This document shows positions 1-64,000 of a stretch of 64,000 nt of DNA, piece by piece; position 1 is the stretch's first letter; each line of letters opens with the position of its first letter. Location of the stretch: assembly GCF_900156045.1 (NCBI RefSeq), contig NZ_FTMX01000002.1:682001-746000 (forward strand). The letters run 5' to 3'. The notes below the pieces were generated by a model that searched no databases, was not told the DNA's origin, and saw only the letters and a list, made by a program, of their open reading frames with translations. Source of the DNA: Peribacillus simplex (GTDB taxonomy: Bacteria > Bacillota > Bacilli > Bacillales > DSM-1321). The translations under genes were made by a program, and so were the position numbers.

Positions 1-76
1 AAATTGACCTCAAGCTTTCGGTAGTTTACAAAGGAATAGACCCATGAACTAATGACAAGATTGGCTCCCTCCGCTC

Positions 77-1048
77 TCAAATCATAAAAGGGGCAGAGAG
101 CCTGCTCAATCCATCCTCCATTTGTTTTTTCGCATCTTTCATCATGCCATCAAGTAATTCCTTTACCGTGGGTATATCGTCAATCAATCCAGCGACCTGG
201 CCGCTGTTCATGAATCCATTGTTAACATCGCCGTTCATCGCCCCATTAATATGATGGACTTCAGAGGTCATTTCACGATAATTTACAGGAGACAGTCCCT
301 GTTTTTCCAAATCCAGGACCTTCTCGGAATATGGGTCCTTCAATACTCTTCTGACCTGGCCAAATGTTCTGCCCAGAATTACCGTATCATTGCCCATCGC
401 TTCGATTAGTTTCTGTTTATATGACGGATGGAACGGTGCTTCTTGTGTAGCGATCAGCCTGGTCCCTAATTGGACTCCTGAAGCCCCCAACATCAATGCC
501 GCTGCCAAACCCTGTCCATTTCCTATCCCGCCAGCAGCCAAAACTGGAAGCGTCACATGCTTGCTGATTTGCGGAATGAGTGTAAAGGTCGTCATTTCCA
601 GGTTCGAATTGATGCCGGCAGCTTCAAACCCTTCTGCGACCAACACATCAGCCCCTGCGGCTTGAGCTTTTTGCGCATGCTTGACCGACGCAACGATGGC
701 GATCACTTTCACATTCTTTTTTTGTAATAGTGGAATGAAAGGCGCAGGATTTCCTGCAGATAAGGAAACTACAGGTATATCATGCTTCAGGACAAGATTC
801 ACTAACTCATCAGTATATGGACTAACGTTTATTGGAATGTTCAACGCAAAATTGTTATTGGTTTTATCTTTAGTTTCGAGAATGATGGCTTCTACCTGTT
901 CAGGATTCATGGTACCGCACCCAATTGTTCCTAGTCCCCCTGCATTGGATACTGCAGCTGCAAGACTTGCATTGCTTATATTCCCCATGCCGCCTTGTAT
1001 AATGGGATATTTTATCGCAAAAAGTTCACAAATATATTTCACTTTCAT
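77..1048 (-). CDS. Nitronate monooxygenase / 2-nitropropane dioxygenase family flavoprotein
   Basis: The 323-residue product is a TIM-barrel FMN enzyme of the NPD/FabK-like family, expected to oxidise nitronates in the cytosol. The N-terminal IIQGGMG motif (about residues 16-22) and the central AAGGIG phosphate-binding motif (about 171-176), followed by LGASGVQLGTR, are family hallmarks, and the length is typical. The ATG at 1046-1048 has a GGGAGGG ribosome site immediately upstream. The gene points away from the paaY-like gene on the other strand and is not obviously part of the phenylacetate operon. The physiological substrate cannot be read from the sequence; some members act as enoyl reductases. 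Confidence 0.85.
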   Translation of the reverse strand: MKVKYICELFAIKYPIIQGGMGNISNASLAAAVSNAGGLGTIGCGTMNPEQVEAIILETKDKTNNNFALNIPINVSPYTDELVNLVLKHDIPVVSLSAGNPAPFIPLLQKKNVKVIAIVASVKHAQKAQAAGADVLVAEGFEAAGINSNLEMTTFTLIPQISKHVTLPVLAAGGIGNGQGLAAALMLGASGVQLGTRLIATQEAPFHPSYKQKLIEAMGNDTVILGRTFGQVRRVLKDPYSEKVLDLEKQGLSPVNYREMTSEVHHINGAMNGDVNNGFMNSGQVAGLIDDIPTVKELLDGMMKDAKKQMEDGLSRLSAPFMI

Positions 1049-1122
1049 CCCTCCCTGTCAATTTAATGTTATACTATATTCATTAGAAAAACAATTCTGA
1101 CTTTTCAAAAAGGAGCGAGACT

Positions 1123-1635
1123 ATGATTATTCCGTATAATAATAAAAAACCATCCATTGATGATACTGTTTTCGTGGCACCTGGCGCTCATTTAATCGGT
1201 GATATTTCGATTGGGAAAGACTCTACCATTTGGTTTAATGCAGTACTGCGCGGTGATGAAGATTCAATTACAATAGGAGAAAAATGCAGTATACAAGATA
1301 ACTCCACCATTCATTTATTCGAAGGATGCCCAGTTGTAATTGAAGACGAAGTGACGGTTGGTCACAATGTTATCCTGCATGGTTGTAAAATAGGCAAACG
1401 GTCCATTATTGGAATGGGTTCAACGATATTGGATAATGTAGAGATCGGCGAAGAATGCATCATCGGAGCGAACACATTGATTTCCTCTGGCAAAATCATA
1501 CCTCCACGTTCACTGGTTATTGGTTCCCCTGGGAAAGTGGTTCGCAGATTGAATAATAAAGACCTTGAATTGATCCAACTTTCTATCGATACATATGTTC
1601 AAAAAGGGAAAGACTTCAAAGGGATACTTGATTAA
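1123..1635 (+). CDS. Gamma-carbonic anhydrase-like hexapeptide-repeat protein (PaaY/YrdA type)
   Basis: This 170-residue left-handed beta-helix protein is built of hexapeptide repeats (for example IGDISIG, IEDEVTVGHNVILHGC, IGMGSTI). The histidines in the STIHLF and VGHNVILHGC segments match the metal-binding positions of the gamma-carbonic anhydrase family. PaaY homologues often lie in phenylacetate clusters and have thioesterase activity that rescues stalled CoA intermediates, and the position beside paaX fits that. It could equally be a general YrdA-like protein. The start has an AAGGAG ribosome site, and a strong hairpin follows the stop. Confidence 0.85.
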   Translation: MIIPYNNKKPSIDDTVFVAPGAHLIGDISIGKDSTIWFNAVLRGDEDSITIGEKCSIQDNSTIHLFEGCPVVIEDEVTVGHNVILHGCKIGKRSIIGMGSTILDNVEIGEECIIGANTLISSGKIIPPRSLVIGSPGKVVRRLNNKDLELIQLSIDTYVQKGKDFKGILD

Positions 1636-1661
1636 TTATTGCAGAAGTCGAAAATGATAAT

Positions 1662-1716
1662 GTGAAAAGAGCTTCTGCAAGTCGTCATTAGCGACTGGCT
1701 GAAGCTCTTTTTCACT
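1662..1716. terminator. Bidirectional intrinsic terminator between paaY-like gene and paaX
   Basis: An inverted repeat pairs 1665-1684 with 1692-1711 around a 7-nt loop, with A-rich and T-rich flanks on the two sides. The genes converge here, so it can end both transcripts. It overlaps the paaX stop codon by a few bases. Confidence 0.8.
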
Positions 1717-2602
1717 TAATGATAAGTGGATGGTCCTTGGCATCATAGGTTTCGTCTTTCCGGCATAAATCATTGTTTTCCTGAAATACGCTTTCAAAGA
1801 AACGGCTTGCTGGTTCAGCCAAGACTTGATAATACTGGCTAAATAAAAGAGCAGCATGATTCCCATTCCACTTTGAAGGCAGAAGTTCCTTTGGCAGGCC
1901 CGGATCGATAAATAAAAATTTACGGTATTCATGCACCAAGTTCGTTCGTTCCACAAAACAATCGGCATCGGACATTTCGCCCCTGTTAATGATGCTTTGA
2001 TGAACGATGAATTGTTTGCTGTATTTCTCGATGAATTCTTCATATTTATTTTCAATCTCTTCTAAATGCCAGCTTTTCTCTACAAGCGATTGGTTTTCTT
2101 TTGGACCTTTGTACTCCGAAATGAAAAAATCAACATATTCTTTGATGTCATATTTCTCGATTAAGCGATTGATTTGTTTCTCCAAATCATTAGGTGAAAT
2201 CCAGCAACCACTTGAAAAACTGCCAAACCCGCTCCATAATAATTCTTTACGGAGATCATCCCGTAATTGCCGCTTATCTTCAGGGATCGTGTACATTAAG
2301 ATACGCCATTTACCATCCCACTCATTCGGTTTCATCTTATATATGCGATTTGCCGCTTCATCCATTCTCTGCACACCGCGATCAGTCAAAAAGTAATAGC
2401 TTTTATTTCCCTGCTTCTCTGACTGAATCCATCCTTGCTTGACCATTCGTGAAACGGCAACACGTACGCCCTGCTCATTATGGCCGAATTCCTTTAATAA
2501 ACGAATTAAACTGCCTATCCAGATTTTATTTCCATAGTTACGGATATAATCGCCGTATATCGTAAAAATCATGGATTGAGTGTTAGTACCTATCTTTCTC
2601 AC
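1712..2602 (-). CDS. paaX: PaaX-family repressor of phenylacetate catabolism
   Basis: The 296-residue protein has the PaaX layout: an N-terminal winged-helix domain (YGDYIRNYGNKIWIGSL through GVRVAVSRMVKQGWI, about residues 16-60), a central domain containing KWRILMYTIPE (about 98-108), and a helical C-terminal domain. PaaX proteins repress paa operons and are released by phenylacetyl-CoA. The displayed start is a GTG lying partly inside the GAGGTGAG ribosome-like stretch; the next ATG is residue 11 and lacks a close ribosome site, so the exact start is uncertain. It lies downstream of the catabolic operon, separated from it by about 75 bp. Confidence 0.93.
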   Translation of the reverse strand: MRKIGTNTQSMIFTIYGDYIRNYGNKIWIGSLIRLLKEFGHNEQGVRVAVSRMVKQGWIQSEKQGNKSYYFLTDRGVQRMDEAANRIYKMKPNEWDGKWRILMYTIPEDKRQLRDDLRKELLWSGFGSFSSGCWISPNDLEKQINRLIEKYDIKEYVDFFISEYKGPKENQSLVEKSWHLEEIENKYEEFIEKYSKQFIVHQSIINRGEMSDADCFVERTNLVHEYRKFLFIDPGLPKELLPSKWNGNHAALLFSQYYQVLAEPASRFFESVFQENNDLCRKDETYDAKDHPLIIK

Positions 2603-2678
2603 CTCGCCCTTACATTGTTACTATTTTCACACGGAAGACATAATAATTATTATATCTTTTTAAAAAGAAAGCGCAATA

Positions 2679-3458
2679 TTATTCACCAGTAAATCGTGCT
2701 TTTCTCCGTTCACTGAATGCCAGGAGCGCTTCCAATCTGTCTTGAGTCGGGATGGTCAATTCATAGGCTTTTCCCTCTATGGCCATTCCGGTTTGCAAAT
2801 CCGTATTCAGTCCTTGGTCAATCGCATATTTGGCTTGTTTGACTGCAATCGGCCCATTTTTCATGATATTGGCTGCCAATTCCTCACAGGCTGACATCAG
2901 TTGATCCCTTGGCACGACCTTCAAAAGGATCCCTAATTGACATGCCTCTTCTGCAGTCAATTTTTTAGCAGTGAAGATCAATTCCTTCGCTTTCATTTCC
3001 CCAATCAATCTCGGCAGCCGCTGAGTACCGCCTGCCCCAGGAATAATGGCCCAGCTAGTTTCAGTGAGCCCCAAAGAAACACCTTCGGCAGCAGCAATTG
3101 CAAAGTCACATGAAAGCAGCCATTCAAATCCTCCCCCCAATGCATATCCATTGACGGCAGCTATCGTTGGCTGCGGAAGCCCTGCGATACTATTAAAAAC
3201 ATCGCGAATCGCTTTAACGTTCCTTCTTACTTCCGCATCATTCAAAGACTTCCTTTCTTTCAAATCCGCGCCCGCGCTGAAGGCCTTTTCCCCTGCACCG
3301 GTGAAAATGACGACACGGATATCGCCGTCATAATAAACCGCATCGATGACTTCCTGCAGTTCACATAGTGTCTCATAGTCGAAGCAGTTCAATACGTCGG
3401 GCCGATTCACTGTTACATAACCGATTTGATTTATCACTTTATAAATAATCTTGGACAT
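2679..3458 (-). CDS. Enoyl-CoA hydratase/isomerase family protein (third crotonase of the cluster)
   Basis: A crotonase-fold protein of about 259 residues. I start it at the ATG at 3456-3458, with GGGGAG seven bases upstream; the longer open frame adds 21 residues without a ribosome site. The oxyanion-hole segments AFSAGADLKE and NGYALGGG are present, and both hydratase glutamates are retained (GGGFEW and LTETSWAIIPGAGGTQRLPR), so it should hydrate an enoyl-CoA. It is the last gene of the paa operon, 62 bp after the thiolase. Candidate roles are 2,3-dehydroadipyl-CoA hydration (PaaF role) or a side reaction. Confidence 0.85.
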   Translation of the reverse strand: MSKIIYKVINQIGYVTVNRPDVLNCFDYETLCELQEVIDAVYYDGDIRVVIFTGAGEKAFSAGADLKERKSLNDAEVRRNVKAIRDVFNSIAGLPQPTIAAVNGYALGGGFEWLLSCDFAIAAAEGVSLGLTETSWAIIPGAGGTQRLPRLIGEMKAKELIFTAKKLTAEEACQLGILLKVVPRDQLMSACEELAANIMKNGPIAVKQAKYAIDQGLNTDLQTGMAIEGKAYELTIPTQDRLEALLAFSERRKARFTGE

Positions 3459-3520
3459 GAGTCTTCTCCCCCTAAAAAAAATGACCCTTATGCAGATAAA
3501 TCTAATAAGGGCCGGCCCCA

Positions 3521-4732
3521 TCAGGATTCTTTTTCAATATTTTCTATAATGGCTGAAATGCCTTGGCCAACGCCTACACACATCGTCGCAAGTCCATAAC
3601 GGACATTCCGCTTTTTCATCTCGTGGACGAGCGTTGTTAAAATGCGCGCCCCGCTTGCACCTAGCGGATGGCCAAACGCTATTGCCCCGCCGTTGACATT
3701 CACTTTCTCCTGATCCAATTTCAATTGGCGGATGCACTCCAAGGATTGGGAAGCGAATGCTTCATTCAATTCCACTAGCCCGATGTCTCCAATCGTCAAG
3801 TTTGCCCTTTCCAATGCTTTTTTAGTGGCATGAATCGGGCCAAGGCCCATAATGGACGGTTCTAAGCCCGCTACCGCCCCTACAACATATTTGGCAAGGG
3901 GTTTCAATCCAAGCTCCCGTGCTTTTTCTGCACTCATCAAAAGTAATGCCGAGGCTCCATCATTTACGCCTGAAGCATTACCGGCCGTTATAGTGCCATC
4001 TTTAAAGATCGGTTTGAGTTTTTCCAACTTATCGATCGTCGTGTCAGGACGAGGGTGTTCATCCTTCTCGATAATGACTTCATTCCCTTTACGATCCGTA
4101 TATCGAACAGGTACGATTTCATTAATGAAACGCTCATTGTCCACTGCTTTTTTTGCTTTTTGCTGGCTTTGATACGCGAATTGGTCTTGATCCTCCCTTG
4201 AAACCGAAAAACGCCGGGCAACGTTTTCAGCCGTTTGAGGCATCGAATCCGTGCCATACATTTCTTTAAGTTTCTCATTCGTGAAGCGCCATCCGATCGT
4301 TGTATCCTGAAGCTCCATTGAACCCCGCGGAAATTCACTCTCAGGTTTGGCCATGACGTACGGCGCCCTTGTCATGCTTTCGGTACCGCCTGCGATATAA
4401 ATATCGCCTTCACCTACAGCAATGGAGCGTGCAGCATACATGACGGCATCCAATCCTGATCCACACAAACGATTTATTGTCGTTCCAGCCACATTTACCG
4501 GAAGACCAGCTAAAAGGGCGGACATCCTGGCCACATCGCGATTATCCTCTCCTGCCTGATTTGCATTCCCGAAGATGACATCTTCAATTTGATCTGGCGG
4601 CAGCTCTGGATTGCGATCGGTCAGCGCCTTGATTACAATTGCACCGAGGTCATCCGGACGAACGCTTTTCAAAGCTCCTTTATATCTTCCGATTGGTGTT
4701 CTCACAGCATCAATAATCACAACATCCTTCAC
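3521..4732 (-). CDS. paaJ: 3-oxoadipyl-CoA thiolase (acetyl-CoA acyltransferase)
   Basis: This 403-residue thiolase has the acyl-accepting Cys90 in [11 protein letters not shown], the NEAFA motif, the [10 protein letters not shown] histidine loop and the C-terminal CVGVGQG cysteine. In this operon it should cleave 3-oxoadipyl-CoA to succinyl-CoA and acetyl-CoA, the last phenylacetate step, and PaaJ/PcaF enzymes have this length and architecture. Translation begins at a GTG at 4730-4732 overlapping the paaH stop (GTGA), implying translational coupling. A second substrate in the ring-opening branch (3-oxo-5,6-didehydrosuberyl-CoA) is known for PaaJ. Confidence 0.92.
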
Positions 4733-5601
4733 TTCTTCACCAACTCGCCATCTTTTGTATAATCGTACACACCTTTACCTGTCTTGCGGCCGAGCCTGCC
4801 AGCTTTAACATACTGTTCAAGAAGAGGGGCCGGGCGGTATTTCTCACCAAGTTTACTATGTAAATATTTTAAATTATTCAAACGGGCATCCAATCCCACC
4901 AAATCACCTAGCTCAAATGGTCCCATTGGGTAATTCAGCCCTAACTTTATTGCCTTATCGATTTCTTCTGGTGTACCTAAACCTTCTTGAAGCATAAAGA
5001 ACGCTTCATTACCAACCAAACAGCTGATCCTGCTGGTTACAAAACCAGGGAATTCATTAATGACCACGGTTTCTTTCCCCATTTTTCCGGCTACCTCTTT
5101 TATTACGGCTGCCGTTTCATCACTGGTTTCAAGACCACGTACAATTTCGACGAGCGGCATCTTTTGTACAGGATTGAAAAAATGCATGGCAATCGTTTTT
5201 TCAGGACGCTTTCCATAAGAACCAATTTCAGTAGGGCTCATCGTGGAAGTATTGGTTGCAAAGTAACAGTCTTCTTTTGCATGGACTTCAATCGTTTCGA
5301 AGACTGCCCTCTTAATTTCCGCCTTTTCCGGAACTGCCTCTATGATCAAGTCCGCATATGCTGCTGATTCTTTCAAATTGGAAGAATAGGAGAATCTGCT
5401 TTTTGCAGCTGCCGCTTCTTCCTGGGTGATTTTTTGGTAGCGTACACCCTTCTCAAAAATTTCATCGATCTCTTTTCTTGCACTTTCCAAAGCATCCTGA
5501 TTCACATCCACCAGTACTACATTAAAGCCTCCTGTTGCTCCTACATAAGCTATTCCCCTGCCCATGACACCAGATCCGACAATCACCAGATTTCTAATCA
5601 T
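4729..5601 (-). CDS. paaH: 3-hydroxyacyl-CoA dehydrogenase (3-hydroxyadipyl-CoA dehydrogenase)
   Basis: A 290-residue two-domain enzyme. The N-terminal Rossmann fold starts with VGSGVMGRGIA (about residues 8-18); the middle carries NTSTMSPTEI and AMHFFNPVQKMPLVEIVRG with the catalytic histidine; the C-terminal domain has GFVTSRI and LGLNYPMGPFEL. It resembles 3-hydroxybutyryl-CoA dehydrogenases, and the context points to NAD-dependent oxidation of 3-hydroxyadipyl-CoA. It has a GGAGG ribosome site and overlaps the thiolase start. A 117-bp gap separates it from the aldehyde dehydrogenase upstream. Confidence 0.92.
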   Translation of the reverse strand: MIRNLVIVGSGVMGRGIAYVGATGGFNVVLVDVNQDALESARKEIDEIFEKGVRYQKITQEEAAAAKSRFSYSSNLKESAAYADLIIEAVPEKAEIKRAVFETIEVHAKEDCYFATNTSTMSPTEIGSYGKRPEKTIAMHFFNPVQKMPLVEIVRGLETSDETAAVIKEVAGKMGKETVVINEFPGFVTSRISCLVGNEAFFMLQEGLGTPEEIDKAIKLGLNYPMGPFELGDLVGLDARLNNLKYLHSKLGEKYRPAPLLEQYVKAGRLGRKTGKGVYDYTKDGELVKK

Positions 5602-5718
5602 TCGTTCATTCCTCCTTCAAAAATAAATAGGGCTGGCCACGATGAATCAGATCAGCATTCATCCATTCCTGAATTACTTTTCCGACATACCGATTCAGCC
5701 AGCCGCCTATTTTATGTT

Positions 5719-7239
5719 TTATTGAATTCCAAAGGGATTTAAGGGACGGCTTCCATGATAGGAAATGATGCTTTTCGTTTCTGTATAAAGATCAAGTGTC
5801 TCAATACAAAGTTCCCGGCCGAATCCTGATTGTTTATACCCTCCGAAAGGTGTTCCAGGAAATGCGGAGAATGGGCAATTCACCATGACGATTCCCGCTT
5901 CTATTTGATTGGCCACTCTAGTCGCACGCCCGCCATCTTTTGTCCATAGGGCTGAACCCAAACCGAACTCCGTATCATTTGCGAGTCTCACGGCTTCTTT
6001 TTCATCTTTGAATTTCATTATGACAACGACCGGTCCGAATATTTCCTCTTTCACTACATCCATTTCATGATTGACATTCGCTATGACCGTCGGCTCATAC
6101 CAAAAACCGTTTTCGAAACCTTCAATGACAGCTGGCTTACCCCCTGTCAGGATTTTCGCTCCATCAGTAATGGCAGATTGCACATAATTGTCGATGACAT
6201 CCAATTGCCCTTGATCGATGACTGCACCGACGTGTGTTTCTTTGTCGAGTGGATTGCCCAATTTCAATTTTTTCGTTTTTTCCACGAATCTGGCAACGAA
6301 TTCGTCGTATATGTCTTCATGTACGTATAAACGGGATCTAGCTTCGCAGGATTGTCCAGTATTGTAGAATATGCCATATAATGATCCATCGATGGCTGCT
6401 TCAAGGTCCGCATCTTCAAAGACAATATTAGGGGACTTCCCGCCAAGCTCCAATGTCACCCTTTTTAATGTCTGTGAAGCTTTGCCCATGAGATCCCTGC
6501 CGATTGGCGTAGAACCCGTGAAGGCAACCTTATTCACTTTCGGATGCTCGACAAGGTAATTCCCTACGTCCGATCCTGGACCTGGAATGATATTGACCAC
6601 GCCGGAAGGAACACCGGCTTCTAAACAGATTTCCCCTAATACAATTGCCGTCAATGGCGTTAACGAAGCTGGCTTAACAATGACAGAACAGCCAACTGCA
6701 ATTGCAGGTGCAATTTTCCACGCCGCCATCATCATAGGGTAATTCCAAGGGATGATTTGAGCACAAACACCTACTGGCTCTTTTTCCGTATAGTTATGGA
6801 ATTGACCAGGTACATTATTGACAGATCCGCGGTGTGCAACTAAAGCGCCTGCATAAAATTCGAAATCTTCAATTGCCTGCATGACTTGACCTTGTGCTGC
6901 AGAAATGGATTTGCCGCTGTTCAGAACTTCCAATTCAACCAATTCATTAAAGCGTGAACGCATGATTGCTGCAATTTTGTTCAATACACGAGAACGTTTA
7001 TTAATCGGAGTTCTCTTCCATTTCCCATTATCAAATGCTTCACGTGCAGCTTGAACGGCTTTTTCTGCATCTTCCTTTGTTGCCTTTGCAACTTTGGCAA
7101 TGATTTCACCCGTCGCAGGATTGTACGCATCAATCGTGGAACCACCAGAGCTTTCCACTCTTTCTCCATTTATGATCAGATGATAATAATCACGCTTCAT
7201 TTCCGCTTTTTCAAATGCCGCCTCTTGAACTCTTACCAT
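5719..7239 (-). CDS. Aldehyde dehydrogenase in the phenylacetate operon
   Basis: The 506-residue NAD(P)-dependent aldehyde dehydrogenase is of the betaine/phenylacetaldehyde dehydrogenase type. Visible motifs are IIPWNYPMMMAAWK, GSTPIGRD, LELGGKSPN with the general-base Glu, GQSCEARSRL with the catalytic Cys, and EEIFGPV. It lacks the C-terminal MaoC hydratase domain that PaaZ has. Its likely job is oxidation of the ring-opening semialdehyde (PacL-like stand-alone role) or of phenylacetaldehyde feeding the pathway; the sequence cannot decide. It sits 27 bp downstream of paaG with a GGGAGTGG ribosome site. Confidence 0.88.
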   Translation of the reverse strand: MVRVQEAAFEKAEMKRDYYHLIINGERVESSGGSTIDAYNPATGEIIAKVAKATKEDAEKAVQAAREAFDNGKWKRTPINKRSRVLNKIAAIMRSRFNELVELEVLNSGKSISAAQGQVMQAIEDFEFYAGALVAHRGSVNNVPGQFHNYTEKEPVGVCAQIIPWNYPMMMAAWKIAPAIAVGCSVIVKPASLTPLTAIVLGEICLEAGVPSGVVNIIPGPGSDVGNYLVEHPKVNKVAFTGSTPIGRDLMGKASQTLKRVTLELGGKSPNIVFEDADLEAAIDGSLYGIFYNTGQSCEARSRLYVHEDIYDEFVARFVEKTKKLKLGNPLDKETHVGAVIDQGQLDVIDNYVQSAITDGAKILTGGKPAVIEGFENGFWYEPTVIANVNHEMDVVKEEIFGPVVVIMKFKDEKEAVRLANDTEFGLGSALWTKDGGRATRVANQIEAGIVMVNCPFSAFPGTPFGGYKQSGFGRELCIETLDLYTETKSIISYHGSRPLNPFGIQ

Positions 7240-7262
7240 GTAATCCCACTCCCTTTTCTATA

Positions 7263-8036
7263 TTACTTGCCTATGAATTGAGCCTTCCTTTTTTCAATGA
7301 ATGCTGCCACACCTTCTGCATAATCCTTCGTTAAGCCAGCAATTCGCTGCCCCTCCGCTTCTTCTTTTAAGTATTCTTCCAATGAAAGGTGATAGGACGC
7401 CTCTAAGTATCTTTTAATTAACCCGATTGCTTTAGTTGGCTTGTTCGCGATATTCTCTGCAAAGGCTTTCAATTCCTCGTTCCATTCTTCCACACCGATC
7501 ACTTTTGTAGCGAGCCCGATATTTTTCGCCTCGCTAGCCGGAACCTTTTCCCCTAATAAAGATAATTCCAAGGCTTTCGCATGACCAACGATTCGCGAAA
7601 GGTAATACAGATTCCCCGAATCAGGTATCAAGCCGATATTGACAAAAGCATTTACAAAACTGGCTTTTTCAGAAACAAGCCGGAAATCGCATGCCAGTGC
7701 CAGGCTGAAGCCAGCCCCTGCAGCCACTCCATTGACTGCTGCAATGATCGGTTTTTCACAGCTTGCTAATTGCTCCATCATCGGACCGTAGTCTTCGCGC
7801 AGCATCTGGCCTAAATTCATGTCCTCATCAACTTCCGATAAATCTTGCCCCGAACAAAAGGCCCTGCCTTCCCCTGTAATGATAATGGCCCGTACTTCAT
7901 CTGACCCCGCAGATATTTTGATCGCTTTCCGTATTTCCTTATTCATTTGGGACGTAAAGGCATTAAGTTTATCAGGACGGTTCAAAGTAAGCCAAGCCAC
8001 TCCATTTTCAACCCTATATTTAATCGTTTCGTACAT
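7263..8036 (-). CDS. paaG: Epoxy-dihydrophenylacetyl-CoA isomerase (PaaG)
   Basis: A crotonase-fold protein of 257 residues starting at the ATG at 8034-8036 behind a GGGGTG site; the longer frame overlaps the upstream gene and has no better start. The segments AFCSGQDLSEV, GVAAGAGFSLALACDF and VNIGLIPDSGNLYYL are typical of PaaG. The Asp in PDSG sits where hydratases have PGAGG, and the first hydratase Glu is absent (GAGFSL), matching an isomerase. It should convert the ring-1,2-epoxide to oxepin-CoA. Only 10 bp separate it from the preceding crotonase gene. Confidence 0.88.
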   Translation of the reverse strand: MYETIKYRVENGVAWLTLNRPDKLNAFTSQMNKEIRKAIKISAGSDEVRAIIITGEGRAFCSGQDLSEVDEDMNLGQMLREDYGPMMEQLASCEKPIIAAVNGVAAGAGFSLALACDFRLVSEKASFVNAFVNIGLIPDSGNLYYLSRIVGHAKALELSLLGEKVPASEAKNIGLATKVIGVEEWNEELKAFAENIANKPTKAIGLIKRYLEASYHLSLEEYLKEEAEGQRIAGLTKDYAEGVAAFIEKRKAQFIGK

Positions 8037-8046
8037 AGAGCACCCC

Positions 8047-8823
8047 TTATCCGCCTGTAAATTTCGGCTCCCTTTTTTCAACAAATGCTTTCATTCCTTC
8101 TTTTTGGTCCTCTGATGCAAAAAGAATATAGAAGTTCTTCCGTTCAAATTGCATGCCCTCATTTAAGGGATAATCAACTGCCTTATTAACAGATTCTTTG
8201 ATCAGCCTCACCGCTAACGGGGGTTGCTTTGCTATCTTTCTAGCAAAATCAACCGTTTCTTCCATTAACAATTCAGGTGCCACGATCTTATTAATGAAAC
8301 CATATTGCAGGGCTGTCTTTGCCTTTATCCTTTCTGCCGTCAATATCCATTCAAGTGCCTTCGTCTTGCCTACCAATTTGGTCAACCTTTGGGTTCCTCC
8401 TGCACCAGGCATGACCCCTAGTGTCACTTCCGGAAAGGAAAACTGGGTATCGCTGGCGGCAATCAGGAAATCGCAGGATAAAGCAAGTTCAAAACCACCA
8501 CCGAATACAAAACTTTTCACTGCACCAATCACAGGCTTCTTGACTAAGCTTATTCGGTCCCAATCAGCAAATTGGTTCGTTAACTCCATACTGATTGGAT
8601 TGTCGTTCACCATCTCGTCAATATCAGCTCCACCGGAGAATGCTTTTCCATTACCCGATAGCAAGATCACCTTCACTTGTGGGTCCAGGTCGAATTCTTC
8701 CATGGTTGAAACTATTTCCCTAACCATTTTCCTGTTAAGGGCATTCAGTTGCTTCGGCCGATTTAAGAAGATATAACCAATGCCTTCCGCGATTGACGTT
8801 TCAATGAATTGAAGGGCATTCAT
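8047..8823 (-). CDS. paaF: Enoyl-CoA hydratase, probable 2,3-dehydroadipyl-CoA hydratase
   Basis: The 258-residue crotonase has AFSGGADIDEM, FVFGGGFELALSCDF and FPEVTLGVMPGAGGTQRL, keeping both catalytic glutamates of hydratases. As the crotonase nearest paaABCD it is the best PaaF candidate, but the third crotonase (ending at 2679) is an equally valid alternative. The start codon overlaps the stop of the EthD-family gene by four bases (ATGA), indicating coupled translation. Confidence 0.82.
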   Translation of the reverse strand: MNALQFIETSIAEGIGYIFLNRPKQLNALNRKMVREIVSTMEEFDLDPQVKVILLSGNGKAFSGGADIDEMVNDNPISMELTNQFADWDRISLVKKPVIGAVKSFVFGGGFELALSCDFLIAASDTQFSFPEVTLGVMPGAGGTQRLTKLVGKTKALEWILTAERIKAKTALQYGFINKIVAPELLMEETVDFARKIAKQPPLAVRLIKESVNKAVDYPLNEGMQFERKNFYILFASEDQKEGMKAFVEKREPKFTGG

Positions 8824-9125
8824 CTTATTTCTTCGCCGATCATCATCGTTACAAGTTTCCCGGCAAAGCCCATTAGGTCCTTCCCTGATGCTTTTCCTTC
8901 CGGTGAACGCATTCCTTGCTGCAATGCTTCGTGGTCTTCATAATACATTTCACAAAGAATGTAATACTCGGAGTCTTTGCCCATTGGGGTCCCTACAATT
9001 TTAGTGACCTCCATTTTTTGAAGACCTGGAATTTTTTCCGTTATCGGACCATGTACATTGAAATAGTGCTCATCGAATTCTTCCTTGTTTTCAGGTTGTT
9101 TGTATAGGGCGATTAACTTTACCAT
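8820..9125 (-). CDS. EthD-domain protein
   Basis: The 101-residue dimeric alpha/beta-barrel type protein matches the EthD family: it begins VKLIALYKQPENKEEFDEHY and contains HGPITEKIPGL, the conserved family core. EthD-family members help degrade ethers or act as small isomerases; the role in phenylacetate breakdown is unknown. It lies between paaD and paaF with a GGAGG ribosome site, so it is co-expressed with the epoxidase and may help handle the unstable epoxide or oxepin intermediates. Confidence 0.8.
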   Translation of the reverse strand: MVKLIALYKQPENKEEFDEHYFNVHGPITEKIPGLQKMEVTKIVGTPMGKDSEYYILCEMYYEDHEALQQGMRSPEGKASGKDLMGFAGKLVTMMIGEEIR

Positions 9126-9145
9126 TTTATAGAACCTCCATTATA

Positions 9146-9643
9146 TTAGATTATTTTTATCATCGGTTTCATCGCTTCGAACGGATTTTTGCATGCTTTA
9201 CAATATAAAATGCTGCGGCAGGCCGTTGGACCGAAGATATTCTCCATCGTGACATATGTCGATTCACAATATGGGCAATCCACGTGCCATGATCCATCAC
9301 TTTTCATTTGTCGAGGAGGAGGGGAGATTCCGAAAACCTTCAATCCAGCTTTCCCTTTTTCCGTGATTCGATCGGATGTCCACGAAGGGGAACGTAAAAA
9401 TTCCACATTTACATTTTTTACGGCAGGCAGCTGACGAAGGGCTGTTTCCACATTTTTTTGGATGATCGACAATGCCGGGCACCCAAGAAAAGTTGGCAGC
9501 ATTTTTACCGAAACGTCCTTGCCCGAAATCGTCACGTCTTCAACCATCCCCAAATCCAGGATACTTACTGTATCGATTTCGGGATCTTTAACGTCTTCCA
9601 GGAGCTTATAAATTTCTTCTGTGTTTAACTGTATGGTCGACAT
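9146..9643 (-). CDS. paaD: Phenylacetyl-CoA epoxidase accessory subunit PaaD
   Basis: The 165-residue protein has an N-terminal MIP18/DUF59 domain (VKDPEIDTVSILDLGMV, about residues 18-34, with TFLGCPA) and a C-terminal zinc-binding tail (CPYC and later CKAC). This is the classic PaaD layout. PaaD is thought to help maturation of the epoxidase iron centre. It sits directly after paaC with a GGGGAGGGG ribosome site. Confidence 0.93.
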   Translation of the reverse strand: MSTIQLNTEEIYKLLEDVKDPEIDTVSILDLGMVEDVTISGKDVSVKMLPTFLGCPALSIIQKNVETALRQLPAVKNVNVEFLRSPSWTSDRITEKGKAGLKVFGISPPPRQMKSDGSWHVDCPYCESTYVTMENIFGPTACRSILYCKACKNPFEAMKPMIKII

Positions 9644-9667
9644 GGTACCCCTCCCCTTTCCATTGAT

Positions 9668-10468
9668 TCACCATGAAGCTGCTTTATCGGTTGCGTACAC
9701 TTCACTTAACGTTTCAAGAGCCTTTTCCAAATCTTCCGTATGCTGGCCATTACGACCATCACCTCTTGCCATGCCTATTTCAATAGTTGTTGCTAAGCCC
9801 ACACTTTCAAAAATCGGGGTGATAGCCTCGATCCATTTTTTCTGTAAATCAGCTTCGCCTTCTATCAAGCCAAGCTCCACCATTTCCTCTCCATATTGTC
9901 CAAGTGAAAATACGCCGGCAAAATCCGGCATCGTTTTCCCAATCGCCGCTTTCATTCTCGAAACCGCTTCCAAGTGGCCAGATCCCAGCAATTGGACGAA
10001 CCATGTTTTCCAGTGCATCAAATGATAGTAAAGTTCCATCTGTACCTTTTGTGCCACTTCGGCAAGCGGTTCATATGAACATGACTGAAGGGATTGAACC
10101 TTAATCGCTTTGGCTTGGGTATAAAAATAATTCCGCACTACCGCAAACGCCCAATCATAATCCGGATCTTTCATATAGTAACCAGGACCATTGACCAATT
10201 CGAGAATGATTGCATTGCGCCGTTCCTTGGCAGGACGGTCGTGAGCCAGTTTATCAGCATCCCCTTCACCGAGTTCATCCAGTAATTTATAATATATGGC
10301 TGCATGACCCATCGTGTCTTGTGATATCGAAGCGGATGCAACATCTTCTTCGATATGCGGTGCGAGTCCAAGCCATTCTGCACCACGGTAAGAATGGATG
10401 AAGTCATCGTCCGCCAGTTGAAGCAGCAATTCCTTGATTGCGATGTCCTTCAATGATTCATTCCTCAT
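9668..10468 (-). CDS. paaC: Phenylacetyl-CoA epoxidase structural subunit PaaC
   Basis: The 266-residue ferritin-like helical subunit is related to PaaA but lacks its complete diiron ligand set, as known for PaaC. Segments such as LLQLADDDFIHSYRGAEWLGLAP and AEVAQKVQMELYYHLMHW are characteristic. PaaA-PaaC form the core of the multicomponent epoxidase. The start overlaps the end of paaB by 11 bp, with a TGGAGGTG ribosome site inside paaB. Confidence 0.94.
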   Translation of the reverse strand: MRNESLKDIAIKELLLQLADDDFIHSYRGAEWLGLAPHIEEDVASASISQDTMGHAAIYYKLLDELGEGDADKLAHDRPAKERRNAIILELVNGPGYYMKDPDYDWAFAVVRNYFYTQAKAIKVQSLQSCSYEPLAEVAQKVQMELYYHLMHWKTWFVQLLGSGHLEAVSRMKAAIGKTMPDFAGVFSLGQYGEEMVELGLIEGEADLQKKWIEAITPIFESVGLATTIEIGMARGDGRNGQHTEDLEKALETLSEVYATDKAASW

Positions 10469-10817
10469 TTTTCACACCTCCAGCCCAAGACATGATCTCT
10501 TTTTCATCGAGCATTCCCTGCTCATACTTCCGCCATTTTTTCTTTAAATACCCGTACCCTTTTGTGGTCCTGTAATCTTTATTATCAATACGTTGAAGCG
10601 TTTTCTTTTCCTCGACCGTCATTTTCCGTATATTCTGTCTTTTCACAACCCAGATATCATCAACCGCTTCACGTCTCATGAAGTTTTCTTGTGCCATCAT
10701 GATGGCGATATCCTCATTTGGGGCCAGCAGGCTGAAGTGGTATTGAACGGGCGATGATTGCGTTTTACGGCTGAATACTTCAAATTCTTCAAAGTAATTT
10801 CCTTGTCTAGTTTCCAT
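10458..10817 (-). CDS. paaB: Phenylacetyl-CoA epoxidase subunit PaaB
   Basis: The 119-residue small subunit begins with FEEFEVFSRKTQSSPVQYHF and contains HFSLLAPNEDIAIMMAQENF, close to the PaaB family pattern. PaaB bridges PaaAC heterodimers. The usual short protein is extended C-terminally by about 25 charged residues (from KDYRTTKGYGYLKKKW), which is common in Bacillus homologues as far as I recall. It lies between paaA and paaC with an 18-bp gap to paaA. Confidence 0.92.
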   Translation of the reverse strand: METRQGNYFEEFEVFSRKTQSSPVQYHFSLLAPNEDIAIMMAQENFMRREAVDDIWVVKRQNIRKMTVEEKKTLQRIDNKDYRTTKGYGYLKKKWRKYEQGMLDEKEIMSWAGGVKNEE

Positions 10818-10835
10818 ATCGTCCTTCCCCCTCCA

Positions 10836-11792
10836 TTAGATGACCTTTGGCGCCAACGCCTCACGTACCCATTTATTATTTTCATAAGAAATTCTTCGAA
10901 GGCTTAGGCGATCCTGCGAACGGGGGCCTTCATTCCTTGCGAGCACCTTCAATTTCCCCCAATCGGGTTGTTTGTAAATCCAGGTTTCAGATGTTTTATC
11001 AAACCTAAGCGTTTCATCGGGAATGCTAAAACCGAGTGAAAGGATCCGCTTCACATATTTAGAAAAAAAGGCTTGTCGAAGCTGTTCATTCGTACTGGTT
11101 CTGATTCTGTACTTAATCGTTATATCCTGTTTGGATGTGCCCACTTCATTCTTGCTGGGAGGTCCAAAGAAAAGTAATAAAGATTCCCACCAATAATCGA
11201 TGGAGTCTTGAACCAATTTCCTTTGTTCTTCCGTCCCTTCAGCCAAAGCCATGATTATCGCTTCACCATGCTGGGCGTGAAAAACTTCTTCCGCGCAAAT
11301 CCTTTGTAATGCCCGGGCATAAGGTCCGTATGAGGCGCCAAGCATGTTCGTCTGGGAAATGATGGCTGCTCCATCAACCAGCCAACCAATCAATCCAGCA
11401 TCGCCCCAGGATTTGGCTTCCATATGGAAAACATTATGAAACTTTAAATCTCCTTTAAACAAATCTTGCATTAGGTCATCCCGTTTTTTTCCGTACGGCT
11501 TTAGCAAATCCTCGGCGACCCGAAGCAATAATTGCCCATGCCCCATTTCATCCTGCACCTTAGCCATGATCCCAAGTTTTCTATTTAAGGTCGGTGCTTT
11601 AGGCACCCATTCCTTTTCTGGAAGCGCCCCCATGATTTCACTGATTCCATGCATCGATATTAACTTGATTAAAGTGCTCCGGTATTCTTCCGGCATCCAA
11701 TCATCCGCTTCTATCTTTTCTCCTGCTTCGATTCTGGCAATGAATTGATTCAGCTTTTCTTCTCCTGCCATATCATTTAAAAGAACGTTCAT
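10836..11792 (-). CDS. paaA: Phenylacetyl-CoA 1,2-epoxidase catalytic subunit PaaA
   Basis: A diiron protein of 318 residues. I place the start at the ATG at 11790-11792, since the upstream GTG of the longer frame lies inside the AGGTGAT ribosome site itself. Diiron ligands are visible in KVQDEMGHGQLLLR and AEEVFHAQHGE. PaaA epoxidises the ring of phenylacetyl-CoA with O2. It is the first gene of the paa operon, and a palindromic operator candidate lies just upstream. Confidence 0.95.
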   Translation of the reverse strand: MNVLLNDMAGEEKLNQFIARIEAGEKIEADDWMPEEYRSTLIKLISMHGISEIMGALPEKEWVPKAPTLNRKLGIMAKVQDEMGHGQLLLRVAEDLLKPYGKKRDDLMQDLFKGDLKFHNVFHMEAKSWGDAGLIGWLVDGAAIISQTNMLGASYGPYARALQRICAEEVFHAQHGEAIIMALAEGTEEQRKLVQDSIDYWWESLLLFFGPPSKNEVGTSKQDITIKYRIRTSTNEQLRQAFFSKYVKRILSLGFSIPDETLRFDKTSETWIYKQPDWGKLKVLARNEGPRSQDRLSLRRISYENNKWVREALAPKVI

Positions 11793-11814
11793 CCAAATCA
11801 CCTCTTTTTATAAT

Positions 11815-11835
11815 ATAACGTTTATATAACGTTAT
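11815..11835. promoter_or_regulatory. Candidate PaaX operator in the paaA promoter
   Basis: A 21-bp near-perfect palindrome with half-site ATAACGTT lies 23 bp upstream of the paaA start. It contains AACGT at 11817 and again at 11828, the same 11-bp phasing seen upstream of paaK and of the symporter unit. Assignment to PaaX is inference from position and recurrence. Confidence 0.55.
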
Positions 11836-11919
11836 TATATTTAATTGTTATATTAAATGCAAGACTATTCTGTCTTTTTTCATAATAAAAGGAAATTATC
11901 AGGGTATTTCACTAATCTT

Positions 11920-12204
<285 letters not shown>

Positions 12205-12361
12205 TTACATTAAGAAATAAACCCATGGTTAACCACGAATGCACCCGCATTATGTATCGTGTTTTCGCACCACTTGTTCGAGTTTTTGGGCTTCACGTAT
12301 TTCAATCGGTACATACGCAGGCATATACTGAACGTCAGAATTATGTTCATGAGCACTGAAT

Positions 12362-13690
12362 TTATAAACTAATGACTTCATCTTTCCGCTTATCAACGAC
12401 ACGAATCGCTTTTCCTTCTGAACGGGGTATGCTTTTGGGAATGTTGACAACAACATCCATCGTTACAAGACATGCAGATTTCAAATGATGCTGAATCGTT
12501 TTCCTTAATATCTCTACATTTCCATGCGTTAAGTCTTCTTCAATCTCCCTGTAGAAACCGCTTTCAATTTCAATATGCAGTTCAACACCGTCCATTTTCC
12601 CCTTCTTAACAAGATGAATCTGATAATGAGGCACAATTCCCTCCATTTGGAATAATACACGCTCAATTTCAGAAGGAAATACATTCACTCCCCTGACTAT
12701 GATCATATCATCCGTTCTGCCTTTAACACGGGACATTCTAGTTGTGGTACGCCCGCATTTACACGGTTCATGGGTAATTGAGGCGATATCACCCGTCCGA
12801 TAACGAATGATTGGCAGCGCTTCCTTTGTAAGGCTGGTAAAGACAAGTTCCCCATCTTCGCCGTCCTCCACTGGTTCAAGCGTGTCCGGGTTAATGACCT
12901 CGACAAGAAAATGGTCTTCTGCGATATGCAGTCCATCCTGTGCTTCATGGCATTCTACCGCAACTCCGGGCCCCATGATCTCACTTAGTCCGTAAATATC
13001 GATGGCTTTCAAATTCAGTTTTCTCTCAAGTGTTGCCCTCATTTCCTCTGACCATGGCTCAGCTCCGAAAATCCCATACTCAAGCCCATTATCTGCAGGA
13101 TCAATCCCCATCTCTTCCATCTTTTCGGCGATATTCAAAATATAAGTAGGGGTTCCACAAATGCCGCGCGGTTTAAAATCATTGATGATCGTAATCTGCC
13201 GATCGGTATTCCCCCCTGAAATGGGCACTGTCGCAACTCCTAGTTTTTCTGCACCACAATGCAAACCGAGGCCCCCGGTAAACAGACCATATCCATATGC
13301 GTTATGGAAAATATCTGACTTGCGACCTCCAGCAGCTGCAATTCCACGTGCGACGATTGTTGCCCAGTTTTCCAAATCATTTTTCGTATAACCGACAATT
13401 GTAGGCTTTCCGCTTGTTCCGGATGAACCATGAATGCGTGTGACATCCTCCATCGGAACGGCGAATAAACCGAATGGATACTGATCTCGAAGAGTCTGTT
13501 TTTTTGTAAAAGGAAGCTTTATCACATCATTTAGAGTTTGAATATCTTCTGGTTCCAAGCCCATCTCCCTAAATTTTTCTCTGTAATAAGGTACATTTTC
13601 ATATACATGGCTTATCGTTTTTTTTAAGCGAGCCAATTGTAAACTTTCCATTTCAGCACGCGAAGCCGTTTCAATTTCCGGATTGTACAT
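12362..13690 (-). CDS. paaK: Phenylacetate-CoA ligase
   Basis: The AMP-forming ligase of 442 residues starts at the ATG at 13688-13690, behind GAGGGGG. The ATP-binding P-loop HGSSGTSGKPTIVGYT, the IYGLSEIMGPGV motif, YRTGDIA and the C-terminal hinge VKGRTDDMIIVRGVNVFPSEIE identify PaaK. It activates phenylacetate with ATP and CoA as the committed first step. It is transcribed leftwards from a 260-bp region shared with the divergent symporter unit. Confidence 0.95.
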   Translation of the reverse strand: MYNPEIETASRAEMESLQLARLKKTISHVYENVPYYREKFREMGLEPEDIQTLNDVIKLPFTKKQTLRDQYPFGLFAVPMEDVTRIHGSSGTSGKPTIVGYTKNDLENWATIVARGIAAAGGRKSDIFHNAYGYGLFTGGLGLHCGAEKLGVATVPISGGNTDRQITIINDFKPRGICGTPTYILNIAEKMEEMGIDPADNGLEYGIFGAEPWSEEMRATLERKLNLKAIDIYGLSEIMGPGVAVECHEAQDGLHIAEDHFLVEVINPDTLEPVEDGEDGELVFTSLTKEALPIIRYRTGDIASITHEPCKCGRTTTRMSRVKGRTDDMIIVRGVNVFPSEIERVLFQMEGIVPHYQIHLVKKGKMDGVELHIEIESGFYREIEEDLTHGNVEILRKTIQHHLKSACLVTMDVVVNIPKSIPRSEGKAIRVVDKRKDEVISL

Positions 13691-13735
13691 TGTTTTTGTC
13701 CCCCTCAATTTTACATTGTCCCATCTGACATACAT

Positions 13736-13930
13736 AACGGTAATAAAACGGATATTAAATTATTGTTATGATTTATTTCAAGATTAATACGTCATTTCTA
13801 CGTTGTCAATAATGTTTTTTTAATTCAGAAAAATGACCGAACAAACAAAAAAATAATTTACTAAATTTTCAGACTATGTTAATTTTAACAATGATATATC
13901 ATTTTATCAAACGTTCGTTTTAAAAACGTT
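13736..13930. promoter_or_regulatory. Divergent paaK / symporter promoter region with two AACG-pair motifs
   Basis: Two copies of the motif seen before paaA occur here: AACGG-N6-AACGG at 13736-13751 on the plus strand (paaK side) and its reverse-strand form, TCGTT-N6-ACGTT, at 13915-13930, close to the symporter start. Both keep the 11-bp phasing. This suggests joint control of ligase, uptake and epoxidase by one regulator, presumably PaaX. Confidence 0.5.
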
Positions 13931-13953
13931 CTATACTAAAAAGGGGGCTTACT

Positions 13954-14307
13954 ATGGAATCACCAGCTAAAACTGGGCATCCACCATCAGGTCATGACAG
14001 CGGAAATAAGTATCGTCAATTAATTGAAACGGAAGAATTCAAGTTTTTGCTTCAAAAGAAAAAAGCTTTCATCGTACCTATCACTCTCTTCTTTCTTGCT
14101 TTTTATTTTATTCTGCCTATTTTAGCTGCTTATAGCGAAGTATTGAAAGGTGAAGCTTTTTTCAATATTACTTGGGCGTGGGTATATGCACTTCTCCAAT
14201 TTGCCGTCGTATGGTTAGGAGGAATTGTCTATATCAAAAAGGCAGCGAAGTACGACAAACTGGCTAAAAATATCTTGAAAAAATATGAGAAGGAGCTTGG
14301 CGAATGA
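13954..14307 (+). CDS. DUF485 membrane protein, symporter partner
   Basis: The 117-residue protein has a hydrophilic N-terminus and two membrane segments (about residues 40-58 and 73-93), ending in a lysine-rich tail; this is the DUF485 pattern. Such genes precede acetate/solute:sodium symporters (ywcB-ywcA in B. subtilis). The AGGGGG ribosome site sets the start, and its stop overlaps the next gene's ATG (ATGA). It probably assembles with that transporter. Confidence 0.85.
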   Translation: MESPAKTGHPPSGHDSGNKYRQLIETEEFKFLLQKKKAFIVPITLFFLAFYFILPILAAYSEVLKGEAFFNITWAWVYALLQFAVVWLGGIVYIKKAAKYDKLAKNILKKYEKELGE

Positions 14308-15854
14308 GCATTTTATCCCTCACACTTTTTTTGGGCATCATTTTGTTAACGCTTACAATAACCTATTACTCTTCTAAGAAGACGAAAAATGCCAGTGATT
14401 TTTATACTGCCGGCGGCGGATTGACAGCATGGCAAAATGGATTGGCCGTGGCAGGTGACTTTATGTCAGCCGCTTCTTTCCTGGGAATTACAGGTGCAAT
14501 CGCACTGATTGGTTTCGATGGCTTTTACATGAGCATCGGGAACCTTGTTGCCTTTCTTGTCTTATTGTACCTTGTGTCGGAACCACTTCGCAATCTAGGT
14601 AAGTTTACGCTGGCAGACATGATTTCAGCACGCTTCAAATCAAAAAAAGTGCGAGGGATAGCAGCCGCCAATACACTTGTCATTTCAATCTTTTACATGA
14701 TTGCACAACTTGTTGGTGCAGGGGGATTAATTAAACTGCTGCTCGGCATCGATTATTGGCTATCCGTCCTACTTGTCGGTGTATTGATGACGATTTATGT
14801 AATTTTCGGCGGGATGAGAGCGACAAGCTGGGTGCAGATCACCAAAGCGGTTCTCTTACTAGGCGGTTCCGCTGTGCTGACGTTCATCGTATTTTCCCGT
14901 TTTAATTTCAACATTTCAGAGATGTTCCATCATGTCCAAACTGCAACACCACTCGGAAAGGAATTTTTGAATCCTGGAAATAAATACACCGATGGACTCG
15001 ACATGATTTCATTTAATATGTCGCTTGTCCTCGGAGCAGCAGGCCTTCCGCATTTACTCGTCCGCTTCTTTACAGTAAAGGACGCAGCTACCGCAAGGAA
15101 ATCCGTCGTTTATTCTACATGGTTTATAGGGATATTTTTCATCATGACGATTTTCCTTGGCTTCGGTGCTGCATCTTTCGTCGGTTTTGAGCGGATCGTC
15201 GAAGCAAACTCAGCTGGAAACATGGCCGCGCCCCTTCTTGCATTAACCATGGGCGGTGAATTTTTATTCGCATTCGTTTCTGCTGTGGCATTTGCCACGA
15301 TTTTAGCGGTTGTATCCGGTCTTGTTTTAACGTCAGCATCCGCTTTTGCACATGATATATACGGTGAAATCATCAAGGAAGGAAAGATCACGGAAAAACA
15401 GCAAATACTAGTCGCCCGAATGGCTTCTGTCGGCGTAGCTGTCATTTCGATTTTACTTGCATTATTTGCACAATCAATGAATGTCGCTTTTCTTTCAGTC
15501 CTCGCGCTTGGAATTGCTGCAAGTGCCAATTTACCGATCATCCTTTGCACAATATATTGGAAACGCTTCAACGCAACCGGAGCGATCACAGGAATGTTAT
15601 TCGGGTTACTCAGTTCCATCATACTGGTCATGCTCAGTCCCAATGTATGGAATCCGGAACCAGGAATGGGTATATTCACAGGCAATCCCCTCTTCACGAT
15701 GAGCAACCCGACCATTTTCACCGTACCGCTTGGCTTTATTGGAGCCTACTTAGGTACAATCTTGTCAAAAGCAAAAGATGAGGAAAACAGTTTTCCTGAA
15801 GTACTGTTCAAATCTAACACAGGATATGGGATAAGTTCAGCAAAAGACCATTAA
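14304..15854 (+). CDS. Sodium:solute symporter, probable phenylacetate permease (ActP/PaaL type)
   Basis: The 516-residue protein has about 13 membrane segments. The conserved early region DFYTAGGGLTAWQNGLAVAG (about residues 31-50) and DFMSAASFLG identify the SSS family, acetate-permease branch. In the paa neighbourhood (paaK divergent, paaI downstream) the substrate is more likely phenylacetate, as for PaaL in pseudomonads, but acetate or another short acid is possible. It is translationally coupled to the DUF485 gene. Confidence 0.87.
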   Translation: MSILSLTLFLGIILLTLTITYYSSKKTKNASDFYTAGGGLTAWQNGLAVAGDFMSAASFLGITGAIALIGFDGFYMSIGNLVAFLVLLYLVSEPLRNLGKFTLADMISARFKSKKVRGIAAANTLVISIFYMIAQLVGAGGLIKLLLGIDYWLSVLLVGVLMTIYVIFGGMRATSWVQITKAVLLLGGSAVLTFIVFSRFNFNISEMFHHVQTATPLGKEFLNPGNKYTDGLDMISFNMSLVLGAAGLPHLLVRFFTVKDAATARKSVVYSTWFIGIFFIMTIFLGFGAASFVGFERIVEANSAGNMAAPLLALTMGGEFLFAFVSAVAFATILAVVSGLVLTSASAFAHDIYGEIIKEGKITEKQQILVARMASVGVAVISILLALFAQSMNVAFLSVLALGIAASANLPIILCTIYWKRFNATGAITGMLFGLLSSIILVMLSPNVWNPEPGMGIFTGNPLFTMSNPTIFTVPLGFIGAYLGTILSKAKDEENSFPEVLFKSNTGYGISSAKDH

Positions 15855-15871
15855 TAAAAAGGGGGATTTTC

Positions 15872-16318
15872 ATGACCACACATTTAGATCAGGATGTTCA
15901 TGAATTGCATTACGACCAAATTAAACAAGTACTGCTTGACGAACCGTATGCTTCTTTTCTCGGGATGAGATTGACGAAACTCGGTCCCGGCACAGCTGAA
16001 GCAGAATTGATTCCAAGTGACCACATGCTCAATGCACATGGAACGGTTCACGGTGCCATTATCTTTTCACTTGCTGATTATGTATTCGCAGCAGCCAGCA
16101 ATTCATATGGCAAAATAGCGGTTGGCGTTTCAAATAATATCAACTTCTTATCAGCTGGCAAACGGGGGGAGACTTTAACCGCTAGAGCAAAAGAGATAAA
16201 GAAAAACCATAAACTGGCATGGTATAAAATAGACGTGTTAAATGAAAGGGAATTGATCGCAACCATGGAGGCGATGGTATTCAGGAAAAATCAATATTTC
16301 GTCGACCACGTTGAATAA
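15872..16318 (+). CDS. paaI: Hotdog-fold acyl-CoA thioesterase PaaI
   Basis: The 148-residue single hotdog-domain protein has NAHGTVHGAIIFSLADYVFA, the catalytic region of PaaI (Asp in LADY), and GVSNNINFLSAGK. PaaI hydrolyses ring-hydroxylated phenylacetyl-CoA species and frees trapped CoA. It has a GGGGG ribosome site, lies 17 bp after the symporter gene and is followed by a clear terminator. Confidence 0.9.
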   Translation: MTTHLDQDVHELHYDQIKQVLLDEPYASFLGMRLTKLGPGTAEAELIPSDHMLNAHGTVHGAIIFSLADYVFAAASNSYGKIAVGVSNNINFLSAGKRGETLTARAKEIKKNHKLAWYKIDVLNERELIATMEAMVFRKNQYFVDHVE

Positions 16319-16327
16319 GAAACGTTT

Positions 16328-16365
16328 GAAACCGGACAAGCAATCCACTTGTCCGGTTTCTTTTC
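16328..16365 (+). terminator. Intrinsic terminator after paaI
   Basis: A 13-bp perfect stem pairs 16328-16340 with 16348-16360 (core ACCGGACAAG) around a 7-nt loop, followed by a T-rich run. Confidence 0.9.
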
Positions 16366-16403
16366 CCTTGATTTGCCCATGATGCATGCGCAGAGCTGAA
16401 AAA

Positions 16404-16435
16404 AAGGGGGGATTCCCGATTCGGAATCCCCCCTT
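16404..16435 (-). terminator. Intrinsic terminator at the end of the decayed ureide cluster
   Basis: A perfect 13-bp stem (16404-16416 with 16423-16435, core GGGGGGATTCC) carries an A-run on its left, which is a U-run in leftward RNA. It would end transcripts coming from pucG and the allantoinase remnant. Confidence 0.85.
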
Positions 16436-16480
16436 ATAATGAATTCAATTGCCCCGAACCTTATTTGCCAAGCCTTCTCC

Positions 16481-17194
16481 CTAGTTATTGACCCGCAAGC
16501 CGGAATCTATCACTTTTAGCCACTCCCTACGCTCCCCTTCACTTATTACATCAATCTGATAAACTATTTTCCCTTTATTAATGGTTCCCGTGATTTGGCA
16601 AGGAAAGGTAGGGCCCATATAAACGCTTTGCTTATGTTTTGCTAACACGCTTCAAAAACATTATGTATGGCAGGAACTTTCAGCTTTCAAAGGCATGGTG
16701 AGTGGTCGGAAGAAATCTTATCGAATTTCCCTTCTATATAAATAGTTAATCAATCTTTCTTGTTCTTCTCTTCCCCTAAGTGGGGAAGCGCATTTTGCAA
16801 CCGCACATTTTCTATTAAATCATCCTGATTGAATAATAGATAATGCGGACACGTCTCAACGTAAAAGGGTGAAATCATCCGCTCGTTCAAACTCCTCATT
16901 TCCCGTCGCTGAGAGAAAAGCTTTAAACCCAATGACTCCGGATTTGGCGAGATCCACTAAATCATCGATATTTCCCGGGACCATTCCTCTCCATATTCCA
17001 AAGTCTATAACCGACTTCATCTCACCGAGCTTGCCCTTTTCAAGGAGAGCCTTTCGAACGACTGTTGAAGGGATTCCATACAATGACATATCGAAATATG
17101 TGGTGCAGCCTCCCGCCGCCACATTTGCGATCCAGTTTCAAAGCCTTCCCAATGAGCGCAGCCAGGTTCGCTGAAGATGCACATGGACATCAAT
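16481..17194 (-). pseudogene. Decayed allantoinase gene (frameshifts and internal deletions)
   Basis: Pieces of an allantoinase appear in order on the minus strand but in different frames: IDVHVH (about 17177-17194), then FSEPGCAHWEGFETGSQ after a frame change, AAGGCTTYFDMSLYG through KSGVIGFKAFLSATG to ADDFTL (about 17122-16860), a jump directly to VETCPHYLLFNQDDLIE (about 16870-16810), a fragment SSDHSPC (about 16725), and a C-terminal HKQSVYMGPTFP...GKIVYQ ending at the TAG at 16481. Roughly the first 55 residues and about 100 central residues are gone. The gene is non-functional; intact allantoinase genes lie at 25.7 and 38.4 kb. Confidence 0.88.
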
Positions 17195-17197
17195 TAC

Positions 17198-18460
17198 TCA
17201 AAGAGAGCCTCGTGATGCTACCACTTTCTCCGTTTTTCCTACATACACATCAAGGGCAGCCTGCAAAGCCTCTCCCCGATTAACTTGGAACCCCTGGCGC
17301 AAAAGGACAGCTTCCAAGGAGGCCAATACAAACAGGATGTTTTCTTTCCTGCAACTGAACCCCATGGTTCCGATCCTCCAAATTTCCCCGTGAAGCGGAC
17401 CAAACGAGGAAGCGATTTCGATACCAAATTCATTCAACAGCATGGCTCTAACAGCTTCACCATCGATTCCATTTGGAATTTCGATGCAAGTTACACATGG
17501 AAGTTTGTTTTTCCCATCCCCGAATAACGTAAGTCCCATTGCCTTGATCCCTTCAACGAGAGCAGATTCGTGGAGTTCATGACGGGCAAAGCGCGTTTCC
17601 AGACCTTCTTCGAGTACAAGGCGCAACCCTTCACGTAACGCATAAATCATGGAAGTAGCTTCTGTATGGTGATTCAAACGGCGCGGCCCCCAATAATCCT
17701 GCAGCATGCTTAAATCGAAATAATTACTGGCGATCGGCCGGCGGACCGAAACCTTTTGGTTGTCTTCATCCGTCGCAATACCACGTTCCACCTTTTTACG
17801 GGACTGGATGATTTCTTCTATTCGCTCATTATACGTAATCGGTGCCATACCCGAAGGAACGGATAAGCATTTTTGTGTCCCGCCTATCAATCCATCAATA
17901 CACCATTCATCCACCTTTACATCGGTGCCCCCGATGGAGGCAACCGCATCCACCACAAGCAGGACTCCCAATTCACGGCAAGCCAACCCGATTTCCTTCA
18001 AAGGCTGCATACAACCAGTGGAAGTTTCCCCATGGACGATTGCTGTTATTTTAGGGGAGACCTTCTTGATTTCCGCGATGACGGCTTCCGGTTCGAACAC
18101 CTCTCCCCAAGGACATTCCATCGTATGGACTTCAGCTCCGTATCGCTCACAAATTTCCACCAACAAATGACCGAACCTGCCGAATATAGGAACCAGAACC
18201 TTATCTCCTGGCTCAATGATGCTACATAAGATCGCTTCATTTCCCGATCTTGAGGTACCATCTATCGGAAACGCCCATTTATTTTTTGTTTGAAAAACCA
18301 AACGCAGCATTTCCATCACTTCATTCATGATAGTAGTGAATGCAGGATCGAATTGCCCTAATATCGGTGTGCTCATCGCCCTTAAGACACGCGGGTCCAC
18401 TTCGACCGGCCCTGGTGTCATGATCGTTCTCATCGGTGCATTCAATTCTGAATATGCCAT
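17198..18460 (-). CDS. pucG: (S)-Ureidoglycine-glyoxylate aminotransferase PucG
   Basis: The PLP-dependent class V aminotransferase of about 420 residues starts at the ATG at 18458-18460 with GGAG nine bases upstream. TPGPVEVDPRVLRAM opens the fold, DGTSRSGNEA contacts PLP phosphate, VVDAVASIGG and GGTQKCLS (Schiff-base lysine) follow. It closely resembles B. subtilis PucG, which transfers the ureidoglycine amino group to glyoxylate to make glycine and oxalurate. The frame is intact even though both flanking genes of the same pathway are decayed. It might still work with the intact ureide genes further right. Confidence 0.9.
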   Translation of the reverse strand: MAYSELNAPMRTIMTPGPVEVDPRVLRAMSTPILGQFDPAFTTIMNEVMEMLRLVFQTKNKWAFPIDGTSRSGNEAILCSIIEPGDKVLVPIFGRFGHLLVEICERYGAEVHTMECPWGEVFEPEAVIAEIKKVSPKITAIVHGETSTGCMQPLKEIGLACRELGVLLVVDAVASIGGTDVKVDEWCIDGLIGGTQKCLSVPSGMAPITYNERIEEIIQSRKKVERGIATDEDNQKVSVRRPIASNYFDLSMLQDYWGPRRLNHHTEATSMIYALREGLRLVLEEGLETRFARHELHESALVEGIKAMGLTLFGDGKNKLPCVTCIEIPNGIDGEAVRAMLLNEFGIEIASSFGPLHGEIWRIGTMGFSCRKENILFVLASLEAVLLRQGFQVNRGEALQAALDVYVGKTEKVVASRGSL

Positions 18461-18474
18461 TTTAACCAACTCCT

Positions 18475-19111
18475 TTAATAGGCTAATTTATATAGTATTT
18501 CACTTAAAACGTCGATTCCCTTTTCCATATCCTCAACACTAGTAAATTCCTTAGGCGAATGGCTAAGCCCCCCTTACTTGGAACGAACAGCAGCAAGTCG
18601 GACAAGGCGATTCATTTCCCGATCCATCGCAACAGGTTTGACATCCATCCATCGTGAAACCTCCAGCTTCATTTCACCTGCTTTTGCCAAGGGTTCGAAA
18701 GTTGAAAGGATTTCCTTACAAAAACTTTCAAGAACCTCTTCCTCGTGATGCCTGATATCAAGACTGATCTCCACTTCACCAGCAATGACATTCGGAACAT
18801 TAGGTTTAACATCCATTCTGCCAAGTGTCGCCACCATCCTTGACCGTGTCTATATGAGAACCGGCCAGAATGATTCCACCGGAGGAATCCGTTCCCTCAA
18901 GCCTGCCAAACAAGTTGCCTACACTATCAAAATATGTAATAAGGTTTTCTTTTTCCATCTCAGCTTTCATTGCTTGCTGAGCGCTCATCCATTCTTGGAA
19001 TATAATAACCGGGTCACCCCATTACTCTCTGTTGTCCCCGAAAGATGCTAACCATTTTATCATCAAATGCAACATCATCCTTTTCATCTATGAATCTTTC
19101 GTTTTGATTGC
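18475..19111 (-). pseudogene. Decayed allantoate amidohydrolase gene
   Basis: Three disconnected parts of an M20 allantoate amidohydrolase are visible on the minus strand. The N-terminal part holds WLASFG, GVTRLLYS, then SAQQAMKAEMEKENL and LAGSHIDTVKDGG (about 19060-18830), with frame changes. A middle part holds GRMDVKPNVPNVIAGEVEIS and SLDIRHHE (18837-18574). A C-terminal part holds GGLSHSPKEFTSVEDMEKG to the stop at 18475. The segment between the first zinc-site motif and the dimerisation domain is deleted. An intact homologue lies at 29.7 kb. Confidence 0.88.
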
Positions 19112-19533
19112 CCATCACATCGCTCCCCTTCTCAATATCCATTCACGTGATGAATATTCACTAAATTTATATCATCTATTATTTTACTTGCTTTCGCATT
19201 TAACTTCATTGACAATTCTGTTAGTATTTTGGTGTTTTTTTGTGCAAAATAACCAATGGAAGCAAACCAATAATGTGTAAAATATACAGATTTCTATGAT
19301 CAAAAGAAGTGGTACTTATTGTTAGTTAGCACCTTATCATATTTCACTGGTATTTTTTGATAAATAATATACTTGTTCTACTAGTGCCGTCCAAATTAAC
19401 TTCTGATGGTCTGCGAACCTAAAAAGATGAAGACTATTCTTATTACTTTCTAATTCACATATGTTTACTTAGCTTCTTCTTTTTATAAGGCTCTTTTCAT
19501 AAAGATTGTTGTTTTTAAAACGAAACGATTTAA
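19112..19533. other. Intergenic stretch without recognisable genes
   Basis: AT-rich DNA between the decayed amidohydrolase and a GC-rich repeat. I see short open frames only, none with a ribosome site plus family resemblance. Confidence 0.5.
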
Positions 19534-19661
19534 GGTTGATTGGAGCGCAAGTGTGAGACTCCTGCGGGAGCAGCGGGACAGGTGAGACCCCACAGGCGTT
19601 TACGCCGAGGAGGCTCACCGCCCGCCCCGCGGAAAGCGGGCATCTGGAGGGGAAATCAACC
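19534..19661. repeat. GC-rich Bacillus-type intergenic repeat, copy 1
   Basis: A 128-bp GC-rich element is bounded by the inverted ends GGTTGATT (19534) and AATCAACC (19654-19661). It contains GAGACTCCTGCGGGAGCAG, the ACCCCACAGGCG block, GAGGAGGCTCACCG and CGCGGAAAGCG, the recurring signature of short structured repeats scattered through Bacillus intergenic regions. A shorter relative occurs near 47.75 kb. Its function is unknown; it can fold extensively as RNA or single-stranded DNA. Confidence 0.75.
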
Positions 19662-19726
19662 ACACCGCTAAACTTGGTAAATAGCAACAAAGTATGCGAA
19701 AACAGCCTTTTATAAAGAATTAAACC

Positions 19727-19768
19727 AAAATGGGGAACAAGTAATTTTAATCACTTGTTCCCCATTTT
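19727..19768. terminator. Intrinsic terminator downstream of glcB
   Basis: A 16-bp perfect stem pairs 19727-19742 with 19753-19768 (core TGGGGAACAAGT) around a 10-nt loop. The A4 and T4 ends make it usable in both directions; on the minus strand it lies about 150 bp past malate synthase. Confidence 0.8.
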
Positions 19769-19917
19769 ATCGAATAATACGGGATACCCCAACACTTTAA
19801 CCTAAAGCCCTAAACAATGAATAGAAAAAGACAATTAGTTTTTCCTGCGCTAAGCTTTATGAATTTAATAACATTGCATCCTGGTTCGTATGAATGCCCC
19901 GAAAATTTCACTTATTG

Positions 19918-22086
19918 TTACAACTTATTTTTCTTCGCTTCAATGCGCCGTCGATGCAGGATAGGCTCAGTATACCCACTTGGTTGGTTATAGCCTTGAA
20001 ACACTAGGTCGCATGCCGCTTGAAACGCCACTGAGTTGTCGTAATTTTCCGCGATACATTGATATGCTGAATCTCCAGTGTTTTGTTCATCCACTACTTT
20101 AGCCATTCGTTGTAAAGTCTCCAAAACCTGTCCTTTCGTACAAATTCCGTGGTGAAGCCAGTTAGCCATATGCTGACTCGAAATTCTTAGTGTGGCACGG
20201 TCTTCCATCAGCCCTACATTGTTGATATCTGGTACTTTGGAACAACCAATTCCGTGATCTATCCAACGTACAACATAACCGAGGATACCTTGAGCATTGT
20301 TATCTAGCTCTTGCTGAATTTCTTCCGGACTCCATTCGAGGTTTTGTGCCACTGGGATTTCTAAAATATCATCACGTAAATTTACTGGATTCTTTTTCAA
20401 CTCATCTTGTACCTTTTTTACATCAACTTGATGATAATGAAGAGCATGCAATGTCGCTGCAGTTGGAGAAGGCACCCATGCTGTATTCGCCCCTGCTTTT
20501 AAATGGCCAATCTTTTGCGTTAGCATCTCCGCCATCATATCAGGTATTGCCCACATTCCTTTACCAATTTGAGCACGACCTTGAAAACCGGTTGCTAAAC
20601 CTACATTGACATTCGATTTTTCATAACCTTGTAGCCACTTTGATCCTTTCATGTTATTTTTGAGGATCATGGGTCCCGCTTCCATAGAAGTATGAATTTC
20701 GTCGCCAGTTCGATCTAAGAACCCGGTATTAATAAATGCCACTCTTTCTTTAACTTGGCGGATACAAGCTTTCAAGTTTAATGAAGTTCGACGTTCTTCG
20801 TCCATAACACCGATTTTCAGTGTATTTCGCTGTAGACCAAGCATATCTTCCACACGATCAAAGAGTTCATTGGCAAAAGCCACCTCTTCGGATCCATGCA
20901 TTTTTGGCTTAACGATATAGACTGATCCTTTAGAGGAATTATAATATTTACCATTACCTAACAGGGAATGTTTAGCAAGTAAACTAGTCATGACTGTATC
21001 CATAATCCCTTCAGGAATCTCCTCACCATTTGCATCTAGGACTGCGTTTGTGGTCATTAAGTGTCCCACGTTACGGACAAACATAAGTGAACGACCAGGC
21101 AAAGAGAATTCTTCTCCATCTGGTGCTCTGTATAACCGATCCGGGTTCATTGTACGTGTCATCACTTTATTATCCTTTTTGAAAGTTACAGTCAGATCCC
21201 CCCTCATAAGACCTAACCAATTTCGATATATCAGGACTTTATCATCAGCATCCACTGCGGCAACAGAATCCTCACAATCCATAATGGTCGTAAGAGTAGA
21301 TTCCATTAGAATGTCCTTAACGCCTGCTTCATCCATTTTACCGATCATGTGACTTCGATCAATCTGGATTTCAAAATGCAAACCATTATTTCTTAATAAG
21401 ATAGCCGATGGCTTTTCGTATTCACCTTGATTGCCAACTAGCTTAGATTCCTCTACTAAACTCGTAATTTCTCCATTTCTGAGCGTAACAGCTAATTTCC
21501 CATCTACTACTGCATATTTCACAGCGTCTTTATGTGAATAATCCTTTAAAGGAGTTACTTGATCAAGAAAATCCTTTGCAAATGAAATGACTTCTCCACC
21601 GCGTACTTCATTGTAGCTCCCTTCTCTGTAGGCTCCTCCTTTTTCGCTAATAACATCTGTTCCATAAAGGGCATTATAAAGGCTTCCCCACCTTGCATTT
21701 GAAGCGTTAATAGCATAACGGGCATTATCCACCGGGACAACTAGCTGCGGCCCAGCTTGGATGGCTATTTCATCATCTACCCCTTCTGTCGTAATATGAA
21801 AGTCTTCTCCTTCAGGTTCGAGATAGCCAATCTCTTGTAAAAATGATTTATATTCAGCAAAGTCAATCTCTTTATTTTCTCTATGCCATGCATTGATTTT
21901 GGTTTGAATTTCATCACGACGAGCTAACAATTTTTTGTTTTTTGGAGACATGTCATGTACCAATTTTTCAAAATCAACCCAAAATTGTTCCTGATTCAGT
22001 TTGCTTCCAGGTATCCCATCTTTATTGATAAATTCAAAAAGTACCGGAGCCACTTGAAGATTACCTATTTTCACATATTCTCCCAT
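19918..22086 (-). CDS. glcB: Malate synthase G
   Basis: The 722-residue protein has the length of the monomeric G isoform. Visible family segments include [68 protein letters not shown] and [19 protein letters not shown]. It condenses glyoxylate with acetyl-CoA to malate in the cytosol. Its position between ureide genes fits use of glyoxylate released from allantoin. GGAGG precedes the ATG, and it has its own upstream region. Confidence 0.95.
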
Positions 22087-22416
22087 GGTGTATTCCTCCT
22101 TTAAAAATTAGTTTGACTCCCGGGCATACGCCGAGAAGAAATTTCGTAAACCAGGTGAGCTCTTTTACCTTTGAACGGGTTCAATACTTAATTTGTTATC
22201 GATTAATCAAGTTCTCAATTTATTGTTTTGTTCTCTTATAATCAATTTCAAGTTTATCGTTAGAAAGTTGACCATTGCCTTCAACTGATGTCCAAAGTAG
22301 TCAATATTATATGAACTCCTTTTTTCTTCAATTGTAATATTAAATCCCATTTTTTCCTTTTAGAATAATCACCTATTGTTGTTGCTCATTTATCCATTTT
22401 CAGGTAGATATAAAGG
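22087..22416. promoter_or_regulatory. Upstream region of glcB
   Basis: About 330 bp of AT-rich DNA between the end of the NCS2 permease and malate synthase. It must hold the glcB promoter unless glcB is read from further upstream. I see no clear operator or structured RNA. Confidence 0.4.
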
Positions 22417-23730
22417 TTACTGCCTGACTTCCAACTTATTCGTTAACTTATTCCAATCAATAAGTTTTTCCAAAAAGATCGATATAATGACACCCATAAT
22501 GAGACCATTTGTAATGAATGGCTGCAAGAGGACAGGAATACTGCCGAATGATGCTGGCGGGATATTCATAATGCTGACTCCAACTAGGACTGGTCCCGCT
22601 AAACGGAGTATCGTTTCAGAGTTGAATAACGTTCCTTTTAGGCTGTTTAATGCGGTCCCAAACAATTGAAGGTATGCGACAAATAAAACAGCGTTACCTA
22701 TTGTTAGTGGTATTGTTCCTAAGAACCTCCCTAATGGCGGAATAACTCCAAGGAGAATAAACAAGAATCCGCTTATAATAAATGGTTCTCGTTTAAATAA
22801 CTTGGTACTTTGTAAAAATCCTATTGTAGATGTAAATGGTGTAAAAGGGACCAAGCCAAAAATCGAAGAGATAAACGCAAAAATACCTGTTACAAAAATA
22901 GATCTCCTGTATTGACTATGTTCCACCTTTTCCTTGTAAACATCTGCAACAGCTTGAATAGAAGCGAAAGAATTCGTTAAATTCAGAAGGACCGCAAAAA
23001 AGGAGACAAGAATAATACCAATATCCAAGTTTGGAGTTCCAAGGGGAAAGAATGTGAATGCCATACCTGAAGAGCTAGCCGCCGGAAGATCTGAAGGGAA
23101 AATAATTCGATATAATGACCATCCTACGATAATTCCGATTAAGATTGAGAAATTGCCAAGTATTTTCCCTCCTTTAATCCTTAAAAAGCCAACGAAGATG
23201 ACAATCAAGATTGAAAACAAACTGACAGGGAGATCAATTGTTCCACTTTCGGTTATTTTAAACATACCTTTGAAGAAAATAAAGATGAGCTGAAAGGTTA
23301 GCAAAAATATATAAACACTTATCACCATCGGCTTAATTACTTTCTGTATGATATAAATCAGGTTAAATGCCGCAAGCAGTACGGTTACAGCTCCAGCCAG
23401 CAGAATACCTGTTGCAATTCCCCCTCCTACGGTTGCAAAATCCAAACCGAGTGCAGATGCAGAGATGCCCATATTTATCATCAGACCCCACATTAGCCCC
23501 GAATGGCTGTCCAATAATGGATAACGATGCCCAATCCAGGCCTGCAGAATAGAGGCTATTCCTGTAAAGATAAAGGAGCATCTTATCGTCATTTCAATTG
23601 TTTCTGAAGGAAGCTGGAATGCTGCTCCTACAGAAATTGGTACGACAACCGTATTGGCAAAAATAAAAAAAAGCCACTGTAAAGAGGACAATAATGTTAC
23701 AGTAACTCCTTGCTGTTTCATCTTAATCAT
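22417..23730 (-). CDS. NCS2-family nucleobase permease
   Basis: The transporter of about 437 residues has some 13 hydrophobic segments and the NCS2 layout, including NTVVVPISVGAAFQLP near the N-terminus and NSFASIQAVADVY plus VPFTPFTSTIGFLQSTK in the substrate and coupling region. I favour the ATG at 23728-23730, spaced correctly from AAAGGAA; another ATG two codons upstream is too close. The likely substrate is a purine such as urate or xanthine, given the allantoin genes around it. Confidence 0.82.
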   Translation of the reverse strand: MIKMKQQGVTVTLLSSLQWLFFIFANTVVVPISVGAAFQLPSETIEMTIRCSFIFTGIASILQAWIGHRYPLLDSHSGLMWGLMINMGISASALGLDFATVGGGIATGILLAGAVTVLLAAFNLIYIIQKVIKPMVISVYIFLLTFQLIFIFFKGMFKITESGTIDLPVSLFSILIVIFVGFLRIKGGKILGNFSILIGIIVGWSLYRIIFPSDLPAASSSGMAFTFFPLGTPNLDIGIILVSFFAVLLNLTNSFASIQAVADVYKEKVEHSQYRRSIFVTGIFAFISSIFGLVPFTPFTSTIGFLQSTKLFKREPFIISGFLFILLGVIPPLGRFLGTIPLTIGNAVLFVAYLQLFGTALNSLKGTLFNSETILRLAGPVLVGVSIMNIPPASFGSIPVLLQPFITNGLIMGVIISIFLEKLIDWNKLTNKLEVRQ

Positions 23731-23861
23731 CACCATTTCCTTTATAAAGTCTGTTTGCGAGTTTTTAAGGAAGCCAATTCTTAAAAGTATTGATTTCCTT
23801 TGGAAGCCATAGTTTCTTCGTAAAAATTACAAATCATCTCTTTTAATAAATAAAAATATAA

Positions 23862-23893
23862 GCGAAGCGCTGTCTTCATTACAATCGCTTCGC
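23862..23893 (-). terminator. Hairpin terminator after the cupin gene
   Basis: An 8-bp GC-rich stem (GCGAAGCG at 23862, CGCTTCGC at 23886) is followed in the leftward RNA by a U-rich tract. It lies about 75 bp past the cupin stop. Confidence 0.55.
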
Positions 23894-23968
23894 CTTAATC
23901 ACTTTTTTTGTTTTTTGAAAGAAGAAACTTAAATTATATTGTAATTGTTTAATAATCTTAGAATTTTT

Positions 23969-24352
23969 CTAATATCTTGTTATATCCATTGGCAATGCCC
24001 CTGCAGCAAAGCCTACAAACATGAATCGACTGTTTCCTGTATTACGCATTCCATGAATTTGATTAGGCTTGGCCAATACTACCATTCCTTTTCTGATCGT
24101 AATCTCATTCTCTAAATCCGGAAAGTATGTTCCTTCCCCCTCAATGCAAACCCAAATATCATCAACATTCGAATGAGAATGTAAATATACTTCCTGCTCA
24201 GGTTCAAGACACCAAACTGCCCCAACAGTTTTATCCGTTTCATAGAAATAATTTTTTTGTGGTGCATTAGAATCGAATTTTGCTATTTTATCGATTTCAA
24301 AAACTCTTTCCTCTATTATCGACTCTTTGTTCAAAATTATATTCTGGTCCAT
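23969..24352 (-). CDS. Cupin-domain protein of the ureide cluster
   Basis: The 127-residue single-domain cupin has VYLHSHSNVDDIWVCIEGEG (cupin motif 1, metal-ligand His pair and Glu) and GMVVLAKPNQIHGMRN (motif 2 His). Small cupins of this type may be metal enzymes or sensors; no specific function can be assigned. It follows allE by about 130 bp on the same strand, so a role in ureidoglycolate or glyoxylate handling is possible. Confidence 0.78.
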   Translation of the reverse strand: MDQNIILNKESIIEERVFEIDKIAKFDSNAPQKNYFYETDKTVGAVWCLEPEQEVYLHSHSNVDDIWVCIEGEGTYFPDLENEITIRKGMVVLAKPNQIHGMRNTGNSRFMFVGFAAGALPMDITRY

Positions 24353-24481
24353 ATCTCAGCACCTCTTTTATATTTAATGGGTTTGAATTACACTTACCAG
24401 ATCTCCCTATAATACAGATTCTGCCCGCATTAAATCTCTTGAATTTGGCATCTACGCATTCCTACTAAGTGATGTGACCTT

Positions 24482-25246
24482 TTACAAGGATGCATCACGA
24501 TTACAATCTTTAGAGTAAACATATGTTAAATTTTCTCTACCTACCGCATAGGCTGCTTGATGTACATATGGACCCATAAAAATGTAATCTCCTTTCTTTA
24601 CGGGTACCCACTGATTATCCAGATTATACATCCCTTCTCCCGAGAGTAAGTAAGCGCCATGTTCTTGCACATGTGTTTCGATGAACGGATGAGATGCAGC
24701 TGGATCAAAGGAAAGAATATGAAAATTCATATCAAAATCTATATCAGCAGGCAAAAGATCTTTAAGATGGACATTATGCATATCATCATAAATCCTAAAT
24801 TCAATATTGTTCGCGTGGTTTGAATAAACCCATGGCCTCCGTCCTTCAAGCGGACGATACTTTTGCTTATATAGGAATAGTTTAGAATCTCCATCCAATT
24901 GGTTTTCTAAATACATCTTTGTTCCTGGCGGACAGTATAAATAACCGCTTTCATCGAGGACAAACTCTTGTTCACCTGCAGCAGCTTTTATTTTCCCTTC
25001 AATAACATAGACAAATGTCTCTACATCTTCTTGTCCACCAAACCCTTCGCTGTTCTTACCGTCCTTTTGCATTGTCACAATATAATCGACAAAGCTTGCT
25101 CCAAGCTTTGGAGAACCCAAAATGGAAATGATACAATTCTCAAATCCTGGAACAACATTATTGACCAATCCTTCAGGCGCAATTAAAGCATATTTACCGT
25201 GCTCAATTATTGATCTGCTTGCTAATAAATCTTTAGGATAACCCAT
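24482..25246 (-). CDS. allE: (S)-Ureidoglycine aminohydrolase AllE
   Basis: The 254-residue bicupin matches the AllE/YlbA (UGHY) family: GYPKDLLASRSIIEHGKYALIAPEG at the N-terminus, CPPGTKMYL in cupin 1, and the manganese site HPFIETHVQEHGAYLLSGEG with YIFMGPYVHQAAYA in cupin 2. It releases ammonia from (S)-ureidoglycine to give (S)-ureidoglycolate. This is the alternative route to the PucG transamination encoded at 17.2 kb. The start has GGAGAG upstream. Confidence 0.92.
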   Translation of the reverse strand: MGYPKDLLASRSIIEHGKYALIAPEGLVNNVVPGFENCIISILGSPKLGASFVDYIVTMQKDGKNSEGFGGQEDVETFVYVIEGKIKAAAGEQEFVLDESGYLYCPPGTKMYLENQLDGDSKLFLYKQKYRPLEGRRPWVYSNHANNIEFRIYDDMHNVHLKDLLPADIDFDMNFHILSFDPAASHPFIETHVQEHGAYLLSGEGMYNLDNQWVPVKKGDYIFMGPYVHQAAYAVGRENLTYVYSKDCNRDASL

Positions 25247-25674
25247 CTTTTAAACTCTCCTTTTAATCGTATTTTGTTAGCTAATTCATATGACACCAAT
25301 CAACGTTTTAATCGTGAGCCAAAATAAGCATGTGAATCATGGTGTTCCCTGTTACCGATATAGATTAACTTATAATTGAAGCTTCTTTTTCATATATTAA
25401 TAGCTTGTGTCAGAAACCATTAAGTCTCTTAATATAAATGTTAAACGCTTTCATTTGAATAGTCATTATGCCTATTCGATAAAAACGAATTATATTTTTG
25501 TCTATTATAGATAAAACATCTTCTTATTTCTTCATCCATGATTTTCTCTTTTAGGTAATCAGGTCCTAGTCCCTTACAGGCTTCTTTTACTTTTAAAATT
25601 GGTAAGCCTAAAACAAATGTCTGAAAGCGAATAAAATGATTAAGATTTTCTAAGTCCTTTATTGCTTAACAATT
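25247..25674. other. Gap between allE and allantoinase with an open frame lacking a start
   Basis: Minus-strand positions 25665-25441 stay open for 75 codons and encode a protein-like stretch (HFIRFQTFVLGLPILKVKE, later LGPDYLKEKIMDEEIRR), but the only ATG is two-fifths of the way in and no ribosome site precedes it. It may be a remnant of a lost gene; I do not recognise the family. A cre-like box overlaps its end at 25440-25453. Confidence 0.4.
25440..25453. promoter_or_regulatory. cre-like CcpA box upstream of allE
   Basis: The reverse strand reads TGAAAGCGTTTAAC, matching the cre consensus except near the 3' end. It lies about 195 bp upstream of allE, suggesting carbon catabolite control. 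Confidence 0.45.
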
Positions 25675-27027
25675 CTAGATTTTAATTTTTTCCACAGTGG
25701 TAATGCTTCCATTTTCAAAAACAATAGCCCCATTGACGATCGTCGTCGTTACTTGCCCTTTGAATGTCCTGCCAACATAAGGCGATTGCTGATGGCGGTA
25801 GAACAAATCTTCCTTTTTCAGCTCGAAGCTTCTGTTCAGATTAACTATCGCCAGATCAGCGTCGCTATCAACGGCTATTATCCCTTTATGGGGATAAAGG
25901 CCAAATAACTTAGCTGGATTCGTTGATGTTAATTCAACAATTTTCCCCAGAGGAAGATTACGGTTAAAATGCCCCTCTGTCAACATAATATTGAGCGTAG
26001 TTTGGGCACCAGAAATCCCACCCCAGGCACTGAAAAAGTCATCATTTATTACCTCTTTCATAGATGGAGGTGCTGGTGAATGGTCGGATGCTATAACGTC
26101 AATTTCACCGTTTGCTACAGCTTCCCATAATTGTTCTACTTCTTCATCATCACGCAGTGGAGGGCAGCATTTTGCCAATCCGCCTTTTTCCTCTAAGTCT
26201 TTTAATGTCAAAGATAAATAATGAGGGCATGTTTCTACCGTAATATCCAGGCCTCTTTGCTTTGCCTGATTAATGATGTCCACTACCTTCCGGCTGCTCG
26301 CATGAACAATATGCAGTTTACAACCTGTAGCTTCAGCATATGAAATTATTCTTCTAACCGCTTCAATTTCGGAAATTATCGGCCTTGATTCGACGAAGTC
26401 CTTTGCAGTCGTTTTATTTTGTCTTTGTTTTTCTTGTGCAAGCTGATCACAAATGACTGTACTTTCAGCATGAACGGCTAAAAGTGAACCTACAGAGGCA
26501 ATTTCTTTCATCCCTTTAAAAATCGTACTATCATCGGCATGATTGAAATCGATAATTCCGCTCGGTGACATAAAAGCTTTAAATCCAATTACTCCATTTT
26601 CGTCAAGTTCCTTAATATTCTCAATATTTTCTGGTGTAAGTCCACCCCAAAAGCGGCAATTGACTACCGACTTTTCTTCGGAGCAAGCTCTCTTTAATGC
26701 CAAATATTCTTTATTGATCGTTGGTGGTGTACTGTTCAATGGCATATCAAAATAGGTTGTCACCCCACCTGCCGCTAAACTTCTGCTACCAGTTCGAACA
26801 CCTTCCCACTCAGTTCTGCCTGGCTCGTTGAAATGAACATGAGTGTCAATTAATCCTGGGAGGATGTGCTGCCCCTCAGCATTAATTTCTCTTGTTGCAA
26901 TAGCATCAATATTTTTTCCGATGGACACTTCTTTAATTTTCCCTTCCTTAATTGCAATATCTCCTTGAACAATCGAATCAAACATTACAAGATTTCCATT
27001 TCTAATGAGTAAATCATATGTAGCCAT
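25675..27027 (-). CDS. allB: Allantoinase (first intact copy)
   Basis: The 450-residue cyclic amidohydrolase has DTHVHFNEPGRTEWEG (first metal histidines), GVIGFKAFMSPSG (bridging lysine), AVHAES, HIVHASS, VETCPHYLSL and ASDHSPAPP (catalytic Asp). It opens allantoin to allantoate. Length and motifs are complete. It precedes allE on the same strand and is divergent from pucR, the expected activator. The second copy at 38.4 kb differs clearly in sequence, so this is not a recent duplication. Confidence 0.93.
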   Translation of the reverse strand: MATYDLLIRNGNLVMFDSIVQGDIAIKEGKIKEVSIGKNIDAIATREINAEGQHILPGLIDTHVHFNEPGRTEWEGVRTGSRSLAAGGVTTYFDMPLNSTPPTINKEYLALKRACSEEKSVVNCRFWGGLTPENIENIKELDENGVIGFKAFMSPSGIIDFNHADDSTIFKGMKEIASVGSLLAVHAESTVICDQLAQEKQRQNKTTAKDFVESRPIISEIEAVRRIISYAEATGCKLHIVHASSRKVVDIINQAKQRGLDITVETCPHYLSLTLKDLEEKGGLAKCCPPLRDDEEVEQLWEAVANGEIDVIASDHSPAPPSMKEVINDDFFSAWGGISGAQTTLNIMLTEGHFNRNLPLGKIVELTSTNPAKLFGLYPHKGIIAVDSDADLAIVNLNRSFELKKEDLFYRHQQSPYVGRTFKGQVTTTIVNGAIVFENGSITTVEKIKI

Positions 27028-27543
27028 AGGTTCATTCCTTTCTATGGGAAATCAAAGCCAATCCTCTTTTACAGTTGCATAATGAAACCCGCCAAAGCGG
27101 TCAATAATGAGTGTACTTTCCCCTTCAACGTTTATACCTGCCTAAAAGTATTTTTTTAATATTCGGACTATTACACTGACTGTTTCACATTCCCATCAAT
27201 TAAGCCCCTTTAACCACATCCTCTCGTTCCTGTACTTTTCTTGAAGAAAATATCTAAAAAAAACAATTTTAACCATTGAAAAAAATTATGATTGTATGTG
27301 CTTCTAAATATAAATATAGTTGCTGAATATAATAAAAACTTGATATTTATGGAATGTAAAAAAATCATGAAAACAGTTTCATTAACCTTCAATCCTCTAT
27401 ACAATTGATTATAAACGGATTAATTCACAAAATCATTATGCGATGTAAACAATTACCATTTAAATTTTTGTCCAAATTTAACAACATTCGTTTGCTTCCC
27501 TTTCTAGAAATAAAAACTGACAAAATGTAGAATTAGAAGGTGT
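27028..27543. promoter_or_regulatory. Divergent allantoinase / pucR control region
   Basis: About 515 bp of AT-rich DNA separate the divergent genes. TTAACCATTGAAA at 27269-27281 matches, with one mismatch, the reverse complement of the PucR box reported for B. subtilis (as I remember it, WWWCNTTGGTTAA). A weaker relative is at 27383. No ORF worth calling. Confidence 0.4.
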
Positions 27544-29199
27544 ATGATGAAAAAGGTAGAAGATTTATTTATCGTTGATGTGTTTCGAGAAGCCAAAATT
27601 ATTGCTGGACATGCCGGACTTAAAAGGAAAGTAGAATCAATTGAGATTTCAGAAACACCAGATGCCATCAATTTTTTAGCTGAAAACTCCCTATTATTGA
27701 CAACAGGATACGCTTTTAAAGACGACCCTCATGCATTATGCAATCTCATTTCCCAAATTAATGAACTTCCATGTGCAGGGATCGCCATTAAACTTAAAAG
27801 ATTCATTGATAAGATACCGCCGGAAGTAATCGAATTAGCTGACTCATTAGAATTTCCCATTATTCAAATTCCAGAGACATTAACATTAGGTGCGGTTGCT
27901 CATCAATTATTAAGCTTTATATGGGATAACCAAATCGAAGAGTTATTTTATGCGATGCATATTCACAAGGAATTTACCAATATGATGATAAAAGGCTACA
28001 GCCTGAATTCTTTAATTGAAAATCTTGGCTCCCTATTAATATGTCCTGTTCTCCTACTTGATCCTATTGGTGATGTAACATCCTTTTCTCATCATTTTCG
28101 TACAGGAAATATGAAAATCATTATGAAAAATGTTCAGGAACACATTAAAAGTGATATAGAAACATACCTAGAAAAAAACCAGCTCACAATTAACATCCAA
28201 AATACTGACATTTCTATAAAATTGTTTCGGGTGAAAACAATGCGTCCCTATCCATATTTACTAATAATTCTTCACCCTGAGAAGCTTTCATACCCATCTT
28301 CCCAATTAGCTATAGAGCAAGCATCAACAGTCATTTCATTCACGCTGCTTAAAAACGAGGCTATTAGAGAAAACAGTCGTTTGTTAGAAAATAACTTTTT
28401 TGCTTCCCTTGTTGATGGAAAGATTTCCAACAAACAAGAAATTATTCATAGGGGAAAACAACATGGCTTAATCGACAATATGAAATACGTATGCATTGTA
28501 TGTAAGATTGATTATGATAAACAAAACGCTTTACAAAAAAGTGCAGAAATAATGAATAGATTATACGACTATTTATATAAATTTTTACATAAATCATTTT
28601 TAAAAATAGATACTAACAACATCGTTTTTATGAAAGATGGTTATTTTGTTATTTTGATGCAATCTCCTCTGAATATTAATGATTCGATTAAAAGCATAAT
28701 AGAAGAAAGGCTGAAGGAATTCCAGAATGAGGCTTATTCAAATCTAAAAATTTCGTTGTCGTTTGGAGTTGGTAACTTTTCTAATGACCTTACCTTTATC
28801 CACCTTACATACGAAGAGGCAGTGGAAGCATGGACACATGGGTCTGAACTGTTTCAAAATAAATTTATAAACTTTTACGAGACCAAGCAATTAATCGAAC
28901 TGATTCGGTTAATTCCCGAAAAAGATTTAAAAAAATTTTATGAAAATACTTTACGTTCTCTATCCTATCCGAAAAATAAAGATGAAAAAGACTTAGTTAA
29001 TACCTTATTGGTATATTTGGATAATAATTGTGAACTTGCGATTACATCCAGAAAACTGTTTGTTCACCGTAATACCGTTAAATACCGAATTGCCAAATGT
29101 GAGGACATTTTGAATTATTCCGTCCATGATTCAAAAAACTCACTTCATTTACGTATAGCCCTACTCATGGGTTCAATTTTCAGAGATAACAGTGATTAA
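27544..29199 (+). CDS. pucR: PucR-family transcriptional regulator of purine catabolism
   Basis: The 551-residue regulator has an N-terminal PucR domain (about residues 5-125; FREAKIIAGHAGLKRKVESI, TTGYAFKDD), a central GGDEF-like region (about 290-420; SLSFGVGNFSNDL) and a C-terminal helix-turn-helix (about 485-540; VHRNTVKYRIAKCEDIL). B. subtilis PucR activates ureide genes in response to allantoin-pathway intermediates. Two ATG codons occur in tandem; the second, at 27547, is better spaced from AGAAGG. It is the only regulator in the window read rightwards among the ureide genes. Confidence 0.9.
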   Translation: MMKKVEDLFIVDVFREAKIIAGHAGLKRKVESIEISETPDAINFLAENSLLLTTGYAFKDDPHALCNLISQINELPCAGIAIKLKRFIDKIPPEVIELADSLEFPIIQIPETLTLGAVAHQLLSFIWDNQIEELFYAMHIHKEFTNMMIKGYSLNSLIENLGSLLICPVLLLDPIGDVTSFSHHFRTGNMKIIMKNVQEHIKSDIETYLEKNQLTINIQNTDISIKLFRVKTMRPYPYLLIILHPEKLSYPSSQLAIEQASTVISFTLLKNEAIRENSRLLENNFFASLVDGKISNKQEIIHRGKQHGLIDNMKYVCIVCKIDYDKQNALQKSAEIMNRLYDYLYKFLHKSFLKIDTNNIVFMKDGYFVILMQSPLNINDSIKSIIEERLKEFQNEAYSNLKISLSFGVGNFSNDLTFIHLTYEEAVEAWTHGSELFQNKFINFYETKQLIELIRLIPEKDLKKFYENTLRSLSYPKNKDEKDLVNTLLVYLDNNCELAITSRKLFVHRNTVKYRIAKCEDILNYSVHDSKNSLHLRIALLMGSIFRDNSD

Positions 29200-29576
29200 T
29201 AAGTAATTGTAATTACTACTAAATACTAAAGAAGGCATTGACTGAAGGTAAACTGCCCACGCAGACAGAGATCAAGATGAAGAGTAAATCTCGACTTCTT
29301 TTCTGGAAGTTACGCTACAGAATCCATTATGGAGGAATCCAGGAATTTCAGTGGCTTTTTTATGAACATGATAAAGAGTCCATACGGAACTCCTTTTGTA
29401 ACCATTGGATCTGAGTTGATACGTATGACTGTTTTCATCGCTTGAAGGATCTCTGTCTTTAAATATATTTCTTATCGAATGAGCACTTCGAAGCATTCAA
29501 TCTTATAGGAAAATGCTTCTGACAACAGTTGACTGATTTGTTCAAGAGGTACTGATTGAAATGTATTCATTTTGAA
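29200..29576. other. Gap after pucR without a recognisable gene
   Basis: A minus-strand frame at 29570-29310 would encode 86 residues but is interrupted by a TAA after about 32 codons, lacks a ribosome site and resembles no family I know. It may be a gene remnant. A terminator follows at 29577. Confidence 0.4.
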
Positions 29577-29613
29577 AAAACTCGTGATCCGATACAGTCG
29601 GATCACGAGTTTT
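29577..29613. terminator. Intrinsic terminator after the M20 amidohydrolase
   Basis: A perfect 16-bp stem pairs 29577-29592 with 29598-29613 (core CTCGTGATCCGA) around a 5-nt loop. A-run on one side and T-run on the other make it usable in both directions. Confidence 0.85.
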
Positions 29614-29656
29614 ATTGTAAGTTAGTCTTATATTTATATAAAACCTTATATGTCCC

Positions 29657-30907
29657 TCAATATTGTTTTGTGGCTATTTTAATTACTGTAGAGTAAAGAA
29701 CTCTAGCTCCTGCACCCATATCTTCTACAGTAACGAATTCATCAGGGTGATGACTAAGACCATCTTTACAACGAACGAAAATCATCGCAACTTTCGTTAC
29801 ATCCGCCATAGCCATTGCATCGTGACCAGCACCACTTACAAGACTGATGACGCTTCCATCCAGTTCGTGAATGGATTCTTCGATTACTGTAATCAATTGT
29901 TCATCACAGTATACAGGATCGGCTTCCATGACTTGTTCAAAATGAATTTGGAGTCCTCTAGCTTTTGCTACTTTTTCACTTTCAGTTAAAATGGCATCAA
30001 TAGCTTTTTTCTTACGATCAACATTTAAATCACGGATATCCAGCGTCCCTGTTACAAGGCCAGGTATTACATTACTAGCACCCGGACTTACAGTAAGTTT
30101 ACCAACGGTCGCTACCAATGGTTCATTTTGGATAGCTATGTTCTCAATATAGGAAATGAGATCACTCGCTCCTAAAAGTGCATCCTGTCTAAGGGCAACA
30201 GGAACTGTCCCTGCATGACCAGGTTTCCCGATAATTTCAAAATAAAATCTTGTAGCACCAGCAATCCCACGAACTATTCCGACAGGTTCATTCTCCTTCT
30301 CAAGCACAGGACCCTGTTCGATATGAAGTTCCAAATAAGCGAGGAGTTCTTCTGGAGTACGACTAGCTTTTTTATAAGCATATGGGTCAGCAATACCAAT
30401 TCCTTTTAACGCTTCAGCAATTGTTATTCCTTGTTCATCTGCCCTTTCTAAATCTTCAGCGGTAAAAGTTCCTGCAATCGCTTTACTACCGAGGAAAGTT
30501 GAGTGAAACCTTACTCCTTCCTCATCACAAAAACCTACCACTTCGATTGGATTGTATAATATAATGCCATTATCCTTAAGAGTTTGGACAACTTCTATTC
30601 CAGTTATAACTCCTAAAATACCGTCATATTTACCTGCTTCAATCACGCTATCTAAATGTGAACCAATCATTAAAACTGGAGCTGTAGGATCTTTCCCTTC
30701 ATAACGTCCGATTATATTGTTAAGAGCATCTTTTCTTACCTTCATCCCAGCTGCTTTCATCCACTCTTCAACTAGGCTTTCTGCTTTTAAACTTTCCACT
30801 GTGAAAGGTAGTCTAGTGACACCAACAGATGTAGATGAACAAGCAGCAAGTTCTTCGGTTCTAGTGTTGATTCTTATAGCATCAACATCCTTCTGAAGTT
30901 TAACCAA
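29657..30907 (-). CDS. allC: M20-family allantoate amidohydrolase (AllC type)
   Basis: The 416-residue metallo-amidase has zinc-site segments GSHLDSVIEAGKYDGILGV, FCDEEGVRF, LELHIEQGP and GLSHHPDEF, and a dimerisation domain with GKPGHAGTVP. It starts at a TTG at 30905-30907 behind AAGGAAGTGATC. In this setting it should hydrolyse allantoate to ureidoglycine; the same family also includes ureidoglycolate amidohydrolases and N-carbamoyl amino acid hydrolases, and no other gene here fills the ureidoglycolate step. It is the intact relative of the pseudogene at 18.5-19.1 kb. Confidence 0.82.
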   Translation of the reverse strand: MVKLQKDVDAIRINTRTEELAACSSTSVGVTRLPFTVESLKAESLVEEWMKAAGMKVRKDALNNIIGRYEGKDPTAPVLMIGSHLDSVIEAGKYDGILGVITGIEVVQTLKDNGIILYNPIEVVGFCDEEGVRFHSTFLGSKAIAGTFTAEDLERADEQGITIAEALKGIGIADPYAYKKASRTPEELLAYLELHIEQGPVLEKENEPVGIVRGIAGATRFYFEIIGKPGHAGTVPVALRQDALLGASDLISYIENIAIQNEPLVATVGKLTVSPGASNVIPGLVTGTLDIRDLNVDRKKKAIDAILTESEKVAKARGLQIHFEQVMEADPVYCDEQLITVIEESIHELDGSVISLVSGAGHDAMAMADVTKVAMIFVRCKDGLSHHPDEFVTVEDMGAGARVLYSTVIKIATKQY

Positions 30908-31050
30908 TCGATCACTTCCTTGCCAATTAATCTCTAAAAAAATTTTGTTATTTATTACAAATCCAGTTTTTTTTAATGCAAAGTCATATTAACACCTTAT
31001 TTAGTTGTTGCTCAATAGGAATTCTGCATGATAAGCTAATTGAATTTTAG

Positions 31051-31090
31051 ATTAAACGGTGACAGGCAAAAGTGCTTGTCACCGTTTAAT
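31051..31090 (-). terminator. Intrinsic terminator of the isomerase-ThDP-kinase-transketolase operon
   Basis: A perfect 14-bp stem pairs 31051-31064 with 31077-31090 (core TAAACGGTGACA) around a 12-nt loop. It lies about 25 bp past the last gene of the operon. Confidence 0.8.
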
Positions 31091-31114
31091 ACATATTGTA
31101 AATATATAGGTAGG

Positions 31115-32053
31115 CTAACCAACCAAACGCCCTTTTTTTGAATGTAATAATGACCATGCATCAATGAGAGTACGTTTTGACTGTGCAATTACAATATCTG
31201 ATGATTCTGTACCTACAGGTTTTACTTCAAAAGCGACTATATTCTTTATACCTTCACCGATGTAACCAATTTCTAATAGAGATCGTAAATACTCCGCCAA
31301 TTCAGAAACATCAACTTCACTTCCTGGATATCCGAAACGCGGATGCTGATCTCCGTAAGCAGGATCAGAAGTATCTTTAATGTAGCAATTTCCGATATGG
31401 GCATGGTTAATATAATCACGAGCAACCGTTAATGCATCAGAAGAAGTTTCACGTTGCATTGGTAAATGACTTAAATCAAGCATTAAACCGAAAGTAGGAT
31501 CTACTTTACGAACTTCTTTTGCAACTTCAACAGCAAGTTTATTCGAACCGATTAGACATTTCTTATCAGTCTCATCATCGAATGTTTCAAGTGAGAGTAC
31601 TAAATCACCTTTAGATTTTGCATAATCGCATAATTCTTTGATAGAATTCGTTAGTAATTGTAATGCAACATCTTGTTGAGTATCTGGTTTAGCCCCACTT
31701 AAGAAACCAAGTTTAGCAGCATTTACTTCGTAAGCTTGGTCAATTCCGACTTTTACTAAATCGATAGCCCTTCTGCGCTCGGCTTCATCAAAAGAATTAA
31801 GGTTTCCTTTATTTCTTAATAGAATCGGTTGTGCACCAAATCCTACAGTCATTCCACCAGATTGTAAAATTTGAGTAGCCTCTTTACGTTCTTCAGGATT
31901 GTTAATAGATGTAATTTCAATTCCAGAGAAAAAATCATCTTGTACAATTTTCTTAATTGTTTCAACAGTTGGACCATCTCCACCCATCGTTTCCGGATAA
32001 GCCATAAAGTGAACAATTCCGACTTTCATGGAATTATGAAGATTTTCTGACAT
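31115..32053 (-). CDS. Xylose-isomerase-like TIM-barrel protein (sugar isomerase / hydroxypyruvate isomerase-like)
   Basis: The protein of about 312 residues belongs to the AP-endonuclease-2/sugar-phosphate isomerase barrel superfamily; metal-ligand candidates are in SLETFDDE, MLDLSHLPM, NHAHIGNCY and IVAFEVKP. Family members include hydroxypyruvate isomerase, tagatose epimerases and 3-oxo-isoapionate decarboxylase, so the substrate is open. I start it at the ATG at 32051-32053. The GGAGGG ribosome site lies 23 nt upstream, but a 14-nt hairpin (GCCGA-loop-TCGGC) in between would bring them close. The longer frame begins without a ribosome site. It is last in a five-gene operon. Confidence 0.7.
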   Translation of the reverse strand: MSENLHNSMKVGIVHFMAYPETMGGDGPTVETIKKIVQDDFFSGIEITSINNPEERKEATQILQSGGMTVGFGAQPILLRNKGNLNSFDEAERRRAIDLVKVGIDQAYEVNAAKLGFLSGAKPDTQQDVALQLLTNSIKELCDYAKSKGDLVLSLETFDDETDKKCLIGSNKLAVEVAKEVRKVDPTFGLMLDLSHLPMQRETSSDALTVARDYINHAHIGNCYIKDTSDPAYGDQHPRFGYPGSEVDVSELAEYLRSLLEIGYIGEGIKNIVAFEVKPVGTESSDIVIAQSKRTLIDAWSLLHSKKGRLVG

Positions 32054-32198
32054 TGTTTCGCCGATTTTTCGGCTTCCCTCCTTTAATAAACCCATTATTT
32101 AAGTACAGTCAATCCTACTTTTTATTACTAATATGTTTTTTGAAGCAATAGGTTATATCCCATTGCTTCAAAAAAACCACTTCCATCAAGAGTGATGA

Positions 32199-33956
32199 TC
32201 ATTTTGAATAATCAATTTTTTCAGAGTATTTGAATCCGTTTAGTGCACCGTTATTAGAGAATTCGCATGCGTTCTTAGGATCTGGATCAACTATAACTTC
32301 GATTAAATATGGTTTCCCTGAATCAACTGCACGTTGCAGAGCTGGTTTGATATCATCATAATGTGTAACAAGCTCACCACGAACACCCATACCTTCAGCA
32401 GTTTTAACAAAGTCGATTCCTCGCTCTTCATTATCACATAATTCATTTTTGTAAATTAGGTCCGTGGAAATTTGGCGTTCATTATAGAACCAGTTTTGTT
32501 GTTGGCGAATTAATCCCATTAATGAGTTATTCATACAGAAAATAATGACCGGAATATCATGTTTTGCAGCTGTAGCAATATCTTGCAATGACATTCCTAA
32601 GCTTCCATCACCAAGGATGTTTACACTTTGTCTTTCAGGAAATGCAAGTTTTGCTGCCATTGCTGCACCAAGGCCCCAACCCATTGTCCCCGCACCGCCA
32701 GTTAATAAGTATGTTCTTGGTACATACGTTTCAAATAATTGACTAGACCAGATTTGGCTGATACCGCAGTCATGTGATACGAAGGCATCGCGATCCAAGA
32801 ATTCACGAAGTTCTCGCAATGCACGCTCTTGTCTGATTGGAAGTGTTGTGTAATCCGTTTTACGTGCCCATTTCTTACGCTCTTCAGTTAAGTTTACTCT
32901 AGTGCCTACTTCGGCAGTTGCAGCTACATGAGCACCAAGTGCTTTATGGGCTTCTGCAAGTTTAACCATGAATGTTTTAACATCAGAAACGATACCTAAA
33001 ATCGTTGGTACAACTTTACCAATTTCCTTATTATCAAGATTTACGTGGATAATTTTCTTACCGTTTTGTGTGAATACCGAAACATTACCAGTTGAACGAT
33101 CGGCGAAACGTCCGGCAAGGTTGATTACTAAGTCAGCTTCTACAATTGTTTTGTTACCGAATGGAGTATCAAGCATCGTTCCCATACGTCCCGCGAATAA
33201 AGGGTGATCGTTAGGGAAAGTATCCATCCCCATGCCAGAAGTTACGACAGGGATTTGCAGCTCTTCTGCTAACGATTTTAATTCAATGGTAGCGTTTGCA
33301 ATGTTAACCCCTCCACCAGAAAGTAAGACCGGTCTTTTAGCATCTTTCAATAATTCTAATGTTTTCTCTATATCAGCGTCAGAAGCTTGTGGTAAGTTAT
33401 CGACTGGAGTAGAAGCGATAAGCACATCCAAGTCGACTTCTATTTCAACTTTTTGTTGATCAACTGGTAAATCAAGAAGAACTGGACCTTTTCTCCCAGT
33501 AGTGGCTGTTACCCATGCTTCATGGATAAATTCAGCAGCTTTCGAACCGTCAGTTAAACGGTATGCAGCTTTCGTTACAGGCTTTGCCATTTCAACGATA
33601 GGCGCTTCTTGGAATTGCATGGTTCCAATTAGACTATTTTTTTGTTGACCGGTAATGGCTATCATTGGAATGGAGTCCATCCATGCACCATAAAGACCAG
33701 TTAAGAAGTTAGTTCCACCAGGACCTGATGTGGCAGCACATACACCTACTTCACCAGTTGCTCTTGAATAACCATCAGCCATGAAAGCACCCGTTTGCTC
33801 GTGACGAACAATATATGATTCAATTTTAGTTAATTCTTTTATTGCATCATAGAATGGTAAAATTGCAGCTCCCGGTACACCATAAACATGTTTCACTCCT
33901 CTTTTTTCTAAATACAAGGCAATTAACTCAGCAGCTGTCATTTTTTGTTTAGCCAT
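32199..33956 (-). CDS. ThDP-dependent carboligase of the acetolactate synthase / glyoxylate carboligase superfamily
   Basis: The 585-residue enzyme has the three-domain POX-like fold: PYR domain with YGVPGAAILPFYDA and RHEQTGAFMADGYSR, central domain with GGGVNIANATIELKSLAEE, and PP domain with GTMGWGLGAAMAA and the ThDP motif GDGSLGMSLQD ending in CMNN. Its neighbours (isomerase, ureide genes) suggest glyoxylate carboligase. However, Glu53 in RHEQ is the normal ThDP-activating glutamate, whereas E. coli Gcl has Val there, so it may be another carboligase or a decarboxylase. GGGAG precedes the ATG. It could consume glyoxylate or a sugar-acid-derived 2-oxoacid. Confidence 0.8.
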   Translation of the reverse strand: MAKQKMTAAELIALYLEKRGVKHVYGVPGAAILPFYDAIKELTKIESYIVRHEQTGAFMADGYSRATGEVGVCAATSGPGGTNFLTGLYGAWMDSIPMIAITGQQKNSLIGTMQFQEAPIVEMAKPVTKAAYRLTDGSKAAEFIHEAWVTATTGRKGPVLLDLPVDQQKVEIEVDLDVLIASTPVDNLPQASDADIEKTLELLKDAKRPVLLSGGGVNIANATIELKSLAEELQIPVVTSGMGMDTFPNDHPLFAGRMGTMLDTPFGNKTIVEADLVINLAGRFADRSTGNVSVFTQNGKKIIHVNLDNKEIGKVVPTILGIVSDVKTFMVKLAEAHKALGAHVAATAEVGTRVNLTEERKKWARKTDYTTLPIRQERALRELREFLDRDAFVSHDCGISQIWSSQLFETYVPRTYLLTGGAGTMGWGLGAAMAAKLAFPERQSVNILGDGSLGMSLQDIATAAKHDIPVIIFCMNNSLMGLIRQQQNWFYNERQISTDLIYKNELCDNEERGIDFVKTAEGMGVRGELVTHYDDIKPALQRAVDSGKPYLIEVIVDPDPKNACEFSNNGALNGFKYSEKIDYSK

Positions 33957-35417
33957 TTATATCTCTCCCTTTTGATCCTTTTTTATATTTTCAAAGATTT
34001 GAGCAATTGAATCTTTATCCCCAACGTTGCCTGGAAATACGATATAAGGTGTATCTTTGAACTTAGCTTCACTTCCGGTTAACCATACTGGAACACCGGC
34101 GATCGCTTGCCCTAAAATTTTTGCATATTTAATATCTAAGCCGTCAGTTGCCACATCACTCGAAGTTATACCACCTTTTGCAATGATAAATTTCGGCTTT
34201 ATTTTTAGTGAGCGAATAACTTTAACTAAAGAACTTGAAACAGTTTGACTAATCTTTAAGTTTTCTTCCATATCTTTCGCACTAATTAAATCTCTACTCG
34301 TATATACAAGCGTATCGCGATTAGAAGAAATATTTTGATCTACTAATTGACATACTCGTGTTAGCTCTTCAGTTCTTGTTTCTTTATTTAGAACTTTCAC
34401 GACATTCATTTCGATTTGTTCAATCGGGAATTTATTCATTAGTTCCTTAATTTGTTCGGTAGTTTTATTCGTGTGAGAACCTACTATAATAAAGCCACCA
34501 TTGTTTTGGCTTTCATCATTTGAAACAATCTCATTAGCTGATAAATATGGCCGATCCTGAATTCCCGCAATCGATTTTACAATAGATGCTGCAGTTCTAA
34601 ACAAGAATTGCTTGCCAGAATCAATTGCTTTAAGGACAGCTAATGATACGATGTCCAAATCATAGTAAGATTTTGCATTTACTATAATAGGAGCATTATT
34701 GTTGGCAGATAGTAAAATCTCATAAACTTTATCAATGCCACCATTATGAATATCTTCAAGTGAAATGATCAAAGCTGACTCTGAAGCTACGCTTCCATTT
34801 GTCTTCTCTTCAATCCATTTCGGCAAATTAGCAGTATTGAAACCGAAAACGGAATCATTCGCAAATTCTGTTTCATTTACTGGTACAAGCTGACCATCCA
34901 TACCTAAATAATGAATATTATCTATGGTGTAACGATGTGCTTCAAAAAAAGCCGGTATGATTAAATGACCTGAAATTTGTACATCAGCAGTTTTTAATAA
35001 TTCATCTTGGAGCACATTAATTTCAAGTGGATAATGCCCTCTTAAAGTTGAGTCACTTCTACTGATGATTGAATAATTAATGCCCATTTCCTTAGTAACG
35101 TCAACAATGTTTTGGACAATCTCTCTATTGATGTTTTCCGTTTTTTCTGCATTATAACTTCTTGTGTTTGTTAAAATATAAAGTACACTTCTCTCATCAG
35201 ATAATCCTTTTTTAATCCAGTCTTTTCCCCAGTCCGTAATGACAAAAATATCATGTACCGTTTGGACACCAGTTGGATCATCATCTAAAACGATAAACTT
35301 ATGTTTTGTTCGTTTTAAATGAGCTTTGATTTTAGCACGAAGGCTATCATCCGATTTAGAGAAGAGAGGATTTTCTAAAGTATCCTTTAAACTTAGATAT
35401 TGGGTTGCGTTTGACAA
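33957..35417 (-). CDS. DUF1537 four-carbon acid sugar kinase family protein
   Basis: The kinase of about 486 residues has the N-terminal substrate domain motifs LDDDPTGVQTV and SRSDSTLRGHYPLE, and the C-terminal nucleotide domain with FIIVGSHTNKT and AKGGITSSDVATDGL followed by FPGNVG. Family members phosphorylate erythronate, threonate, oxo-tetronate or 3-oxo-isoapionate. I choose a TTG start at 35415-35417 after GGGGGAGGG; the longer frame places its ATG before that ribosome site. It ends one base before the ThDP gene begins its ATG region, so the two are tightly linked. Confidence 0.8.
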   Translation of the reverse strand: MSNATQYLSLKDTLENPLFSKSDDSLRAKIKAHLKRTKHKFIVLDDDPTGVQTVHDIFVITDWGKDWIKKGLSDERSVLYILTNTRSYNAEKTENINREIVQNIVDVTKEMGINYSIISRSDSTLRGHYPLEINVLQDELLKTADVQISGHLIIPAFFEAHRYTIDNIHYLGMDGQLVPVNETEFANDSVFGFNTANLPKWIEEKTNGSVASESALIISLEDIHNGGIDKVYEILLSANNNAPIIVNAKSYYDLDIVSLAVLKAIDSGKQFLFRTAASIVKSIAGIQDRPYLSANEIVSNDESQNNGGFIIVGSHTNKTTEQIKELMNKFPIEQIEMNVVKVLNKETRTEELTRVCQLVDQNISSNRDTLVYTSRDLISAKDMEENLKISQTVSSSLVKVIRSLKIKPKFIIAKGGITSSDVATDGLDIKYAKILGQAIAGVPVWLTGSEAKFKDTPYIVFPGNVGDKDSIAQIFENIKKDQKGEI

Positions 35418-35450
35418 AAACCCTCCCCCTTTCATTATCTAAAAATGTGA

Positions 35451-36398
35451 TTAGCTAGTTACTCTATGCCCCAATAATTCATTTGCAGTAGAAACAATAC
35501 GGTGTGCTCTTAATTCAAAGAAATCAAGTAATTCATCCATTTTTCCAGATACTCCAAAACGGTCATTTGTACCGATCCTTCTTAATTTAGCTGGTTGGCT
35601 TTCTGATAATACTTCAGCAACAGCACTACCTAATCCACCTATAATTGAATGCTCTTCAACTGTGATAACATGTTTTGTTTTCGCAGCAGATGCAATAATG
35701 GCTTCTTTATCAATAGGTTTAATTGTATGGATGTGTAAAAGTTCGGCGCTTACACCTTGCTTTTCTAATTCACCTACAGCTTTTAGCGATTCATCAAGCA
35801 TTATCCCAGTACTGATGATTGTAATATCAGATCCTTCACGGTATTTAATTGCTTTACCTATTTTGAATGGTTCTTCTTTTTTTGTAACGATCGGTACTGG
35901 TAATTTGCCAACCCGCAGGTAAATAGGTCCGTCATGGTAATAAGCAGCTTCTACTGCTTTTTCCATTTCAACTGCATCTGCTGGAACAATTACAGTCATA
36001 CGTGGCAGTGAGCGCATTAAAGAAATATCTTCAAGGGGTAAATGTGTTGCACCTTCTTGAGCAGCTGATGTACCAGCGTTATGACCGACAATTTTCACAT
36101 TGTTATTTGAATAACATACAGAAATTCTCATTTGATCAAATGCGCGCCCAGTAAGGAAGTTTGCATAAGCATTCGCAAATGGTACTTTACCTGCTACTGC
36201 CATACCAGCTGCAGTACCTACTAAATCACATTCAGAAATACCGATGTTGAAAAAGCGTTCTGGAAATCTATTTTTATATAGATTTGTCATATTTGATTTT
36301 GCGCAGTCCGCGTCAAGTACAACTAAATTGTCATGTTTTTCTCCAAGTCTAATCAGTGCATCAGCAAAACCTTTACGTGGTGCTTCTTGATTTGCCAT
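35451..36398 (-). CDS. Transketolase C-terminal subunit (split transketolase)
   Basis: The 315-residue protein contains the pyrimidine-binding domain with catalytic Glu56 in NIGISECDLVGTAAGMA, then the transketolase C-terminal domain (VITVEEHSIIGGLGSAVAEVL). With the neighbouring N-terminal subunit it makes one complete ThDP site at the interface. Split transketolases are known in archaea, anaerobes and sugar-acid pathways such as apulose-4-phosphate transketolase. It has a GGAGTT ribosome site and starts 1 bp after the stop of the N-terminal subunit gene. Confidence 0.9.
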   Translation of the reverse strand: MANQEAPRKGFADALIRLGEKHDNLVVLDADCAKSNMTNLYKNRFPERFFNIGISECDLVGTAAGMAVAGKVPFANAYANFLTGRAFDQMRISVCYSNNNVKIVGHNAGTSAAQEGATHLPLEDISLMRSLPRMTVIVPADAVEMEKAVEAAYYHDGPIYLRVGKLPVPIVTKKEEPFKIGKAIKYREGSDITIISTGIMLDESLKAVGELEKQGVSAELLHIHTIKPIDKEAIIASAAKTKHVITVEEHSIIGGLGSAVAEVLSESQPAKLRRIGTNDRFGVSGKMDELLDFFELRAHRIVSTANELLGHRVTS

Positions 36399-36399
36399 C

Positions 36400-37224
36400 T
36401 TAAGCCAACTCCTTTAAAGCGATTTCTAATTGCTCATCATTCGGAGCCATTCCATGCCAATCATGTGTATCTTCCATAAATGAAACGCCCTTACCTTTAA
36501 CCGTATGAGCTAGAATTGCAGTAGGTCTACCTTTAGTGCGTTTAGCCTCTTTATACGCTTCATTAACTGCATTAATATCATGACCATCAATTTCAACAAC
36601 GTGCCAACCGAAAGCTCTAAATTTATCACCAAGATTTTTTACACCTTTTACATTTTCAACAAAATCATCAAGTTGAATTTTGTTCCAGTCGATAATCGCA
36701 CAAACGTTATCAAGATTGTAATGTGCAGTTGTCATTGCTGCTTCCCATACTTGACCTTCTTGTAATTCCCCATCACCAATCATGCAATATGATCTTCTAT
36801 TGCTACCATCTAGTTTTGCAATTAATCCAACACCATTTGCTACTGATAATCCTTGACCAAGTGATCCTGAAGATATGTCTACACCTGGAATATGCTCTCC
36901 ACATGGATGTCCATGTAACCTACCGTCAACATCCCTGAATGTCATTAACTCTTCAACTGGGAAGAAACCTTTTTCAGCTAATACTGAATAAAATACAGGT
37001 GTACAATGACCCTTAGATAGGAAGAAACAATCTCGGTCTTGCCAATCTGGGTTGTTAGGATCAACATTCATGTGTTCAAAAAATAGCACGGACATTAGTT
37101 CAGTTGCTGATAAAGAACCACCGGGATGACCACTTCCTGCATGGTTCGTCATCTTAACTATGTGCCGGCGAATTGTTTTCGTTAGATTATTATAAAATTT
37201 GCTTTTCTCTTTAGAAAAATCCAC
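36400..37224 (-). CDS. Transketolase N-terminal subunit (split transketolase)
   Basis: The protein of about 274 residues is the ThDP-diphosphate-binding half: HAGSGHPGGSLSATELMSVL, FFLSKGHCTPVFYSVL, SGSLGQGLSVANG and the ThDP motif GDGELQEGQVWEAAM ending NLDNVCAIIDWNKIQ. The start is the GTG at 37222-37224, with AAGGAGGAG seven bases upstream. It is the first gene of the operon; two copies of the putative IclR operator lie directly upstream. Confidence 0.9.
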   Translation of the reverse strand: MDFSKEKSKFYNNLTKTIRRHIVKMTNHAGSGHPGGSLSATELMSVLFFEHMNVDPNNPDWQDRDCFFLSKGHCTPVFYSVLAEKGFFPVEELMTFRDVDGRLHGHPCGEHIPGVDISSGSLGQGLSVANGVGLIAKLDGSNRRSYCMIGDGELQEGQVWEAAMTTAHYNLDNVCAIIDWNKIQLDDFVENVKGVKNLGDKFRAFGWHVVEIDGHDINAVNEAYKEAKRTKGRPTAILAHTVKGKGVSFMEDTHDWHGMAPNDEQLEIALKELA

Positions 37225-37253
37225 TATTACTCCTCCTTTTAGTCGCGCAATAA

Positions 37254-37319
37254 GCAACGTAGTTTCTTTTAATAATTAAAAAAATAAGCATCTTGTTGCT
37301 TATTAACTAACCATGTTTC
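37254..37319. promoter_or_regulatory. Two candidate IclR operators upstream of the split-transketolase operon
   Basis: GCAACGTAGTTTC at 37254-37266 (preceded by AATAA) and CTAACCATGTTTC at 37307-37319 share the form GNAAC-N3-GTTTC. A further inverted repeat AATAAGCA/TGCTTATT spans 37283-37304. The same core recurs at 42538, 44598, 46490 and 46796. The divergently positioned IclR gene is the best candidate regulator. Confidence 0.6.
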
Positions 37320-37464
37320 TTATTTTGATATTATCACCGTTTTTTGAATATTTCAAGTATTTTTGTCAATAAATTTTTTATAAAAATTCTTCAAAGGGAT
37401 AAACTTGAATCAATAAATTTCCACAAAAAAAGAATTGGTATTATACCAATTCTAATGTCATTAT

Positions 37465-38226
37465 TTAATTGTCTGTGTAACCAAGCCTTTTGGAAATCTT
37501 TTTACCAATATCCATTATAATTGGTTTAATTTCAGTTAATCTTTCTTCAGTCATTCGGATGCTTGGTCCTGAAATACTAACGGCAGCAGTAATTTTCTTC
37601 CGATTATCAAAAATTGGCGCTGCTATACAGGTGATTCCTTGTTCATTTTCTTCAATTTCTCTACCGATACCTTCGTTCCTTATTTTCCCCAATTCTTTAA
37701 AAAAAGAATCTTTATCTGTAATCGTTTGTTCAGTATGCTTTGGTAAACCATGCTTGTCAATTATATCTACGATCTCATTTAATGGCAGATGGGCTAAGAT
37801 TACCTTCCCGACTGCCGTACAATGCATTGGGGCCCGTCTTCCTACTTGTGAATGTGTTCTAAGGGTTTCACTTCCCTCAAGTTTTTCAATATAGATTACC
37901 TCTCCTTGATCATATACGGTCAAGTGGATCACTTCATTAATATGTGATTCTAACTCTTCCAGAAAAGGTTTAGCTTGAGTTCTCAAGTCAATAGATTCAA
38001 GCAGCATCGAACTTAATTCTAAATATTTATAGCCTAATCTATATTTTTTAGTTTCAGGATTTTGTTCGATGAATCCATGATCTACAAGAGTACTTAATAA
38101 TCTGAATATAGAGCTTTTATTTAAATCTAGATTGGAGGCAAGCTCAGTAACCCCAATCCCTTCTTTACGCTTGCTTACTAATGAAATAATTGTTAACGCC
38201 CTATCCACTGACTTAACCATTTGCAT
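37465..38226 (-). CDS. IclR-family transcriptional regulator
   Basis: The 253-residue regulator has an N-terminal winged helix (SVDRALTIISLV, GVTELASNLDLNKSSIFRLLSTL, about residues 5-55) and a C-terminal effector domain (RRAPMHCTAVGKVILAHLP, GITCIAAPIFDNRKKITAAVSISGP). GGAGG precedes two in-frame ATGs; the second, at 38218-38220, is better spaced. It ends about 145 bp upstream of the putative operators of the transketolase operon and probably controls it. Confidence 0.9.
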   Translation of the reverse strand: MQMVKSVDRALTIISLVSKRKEGIGVTELASNLDLNKSSIFRLLSTLVDHGFIEQNPETKKYRLGYKYLELSSMLLESIDLRTQAKPFLEELESHINEVIHLTVYDQGEVIYIEKLEGSETLRTHSQVGRRAPMHCTAVGKVILAHLPLNEIVDIIDKHGLPKHTEQTITDKDSFFKELGKIRNEGIGREIEENEQGITCIAAPIFDNRKKITAAVSISGPSIRMTEERLTEIKPIIMDIGKKISKRLGYTDN

Positions 38227-38320
38227 TACCCTCCGATTAAATCCTATATTACTGATCCTGTTTCTTTATCTTACCACAATAGCAATCCCCAGACATAATA
38301 CCATTCAAAAAATAAAACAA

Positions 38321-38378
38321 AAAGAAGGTATGACGCCGTCAGGAGCAACTTAAGTGCCCTTTTAGGCCAACCTTCTTT
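38321..38378 (-). terminator. Terminator after the second allantoinase
   Basis: AAAGAAGGT (38321) pairs with ACCTTCTTT (38370) around a long, partly structured loop, and the leftward RNA continues into a U-rich tract. Confidence 0.5.
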
Positions 38379-38386
38379 AGAGAATT

Positions 38387-39769
38387 TTATGCTTTTACGA
38401 AACTACTTCTTGCCGAAATAAACTTCCCGATTGGCTGACCTACAATCCCTTTCTCAAAATCAAATACTAGTTGTCCCCTTACAAACGTTTTCGTCACTCG
38501 ACAGTTAATCTTTCTTCCAACATAAGGGCTTTGTTGATGACGGTAATACAAATCTTCTGGCTTAACGGTGTACGATTTATTTGGATCAAGGAGAATGATA
38601 TCAGCGTCATAGGAAACTTTAATGCTTCCTTTATTTCTTAAGTTAAATATTTCTGCAGGCTTTGTCGCAATCATCTTTGAAAATTCACTTACAGAAACCC
38701 CACGATTCTTAACAGCCTCGTCAAACATTAAATCAACATTATTTTGGCAGCCACTAATCCCTCCCCACACATCAAACATATTATTTGTGTTGCTCTGCTT
38801 CATATCTGGAGGACATGGGGAATGGTCTGATGTCAGGATATCAATTTTCCCCTCCTTAAGAGCTTCCCATAATTTATCTTGTTCTGCTTTAGAACGAAGC
38901 GGGGGAGCGCATTTCGCAACAGGTCCTATCTTTTCAAAGGTTTCCGTATCTAACATGAAATAGTGAGGACACGATTCTATCGTAACCTCTTGGCCTTGTT
39001 TACGTGCTTTAAGGATTTCTTCAATAGCCTCCCCACTACTAATATGAACAAAATGTAATTTACATCCAGTCTCTTTACCTAATAACAAAGCACGTTTTAC
39101 AGCATCAACCTCAGTAAAAATTGGACGGGACTCCACATAATCTCTTGCTGTTGTCTTCCCTTGTTTTTTCTTTTCGATTGCCAGTTTATCAGTAAGCTCT
39201 GCATTCTCAGCATGTATAGATAAAATATGCCCCAATTCCGATAGTTTTTTCATACCTTGATATAGAGTAAAATCATCAACATTTTTAAAATCTCCAATTT
39301 CTTCACTGCCACATGTTGCCATAAAACATTTGAAGGCCACAACACCTTCGTTAGAAAGGTCCTCTAAATCTTCGAGATTATCAGGAACTAATCCACCATA
39401 CAAAGCATAATCAACATACGCCTTATTTTCAGCAGATTTTAATTTTAGATGCAGTGAACTCTTTGTAGTCGTTGCCGGCAAAGCGTTTAATGGCATATCA
39501 ACAAATGATGTTGTCCCCCCTGCCGCTAGTGCTTGAGTTCCTGTTACAAACCCTTCCCACTCCGTTCTTCCTGGCTCGCAAATATGGACATGGGCATCTA
39601 TCATCCCAGGCATGACATATTGATGAGAAGCATCTATAATTTCAGCAGATTCTCCGACTATTTCTTTCGAAATTTCTGCAATTTTACCATTAAGTATACC
39701 GATATCTAGTTGTTCTACTGTATGTTCAATTACCACATTTCCGTTCTTTATGATTAAATCAAACTTCAT
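38387..39769 (-). CDS. allB: Allantoinase (second intact copy)
   Basis: The 460-residue cyclic amidohydrolase has DAHVHICEPGRTEWEGF, GVVAFKCFMATCG, SIHAENAEL, HFVHISSGEA, ESCPHYFML and TSDHSPCPPDMK, all allantoinase hallmarks. The first metal motif is HVHICEPG instead of HVHFNEPG. It lies next to the allantoin permease gene and its promoter region, so it may be the allantoin-responsive copy, while the one at 25.7 kb sits with pucR. A related hydantoinase activity cannot be excluded. Confidence 0.9.
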   Translation of the reverse strand: MKFDLIIKNGNVVIEHTVEQLDIGILNGKIAEISKEIVGESAEIIDASHQYVMPGMIDAHVHICEPGRTEWEGFVTGTQALAAGGTTSFVDMPLNALPATTTKSSLHLKLKSAENKAYVDYALYGGLVPDNLEDLEDLSNEGVVAFKCFMATCGSEEIGDFKNVDDFTLYQGMKKLSELGHILSIHAENAELTDKLAIEKKKQGKTTARDYVESRPIFTEVDAVKRALLLGKETGCKLHFVHISSGEAIEEILKARKQGQEVTIESCPHYFMLDTETFEKIGPVAKCAPPLRSKAEQDKLWEALKEGKIDILTSDHSPCPPDMKQSNTNNMFDVWGGISGCQNNVDLMFDEAVKNRGVSVSEFSKMIATKPAEIFNLRNKGSIKVSYDADIILLDPNKSYTVKPEDLYYRHQQSPYVGRKINCRVTKTFVRGQLVFDFEKGIVGQPIGKFISARSSFVKA

Positions 39770-39902
39770 TCTCCCAACTCCTTTTTCTCAATTTTCCGTA
39801 TATTCACATTACTCAACCACCTAGTTTATTTCATCCTCAGATTGCATCAATCCAATATAAATAGACAGAGTGAATAACCCGTAGAAACCTAGAAATACAG
39901 GT

Positions 39903-41300
39903 TTACTTTTCAAAAATGGTACCCTTTTTGAATTTTGAATCTTTAAATGCAAATTTCATCAAAAGCAAATATGCAATACCTGCCACAAAAACACCGATAA
40001 TCCATGCCAGCTCCACTTTCATGAAGGCTGCTCCGGCGCCGATAAGCAATGCAAGCACCGCTGCTGGATTATACCCGGCAAATGGACCGTCTTCCCTATA
40101 CAAATCTGCAACATTTACTTTTTGCTTTCTTAATATATAATATTCAACTAATAATATAGAAACAATAGGACCTAAAAATGCGGAATATATAAGAATGAAA
40201 ATACCAAGACCCTTTGCCGAAGAATCCTGTACAAGAACCCAAGGGAATGAGCAAAATGCAAGCAGTCCGGTTATGGTAACTGCAGGTTTATATTTCATTT
40301 TTGTAAGCAAGGTAATAACATAGGTTGGCGGAATAATATTGGCAACCATGTTCACTGCAACCGCACCCAAAACAATAAATGCGGATACAAAGAGTGTAAT
40401 ATAAGAGTTATCCACCACGACCGCAAACGCTTTCACAGGATTGTTGATGCCGGTTGCGGAAGCAAGCATTCCACCGATTGCAAGTGTCAAGCCGTACGCT
40501 ATTAATATAGGAAGAAAGTACAAAAACCCGCGTTTTGCATCGCTAATACCAGATTTTAGCTCTCTTGAATAGTCTGCTGCACTTAAAAAGATAGCCGCAT
40601 AATTTCCCATAAACATCATTATCAATGCAAAGAAAGGTAAGCCCCATGATCCTTCTGCATGAACCCATTTTTCTGCAATAACCTCGCTATGGGAAGTTAG
40701 TAGAACGCCAAATACATAGAGAAGCGCTAGTACAATAACAATAGACGCAAGCGTTTCCACCCATTTAATGGCATGGAATCCGTACAATGAAAGCCCAATT
40801 TGCACCAACTGTAGCACTACAAAGCAAATGGCAACATTATCAAAGGCGCCGCCCGTAATAATTTTCGCAATTTCATTTAAGGCAGTACCGCCAATCCAAC
40901 TTTGAAAACCGTACCATACGATGGCGGGAATACCGCGCATTAGTGATGATATTACGGAACCTTTGAGCCCAAAGGACATTCTAAGCTGTACAACATATGG
41001 TATTCCCGTTCTGTAACCGAGCCTGTCATTTAAAGCAAAAACAGTTGAAATGATACCAATTGCCATGATAGCCGCGACAAATGTCTGAAAGATGTTTAAC
41101 GTAGCGATTCCCGCTACAATCATACTAGCTCCAAGCGTCATATTACCTAGATTGACACCGTCTCCAACCCACATAAAAATATAGTTTAACGGACTTACCG
41201 TCCTACCTTCCTCGGTTTTCGGATTAAGTGATTCATCCACACCCGTATCATGTTGGATCTGCGTTTCTTGTGGAACGTAACTTTTTAAATTTGTAGACAT
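39903..41300 (-). CDS. pucI: NCS1-family allantoin permease
   Basis: The transporter of about 465 residues has 12 predicted membrane segments and NCS1 motifs, including SPLNYIFMWVGDGVNLGNMTLG and PAIVWYGFQSWIGGTALN. I start it at the ATG at 41298-41300 (MSTNLKSYV), which gives the normal family N-terminus; the longer open frame adds 66 basic residues with no family resemblance. Allantoin is the likely substrate, given the allantoinase immediately downstream. Confidence 0.87.
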   Translation of the reverse strand: MSTNLKSYVPQETQIQHDTGVDESLNPKTEEGRTVSPLNYIFMWVGDGVNLGNMTLGASMIVAGIATLNIFQTFVAAIMAIGIISTVFALNDRLGYRTGIPYVVQLRMSFGLKGSVISSLMRGIPAIVWYGFQSWIGGTALNEIAKIITGGAFDNVAICFVVLQLVQIGLSLYGFHAIKWVETLASIVIVLALLYVFGVLLTSHSEVIAEKWVHAEGSWGLPFFALIMMFMGNYAAIFLSAADYSRELKSGISDAKRGFLYFLPILIAYGLTLAIGGMLASATGINNPVKAFAVVVDNSYITLFVSAFIVLGAVAVNMVANIIPPTYVITLLTKMKYKPAVTITGLLAFCSFPWVLVQDSSAKGLGIFILIYSAFLGPIVSILLVEYYILRKQKVNVADLYREDGPFAGYNPAAVLALLIGAGAAFMKVELAWIIGVFVAGIAYLLLMKFAFKDSKFKKGTIFEK

Positions 41301-41672
41301 GATACATCCAACCCCTTTTTTATTGTTTTCCGCATTTCTGACATATGCATTGGTTAACAAGTCAGGTCTTAGATGTTTGCCAAGGCTATGATATGATGCA
41401 ATCTTTCTTCTAAGTGTTCTTTTATGTTCTTCATTCACAGGAATTAAAATACGAATTTGTTTTGTTAAAAGTACTATTTCCCATCGATCCTCCACCATCT
41501 TATTGCGTTTGACTCGAGGTATCGTCGCATATTAAGCAACAGTGTTTCTTGAAAATCGAAAAAAAATAACATGACAACTGCATTACGTTTGAAAATGATT
41601 TCGATGGACTGTATCACCTCCTTAAAAACCTTAATGGTAAGCGCTTTCAATGAATCGTAAATCAAATTAAAA
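41301..41672. other. Leader region of the allantoin permease, with unused strong ribosome site
   Basis: The minus strand stays open from 41498 into pucI, with protein-like basic residues. Further upstream a near-perfect AAGGAGGTGAT occurs at about 41613-41624, but no ATG, GTG or TTG follows at normal spacing. A cre-like box lies at 41636-41649 (reverse strand TGAAAGCGCTTACC, one mismatch). The function of the leader is unclear. Confidence 0.4.
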
Positions 41673-42338
41673 TTAAAGAAATATACCTGACAAGGAAGGC
41701 GAGATCTGTAATTCCTCATTAAAATGAAGATTCGACTCAATTTCACTAAGATGAATGAGAGATAAGCGTTCTGCCAGATCACCATCCCTTTGCTTAATAG
41801 CATTAAAAATTTGCAAATGATCGTGAGAACCACATGCTTCCATTTTGCTTCTTCCATAGATTGCTATAATCACATAAGTTAGGGATATTAAGTCTTCGAG
41901 ATATTGATAAAAATATGAATTCCCTGCGATTTCAGCTATTTTCAAATGAAAATCCCCAGATATTTTTAAAGATTCATAAAAATCCAGACTACCATATATA
42001 TGTCGTTCTTCTTCAACTAGAGTCTCTAGCTCTTGTAATTGTTCCTCGTTAATGAGTGTGCATGCTCTTCGCACTGCCTCCCCTTCTAAAATTCTCCTCA
42101 TTTCAAATACTTCTTTTGCTTCTTCAATTGTTGAACAAGAGACAAAGGTACCTTTATGCTCCTTAATTTTCACTAATTTTTCATATTCCAATCTGCGCAG
42201 AACATTTCGAACAGGGGTACGGCTTACCCCAAACGATTCAGCAAGATCCTTTTCTATTAGCTGCATATTTGGCCGAAGCTTTTGCTGGATAATAGCCTGC
42301 TTGATTTTTTTATAGATATCAATTTCTAAACTATTCAA
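41673..42338 (-). CDS. GntR-family (FCD) transcriptional regulator
   Basis: The 221-residue regulator has the GntR winged helix (LIEKDLAESFGVSRTPVRNVLRRLEYEKLV, about residues 26-55) and an all-helical FCD effector domain. Translation starts at a TTG at 42336-42338 behind GGGGAGG. A perfect 20-bp palindrome 40 bp upstream is the probable autoregulatory site. It likely controls the downstream allantoin permease and allantoinase. Confidence 0.88.
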   Translation of the reverse strand: MNSLEIDIYKKIKQAIIQQKLRPNMQLIEKDLAESFGVSRTPVRNVLRRLEYEKLVKIKEHKGTFVSCSTIEEAKEVFEMRRILEGEAVRRACTLINEEQLQELETLVEEERHIYGSLDFYESLKISGDFHLKIAEIAGNSYFYQYLEDLISLTYVIIAIYGRSKMEACGSHDHLQIFNAIKQRDGDLAERLSLIHLSEIESNLHFNEELQISPSLSGIFL

Positions 42339-42378
42339 CCTTTATACCTCCCCTCAATGAAGAATTCAAAATTGAATG

Positions 42379-42398
42379 CAGTATTGTATACAATACTG
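42379..42398. promoter_or_regulatory. Perfect 20-bp palindrome, probable GntR operator
   Basis: CAGTATTGTATACAATACTG is a perfect palindrome centred on GTATAC, typical of FadR-subfamily GntR sites, and it lies just upstream of the GntR gene. Confidence 0.7.
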
Positions 42399-42934
42399 GG
42401 TAAAAAAATATTTATAATTGGATAATTATACAACCTGGTCATTTAAATTAAGTTGTTTAATATACTTCAATCGATCTGTTTTCAAATATCATTGCCAAAA
42501 TTTAAAAATCTAGCTCCCCTTTTTTGTCCCTTAATAAGCAACGACGTTCCAATTAATGAGTGAAATATAACATTTTATTCTATATTTAATAAATTCTTGA
42601 CACTTTTATACTATCACCACTACTTTAGTTTTTCAACAAAAAAGTTATAATATTCAGAATATTGCCGACTCCTTATTAACAAAAATTAATTTAAACTTTA
42701 CCCTTATTCCTTTAAGGTAATAACAACTTTTTTGTCTCTATGTTTGCACCTCACCACCCCATTTTTAAAACCATTGATAGAAGAGGCTGACCTTTTGTGA
42801 GGCAGCCTTTCTATTTTGAGATTAGAATAAAATAAACTGAGAAAAAAAGATTGTAATGCAGTAAACATTTTACTTCTTAGGATTAATGAAAATAATATAC
42901 GTCCTTTAAACATAGTGTATATTGCTTATTTATA
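42399..42934. other. Gap upstream of gntR, with an IclR-type motif and tpx terminator-like hairpin
   Basis: GCAACGACGTTCC at 42538-42550, preceded by TTAATAA, matches the recurring IclR-type motif. A hairpin at 42782-42810 (AGAGGCTG with CAGCCTTT) may end the tpx transcript. No protein gene is supported. Confidence 0.45.
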
Positions 42935-43465
42935 TTACTTTTTAACTTTTATTAATGACTTAATTGCTTCTATAGCTGCTTCATAGTTCGGATGTTCGGT
43001 AATATCCGGAACGTATTCAACATACTGTACGACATCTTTTTCATCTACAACGAATACTGCACGGCATTCTAAACGATGTTCCTTTATATATGTGCCATAA
43101 GCTGTTCCAAATGACATCTTAAAATGATCTGAAAGGGTTTGGGCTTGTTCTATTCCTGCTGCTCCACACCATCTTTTTTGTGCAAATGGAAGATCTACAC
43201 TAATTGTTAACACTTCTACATCATTTCCTAGATTGCTAGCTAATTGGTTAAATTTCCGTGTTTGTGCGTCACATACTCCTGTATCAAGAGAGGGAACACA
43301 TGAAATAAGGCGGACTTTCCCTTTTGAATCTTCAAGTGTAACCTTTGATAGATCGTTTGCTAATACTTCAAAATTTGGCGCTTTATCACCAACACGAATT
43401 TCTCTCCCAATCAACGTAACTGGATTACCAGCAAAGGTTACTATACTAGATCTTTCTAAAGACAT
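42935..43465 (-). CDS. tpx: Thiol peroxidase
   Basis: The 176-residue atypical 2-Cys peroxiredoxin has peroxidatic Cys65 in PSLDTGVCDAQTRKF and resolving Cys100 in KRWCGAAG, the normal spacing of Tpx. It reduces hydroperoxides using thioredoxin. A GGAGG site precedes the ATG. It sits alone between catabolic units and appears unrelated to them. Confidence 0.95.
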   Translation of the reverse strand: MSLERSSIVTFAGNPVTLIGREIRVGDKAPNFEVLANDLSKVTLEDSKGKVRLISCVPSLDTGVCDAQTRKFNQLASNLGNDVEVLTISVDLPFAQKRWCGAAGIEQAQTLSDHFKMSFGTAYGTYIKEHRLECRAVFVVDEKDVVQYVEYVPDITEHPNYEAAIEAIKSLIKVKK

Positions 43466-43612
43466 ATTATTTTTCCTCCTATTACCTTAGCAATTCTTCT
43501 AAAAAAGTTATCTTAACGATAATTAGTATAGCCATCTATTATGTGGTTAAAGGGTTTATCTTATGTGACTAAAATAAGGGAGTATAGTTCAAAGTTAGTA
43601 TAATCTTACTTC

Positions 43613-44530
43613 TTAAACATAGTAAGAAGCGCTATCGCTACTTATTAAAAAGTTTTCAATTTTTTCTTTTACTACGTCCTGAACTGCGTTTTGGACTAAA
43701 GTTAATGTTTCAGTTGGTAGTTCCGACCACTCTTTTTCTGTAACATAATTTTCCCTATTAAGAGTTTTTATCATCATATGTTCTAAATCTGTTGCAATAT
43801 TCACTTTACTAATTCCGCCATTAGGAATTTGAATTGCATTCCTAATCATCTCTGAAGGAGTGCCTGAACCGCCATGTAACACTAAAGGTACAGATGTTAA
43901 TGCACGAATTGCTATTAAACGTTCAATATCAATTTTTGGATTTTTAACAAGATAAACTCCATGTGAAGTTCCGACAGAAACCGCCAATGCATCAATACCT
44001 GTCTCTTCAACAAACTGTTTTGCTTCTTTAGGCTCTGTAAATAGCTCTTCATCAACGTCGGTTTCAATAAAGTCGGTTGTCCCTATCTTGCCTAATTCAG
44101 CTTCAACAGTTACGCCTCTTGAATGTGCATACTCAACAACCTTTTTTGTTATCTCAATATTTTTCTTGAATGGTTGCTCTGATGCATCAATCATAACAGA
44201 TGTAAAACCAACTTCTATGGCTTCAGCAATTACATTGAAATCCTTCGTATGATCTAAATGTAACACGGCAGGGATCGTAATATTCTCCTCTTGGATCACA
44301 CGATAAAACTCTCGGCTAAATTCCGCTAAATTAATTCCGTACCGTTCCTGCTCTCTCTCAGAAGTTTGAACAATAACCGCAGATTTCTTTTCTTGGGCCG
44401 CTCTAAGTATAGGAGTTACCATCTTTGTAGCTCTAGGAGTAAACGAACCGACAGCAAATTGATTTTGCGTAGCTACTGCAAGTACCTTTGTTAATGAACT
44501 AACATTGCTTGGTTTTAAATTTACTTTCAT
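43613..44530 (-). CDS. Class II (zinc) ketose-bisphosphate aldolase family protein
   Basis: The 305-residue TIM barrel has zinc and catalytic motifs LHLDHTKD, TVEAELGKIG, SVGTSHGVY, LVLHGGSGTPSE and ISKVNIATDLE. This is the FbaA/GatY family. Its private promoter carries the IclR-type motif at 44598, linking it to the transketolase/kinase operon rather than to glycolysis. It may cleave a phosphorylated sugar or sugar-acid derivative. Confidence 0.85.
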   Translation of the reverse strand: MKVNLKPSNVSSLTKVLAVATQNQFAVGSFTPRATKMVTPILRAAQEKKSAVIVQTSEREQERYGINLAEFSREFYRVIQEENITIPAVLHLDHTKDFNVIAEAIEVGFTSVMIDASEQPFKKNIEITKKVVEYAHSRGVTVEAELGKIGTTDFIETDVDEELFTEPKEAKQFVEETGIDALAVSVGTSHGVYLVKNPKIDIERLIAIRALTSVPLVLHGGSGTPSEMIRNAIQIPNGGISKVNIATDLEHMMIKTLNRENYVTEKEWSELPTETLTLVQNAVQDVVKEKIENFLISSDSASYYV

Positions 44531-44884
44531 TCATTCAAACTCCCTTTTAAATGATTTAATTTATTTCGTTTATTCACCCCTTTCTGTTACCTAATAAGCA
44601 ACGGTGTTCCTTTTTAATTTTAATTACTTTTCTGAAAATTACAACACTTTTTTCCCTCTTTCTTACCCAATATCTGAAAAAAAAGCGTCTGCATTGTGTA
44701 GATTATTCAATTTTCAGTCTTGATTTCACTGAAATTAAAAAGCGCCTGCCATCTGACAGCCGCTTATCAAGGGTTTTGTAAATATACTGCTATTACCATG
44801 TTAAAAAACATCATTTTTATTATATTGCTCTTCTCAGCATAGATGAATGAATCCATTTACTTACTGATGGATTTGCAATTCAAA
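44531..44884. promoter_or_regulatory. Aldolase promoter region with IclR-type motif
   Basis: GCAACGGTGTTCC at 44598-44610, preceded by CTAATAA, lies 68 bp upstream of the aldolase start. The rest holds only the MFS terminator. Confidence 0.5.
44740..44765 (-). terminator. Intrinsic terminator after the MFS transporter
   Basis: AAGCG-C-CTG (44740-44748) pairs with CAG-C-CGCTT (44757-44765), followed by a U-rich tract in leftward RNA. Confidence 0.7.
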
Positions 44885-46189
44885 TTAAGCTTCTACTATT
44901 GTTTCTGAATTCAATGAATTTTCTTTTTCGGTATTATTGCCAATCGTAAGGGCAATAATTGCTGCTACAATAATTGCTGCAATCATTAATATGAAAGATG
45001 AATTGTAAGAACCACCGCTGCTTTCAATCATATATCCCATTAAAAACGGGGCGATAAATCCTGCAATTGATCCGAAACAGTTAACAGTAGATGAGCCTGC
45101 AGCCATTATTTTCGCAGGAAGTGTGTCAACAACCAGACCCCAGAATGCTCCTTGAGCTAAGAACATGAAGAATGCTGCAACACATTGATACGTAATGACC
45201 ATTGCAGTGGAAGAAGCTTGAAGCATTAATAATAATGCTAAACCACCAATTACAGCATTAGGGATAAACACCCATTTTCTTTTTCCTTTTACTTTATCTG
45301 ACAAGTACCCACCAAGAACAATTGAAACTGTACCAACTAGATACGGTAAGGCACTGAAAATACCAGTATCCATTAAAGAAAGTCCTCTAACATTTATCAG
45401 ATAAGATGGAAGCCAAGAAGTAAAGCCCCAGAAAGTAATATCAAAGAAGAACCAAATAAGCGCCATTTGCCATAAAATAGGTTTTCTTAAAAGTTCCTTA
45501 AAGGAAACTCCAGATTTCTTTTCTTCTTTCAAATTTTCTGCCTCACTGTCTTCTTCTAATTCTGCAAGCTCTTCTTTCGTCATTTTAGGATGATCTTTCG
45601 GATTATCTTTGAATTTAAACCAGATATACAGACCGATTATAGTGCCCGGAATACCCATTACGATAAACACTGTACGCCATCCAAATGCCGCAATGATTGC
45701 TGCCGCAGCAATAGCAGCAAGAGCCGGTCCTAACGTATTAACTGTTGACTGAATTCCTGTGGCCGTCCCGCGTTGCTTACTAGGAAAGTAATTAGCTATT
45801 CCTTTGTATGCAGCACCTGGTAAACATGCCTCACCTAAACCGAATACGAATCGAATAATTAACATAAGTGGATAAGAAAAAATTAAACCAGTCAATGATG
45901 TGAAAATTGACCACCATACAATCGCAATGCTCATCACACGACGAAAGCCAAATTTATCTGATAACATCCCGCCCGGTATTTGGAAAAGTGCATAACCTGC
46001 AAAGAAAATACTTAACAGTAACCCTTGAGCTGTCGCAGTTAGATTTAGATCTTCACCAATAAAAGGCAATGCAATAGTGATAACCATTCGATCAAGGAAA
46101 GAAAACAGCCAACATAACCATAATACAAATAAGACAGTATAACGAACTTTCCATTTAAATTTCTTATTCATCTGAAGTTGTTTGTTCAT
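44885..46189 (-). CDS. MFS transporter, anion:cation symporter type (hexuronate/sugar-acid-like)
   Basis: The 434-residue protein has 12 membrane segments. SFLDRMVITIALPFIGEDLNL at the N-terminus and GGMLSDKFGFRRVM in the loop 2-3 motif resemble ACS-family transporters (ExuT/GudP), which import sugar acids. The long central loop is acidic. GGAGG lies 10 bases before the ATG. Two IclR-type motifs and two cre-like boxes upstream tie it to the same regulon as the aldolase and the split transketolase; this points to a sugar-acid substrate. Confidence 0.85.
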   Translation of the reverse strand: MNKQLQMNKKFKWKVRYTVLFVLWLCWLFSFLDRMVITIALPFIGEDLNLTATAQGLLLSIFFAGYALFQIPGGMLSDKFGFRRVMSIAIVWWSIFTSLTGLIFSYPLMLIIRFVFGLGEACLPGAAYKGIANYFPSKQRGTATGIQSTVNTLGPALAAIAAAAIIAAFGWRTVFIVMGIPGTIIGLYIWFKFKDNPKDHPKMTKEELAELEEDSEAENLKEEKKSGVSFKELLRKPILWQMALIWFFFDITFWGFTSWLPSYLINVRGLSLMDTGIFSALPYLVGTVSIVLGGYLSDKVKGKRKWVFIPNAVIGGLALLLMLQASSTAMVITYQCVAAFFMFLAQGAFWGLVVDTLPAKIMAAGSSTVNCFGSIAGFIAPFLMGYMIESSGGSYNSSFILMIAAIIVAAIIALTIGNNTEKENSLNSETIVEA

Positions 46190-47090
46190 TAATCAAAAAC
46201 CTCCTGAATGATTTCATTTATATGCTAAATACGCTGGACATTACCCACTGATCACTTTCATACAAGCGCTTACAATTCCACCATCCAAAAAAATAAATCA
46301 TTAGCATATTTACATCGACATAACTTTTATTTGTGCTGTTAAGCTGATTTCATAGATATTATTTTCCGTCAGATTTTTCTATAGTTCGATTTCGATGAAG
46401 CGCTTTCAAATTATCTCTCACCCCTTCATAAATAGATTTGAATAATGTTAAAACTGAAGATGTAATCCATGGCCATTGTTTCTTAATAAGCAACATCGTT
46501 TCTTTTTATTTCCGAAAAATTTTATATAAAAAGAATTATTGGCTATGTCGTTATACATAGCAATCATTGTGCTGATTTTTGTTGTTTTAAGGTAGATAGG
46601 CAAGAATGCGTCGTTTTAAAAAACACTATAGTAACTGGTTCTCATTTGACTATGACTGGATGATTGGATGATATAAATAGAGGAGATATTTTTTGCTTTT
46701 AAATAAGGAATCGTTAAATTTTACCAATCCCCGTAGACTTTCTTTCCTATATAGATTCTCTTCAGTCCTTCCTTATTGTTTTTGTTGCTTATTAAGAAAC
46801 GAAGTTTCACCATAATTCCAATATTATCTTATTTATAATATTCTTACCTGAAATGAATTCTAACATGTGCACGGATTCATTTCAAGAAAATTCTGAATTT
46901 TATATTCTTACCCTCTAAAGTTTAATATACAGCTTTTTTCCTTCACTAGTCATGTAATAGTAATTGATATTTTATTGTTTTGATTTACATGAAAATTGCC
47001 GGTTATCCAAAAAGATTGCTCTTGCTACCTATCATTTTCGTCAGTCAAGTTATCCTACTAATTAAAAATGGCCTCTTAAAACACATGACA
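46190..47090. promoter_or_regulatory. Long control region of the MFS transporter
   Basis: Two IclR-type motifs (GCAACATCGTTTC at 46490-46502; GAAACGAAGTTTC, a clean inverted repeat, at 46796-46808) and two cre-like boxes (46261-46274 and 46395-46408) fall here. No supported protein gene was found in this interval. Confidence 0.5.
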
Positions 47091-47127
47091 AAACCCCACC
47101 TGTTCCCAATGGCAACTGGTGGGGTTT
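47091..47127 (-). terminator. Intrinsic terminator after the 46-residue ORF
   Basis: AAACCCCACC (47091-47100) pairs with GGTGGGGTTT (47118-47127), followed leftwards by TTTTG in RNA sense. Confidence 0.75.
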
Positions 47128-47189
47128 CTAACTGGCTTCTACATCTACATCAACCGGGAGGTCCATCTTGTGCAATCACGTCCTTTCAT

Positions 47190-47330
47190 TTAAACGGCTA
47201 ATTTACTGTATTCATCCAACTGATCTTTGGTTAAACTTTTGATGAAGTGGTCGAAGTTTATCGACTCGATTTCATACCTTTCACAAATCTTTACATAACT
47301 TTCATAGGCTTTATCCTGAATGTTCATCAT
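47190..47330 (-). CDS. Small protein of 46 residues, unknown function
   Basis: The short ORF begins MMNIQDKAYESYVKICERY and ends KDQLDEYSKLAV. It is preceded by AAGGAGGAG seven bases from the ATG at 47328-47330 and followed by a good terminator at 47091-47127, so it has the full signal set of a real gene. The product is soluble, helical and charged. I do not recognise the family. It is transcribed leftwards and stands alone between the MFS promoter region and the amidase cluster. Confidence 0.65.
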   Translation of the reverse strand: MMNIQDKAYESYVKICERYEIESINFDHFIKSLTKDQLDEYSKLAV

Positions 47331-47880
47331 CTTGACTCCTCCTTCTGTTATATAACAATAAATTTAACTTATTAATAATATATAACAACTGTAATTTCCC
47401 GTCAATGTATTTTTCTGAAAATTCGGTAAGATTTTCATTATCTTAGTATTTCCCACATTGTTCTTCGCTAACCGTCATATAAAGAAAAAGCCGCCTTAGC
47501 GACAGCTCCGATCAAAAGCTGTTTCACCCGTTATTTCCATAAAGCAGGATATAGAATGCCTGTTACATTAACGACCAATTGAATAACGTAAAAAACCAAC
47601 TCTCCATTTAGGAAAATTGGTTTTTACCATTTCAACGATAGATTACCTAAGCAATGCAGTCAGTACTTATTTGTAACTGCTACAAGCACACCAGTGTTTT
47701 TAGTTCTACCACTAATAACTCCACCTAAAATTTAGCACTCCCAAGGAAGACTCCACAGGCGCGGCGCCTAGAAGGCTCCCGGACCGCCCGCGGAAAGCGA
47801 GTGCCAAGAGTGAAAAATAATGTCATTATTAGGTTTGGATACAGTCTGAGCATGTACTCTGGCCTGCTATTCCTTATAAA
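47331..47880. other. Intergenic region with hairpin and partial GC-rich repeat
   Basis: It holds an imperfect terminator-like hairpin at 47591-47625 (AAAAACCAA with TTGGTTTTT) and, at its right end, the second GC-rich repeat. No gene is supported. Confidence 0.5.
47734..47813. repeat. GC-rich Bacillus-type intergenic repeat, copy 2 (shorter)
   Basis: It shares the CCACAGGCG, GGCTCCCGGACCGCCC and CGCGGAAAGCG blocks with the 19.5-kb element but lacks part of the left arm. Its ends carry short inverted repeats (GCACTC and GAGTGC). Confidence 0.65.
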
Positions 47881-48780
47881 TTAACTGAACAGCGCTTTAT
47901 TCGCTCCCTTTTTTGAAGGAGATGGGGATGGAAGTATTTCTTTTTGTAATATAGGGCCGTATGTATCGACACGTCGGTCTCTAAAGAATTGCAGAATTTT
48001 TCTAGTCTTTTCTATCTCTTTTAAATCAATTTCCTGCACAATAATTCCTTCTTCATCGTCAAGTGAAGCTAAGATATTCCCTAATGTATCGCTAATGAAT
48101 GAACCACCGTAAAAATTCATGTCCTTTTCCTGGCCCACTCGATTTGTCGCAGCAACAAATACACCATTAGAAATGCCATGAGCGGAAATTGCCTTTTCCC
48201 AGGATGATCTTGTTGATATCTCGGGATGATCTGGCTCTGAACCAATAGCGGAAGGATAGAATAATATCTCTGCACCTTGTAAGCTCAAAATTCGGGCAAC
48301 TTCTGGAAACCACTCGTCCCAACAAATCCCGACTCCTATTTTTCCATAAGCCGTTTCATAGACAGGATACCCAGTATTGCCTGGAACGAAATAATATTTT
48401 TCATGATACTGGGGACCATCCGGAATATGATTTTTTCTTGTAATCCCTAAACATTCTCCATCAGCATCAAATACAGCTGCACTATTGAAATATATGCCAG
48501 CACCCGCTCTTTCGTAAAAAGGGACAATCAAGACAATTGCCAATTCCTTTGCTAATTCACCCATTTCGGCTAATGTACCGCTATCTACATCTTCAGCTAA
48601 ATCATAATTTTCCACATTGACCGTTTGCGGAAAATATTGCGAAGAAAATAGTTCCTGTAAGCAAACGATTTGTGCACCTTTATTTACTGTTTCTTTTATT
48701 TTCTCTATCGTTTTTTGAATATTTTGCTCAATGAATTCTCCGCAATGAATTTGAATAAGGCCGACTTTTACTTTTGACAT
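47881..48780 (-). CDS. Nitrilase-superfamily amidase, N-carbamoylputrescine amidase / beta-ureidopropionase-like
   Basis: The 299-residue enzyme has the Glu-Lys-Cys triad in CLQELFSSQYFP, TRKNHIPDGP and GICWDEWFPE. The segment HIPDGPQYHEKYYFVPGNTG closely resembles N-carbamoylputrescine amidases (AguB). No agmatine deiminase gene lies nearby; instead it follows a YtcJ-like amidohydrolase and a permease, so another N-carbamoyl compound may be the substrate. Confidence 0.82.
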   Translation of the reverse strand: MSKVKVGLIQIHCGEFIEQNIQKTIEKIKETVNKGAQIVCLQELFSSQYFPQTVNVENYDLAEDVDSGTLAEMGELAKELAIVLIVPFYERAGAGIYFNSAAVFDADGECLGITRKNHIPDGPQYHEKYYFVPGNTGYPVYETAYGKIGVGICWDEWFPEVARILSLQGAEILFYPSAIGSEPDHPEISTRSSWEKAISAHGISNGVFVAATNRVGQEKDMNFYGGSFISDTLGNILASLDDEEGIIVQEIDLKEIEKTRKILQFFRDRRVDTYGPILQKEILPSPSPSKKGANKALFS

Positions 48781-48812
48781 TTTTCACTACCTGCCTTTTT
48801 ATATTTTTTTAT

Positions 48813-50438
48813 TTATACAGTTTGGACGACCTGGTTTTCATATACGATCTTTCCATCCATGATCGTCATCATCACTTCTGTTTCAAGAATTCCCTCTGTT
48901 GATATGCTAAATAAATTTTTATTTAATACTGCGATATCCGCTATCTTCCCGGCTTCCAATGTGCCTAATTCCTTTTCCCTAAAGGACCCGAATGCCGGTG
49001 TAGCCGTGTAGTATTTTAACGCTTGTGCCAATGTTACTCCTTCTGACTCTTTCCACGCTTTCCCGGTTAAATCTTTTCTGGTGATTGCCTGATAAATACC
49101 CATCATGGGATTTAAGGGCACTACAGGAAAATCTGTACCAAAGGCAATTTTAGCACCAGTATCCACTAGTGTTTTGATAGGATAATAAAGAGGTTGTTGT
49201 TTCTCACTGATTCTGGCTGTATATGCCTCACTTTCCATTAATTCAATGTGTTTAGGTTGAAAGGAGGCGATTACATCCAATTCCTTAAAGCGATGAACAT
49301 CATCCGGATGCAATACCTCCACATGCTCAATTACATGTCTAGCATCTCTTTTTCCATTTACGTTTCTCGCCTCTTCAAATGCATCCAATGCTAAACGGAC
49401 TGCACCGTTACCAATAGCATGGAAACGAATTTGGAAATTTTCCTTATCTGCCTTTTTTACTAATTGTTTAATTGTTTCAGCTGGATAAGTGGTTCCGCCT
49501 TTTGTATCTGGACGGTCTTTGTAATGATCCAATAAAAAAGCAGTATGACTTGTAACAACACCATCAATAAATTGTTTTAATCCAGAAAAGGTGAGCTTGT
49601 CTGACTGATAATTTGTTTGTAATTCCTTTGCGTCAGCTAAATCCATTTTTAACTCCGGCGAAAAGTGGATCCTGGTTGTAAGTAACCCTTCTCTCTCAAA
49701 TTCCTTAAAAATTTCAAGATCGTCTAATGGATTTGGTGCAATTTTAGCTCCGTATAAATCATTAACGGATGTGATTCCCAATCTTTTTGTTTCATTAAGG
49801 AAACCTTGGAATAGGCTTACCCGTTTATCTTTCGGTAATTTGTATGCATGTTCTGATGCATACCCAATTGCCTGTTCAAATAGAAGGCCTGTCAGTTCCC
49901 CATTTTCATCTTTTCCAATTTCTCCATATTCCGGATCTGGGGTATCCTTCGTTAATTGAATCATTTCCATCGCTTTACTATTAATCCATGCGTAATGCAC
50001 TTCTGCATTGAATAATAAAACAGGGCGATCACTAATGTATTTATCTAGTGTTGTTCTATGTGGCAGCACTTTGTTCTTCCAATTGGTATGATCCCAACCG
50101 ACACCGAATATCCAGTCATCATTTGGTCTCGTTTCTGCAAATTCACCTACTATTTTGGCTGCATCCTCTTCTGAAGCTGCATCAAATAATTTGGCACTGT
50201 CCTTCTGTAAAATGCTTCCCATCATAATGTGCATATGAAAATCATGAAATCCAGGAATGATTAGTCCGTCTTCCATGTCATACACTTTTGTTTGATTTCC
50301 AAGGAATGACATTATATCTTCTTTAGAACCGATTTTAATAATTTTATTTTCTTTAATGGCTATAGCTGCTTTTATTGGCTCTTCTTGTAACCCAGTGAAA
50401 ACATGTTGACCAGAAAGAACGATGTCTGCCTTTACCAT
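48813..50438 (-). CDS. YtcJ-like metal-dependent amidohydrolase
   Basis: The 541-residue amidohydrolase-3 family protein begins with a beta-sandwich, has GFHDFHMHIMMG (metal histidines), HAIGNGAVRLALDAFEEA, RHVIEHVEVL and AFGTDFPVVPLNPM (catalytic Asp). Such enzymes hydrolyse N-formyl or N-acyl amines or imines. It lies between an APC permease and an N-carbamoyl amidase on the same strand; the three probably form one uptake-and-hydrolysis unit. GGAGG precedes the ATG. Confidence 0.85.
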   Translation of the reverse strand: MVKADIVLSGQHVFTGLQEEPIKAAIAIKENKIIKIGSKEDIMSFLGNQTKVYDMEDGLIIPGFHDFHMHIMMGSILQKDSAKLFDAASEEDAAKIVGEFAETRPNDDWIFGVGWDHTNWKNKVLPHRTTLDKYISDRPVLLFNAEVHYAWINSKAMEMIQLTKDTPDPEYGEIGKDENGELTGLLFEQAIGYASEHAYKLPKDKRVSLFQGFLNETKRLGITSVNDLYGAKIAPNPLDDLEIFKEFEREGLLTTRIHFSPELKMDLADAKELQTNYQSDKLTFSGLKQFIDGVVTSHTAFLLDHYKDRPDTKGGTTYPAETIKQLVKKADKENFQIRFHAIGNGAVRLALDAFEEARNVNGKRDARHVIEHVEVLHPDDVHRFKELDVIASFQPKHIELMESEAYTARISEKQQPLYYPIKTLVDTGAKIAFGTDFPVVPLNPMMGIYQAITRKDLTGKAWKESEGVTLAQALKYYTATPAFGSFREKELGTLEAGKIADIAVLNKNLFSISTEGILETEVMMTIMDGKIVYENQVVQTV

Positions 50439-50465
50439 ATTTATCCTCCTTAATGAAAATAGCTT

Positions 50466-51821
50466 TTATGCTTGAATTTCTTTTTCGATCGCACTATCAA
50501 TAGAAAGCTCTGGTGGCCGCTTACTAAACATTTTCGTATTAGAAAGGAGCATGATGAAACCAATTCCAAACCAGCCTAGTCCGAGTAAAAGTGCCTTTGA
50601 ATCAAGGCTGGTCCATAACCAAATTGTGAAACCAGTACCAATCAGCGGCAATATTAGGTACTTTAGTGTATTAATTCCGTTTCGCTGTTTTTCTTTAATG
50701 AAATAATGGGAAATAACCGAAAGATTAACAAATGTAAAAGCAACGAGCGCTCCAAAGTTAATAAAGGATGATGCTGTCACTAAATCAATAAATAACGCAG
50801 ATAAAGCAAAAATGCCCACTAAGATGATGTTGTGTGTTGGAGTTTGAAATTTTGGATGAATATGACCGAAAATTCTCTTTGGAAGAACTCCATCCCTCCC
50901 CATCGCATACAAAAGTCGCGAAACACTTGCATGAGCTGATAAACCAGACGCCAGCCCCCCGGTAATATAACCTGCCAGAAAAATAGATTGAAATAAATTA
51001 CCCCCGATGTACATAGCAATTTCCAAGGAAGCGGAATCTGGATCTTTAAAGGCTTGGAAATTTGGGTATACAAGGTGACTGATGTATGAGATGGTGACAA
51101 ACAGACCTCCTCCTATTAATGCAACGAGGAAAATAGCCTTTGGTATTATTTTTTTAGGATTGATGGTTTCCTCTGAAAATGTAGTAACAGCATCAAATCC
51201 TAAAAAAGATAAACATAAAATGGAAGATCCCGCTAATACTAAAGATAGTGGTATATCCCCATTCACGAATGGAGAACTCATGAATAATGTTCCTGAACCC
51301 ATTCCGTTAAGTAACCCTTTAATTGAGAGGAATGTAAATATAACTATTATCAAGAATTGACAGGCAACTAATAAAAGATTGATTTTTGTTGCTATTTTCA
51401 CCCCAATTATATTTACAATGGTGATTAAAATGACAAAGGCGATTAACCAGACGGAAAAAGGAACGGAAGGAAAATATGCGGTTAAGTAAATGGCGATCAG
51501 TAATCCATTGATCATTGGCAAAAATAAATAGTCCAATAGGATAACCCAGCCCACTAGGAATCCAAGGTGCGGATTAAAGGCCTTTTGTGTGAATGTATAT
51601 GCAGAACCGGCAACAGGGTAGGCCTTAACCATTTGACCATAACTATAGGCTGTAAATAACATACCAACCAAAGCCATGATATAAGCAGCAGGCACCATCC
51701 CTTTCGTTATTTCCGCAACAACCCCATAAGTAGAAAAAACTGTTGTGGGTGCCATATAAGCCAATCCAAATAGCACTAAAGGAAACACTGTTAACGAACG
51801 TCTTAATTTTGCATTCTCCAT
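50466..51821 (-). CDS. APC-superfamily amino acid/amine permease
   Basis: The 451-residue protein has 12 membrane segments and the APC signature near the N-terminus (LVLFGLAYMAPTTVFSTYG), FLGFDAVTTFSEETINPKK in the middle and GLSAHASVSRLLYAMGRDG. It resembles putrescine/amino-acid importers (PuuP/YcsG-like). It is first of the three-gene unit with the YtcJ-like hydrolase. Confidence 0.83.
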   Translation of the reverse strand: MENAKLRRSLTVFPLVLFGLAYMAPTTVFSTYGVVAEITKGMVPAAYIMALVGMLFTAYSYGQMVKAYPVAGSAYTFTQKAFNPHLGFLVGWVILLDYLFLPMINGLLIAIYLTAYFPSVPFSVWLIAFVILITIVNIIGVKIATKINLLLVACQFLIIVIFTFLSIKGLLNGMGSGTLFMSSPFVNGDIPLSLVLAGSSILCLSFLGFDAVTTFSEETINPKKIIPKAIFLVALIGGGLFVTISYISHLVYPNFQAFKDPDSASLEIAMYIGGNLFQSIFLAGYITGGLASGLSAHASVSRLLYAMGRDGVLPKRIFGHIHPKFQTPTHNIILVGIFALSALFIDLVTASSFINFGALVAFTFVNLSVISHYFIKEKQRNGINTLKYLILPLIGTGFTIWLWTSLDSKALLLGLGWFGIGFIMLLSNTKMFSKRPPELSIDSAIEKEIQA

Positions 51822-52104
51822 GTATCACTCCACCCTTATTCGTGATTAATTAACTAATATGCAAATACCATACCAAGTGGGGATTAATGGCATTTTCCCA
51901 ACATTTTAAATATACAGACAATTGAATAAATTAATAAGTTATGCAAACTTACATTAATTATTTAAGATTGCATAATGAGTCCTTAGCCGAAGAGTTGTCT
52001 CACCGCGTATTCCGGTTGATCGAATAAGGTTCGAAATAAGCTTTGAGCCGTAATCGCGACAGAGTTCCATTTCAATTCATGCCCCAAAGACAAGGCGGTT
52101 GAAT

Positions 52105-52920
52105 CTATTGAATTGTAATTTCCCGAATTCCCTTTTCAATTTCCTTTGAAGGTATATTACATAGCACCCTGCGCTCTTTCAGATAGTGATATTGTTGTCT
52201 ACTCTCCTGAACAAGCGACAAGTCTATCGATGCTGATAATACTTCTTCTTCACGTCCAGCTTCAGCAATTACCCTTCCATATGGATCAACAACAACGCTC
52301 TCTCCACAAAACGCAGTTTCCTCTAGCTGTCCAACTCGATTTGCCATCGCGACAAACATTTGATTCTCTTGTGCTCTGGCCTTAATGGCAAGGCGGTGTA
52401 CCGGACCATCCCAATTTCCATCTGTCAACACCAATAGTTCTGTTCCCATACTGGCAACTGCACGTGCTGTTTCTGGAAATTCTATATCGTAGCAAATGAG
52501 CAGTCCGATGTTTGTTCCTTGCCAGCTGCAGCTCCGATAATAATTTCCGGCTTTAACGGCTGAAGATTCGCCAGCCCACAAATGGGTTTTACGATAAGAG
52601 AGCAATAATCCTGTCGGTCCAACCAGAACAGTTGTGTTATATAGGTTTTCTCCCTCCTTTTCGTATAAACCAACAACAATTGAGGCATTAGATTTCTTCG
52701 CTTGACGTTCTATATGTTTAACAATTGGTCCATTTAATGGCTCGGCTAATGTACGGCAAACCTCCGGTGAAAGAAATCCCGTGATAAATGTCTCAGGAAA
52801 CACAATGAGGTCATGAGAATGACCATATTTATCAACGACATCATCTAAACGAGAAAGATTTTTCTCAATTCTCCCTTCTTCACAACTGAGTTGTGCCAAA
52901 GCGATATTTACCTTTTCCAT
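52105..52920 (-). CDS. Nitrilase-superfamily carbon-nitrogen hydrolase (second)
   Basis: The protein of 271 residues starts at the ATG at 52918-52920 behind GGAGGC. The triad is visible in IVFPETFITGF, SYRKTHLWAGE and LLICYDIEFPETARAV. This branch includes omega-amidases and other deaminating amidases. It lies about 180 bp upstream-adjacent to a decayed amidohydrolase fragment, echoing the hydrolase pair at 48-50 kb. Substrate unknown. Confidence 0.82.
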   Translation of the reverse strand: MEKVNIALAQLSCEEGRIEKNLSRLDDVVDKYGHSHDLIVFPETFITGFLSPEVCRTLAEPLNGPIVKHIERQAKKSNASIVVGLYEKEGENLYNTTVLVGPTGLLLSYRKTHLWAGESSAVKAGNYYRSCSWQGTNIGLLICYDIEFPETARAVASMGTELLVLTDGNWDGPVHRLAIKARAQENQMFVAMANRVGQLEETAFCGESVVVDPYGRVIAEAGREEEVLSASIDLSLVQESRQQYHYLKERRVLCNIPSKEIEKGIREITIQ

Positions 52921-52974
52921 AATAAAAGCCTCCGTATATTCGATGATTAAAAAACTCACCGAAATAATTATTGT

Positions 52975-53245
52975 GCCAATATTGAAAAATCAAATAAGAT
53001 AAAAGGTTTTCCGCCATAATATACGCTTGGGCATGGCTGTCTATAAATCGAGATAAAAGCCTTTTCCCTTTCAAATCTATCACTTTGGTGTCAGTCCCTT
53101 TGTAAGCTGCAGCATCCTCGCCACTACCAACGTAAAGAAACTCGTCTTCCCTAACCCAAACGGTTCAGCCAACTTCGACAACTGTGTAAACGCTGCCATT
53201 TTTAAAGATAAATCGGCCATTTGAATCGAGTCCCTCTTAGAAAGG
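52975..53245 (-). pseudogene. N-terminal remnant of a YtcJ-like amidohydrolase
   Basis: Reading leftwards, one frame encodes GRFIFKNGSVYTVVEVG, a TGA stop, then REDEFLYVGSGEDAAAYKGT, DTKVIDLKGKRLLSRFIDSH and AQAYIMA. This is the typical start of an amidohydrolase-3 protein up to the first metal site, where the normal HAH reads HAQ. It carries an internal stop and the remaining four-fifths of the gene are missing. Confidence 0.8.
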
Positions 53246-53252
53246 CAATCCA

Positions 53253-54596
53253 TTACCCGATTATTTGATTTTCTTTATCCTTTTCGTCCATCGTCCTATT
53301 TTCAGAGAAAGGAATACTTTTACTTTGACTATTGCGGACAAATAATACTGAGATAAGGGATGCGATACAAAGAAATACTAAAAAGAATGCTAGTGGAATC
53401 CAAGAATTATTGTAAGCGCCAACTAATATAGTCGCAATCATTGGAGCAGTTCCACCAAATAATGCAGAGCCTGTTTGATAACCAAGTGTTATTCCTGTAT
53501 AGCCAACATTCGTACTAAACATTTCAGTAAACATTGTACCAATAGTCGCCGCAATTGGGGGCCATAGAATTCCTAAGCCTACTATTGAAATAACGTATAA
53601 CCAAGTGGTAGATTGTAAGGAAAATAAATAAAAGTATGGAAAGGCAAAAAGAGTTATTCCGATTGTACCAATAAGAAAAACAAGTTTACGGCCAATTTTA
53701 TCAGATAACATTCCCATGAACGGCATGCAAATCGCTGTAACAATTGTTGCTACAGTAACTACATTTAACGCTGTAGTCCTTGAAAAACCTATTGTTTCCG
53801 TAGCATACGATATGAAAAATGTGGAAAATAAGTAGAATGGTCCCACCTCAACACATTTTGCACCTAAAGAAATTAATACCGCTTTCCAATGATATCGTAA
53901 TGTCTCAAAGAGTGGGATCTTTACGACATTTCCTTTTTCTTTCTCTTCCTTGAATGCCGTAGTTTCCTCAATCCCTTTTCGTATCCAAATACCGATAACA
54001 ACCAAAATTGCACTTAGGATAAATGGAACTCTCCATCCCCATGAAAGGAATTGGGATTCAGGAAGTAAACTCATTAATGAAATAGAGAATGTTCCAAGTA
54101 ACATCCCAAGAGGGATTCCCATTGCAGGAAAACTTCCAAAAAAGCCACGTCTTTCTTTAGGTGCAGATTCAACCGCTAAGAGGATTGCCCCTCCCCATTC
54201 TCCACCAAGTCCGATACCTTGAACGAGACGAAAAAAAACAAGAAGGATCGGTGCCCAAAGCCCTATCATGTTATATGTTGGCAGGAGTCCAATACATACT
54301 GTAGAAATTCCCATTAATAAAAGTGAAAGCACGAGAGTATTTTTCCTGCCAAACTTGTCTCCCAAATGACTAAAAACTAGCCCTCCAAGGGGTCGTATAA
54401 AAAATGTAATTCCAAATGATGCATAAGCAAGCAATAAACTTATAAACGGATCGTCATTAGGAAAATACAATTTATTAAATACAAGTGCAGCAACGGTTCC
54501 ATAAAGAAAGAAATCATAAAATTCAATAGTACTGCCAAGTAAACTCGCAAATAATATCTTTTTTGATTTCTTGTCCAGTTTCTTTTTTCCACTCAA
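53253..54596 (-). CDS. MFS transporter, metabolite:H+ symporter (MHS) family
   Basis: The 447-residue protein has 12 membrane segments and MHS motifs: LGSTIEFYDFFLYGT, GDKFGRKNTLVLSLLLMG, RLVQGIGLGGEWGGA and KERRGFFGSFPAMGIPLG. It starts at a TTG at 54594-54596 behind GGAGGTG. MHS proteins import organic acids, betaines and aromatic acids. A 32-bp perfect palindrome upstream suggests control by the GntR regulator at 61.9 kb together with the oxygenase genes; it may import the pathway's substrate. Confidence 0.87.
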   Translation of the reverse strand: MSGKKKLDKKSKKILFASLLGSTIEFYDFFLYGTVAALVFNKLYFPNDDPFISLLLAYASFGITFFIRPLGGLVFSHLGDKFGRKNTLVLSLLLMGISTVCIGLLPTYNMIGLWAPILLVFFRLVQGIGLGGEWGGAILLAVESAPKERRGFFGSFPAMGIPLGMLLGTFSISLMSLLPESQFLSWGWRVPFILSAILVVIGIWIRKGIEETTAFKEEKEKGNVVKIPLFETLRYHWKAVLISLGAKCVEVGPFYLFSTFFISYATETIGFSRTTALNVVTVATIVTAICMPFMGMLSDKIGRKLVFLIGTIGITLFAFPYFYLFSLQSTTWLYVISIVGLGILWPPIAATIGTMFTEMFSTNVGYTGITLGYQTGSALFGGTAPMIATILVGAYNNSWIPLAFFLVFLCIASLISVLFVRNSQSKSIPFSENRTMDEKDKENQIIG

Positions 54597-54962
54597 TTTA
54601 ACACACCTCCGAATTAGTTACATATCTGGATGCGGTTTCTTAGATGTTGGAGAATTATCAAGATGGCCTGCTGATAATTCCTCCCATTTTCCTTAATAGA
54701 CGGTAAAAGGTGCAACATCATTAAAAACGAACTGGCTTACTCCCCCGATAAAGAGCGTCTGATCCTTACCTCTAGTATTGCTTCTCATCCGTAATCATCT
54801 TGAACATGCAGTTAATGAGCTTTTAATTCCATAGGTATTATGTATAATGTATTGTGTATACACAATACATTATAGAAATACCTTCAAAAAGACAAAAATC
54901 GTTCTGGTGAAAAAGCTTAAAGACAATCGCAATTTGTTCCCAACCGTGGACATATTAATATA
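54597..54962. promoter_or_regulatory. MHS transporter control region with long palindrome
   Basis: A perfect 32-bp palindrome spans 54843-54874 with the centre GTGTATACAC, flanked by ATGTATT on the left and AATACAT on the right. No protein gene is supported in the gap. Confidence 0.7.
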
Positions 54963-55730
54963 TCAGCCTAAGCAAAGATGTTTATCGGTATAACCAACAT
55001 TCCTTGAAATCTCGAGTGCTGCACTCTTAACCTTTTCAACCAATGGAGGCAACAACTCCTTTTGGTAATTCACCTCAAGACCTGCAACACTAATGCCCGC
55101 TATGATATAACCTTTGTAATCAATAATAGGCGCCGCTACCGCAGATATATAATTTTCAAGTTCCGAGTGACTGACCGTAAATCCCGTTTTTTGAGACTCT
55201 TCTAAAAGAATACGAAGTCTCTCTTTATCTGTAATCGTTCCAGATGCGACTGACTTCAGTTCGGTTTGCTCTAAATATTGTTCCTGCTCATACTGTGGCT
55301 GAAAAGCGAGAATGACACGTGAACACGCTCCGGCATAAAGCGGCATTCTCCGGCCGATTGCCGTATAATGCCTTACATGCTGTTTTTTATCCAGCTTTTC
55401 GATGCAGATTGCCTCTTTGCCGTCTTGAACGATGAGATTAACAGCTTCCCCTACCTTATCATGAAGTTTTTGCATAGTCGGCAAAGCTACTTTTCGAATA
55501 TCGAACCGTTCAGCTACTAAATTGCCAAACTGAAGAAATAAAAGGCCAAGTGAATACTTTCCATCTCTATCTTTATCGAGAAGACCCATCTCTTCAAGTG
55601 ACATTACCATTCGAAAAACAGATGTTTTCGGTATCCCTGAAAAATGTACGATTTCATTCAGACTTAGCTTTGAATGAGTCAAGAAAAGAGTAAGGATATC
55701 CATTGATCTGACGACTGTCTTATTTTGCAT
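54963..55730 (-). CDS. IclR-family transcriptional regulator (second)
   Basis: The 255-residue regulator starts at the ATG at 55728-55730 behind GGAGGGG. The winged helix is VVRSMDILTLFLTHSKLSLN with GIPKTSVFRMVMSLEEMGLL; the effector domain has GRRMPLYAGACSRVILAF and YISAVAAPIIDYKGYIIAGISVAG. It follows the flavin reductase gene and may respond to the substrate of the oxygenase cluster. Confidence 0.88.
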   Translation of the reverse strand: MQNKTVVRSMDILTLFLTHSKLSLNEIVHFSGIPKTSVFRMVMSLEEMGLLDKDRDGKYSLGLLFLQFGNLVAERFDIRKVALPTMQKLHDKVGEAVNLIVQDGKEAICIEKLDKKQHVRHYTAIGRRMPLYAGACSRVILAFQPQYEQEQYLEQTELKSVASGTITDKERLRILLEESQKTGFTVSHSELENYISAVAAPIIDYKGYIIAGISVAGLEVNYQKELLPPLVEKVKSAALEISRNVGYTDKHLCLG

Positions 55731-55821
55731 GAGTTTCCCCTCCTTAACCACAACAAAAGCGCTTTTTAGAAAGCTCATACAACTTTAACCATCAAACTTA
55801 AATAATCATCCTGCCATAAGT

Positions 55822-56286
55822 TTAGCTGAGTATTTTGCCGTATTTCCCTTCATAGAAGGCTAGTGGTGCCCCTTCGTTAATGACGAGTTCAGTTACTTCT
55901 CCAATAAAGAGTATATGGTCCCCAGCTATTTGTTTACTATGGACCTTACATACGATGTTTGCTAAAGCATTTTTTATTACTGGCAGTTCATTTATCCAGC
56001 CAAATTCAATCTGACGGTCTTCTTTAATCTGTCCCGCAAAATGCATGGATAACTCTTTTTGATCATCAGACAATATATTTACAGCAAATTTTCCAGACTC
56101 ATTAATTTTATCCAGCATTTTAGCTTTTTCGCCTATGGATATTAAGACCAATCTTGGATTAAGGGAAACTGACATAAATGCATTCGCCGTCATACCATGT
56201 GCTTCATCTTCTAAAAGTGTTGTGATCACTGTTACTCCTGTAGCAAATTTCCCCATTGCATTTCTAAAATTTCTATCATCCATCAT
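55822..56286 (-). CDS. Flavin reductase (HpaC/DIM6 family)
   Basis: The 154-residue flavin reductase-like protein begins FRNAMGKFATGVTVITT and has GMTANAFMSVSLNPRLVLISI and FAVNILSDDQKELSMHFAG, the family core. It should supply FADH2 or FMNH2 to a monooxygenase, here most likely the HpaB-type enzyme at 59.8-61.3 kb. Its ATG overlaps the stop of the RibF-like gene (ATGA), linking it to FAD formation. Confidence 0.9.
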   Translation of the reverse strand: MMDDRNFRNAMGKFATGVTVITTLLEDEAHGMTANAFMSVSLNPRLVLISIGEKAKMLDKINESGKFAVNILSDDQKELSMHFAGQIKEDRQIEFGWINELPVIKNALANIVCKVHSKQIAGDHILFIGEVTELVINEGAPLAFYEGKYGKILS

Positions 56287-57167
56287 TTTATAACCTCCTC
56301 AAAATTTGAACTCCACTGAGACTTTGACTCAAAAGGCATCTGTTTTAAAAATTTAACTGTCACTTCTTCCACTACACCTCCCTTCAGCATTTCTATAATT
56401 TGACCGCTTATTTCATCATTTTTCCTGCTGGACCCATATCTTTTAAATAACCCATGACAGGTTCTGTTCCAGGTTTTGATTTCTACACTATATACACCTG
56501 GTGCTGGCAGGATATACTTATTTTCGGTATGGAACTCCATATTTTTCTTTTTCTCGTGTTTATGTCTATTTGAACTATAAACGACCCCTTTAATTTCAAA
56601 ATGATGTCCCATATAGTAAGGAACAAGGTGGACATCCCCATCCCTTACTATTTTTCTAATTAAAGTTGAACTTATTTTTTCGTCATTATGTACCTGTTTT
56701 GAAATGACGGTTACATCAAAGGGGTTATTTTTGCTCACTTTTTGCAAATAATCAGCAGTCCCCTGGGCTTTATTACCAAAGGTAAAATCAAATCCTACCA
56801 CTAAGTGTTTAACTTGAAGACCTAAAACATATTGATCAATAAAATCAGATGGCAAAAGGGAAGCAAATGATAAATTAAACTTTATGACAAAGAGTTTATC
56901 CACTCCAATAGCAGCCATTCTTTCAATCTTTAAAGCTAGAGGAGTTAAATATCTCAAATCTTTCTCCAATTTGATTACTTCATTTGGATGTGGATCGAAG
57001 GTCATCGCCGTGAATTTAAGATTGTTCTTTTCGGCTATTTTCTTGGTTTGCATTAACAGTGATTGATGACCTAAATGAACACCGTCAAAAAAACCTAATG
57101 CCATTACATGAGGCTCCATTGGAAATATGGACCCCTTTAGTGGATGTGTTAAATGGAAAACTTCCAA
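56283..57167 (-). CDS. RibF paralogue: FAD synthetase with degenerate flavokinase half
   Basis: The 294-residue protein has a complete N-terminal FMN adenylyltransferase domain: ALGFFDGVHLGHQ (about residues 23-35), TFDPHPNEVI and ISSTLIRKIVRDGD. The C-terminal region, which should carry the riboflavin-kinase GFPTAN motif, instead reads SSNRHKHEKKKNMEFHT, so kinase activity is doubtful. It starts at a TTG at 57165-57167. Together with the coupled flavin reductase it probably raises FAD supply for the cluster's monooxygenase. Confidence 0.82.
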   Translation of the reverse strand: MEVFHLTHPLKGSIFPMEPHVMALGFFDGVHLGHQSLLMQTKKIAEKNNLKFTAMTFDPHPNEVIKLEKDLRYLTPLALKIERMAAIGVDKLFVIKFNLSFASLLPSDFIDQYVLGLQVKHLVVGFDFTFGNKAQGTADYLQKVSKNNPFDVTVISKQVHNDEKISSTLIRKIVRDGDVHLVPYYMGHHFEIKGVVYSSNRHKHEKKKNMEFHTENKYILPAPGVYSVEIKTWNRTCHGLFKRYGSSRKNDEISGQIIEMLKGGVVEEVTVKFLKQMPFESKSQWSSNFEEVIK

Positions 57168-57630
57168 CTTGCTTCACCTTCTTCGTCATCAAGATAATAA
57201 TTTTTGTCAAAGGGGGAAAAATTGTGTTGTCGATTTTATTTAATATAATAACGGAACTCAAAAGCCTTGCATCCGTTTGGTAACCAAGGACCAAGTTTCG
57301 TTTCTGGTGGACGGGTATCACCCATTCATGTGATTAATTTACCAAGTCAATAATTTAACTTTCCAATAATCCCGAATGTGCACTCATTGTTTAACGATTA
57401 AAGGTTTCTGTGTAATGAATGGTGTATACATAATTTGATACACAGAAAATTCAGACACTTACTCCCCGAGCTAATCCAATTATCAATTTGAGCAATCAGC
57501 ACTTGGTTCCTAAGTAAGGATGTATCGGAGATAAAAGGCTCCTCGTTGTTTGATGTCACGAGAAGCCATTTGATAGATTACCATATTCGTATAGGAATGC
57601 AGGAGCTAATTCGTTTCAAAACATACCTGT
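57168..57630. other. Gap with a GntR-type half palindrome and a cupin remnant
   Basis: GTGTATACAT at 57422-57431 matches the centre of the GntR-type sites. The C-terminal tail of a third cupin copy lies at 57236-57325. Nothing else is supported. Confidence 0.5.
57236..57325 (-). pseudogene. C-terminal remnant of another cupin copy
   Basis: The minus-strand frame reads GDTRPPETKLGPWLPNGCKAFEFRYYIK and stops. It aligns with the tail of the intact bicupin downstream of ACRPPGMEHGPWKSP (GCKIFEVRYY), sharing the RPP, GPW, NGCK and FRYY residues. The rest of the gene is missing. Confidence 0.7.
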
Positions 57631-58347
57631 TTATTGTTCCTTGGAGTAGTAACGGACCTCGAAAATCTTACAGCCATCTGGTGATTTCCATGGTCCATGC
57701 TCCATCCCAGGAGGTCGACAAGCAACCATTCCTGCCGTAAATTCCTCATTTAGACGTAAATCGATTAAAGATCCTTCAATAATATATAATTCTTCCCAAA
57801 AATCATGGACTTGCACTCCATTAGGAGAAGTATCTGTCCCTGGACCGTTCTGAAGAATTCTTGTAGCGACTCCTGTAGTAGGGTCAGAAGCAATGATTCT
57901 TTCAGAAAGGCTCTTAACCTTACTAAAAGGCTGCGCTTCAAAAGTGTTATGATCGACAAATTCATGTTCTTCTTTTTTCTGATCTGCATAATAGCGAACT
58001 TCGAAAATCCTGCAACCATTAGGTGATTTCCATGGTCCATGTTCCATCCCGGGAGGACGGCAAGCAACCATTCCTGCCGTAAATTCCTCATTTAGACGTA
58101 AATCAATTAAGGATCCTTCAATAATATATAATTCTTCCCAAAAATCATGAACTTGCACTCCATCTGGGGATGTATCAGTACCTGCCTCTAGTTCAAGAAT
58201 GCGAGTTGCTACATTAGTATCTGGAATCTGCGCAATAATTCGTTGGGATGCACCTTCTACAGTTTTTGAAGGAACAGCCTCATAGGTTTTATACTCAACA
58301 AATTCAATTTCTGGTTTTCTATCAATCTCTATTTTTGATTTTTCCAT
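57631..58347 (-). CDS. Bicupin protein made of two near-identical halves
   Basis: The 238-residue protein holds two cupin domains. Residues 56-120 and 170-234 differ at only three of 65 positions; both contain VQVHDFWEELYIIEGSLIDL and ACRPPGMEHGPWKSP. The DNA is also nearly identical (57646-57840 versus 57988-58182). Metal ligands are probably the His and Glu residues of HDFWEE and the later His of MEHGPW. A ring-cleaving, isomerising or sensory role is possible; I cannot assign one. It lies between the DUF2848 gene and the flavin genes. GGAGG precedes the ATG. Confidence 0.8.
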   Translation of the reverse strand: MEKSKIEIDRKPEIEFVEYKTYEAVPSKTVEGASQRIIAQIPDTNVATRILELEAGTDTSPDGVQVHDFWEELYIIEGSLIDLRLNEEFTAGMVACRPPGMEHGPWKSPNGCRIFEVRYYADQKKEEHEFVDHNTFEAQPFSKVKSLSERIIASDPTTGVATRILQNGPGTDTSPNGVQVHDFWEELYIIEGSLIDLRLNEEFTAGMVACRPPGMEHGPWKSPDGCKIFEVRYYSKEQ

Positions 58348-58348
58348 G

Positions 58349-59026
58349 TCAAACTACCTCCGCATCCGTTAAAATATGAACCTGATAATTCAATTGAATT
58401 TTGTTACCTGTTAAACGATCATATAATTCTGCCGAAAATGCTTCCCCATAAATAAATTCACCATTTTTAATCGGTAATGTTCCGCAAAACACAATCATAT
58501 CCTCACTATCATATCCACGTTCCTCGATAATTTCGAGCAATTCTTCAGGATGCAGGAATTCTCCTAGCTTGCCTGTCTGGTACTCTTTTTTCACTCCATC
58601 AACAATCATCCAGCTTCTCATTTCAATGTCATCCCATCGATCTTTTACGTCATCCAAGGACCAAAATTGTGTTGAAATGGGCTTGCTGCATACTTGTTTG
58701 GATTTCTGAATAGACACTTTTTCAAGCCCGCGGTCAGTGTGATCACTACCTAGCCCTAAATACCATTTCCCTCCAATTTTCATGATGACCACTTCCGCTT
58801 CTCCGCTGCTGCTTTCTTGAATAACTGAAATTGACTTATTTGTCGTAATAAGATTTGTTGAAAGATCGTAAATCATCGGAACTTGTGGAGGAGCTGGAAC
58901 TCCGATCTCCTTCAATTCATCAATATGTTTTTTTACAGATTCCTGGTCTTTTCCCGTATAGCCGGCAATAAGTAATCGTTTAGGATCTGCGACAATATTT
59001 CTTCCACAAACATTAATATTTATCAA
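58349..59026 (-). CDS. DUF2848 family protein
   Basis: The 225-residue protein matches DUF2848: AGYTGKDQESVKKHIDELKEIGVPAPPQVP, the SGEAEVVIM segment, then LGLGSDHTDRGLEKVSIQ and FCGTLPIKNGEF. The family is related to fumarylacetoacetate hydrolases but has no assigned reaction that I know. It starts at a TTG whose last bases overlap the nitrilase stop (TTGA), with AGGAGG upstream. The context suggests a hydrolase or hydratase acting after ring oxidation. Confidence 0.8.
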   Translation of the reverse strand: MININVCGRNIVADPKRLLIAGYTGKDQESVKKHIDELKEIGVPAPPQVPMIYDLSTNLITTNKSISVIQESSSGEAEVVIMKIGGKWYLGLGSDHTDRGLEKVSIQKSKQVCSKPISTQFWSLDDVKDRWDDIEMRSWMIVDGVKKEYQTGKLGEFLHPEELLEIIEERGYDSEDMIVFCGTLPIKNGEFIYGEAFSAELYDRLTGNKIQLNYQVHILTDAEVV

Positions 59027-59814
59027 CTGAATTCCTCCTGTCCATCTAAAACTCGGTGCTTCAAATTAGGGAATACATCACGAATTTTAGTAACCTGAGA
59101 TGGATCAATCTCTGTTTTTACAATCGTTTCTTCATCTCCTCCAGCAGCCACAACAATCCCCCATGGATCAACCACTTGACTATGACCAGCTAAAAGGACG
59201 TCATTAGTATGACCAACACAATTACTCGAAATCAAGAAACACTGGTTTTCCAATGCTCGGACTGAATTGAATAACTTCCAATGCTCCAGCCTTCTATGTG
59301 GCCAAGCAGATGTAACAAGAAGTAATTCTGCTCCTAAATTCACTTCTGCACGATACAATTCAGGAAATCGCAAATCATAGCAAGTTGATAAGCCTACTTT
59401 CCCGAATTCCGTATCCACTACAGTTGTTTCATTTCCTCTCGTCAATATTTGACCTTCTTTTGAACCATAACGAAATAAATGCATTTTTCGATAGGTTCCT
59501 ATAAGTGTCCCATCAGGAGAAAATAGCACACTAGTGTTGTAGTATTTTCCATTATTTTTTTCTATAAAACTGCCTGCAAATATATATGAATGAACTTCTT
59601 TTGCCTTTGAGGAGAAACGTTGTACAAAATTCCCATTCAATTCTTCCGATTCGTCCATATAACGATCAAAAGAAAAGTACCCCGTTGCCCACGTTTCTGG
59701 TAAAACTATTAAATCTTGTCCTTTTAATCCGTCAATCATGGACTCCACGCGATCTATGCGGGCACTTTTGGATTCACTATCTTTAATCTCCAATTGTATT
59801 GATGCAATTTTCAT
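59023..59814 (-). CDS. Nitrilase-superfamily carbon-nitrogen hydrolase (third)
   Basis: A protein of about 263 residues. I choose the ATG at 59812-59814 (MKIASIQLE), the usual family N-terminus, spaced from AAAGGA; four more residues are possible upstream. The triad is visible in LIVLPETWATGYF, TYRKMHLFRYGS and GLSTCYDLRFPELYRA. It probably hydrolyses an amide made during oxidation of a nitrogen compound. It is coupled to the DUF2848 gene and follows the oxygenase by about 30 bp. Confidence 0.84.
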   Translation of the reverse strand: MKIASIQLEIKDSESKSARIDRVESMIDGLKGQDLIVLPETWATGYFSFDRYMDESEELNGNFVQRFSSKAKEVHSYIFAGSFIEKNNGKYYNTSVLFSPDGTLIGTYRKMHLFRYGSKEGQILTRGNETTVVDTEFGKVGLSTCYDLRFPELYRAEVNLGAELLLVTSAWPHRRLEHWKLFNSVRALENQCFLISSNCVGHTNDVLLAGHSQVVDPWGIVVAAGGDEETIVKTEIDPSQVTKIRDVFPNLKHRVLDGQEEFS

Positions 59815-59843
59815 TTCTTCAACCATCCTTTTATTTATATTTC

Positions 59844-61310
59844 TTATATTAGTTCTTTCACCTGAGTGGGAAGAGAATAGCTTTCTAAAAATTTATCCAC
59901 CATTTGAACCGGCTCATCATAGCCGTAATTCCTAAATGAAAAGCCTTTCGTGACGAAAGGTGCACCATTATAGAACAATTCATACTGTTGATGCCTGCCT
60001 CCGAATTCTGAACCAATAATATCCCACACTAACTTAAATAATTTAACTTTCTCCTCAGCCCCAACTCCCGTAGAACGTATATATTGATACATATCATCTT
60101 TCGTTTCAGGATTGATGAGTTCTTTATATGAAGATGGTAATTGTAAAACACCTCCACCGCATAACTCCCTTAAAATTTTAATGGTGGAAGCATAAATAGT
60201 TTCCTGTTGACCCACTACTCCATAAAGAAAACGTGGATTCGGTCGTGCCACACCATTTTTGTCAATCGTACAATTATATTCAGAAGCTAAAAGATTACCT
60301 TCCACAGAAGCCGCAATAGAAGCAAGTTCCCCTAACTTCTCTTGGACTGAAGGGATTTTATCAATTCCATTCATCGCAGAAACTTTTCGAGCGGCACCAA
60401 TCAAAAATTTCAATTTATTGCTAAATCTTATTTGCGCTTGATTATTGCCTAATATATGAGCTGGTGTTTCATGGAACTGAGCTCTCACGATGTCAATATT
60501 TTTGTAAACAAAAATATCTTTCCAAGGAATAAATACATCGTCAAAAACAACTAATGAATCACTTTCATCAAAACGAGAAGATAATGGGTAATCAAATGTG
60601 CTTGGTGATTTTTCAGCATAACCAGGCCTTGCATAAAATTTTAATCCTTTTGCATGAATCGGCAGTACAAAAGACAGGGCATAATCTTCATCACCAGGTC
60701 TGAGCGGTGTAAGGCAGCTTACAAATAAGTAATCTGATACTGCTGATGCAGTACCGAGCATTTGAGAACCCCGAACAATAATTCCATCCTCTCTTTCTTC
60801 GTACACTCCAACTGGGAGAAATTTATCTTCCTGCTCATGAGCTGCTTTACTTCGATCAATTTGTGGCGGAATAATAACGTATGTTACATATAGATCCCCA
60901 TCTCGAACATGTTTATAGAAATTCAAAACATTATTCCCATAACCTTCTCCACCACGATCAAACACTTCGGGTGAACTGGCAAAGGCAGCCAAAAAGCTGG
61001 CGACATGATCAGGGCTTCTTCCGACAAATCCACAAGTTGCTTCAGACCATTTAGAAATCGCCAATCTTCTCTCTTTAAGTTCTTCCCGACTCCTTGGAAT
61101 CATATAAATTTTATTTGCCAGTGTACCGTCCTCAGTTTTGTATGTCATATTCTGAGATTCATCTGATGCTAAATCGTATAAGCCTGCAATGGTATCTATA
61201 ATTCCTGTAAAAGCTGGATGGGTCGTCACATCCTGTACTCGTTCCCCATTTATGTAGATCGCTCTATCATCTTTCAATGTCTGTAAATATTCTTTACCTG
61301 TTCTAACCAT
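59844..61310 (-). CDS. HpaB-family FADH2-dependent monooxygenase
   Basis: The 488-residue enzyme is of the 4-hydroxyphenylacetate 3-hydroxylase large-subunit family. Typical segments are RSREELKERRLAISKWSEA, DDVFIPWKDIFVYKN, LRELCGGGVLQLPSS and SEFGGRHQQYELFYNGAPF. Such enzymes hydroxylate phenols, chlorophenols or pyrrole-2-carboxylate using reduced FAD from a separate reductase, here probably the HpaC-like protein at 55.8 kb. GGAGG precedes the ATG. It is first of an operon with a nitrilase and DUF2848, so a nitrogen-containing ring is a reasonable substrate guess. Confidence 0.88.
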   Translation of the reverse strand: MVRTGKEYLQTLKDDRAIYINGERVQDVTTHPAFTGIIDTIAGLYDLASDESQNMTYKTEDGTLANKIYMIPRSREELKERRLAISKWSEATCGFVGRSPDHVASFLAAFASSPEVFDRGGEGYGNNVLNFYKHVRDGDLYVTYVIIPPQIDRSKAAHEQEDKFLPVGVYEEREDGIIVRGSQMLGTASAVSDYLFVSCLTPLRPGDEDYALSFVLPIHAKGLKFYARPGYAEKSPSTFDYPLSSRFDESDSLVVFDDVFIPWKDIFVYKNIDIVRAQFHETPAHILGNNQAQIRFSNKLKFLIGAARKVSAMNGIDKIPSVQEKLGELASIAASVEGNLLASEYNCTIDKNGVARPNPRFLYGVVGQQETIYASTIKILRELCGGGVLQLPSSYKELINPETKDDMYQYIRSTGVGAEEKVKLFKLVWDIIGSEFGGRHQQYELFYNGAPFVTKGFSFRNYGYDEPVQMVDKFLESYSLPTQVKELI

Positions 61311-61878
61311 ACCTGATTCCTCCTATATGTTTGAATAAGTACATGTTTTAAAAACAAGAAACAATTTAACAGCGAACCTTAATTGTATTATGTGTTGTGT
61401 ATTATGTATTGTGTATACATTAAAGGTTTGCATTTCCGATCATATAATTAAGGTAAACACATACTATTGAATTTCATGTTCATATCCTTTACTCTTCTAC
61501 CTATGAACATTAACAGCTTGTTCTTTTACTTCTTGATGGGTGCTAACTTAAGCGTTTTAATGAATTGTGATTTGCGCACCATAAAACAAAATGTGACAGG
61601 TAAACGCTTTCAATTCCAATAAACTATAGACTTACCTCTGACTGATCTCTCATTGTTTCAACAATAAGACTATTTATAGCAAAACTCAGGAAAAGGCATT
61701 CGAAAGAATTTTCCCAAGGCTTTTGCTATAAACGTGACAAAAGACTTGGTTTGACCTTGCAGTATATCTTCTATTTCATAGGCTGAAGTTGATTCTAAAC
61801 CCTTATTTTTTGTCCCTAGAGATGTAGTAACCTACCTTTTACCAGGAGCAATCCCCCCTTCAAGCATTTGATGGAAAA
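61311..61878. promoter_or_regulatory. Oxygenase operon control region
   Basis: It contains ATGTATTGTGTATACA at 61404-61419, one full arm of the GntR-type palindrome, embedded in TGTATT-like direct repeats from 61384, and a cre-like box at 61599-61612 (reverse strand TGAAAGCGTTTACC). No gene is supported. Confidence 0.6.
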
Positions 61879-62550
61879 TCAGGAATTATCAACAATAATT
61901 AATGTTTCTTTTGTTTTTTCTAAATGATTTAAAATCGCCTGTGAAGCTAGTTCGGGATTTTTTTCTTCTAAAGCCTGGATAATCTGATTATGTTCCATCA
62001 AAACTTTCTTCATTCTCCCATGTTTACTGACTGCTTTTAAACCCATAAGCTGAGTAAGGTTATGCAGATTGTTCAAGACTTGCTCTATTATGGTGAAATT
62101 TGCTAGTCTTGTCAGCGAGAGATGAAACTCATGGTCTAGCCTTATGAAACTAATGGCATCATCATTTTGCAATGCCTCTTCTTGTTGCTTCAGAATTAAT
62201 TTAAGTAACCTCAGTTGTTCAGGTGATGTAATTTCTTTTGTTAGTTTTTTCACCGATTCAACTTCAATAGCACTTCTTAGTAAAAAGATTTCATCCTGTT
62301 CCTCTGGTGTAATCTTTCTTACCGTTAATCCCTTCCTCGGAATAGAGACTAGTAATCCTTCCTTCACCAAATCTTGAATAGCTGCCCTTACCGGCGTTCT
62401 TGAAGTATTTAACCTTTCCGCTAATTGAACTTCTGTAAATATTTCATCACCGGTAATACCACCAAATAAAATCGCTTGTTTAATTTGCTTATATACTTTA
62501 TCTTGCGTTGTTTTTTCCTTTTCGATTGGTTTTAAATGGATTCCTGCCAT
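61879..62550 (-). CDS. GntR-family (FCD) transcriptional regulator (second)
   Basis: The 223-residue regulator has a GntR winged helix (IFTEVQLAERLNTSRTPVRAAIQDLVKEGLL, about residues 38-68) and an FCD domain with FIRLDHEFHLSLTRLAN. A near-perfect palindrome lies about 70 bp upstream. It is the natural candidate regulator of the oxygenase, flavin and MHS transporter units. Confidence 0.9.
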   Translation of the reverse strand: MAGIHLKPIEKEKTTQDKVYKQIKQAILFGGITGDEIFTEVQLAERLNTSRTPVRAAIQDLVKEGLLVSIPRKGLTVRKITPEEQDEIFLLRSAIEVESVKKLTKEITSPEQLRLLKLILKQQEEALQNDDAISFIRLDHEFHLSLTRLANFTIIEQVLNNLHNLTQLMGLKAVSKHGRMKKVLMEHNQIIQALEEKNPELASQAILNHLEKTKETLIIVDNS

Positions 62551-63282
62551 GTTAATCCGTCCTTTTTGATGAGTCTTTTCAATATGAATAATGGGAATCT
62601 ATATGATTGGTAAAACTTAATATGTGTTATGTATACATAATACATAAAACTCAAAACATAAGTCAATCATATTTTTTATATTTTTCTGAATTTTTAAATC
62701 CAACCTATATCAAGAATCATACTTTAAAAAGCCGCCAATTGACGGCCATCAATGGCACTAACTCACGGTTCTAAAGTTTGATTAATTAATACAAATAACC
62801 TTGATAAATAAATAGAAAGAGCATGCTTTGAAAAAGATTGATCAAAACATGCTCTTAACATATTCAATTGAATGATACTTTTATATAAAAGAAGTTTGAT
62901 CATTTTCCATACTTCTTATAAACTTACGCATCCGTTACTTTAATTAGAAATTTAATTAGCTTTTCTTGGTCTCCTTAAAAAATAAAAAACCTACAACACC
63001 TAAAATACATCTATACCTCCGGAAACAAAACTGATATTTCTATCCCCTAACATGACCTGTATCCCCTATTCAAAAATACATTTCCCTATCTATATACAAG
63101 ATAAAGGTCTCAACCGATAGTTTGATTCTAAAAGTCTTAATGAACTACTCTGCCCCGATAGTACAATAAGAAAAGAGCTGCCAATTTCAATAATATGAGA
63201 TTTATTAGGAAAACTTGGAATTTAAGTTGTTGTATATTAAGATAGTATATGATGAATATTTTCCATATATAGGAGGAGACTT
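62551..63282. promoter_or_regulatory. Gap between gntR and the subtilase, with GntR-type palindrome
   Basis: A 26-bp palindrome with one mismatch spans 62621-62646, centred on GTATAC. A perfect-looking hairpin at 62817-62856 (AAGAGCATG with CATGCTCTT) and a near-palindrome at 62731-62746 may be terminators. An AGGAGGAG ribosome site lies before the subtilase start. No other gene is seen. Confidence 0.55.
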
Positions 63283-64000
63283 ATGAAAAAGAAAATTCTA
63301 AATACGGTACTTTCGATTGCAGTAGGAGCAGGGATATTGTCCGTTGGTGGTGTTCCTACCCAAGCTAAGAGTCAAAATCAGGAGATGAACAATACATACG
63401 CAATAGCATTTAAAAGTGGATTACCAGAGAATTATCAAGAGGTAATACGGAAGGCTGGTGGTAAAGTAACCAAAGTTCTTCCTGAAGTTGGTGGAATAGA
63501 AGCACAATCTGACGAGCCTGCTTTTCTTAAAAACCTAAAAGGTAATTCTTCAATAGAAGCTGCTAACAGAGAAATCCCCCTAACCATAGACAAAACAGCA
63601 GTCAGCCCTTACAACTATGAGTCTAGTATCATCAGCCAGCAAAATTCAGAGAGTTATTGGGACTCCCAATGGGATATTCAAAGGGTGACCAACGGCGGGA
63701 AATCATATGATTTAGAAACAGGCGGATATAAAAATAAAGATGGTAGTATTACTCATAAAGCAGTGGTGGGAGTTATTGATACTGGAATTGATGAGTCTCA
63801 TCCTGACTTAAAAAATAATATAATAGGTGGACGTAATCTTGTTCCTGCTGGAATGGATGAATCTGAAACAGGTGATCCTACTGATATAAAAGATCGCAAT
63901 GGGCACGGTACTCACGTTGCTGGGATCATTGGTGCAAATGGTAAAGTAAACGGTGTAGGACCAGATCTAGGAATCCGATCCTATCGAGTATTATACTCAG
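63283..64000 (+). CDS. Secreted subtilisin-like serine protease (S8), 3' end outside the window
   Basis: The visible 239 codons start at an ATG with AGGAGGAG upstream. A signal peptide (MKKKILNTVLSIAVGAGILS, cleavage near VPTQAKS) is followed by an I9-like propeptide region with AIAFKSGLPENYQEVIRKAG. The catalytic domain then shows the Asp in VVGVIDTGIDESHPDL and the His in RNGHGTHVAGIIGANGK. The serine lies beyond the end. It is divergent from the GntR gene and appears unrelated to the catabolic cluster. Confidence 0.93.
   Translation, partial: MKKKILNTVLSIAVGAGILSVGGVPTQAKSQNQEMNNTYAIAFKSGLPENYQEVIRKAGGKVTKVLPEVGGIEAQSDEPAFLKNLKGNSSIEAANREIPLTIDKTAVSPYNYESSIISQQNSESYWDSQWDIQRVTNGGKSYDLETGGYKNKDGSITHKAVVGVIDTGIDESHPDLKNNIIGGRNLVPAGMDESETGDPTDIKDRNGHGTHVAGIIGANGKVNGVGPDLGIRSYRVLYS

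Follow-up and report, generated by a model that had tools for sequence, protein, structure and literature searches.

A conserved Peribacillus simplex gene cluster combining an HpaB-like oxygenase, a nitrilase and a DUF2848 protein, with a possible role in the degradation of N-heterocyclic acids

Our analysis of a 64,000-nucleotide stretch of Peribacillus simplex DNA (assembly GCF_900156045.1, contig NZ_FTMX01000002.1, positions 682,001-746,000 of the forward strand; hereafter the window) revealed a 9.3-kb set of degradation-type genes (53253..62550), all on the minus strand. It comprises GntR and IclR regulators, an HpaB-type oxygenase, a nitrilase, a DUF2848 protein, a duplicated cupin, an FAD synthetase, a flavin reductase and an MHS transporter. 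On the best reading, the set hydroxylates a C5N heterocycle, opens it by hydrolysis with DUF2848 and the cupin, and removes the amide nitrogen to yield 2-oxoglutarate. We put the probability of this explanation as a whole at about 0.5; the substrate, the order of steps and the division of work between DUF2848 and the cupin are the parts of it that we infer.

Results

Domains were called with Pfam in ten window genes, and score cut-offs were taken from NCBIfam models. The gene positions and identities of a preliminary description, made from the sequence, held up on the minus strand and by Pfam domain. The features are as follows.

62628..62639, no strand: operator-like palindrome TGTATACA upstream of gntR, same place in 6/6 of the near-relative loci L025-L030
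61879..62550, minus: gntR, FCD-type GntR regulator (Pfam GntR and FCD)
61410..61421, no strand: operator-like palindrome TGTATACA upstream of hpaB, same place in 6/6 of L025-L030
59844..61310, minus: hpaB-like oxygenase (Pfam HpaB_N and HpaB, nearly full length)
59023..59826, minus: nitrilase-superfamily amidase (Pfam CN_hydrolase)
58349..59026, minus: DUF2848 protein (Pfam DUF2848, E 3e-66)
57631..58347, minus: duplicated ChrR-type cupin, two fused copies (Pfam Cupin_7)
57421..57432, no strand: operator-like palindrome TGTATACA ahead of fadS in 6/6 of L025-L030
57239..57325, minus: decayed further cupin copy (tblastn 67% over 30 aa to the L033 cupin, E 9e-10)
56283..57167, minus: fadS, FAD synthetase (FMN adenylyltransferase; Pfam FAD_syn, residues 18-168)
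55822..56286, minus: fred, HpaC/StyB-like flavin reductase (Pfam Flavin_Reduct)
54963..55778, minus: iclR (Pfam IclR)
54853..54864, no strand: operator-like palindrome upstream of mhs, exact TGTATACA in 4/6 near relatives (not L027, L029)
54684..54791, minus: decayed flavin reductase (tblastn 42% over 36 aa, internal stop, E 2.6e-7)
53253..54596, minus: mhs, MHS-type transporter (Pfam MFS; nearest NCBIfam model TIGR00883, metabolite/H+ symporter)
53000-53161: decayed amidohydrolase copy

The genes form two tight runs, hpaB-nitrilase-DUF2848-cupin and fadS-fred, with 4-base overlaps between nitrilase and DUF2848 and between fadS and fred, and a single base between DUF2848 and the cupin; relatives suggest a nitrilase start at 59814. 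What had been called a bicupin does hold two cupin copies, but is rather a fused tandem duplication; relatives have either a single cupin gene (L033, L127) or a pair of unfused genes (L042). Remnants of cupin, flavin reductase and amidohydrolase genes lie between the cluster genes.

The order gntR-hpaB-nitrilase-DUF2848-cupin-fadS is preserved in five near relatives, among them L030, which carries frameshifts, and in Lysinibacillus capsici, with mhs and fred swapped. The enzyme core also occurs in Lysinibacillus, Arthrobacter, and Alpha- and Betaproteobacteria. TGTATACA occurs five times in the window, four of them at cluster promoters (gntR, hpaB, fadS and mhs), with 0.80 expected per 64 kb and none of 100 shuffles attaining five; of the 17 related loci scanned, 6 lack it, which counts against the main reading. 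Together, the preserved order and the promoter palindromes indicate that the grouping is more than chance, and the palindromes at four promoters suggest that gntR, hpaB, fadS and mhs form one regulon. GntR is presumed to bind these candidate operators, and we propose that the jointly controlled set is a substrate-induced catabolic regulon. The gntR gene lies close to the core in all nine Bacilli loci compared (49-99% identity) and, at 31% identity, in Arthrobacter L092. The IclR regulator, previously counted with the pathway set, has no conserved membership: iclR is present in five of six near relatives (L025-L028, L030) and missing from Lysinibacillus L029 and from L033, L127, L042 and L092 among the loci compared; the one other match (27%) lies elsewhere in L096.

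What sets the oxygenase apart from ordinary HpaB enzymes? It shares with the two-component HpaB/HpaC FAD monooxygenases the Pfam domains and a separate, linked small flavin reductase, and an FAD synthetase gene also adjoins some ordinary HpaB genes, as here. It falls below both NCBIfam HpaB cut-offs, however (HpaB-1, 347 of 480 bits; HpaB-2, 307 of 885 bits), and its triad, assigned to substrate binding in the consulted part of PMC10816480, is R98-H102-Y144. Arg-His-Tyr (R-H-Y) is found in all 15 clade members aligned, against Arg-Tyr/Phe-His in all 19 others in the comparison, and the R-H-Y oxygenases form a separate HpaB clade in the tree (support 99/98). Since H155 of EcHpaB contacts FAD as well (same part of PMC10816480), the triad change may concern more than the substrate. 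Members of the clade are recorded as 4-hydroxyphenylacetate 3-hydroxylase or monooxygenase; a true 4-hydroxyphenylacetate 3-hydroxylase was rejected for the cluster enzyme on the triad and the missed cut-offs.

We compared 19 R-H-Y loci, 8 ordinary HpaB loci and 25 DUF2848 loci without an R-H-Y oxygenase. The R-H-Y loci hold DUF2848 in 18 cases, a cupin in 18, a flavin reductase in 18 and an amide hydrolase in 17, and four extradiol dioxygenase queries matched none of them, whereas the ordinary HpaB loci hold DUF2848 in no case and an extradiol dioxygenase in five. Nor was an extradiol ring-cleavage dioxygenase detected by Pfam among the ten window genes scanned; an aromatic meta-cleavage pathway was rejected on these grounds. 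A plasmid search for HpaB, made independently of DUF2848, listed 40 matches (of 272 records); DUF2848 itself occurs in 55 plasmid records. Among the matches listed, DUF2848 lies within 5 kb for 10 of the 11 at or above 40.9% identity, while the other 29, at 38.5% or less, all fall outside the records with DUF2848. The set thus behaves as a conserved unit, order and partners being kept across genomes; the independent neighbors that would have refuted the preliminary description were not seen. For the amide step Gram-positives have a nitrilase where Proteobacteria have an amidase-signature protein, so that the hydrolysis of an amide, rather than a particular enzyme, seems to be the preserved trait. 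Priestia L132, in which a 62% identical cupin domain is fused to a nitrilase adjoining DUF2848, counts for the main reading. Counted against it are Burkholderia L093 and L119, with no match to the amide-hydrolase queries, Rhizobium L098, with an R-H-Y oxygenase but neither DUF2848 nor cupin, and G007, an assembly without DUF2848 that has an R-H-Y oxygenase fragment at a contig end. An aldehyde dehydrogenase gene lies next to mhs at L127 (G402) and next to the oxygenase fragment at L125 (G007), and a further step may exist there.

E44, K114 and C149 of the nitrilase, which we take to be the catalytic triad, are invariant in eight sequences. Its best PDB match is 2w1v, "nitrilase homolog 2", which ranks no higher than third when a control nitrilase from the window is searched. 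The nearest characterised relative found is NIT, the 2-oxoglutaramate amidase of nicotine plasmid pAO1 (35%, 184 bits), to which two other window nitrilases score 111 and 62 bits. Conversion of 2-oxoglutaramate to 2-oxoglutarate by NIT is reported as shown in the portion of PMC6214936 consulted. From its closeness to NIT2 and pAO1 NIT, the cluster nitrilase is predicted to be an omega-amidase of the 2-oxoglutaramate amidase type. Two observations count against the main reading: against NIT, the nitrilase from operon L035, which lacks the oxygenase, reaches only 116 bits, hardly more than the 111 bits of a window nitrilase that lies outside the cluster (at 52105), and Embleya L134 pairs a 44% identical nitrilase and a gntR with no DUF2848 or HpaB match.

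DUF2848 is named in no paper of the one open-access library searched. By profile comparison it is a divergent relative of the fumarylacetoacetate hydrolases (FAH): hhalign against a profile of 9 of the genome's own 14 FAH matches gives a probability of 93% (E 3e-7), whereas two control families reach 0.1% and 0.4%. Residues E76, E78 and D95, invariant in 29 sequences, align with the E-x-E and D of FAH proteins, presumably their metal ligands. The fold likeness is weaker than that of the profile, the model itself being weak, and the relation is so remote that neither sequence nor profile searches gave a match in the PDB. We predict a metal-dependent, FAH-type ring-opening hydrolase or hydratase. 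At the 25 DUF2848 loci without the R-H-Y oxygenase, a D-glutamate-cyclase-family gene (10) and a TRAP binding protein (11) point to small acids of lactam type.

The flavin reductase is presumed to be the FADH2 source for the oxygenase. No flavokinase domain was detected by Pfam in the FAD synthetase. The coupling of the two genes, listed earlier among the parts of the set, is not specific to it: it is shared by ordinary R-Y-H oxygenase genes (L122-L124) and by the anthranilate hydroxylase of Geobacillus thermodenitrificans NG80-2, described in the excerpt of PMC4539516 used here as an oxygenase with an FAD reductase and a riboflavin kinase/FMN adenylyltransferase. Compared by description, both systems feed an oxygenase from a linked FAD synthetase and reductase, but the NG80-2 pathway continues, in the same excerpt, via meta-cleavage of 3-hydroxyanthranilate, and such genes are not in this cluster. 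The transporter scores just below the TIGR00883 cut-off (432 against 443 bits) and reaches 381 bits with the shikimate transporter model (cut-off 538); we presume that it imports a small organic acid.

Discussion

We propose the following model. The MHS transporter would import a small N-heterocyclic acid, the FAD synthetase would supply FAD to the flavin reductase, and the reductase would deliver FADH2 to the HpaB-like oxygenase, which may hydroxylate the ring carbon adjoining the nitrogen to give a lactam/enol tautomer. The FAH-type metal enzyme DUF2848, with the cupin, would then add water and open the C-N bond, and the nitrilase, as an omega-amidase, would free ammonia from the resulting keto-acid amide. 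An N-heterocyclic substrate that is opened hydrolytically is probable, and 2-oxoglutaramate stands at even odds as an intermediate. The favored route would run from pyrrole-2-carboxylate through 5-hydroxypyrrole-2-carboxylate and 2-oxoglutaramate to 2-oxoglutarate and NH3; pyrrole-2-carboxylate fits best, but its identification as the substrate is tentative.

A pathway for this compound was reportedly described in Arthrobacter Py1 by Hormann and Andreesen (1991), and a pyrrole-2-carboxylate monooxygenase of Rhodococcus (EC 1.14.13.130) is said to have been reported by Becker et al. (1997). The Rhodococcus enzyme, likened here by description, is two-component and FAD-specific and is placed in group D with 4-hydroxyphenylacetate 3-hydroxylase (PMC6165268, in part). 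A 2026 paper describes the metabolism of pyrrole-2-carboxylate as "known but poorly understood" (PMC12899673, in the part consulted).

The preliminary description's proposal that a nitrogen-bearing ring is opened and hydrolysed survives as the best reading. In the known pyridine routes the ring is opened by different enzymes. In the lower nicotine pathway of pAO1 and the 2-hydroxypyridine pathway, as outlined in the section of PMC6214936 used here, a 2,6-dihydroxypyridine 3-monooxygenase, a putative ring hydrolase (PKC/HpoH) and an amidase (NIT/HpoI) act in turn; hydroxylation, a proposed hydrolytic C-N opening and the conversion of 2-oxoglutaramate to 2-oxoglutarate are common to our model, and the amidase is related to the cluster nitrilase. 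Since pyridine routes likewise end in 2-oxoglutaramate (same section), this intermediate does not single out pyrrole. A hydroxypyridine could thus be the ring, the oxygenase yielding 2,3,6-trihydroxypyridine or similar (an imide tautomer of 2-oxoglutarate), DUF2848 and the cupin replacing the ring hydrolase, and the nitrilase acting as in pAO1. The shared type of end enzyme agrees with this, as does a Bradyrhizobium monooxygenase (L051) beside DUF2848 and a cupin, whose closest PDB match is PnpA, followed by HspB, a hydroxypyridine oxygenase. We nevertheless consider it unlikely: the MHS, TRAP and branched-chain-type ABC transporters suggest an acid, whereas 2,6-dihydroxypyridine has no carboxylate, and pAO1 is absent from the 55 plasmid records with DUF2848. 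The oxygenase and the candidate ring-opening proteins of pAO1 also differ from those of the cluster; the stretch of the plasmid examined contains dhpH, an SRPBCC protein and a protein of the cyclase family, and nothing in it matches the queries for DUF2848, the cupin or HpaB.

Two further readings are less probable still. DUF2848 and an amidase, often with a cupin, might be a general keto-acid amide module for which oxygenases were recruited repeatedly for different substrates. In 23 of the 25 loci without the R-H-Y oxygenase DUF2848 does accompany a nitrilase or amidase, L051 has a different monooxygenase, and the archaeon Natrinema (L131) combines DUF2848 with a cupin and a nitrilase but shows no match to HpaB; yet the oxygenase clade is single and almost always found with DUF2848, and such a module is compatible with the best explanation. 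Least probable of all is a phenol or hydroxyphenyl-acid pathway, in which an aromatic amide would be cleaved by the amidase before the HpaB enzyme hydroxylates the phenol. HpaB family membership, the fadS-fred-HpaB sets with R-Y-H oxygenases (one of them, L126, beside an extradiol-type dioxygenase), and the pairing in the anthranilate system (PMC4539516, in part) would suit it, but the oxygenase misses both HpaB cut-offs and the four extradiol queries fail at all 19 R-H-Y loci. The changed triad and separate clade make a plain phenol hydroxylase unlikely on sequence grounds.

Returning to the N-heterocyclic acid, we consider it possible, with some doubt, that the cluster gives the genes for the conversion of pyrrole-2-carboxylate to 2-oxoglutarate, a route described biochemically whose genes were not found in the one open-access library searched, with R-H-Y HpaB proteins as its oxygenase family and DUF2848 as the pyrrolinone opener. 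If so, the DUF2848 protein would give its family a first role, as a hydrolase of FAH type opening a hydroxypyrrole or pyrrolinone ring, and the R-H-Y clade would be pyrrole-type oxygenases common to Bacilli, Actinomycetes and Proteobacteria; the DUF2848-cupin-nitrilase part extends to a haloarchaeon as well. DUF2848 can now be assigned to a superfamily, with partners and a likely type of reaction, and the R-H-Y clade becomes a recognisable HpaB branch, whose members are recorded as 4-hydroxyphenylacetate 3-hydroxylase or monooxygenase. Should the pyrrole reading hold, the little-understood breakdown of pyrrole-2-carboxylate would become genetically testable in culturable soil bacteria.

Cluster layout and shared operator-like sites

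The nine genes that the preliminary description had assigned to the cluster (gntR, hpaB, a nitrilase gene, a DUF2848 gene, a duplicated cupin, fadS, a flavin reductase, iclR and mhs) all lie where it had placed them, on the minus strand; the window belongs to contig C15 of a 6.08 Mb genome. The hpaB–nitrilase–DUF2848–cupin run and the fadS–flavin reductase pair are tightly packed, and the GC content of the cluster (about 0.36–0.40) is similar to that of the preceding 30 kb, the window's first 22 kb being GC-richer (0.40–0.45). Loci carrying a DUF2848 of 94–97% identity belong to Peribacillus frigoritolerans and to a pair of strains recorded as 'Bacillus sp.', and the host is accordingly assigned to Peribacillus. 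Decayed gene copies are found between the intact genes:

window 57239–57325, decayed cupin fragment
window 54684–54791, decayed flavin reductase fragment
window 53000–53161, decayed amidohydrolase fragment

The cupin and reductase fragments are likewise present in the near relatives L025 and L028; L027 shows a fragment of the reductase and L026 a weak one of the cupin. Elsewhere, positions 22417–51821 of the window hold more catabolic genes, including a xanthine/uracil-type permease, a PucR regulator, a cytosine/purine/allantoin permease, a TPP enzyme and kinase-like pair, and an amidohydrolase beside an amino acid permease and a nitrilase.

The operator-like palindrome TGTATACA, presumably bound by GntR, occurs five times in the 64 kb against 0.80 expected, a count reached in none of 100 shuffles; a Markov estimate restricted to the cluster stretch gives 0.14. 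Four of the five copies stand upstream of gntR, hpaB, fadS and mhs, no site precedes iclR in the window, and the fifth copy (42385–42392) falls between longer ORFs elsewhere in the window. Among 17 related loci scanned, exact copies precede gntR, hpaB and fadS in all six near relatives (L025–L030) and mhs in four of them; one copy occurs upstream of hpaB in L042 and one between gntR and mhs in L092, the palindrome is present in L059, and two DUF2848 operons that lack the oxygenase (L035 and L038) have it close to gntR. It is missing from 6 of the 17 (L031, L033, L036, L046, L049 and L058). By the sites shared among its promoters, the cluster is predicted to be one regulon.

A distinct oxygenase clade and its gene neighborhood

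What sets the cluster's oxygenase apart from ordinary HpaB? In an alignment of 34 family proteins, for which comparison proteins were chosen by hand from lower-identity matches, we read the positions of R113-Y117-H155 of E. coli HpaB, described in a review as vital in substrate binding (PMC10816480). All 15 proteins of the cluster oxygenase's group carry R-H-Y, and all 19 others R-Y-H or R-F-H; the 15 form a single branch of the midpoint-rooted tree (support 99/98). Thirteen further loci, overlapping partly with the aligned genes, gave nine R-H-Y, three R-Y-H and one remnant without the region. This double swap suggests that the substrate lacks the usual phenol moiety, a reading qualified by the contact that H155 of the E. 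coli enzyme also makes with FAD (PMC10816480).

The co-occurrence proposed earlier as a check in Bacillales was borne out. An intact close oxygenase relative (at least 72% identity) is present in 8 of 36 genomes of the genus, the window's own included, and adjoins nitrilase and DUF2848 in all eight; hpaB is split in one further genome and reduced to remnants in two. Broken copies are frameshifted in G401 (locus L070) and in L030, with remnants in G416 and G299. On plasmids, DUF2848 lies within 5 kb of 10 of the 11 HpaB matches of at least 40.9% identity, the exception being a Rhizobium locus (L098), and none of the other 29 matches listed (38.5% or less; best 40 of 272 records) is in a DUF2848-bearing record, a contrast that is not a probability because the records are related by descent. 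The genus survey and this plasmid search supply the independent figures for DUF2848 association. Of 397 genomes from the order, 23 carry DUF2848 and 7 have an oxygenase match of E 1e-100 or lower, the oxygenase scoring covering, as in the phylum search, at most three candidates per genome. Three of the seven are R-Y-H; the other four are R-H-Y and come from G000, G211, G171 and G007, the last being a fragment at a contig end in an assembly with no DUF2848 match. Across 398 genomes sampled from the phylum, a match at E 1e-100 came only from the window's own genome. Aldehyde dehydrogenase genes stand beside the G007 fragment (L125:1168–2625) and beside the cluster's mhs in G402 (L127:3055–4581).

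A fixed query set was applied to 19 R-H-Y loci, 8 ordinary-oxygenase loci and 25 DUF2848 loci without an R-H-Y oxygenase, a tally from which two broken copies of DUF2848 (L059, L060) and the short loci (L001–L024, L062–L091) were excluded. Cupin and flavin reductase are each present at 18/19 R-H-Y loci, an amide hydrolase at 17/19 (10 nitrilase, 7 amidase-signature), FAD synthetase at 7/19 and an extradiol dioxygenase at 0/19, counts that do not represent independent events, since a single lineage accounts for the closely similar L025–L028 and L030, and L052/L099 and L093/L119 are near-identical pairs. DUF2848 is likewise present at 18/19, a count that is not independent for L025–L030, L033, L042 and L052 because these were found through DUF2848 searches (L052 also matched in the HpaB search, as H47). 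The ordinary-oxygenase loci have DUF2848 in 0/8, an extradiol dioxygenase in 5/8 and FAD synthetase in 3/8; the DUF2848-only loci have a nitrilase in 19/25, an amidase in 4/25, a cupin in 2/25, a TRAP binding protein in 11/25 and a D-glutamate-cyclase family gene in 10/25. On these tallies we take DUF2848 and the amide hydrolase as what looks like the core, the cupin appearing mostly to accompany an oxygenase. A plain phenol hydroxylase is judged unlikely on triad, clade and neighbor genes. We rejected IclR as a conserved part of the set on the same tally, and FAD synthetase coupling as a mark of novelty, since it is already known (PMC4539516) and is also found beside R-Y-H oxygenases.

In annotated examples from Thioclava, Caballeronia NK8 and Roseateles, a branched-chain-type ABC transporter accompanies DUF2848, flavin reductase, HpaB, amidase and a cupin, which the Roseateles record names DUF4437; Arthrobacter StoSoilB13 has mhs, nitrilase, DUF2848, hpaB, cupin, reductase and gntR. 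A cupin without an oxygenase-query match occurs in Vibrio (L054), Natrinema (L131), Variovorax (L133) and Priestia (L132). On the plasmid of the haloarchaeon Natrinema gelatinilyticum (L131:5665–7771), a nitrilase at 50% identity stands together with DUF2848 and a cupin, with no HpaB match within the stretch read. In Priestia, a nitrilase–cupin fusion lies beside DUF2848, its cupin domain being 62% identical to the window's (Pfam Cupin_7 at 21 bits, below the cut-off of 27), and suggests that amidase and cupin work together. The fusion gene (L132:6816–7976) is on plasmid pMLY91_1 of Priestia megaterium from tobacco leaf, adjoined by GntR and an MFS transporter. A recurrent oxygenase-free operon, GntR–DUF2848–nitrilase–TRAP–D-glutamate-cyclase family, was seen at nine Bacillales loci (L034, L035, L037, L040, L043, L044, L047, L048 and L050).

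Proposed pathway

A Pfam scan of the window's cluster genes found neither an extradiol dioxygenase nor a CoA ligase nor a dehydrogenase. Beyond a single hydroxylation, the conserved genes would offer hydrolytic enzymes and the cupin only, so the hydrolysis product should enter central metabolism almost directly, as a C5N ring would allow. 5-Hydroxypyrrole-2-carboxylate is a tautomer of the 2-oxoglutaramate ring form minus water, and trihydroxypyridine a tautomer of 2-oxoglutarate imide. Because the transporter types point to an acid as the probable substrate, we rank pyrrole-2-carboxylate first, with a predicted conversion to 2-oxoglutaramate and then 2-oxoglutarate. The idea that a TRAP receptor of pyroglutamate type backs a lactam was not supported: the two pyroglutamate receptors 2PFY and 2PFZ were not among the best 60 of 100 PDB matches.

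E44, K114 and C149 of the nitrilase are invariant in eight sequences. Its best PDB match is nitrilase homolog 2 (2w1v, E 5.6e-41), followed by yeast YLR351C; for a control nitrilase (window 52105–52959), nitrilase homolog 2 comes third (E 6e-27), after 3ivz and 1j31. Among the best 60 of 832 plasmid records, Natrinema, Arthrobacter StoSoilB13 and Embleya lead, followed by Arthrobacter NicSoilB11, two Haloferax and nine Arthrobacter/Paenarthrobacter records, several of them from tobacco or nicotine sources. The copy on pAO1 lies in the same gene run as 2,6-dihydroxypyridine 3-monooxygenase, and from plasmid and gene position we infer that it is NIT, a 2-oxoglutaramate amidase whose activity is reported as shown (PMC6214936). 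Against NIT, the cluster nitrilase scores 184 bits and that of Arthrobacter L092 204 bits, compared with 111 and 62 bits for two other nitrilases of the window; in the oxygenase-free operon L035 the nitrilase reaches only 116 bits, which makes the amidase assignment weaker for that operon type.

For DUF2848, a PDB sequence search gave no match with a single sequence or a profile. Its structure model is weak and fold matches were used solely alongside profile comparison; a fold family missing from the lists is not thereby ruled out. The FAH alignment leaves out L108, L110, L111 and two matches without loci. Four stretches in viral contigs fit a DUF2848 pattern, none confirmed as a relative. The predicted model of the duplicated cupin (mean pLDDT 39) is useless.

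Relation to known systems

A review of two-component FAD monooxygenases assigns pyrrole-2-carboxylate monooxygenase to group D, where 4-hydroxyphenylacetate 3-hydroxylase is also listed (PMC6165268), and a 2026 paper calls pyrrole-2-carboxylate metabolism known but poorly understood (PMC12899673). DUF2848 is not named in any of the 5.39 million open-access papers searched, nor did the titles and abstract openings listed yield a description of pyrrole-2-carboxylate pathway genes; one may exist elsewhere, because most subscription journals lie outside this coverage. The cluster is a conserved combination of known enzyme superfamilies for which we found no description in that literature.

On a plasmid of Rhizobium sp. 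ACO-34A (L098:9001–15355), an R-H-Y oxygenase is accompanied by amidase, flavin reductase and amidohydrolase genes, together with polysaccharide-deacetylase-like and Asp/Glu-racemase/arylmalonate-decarboxylase-like genes. This set looks like a second N-ring pathway, and it suggests that the R-H-Y clade serves more than one.
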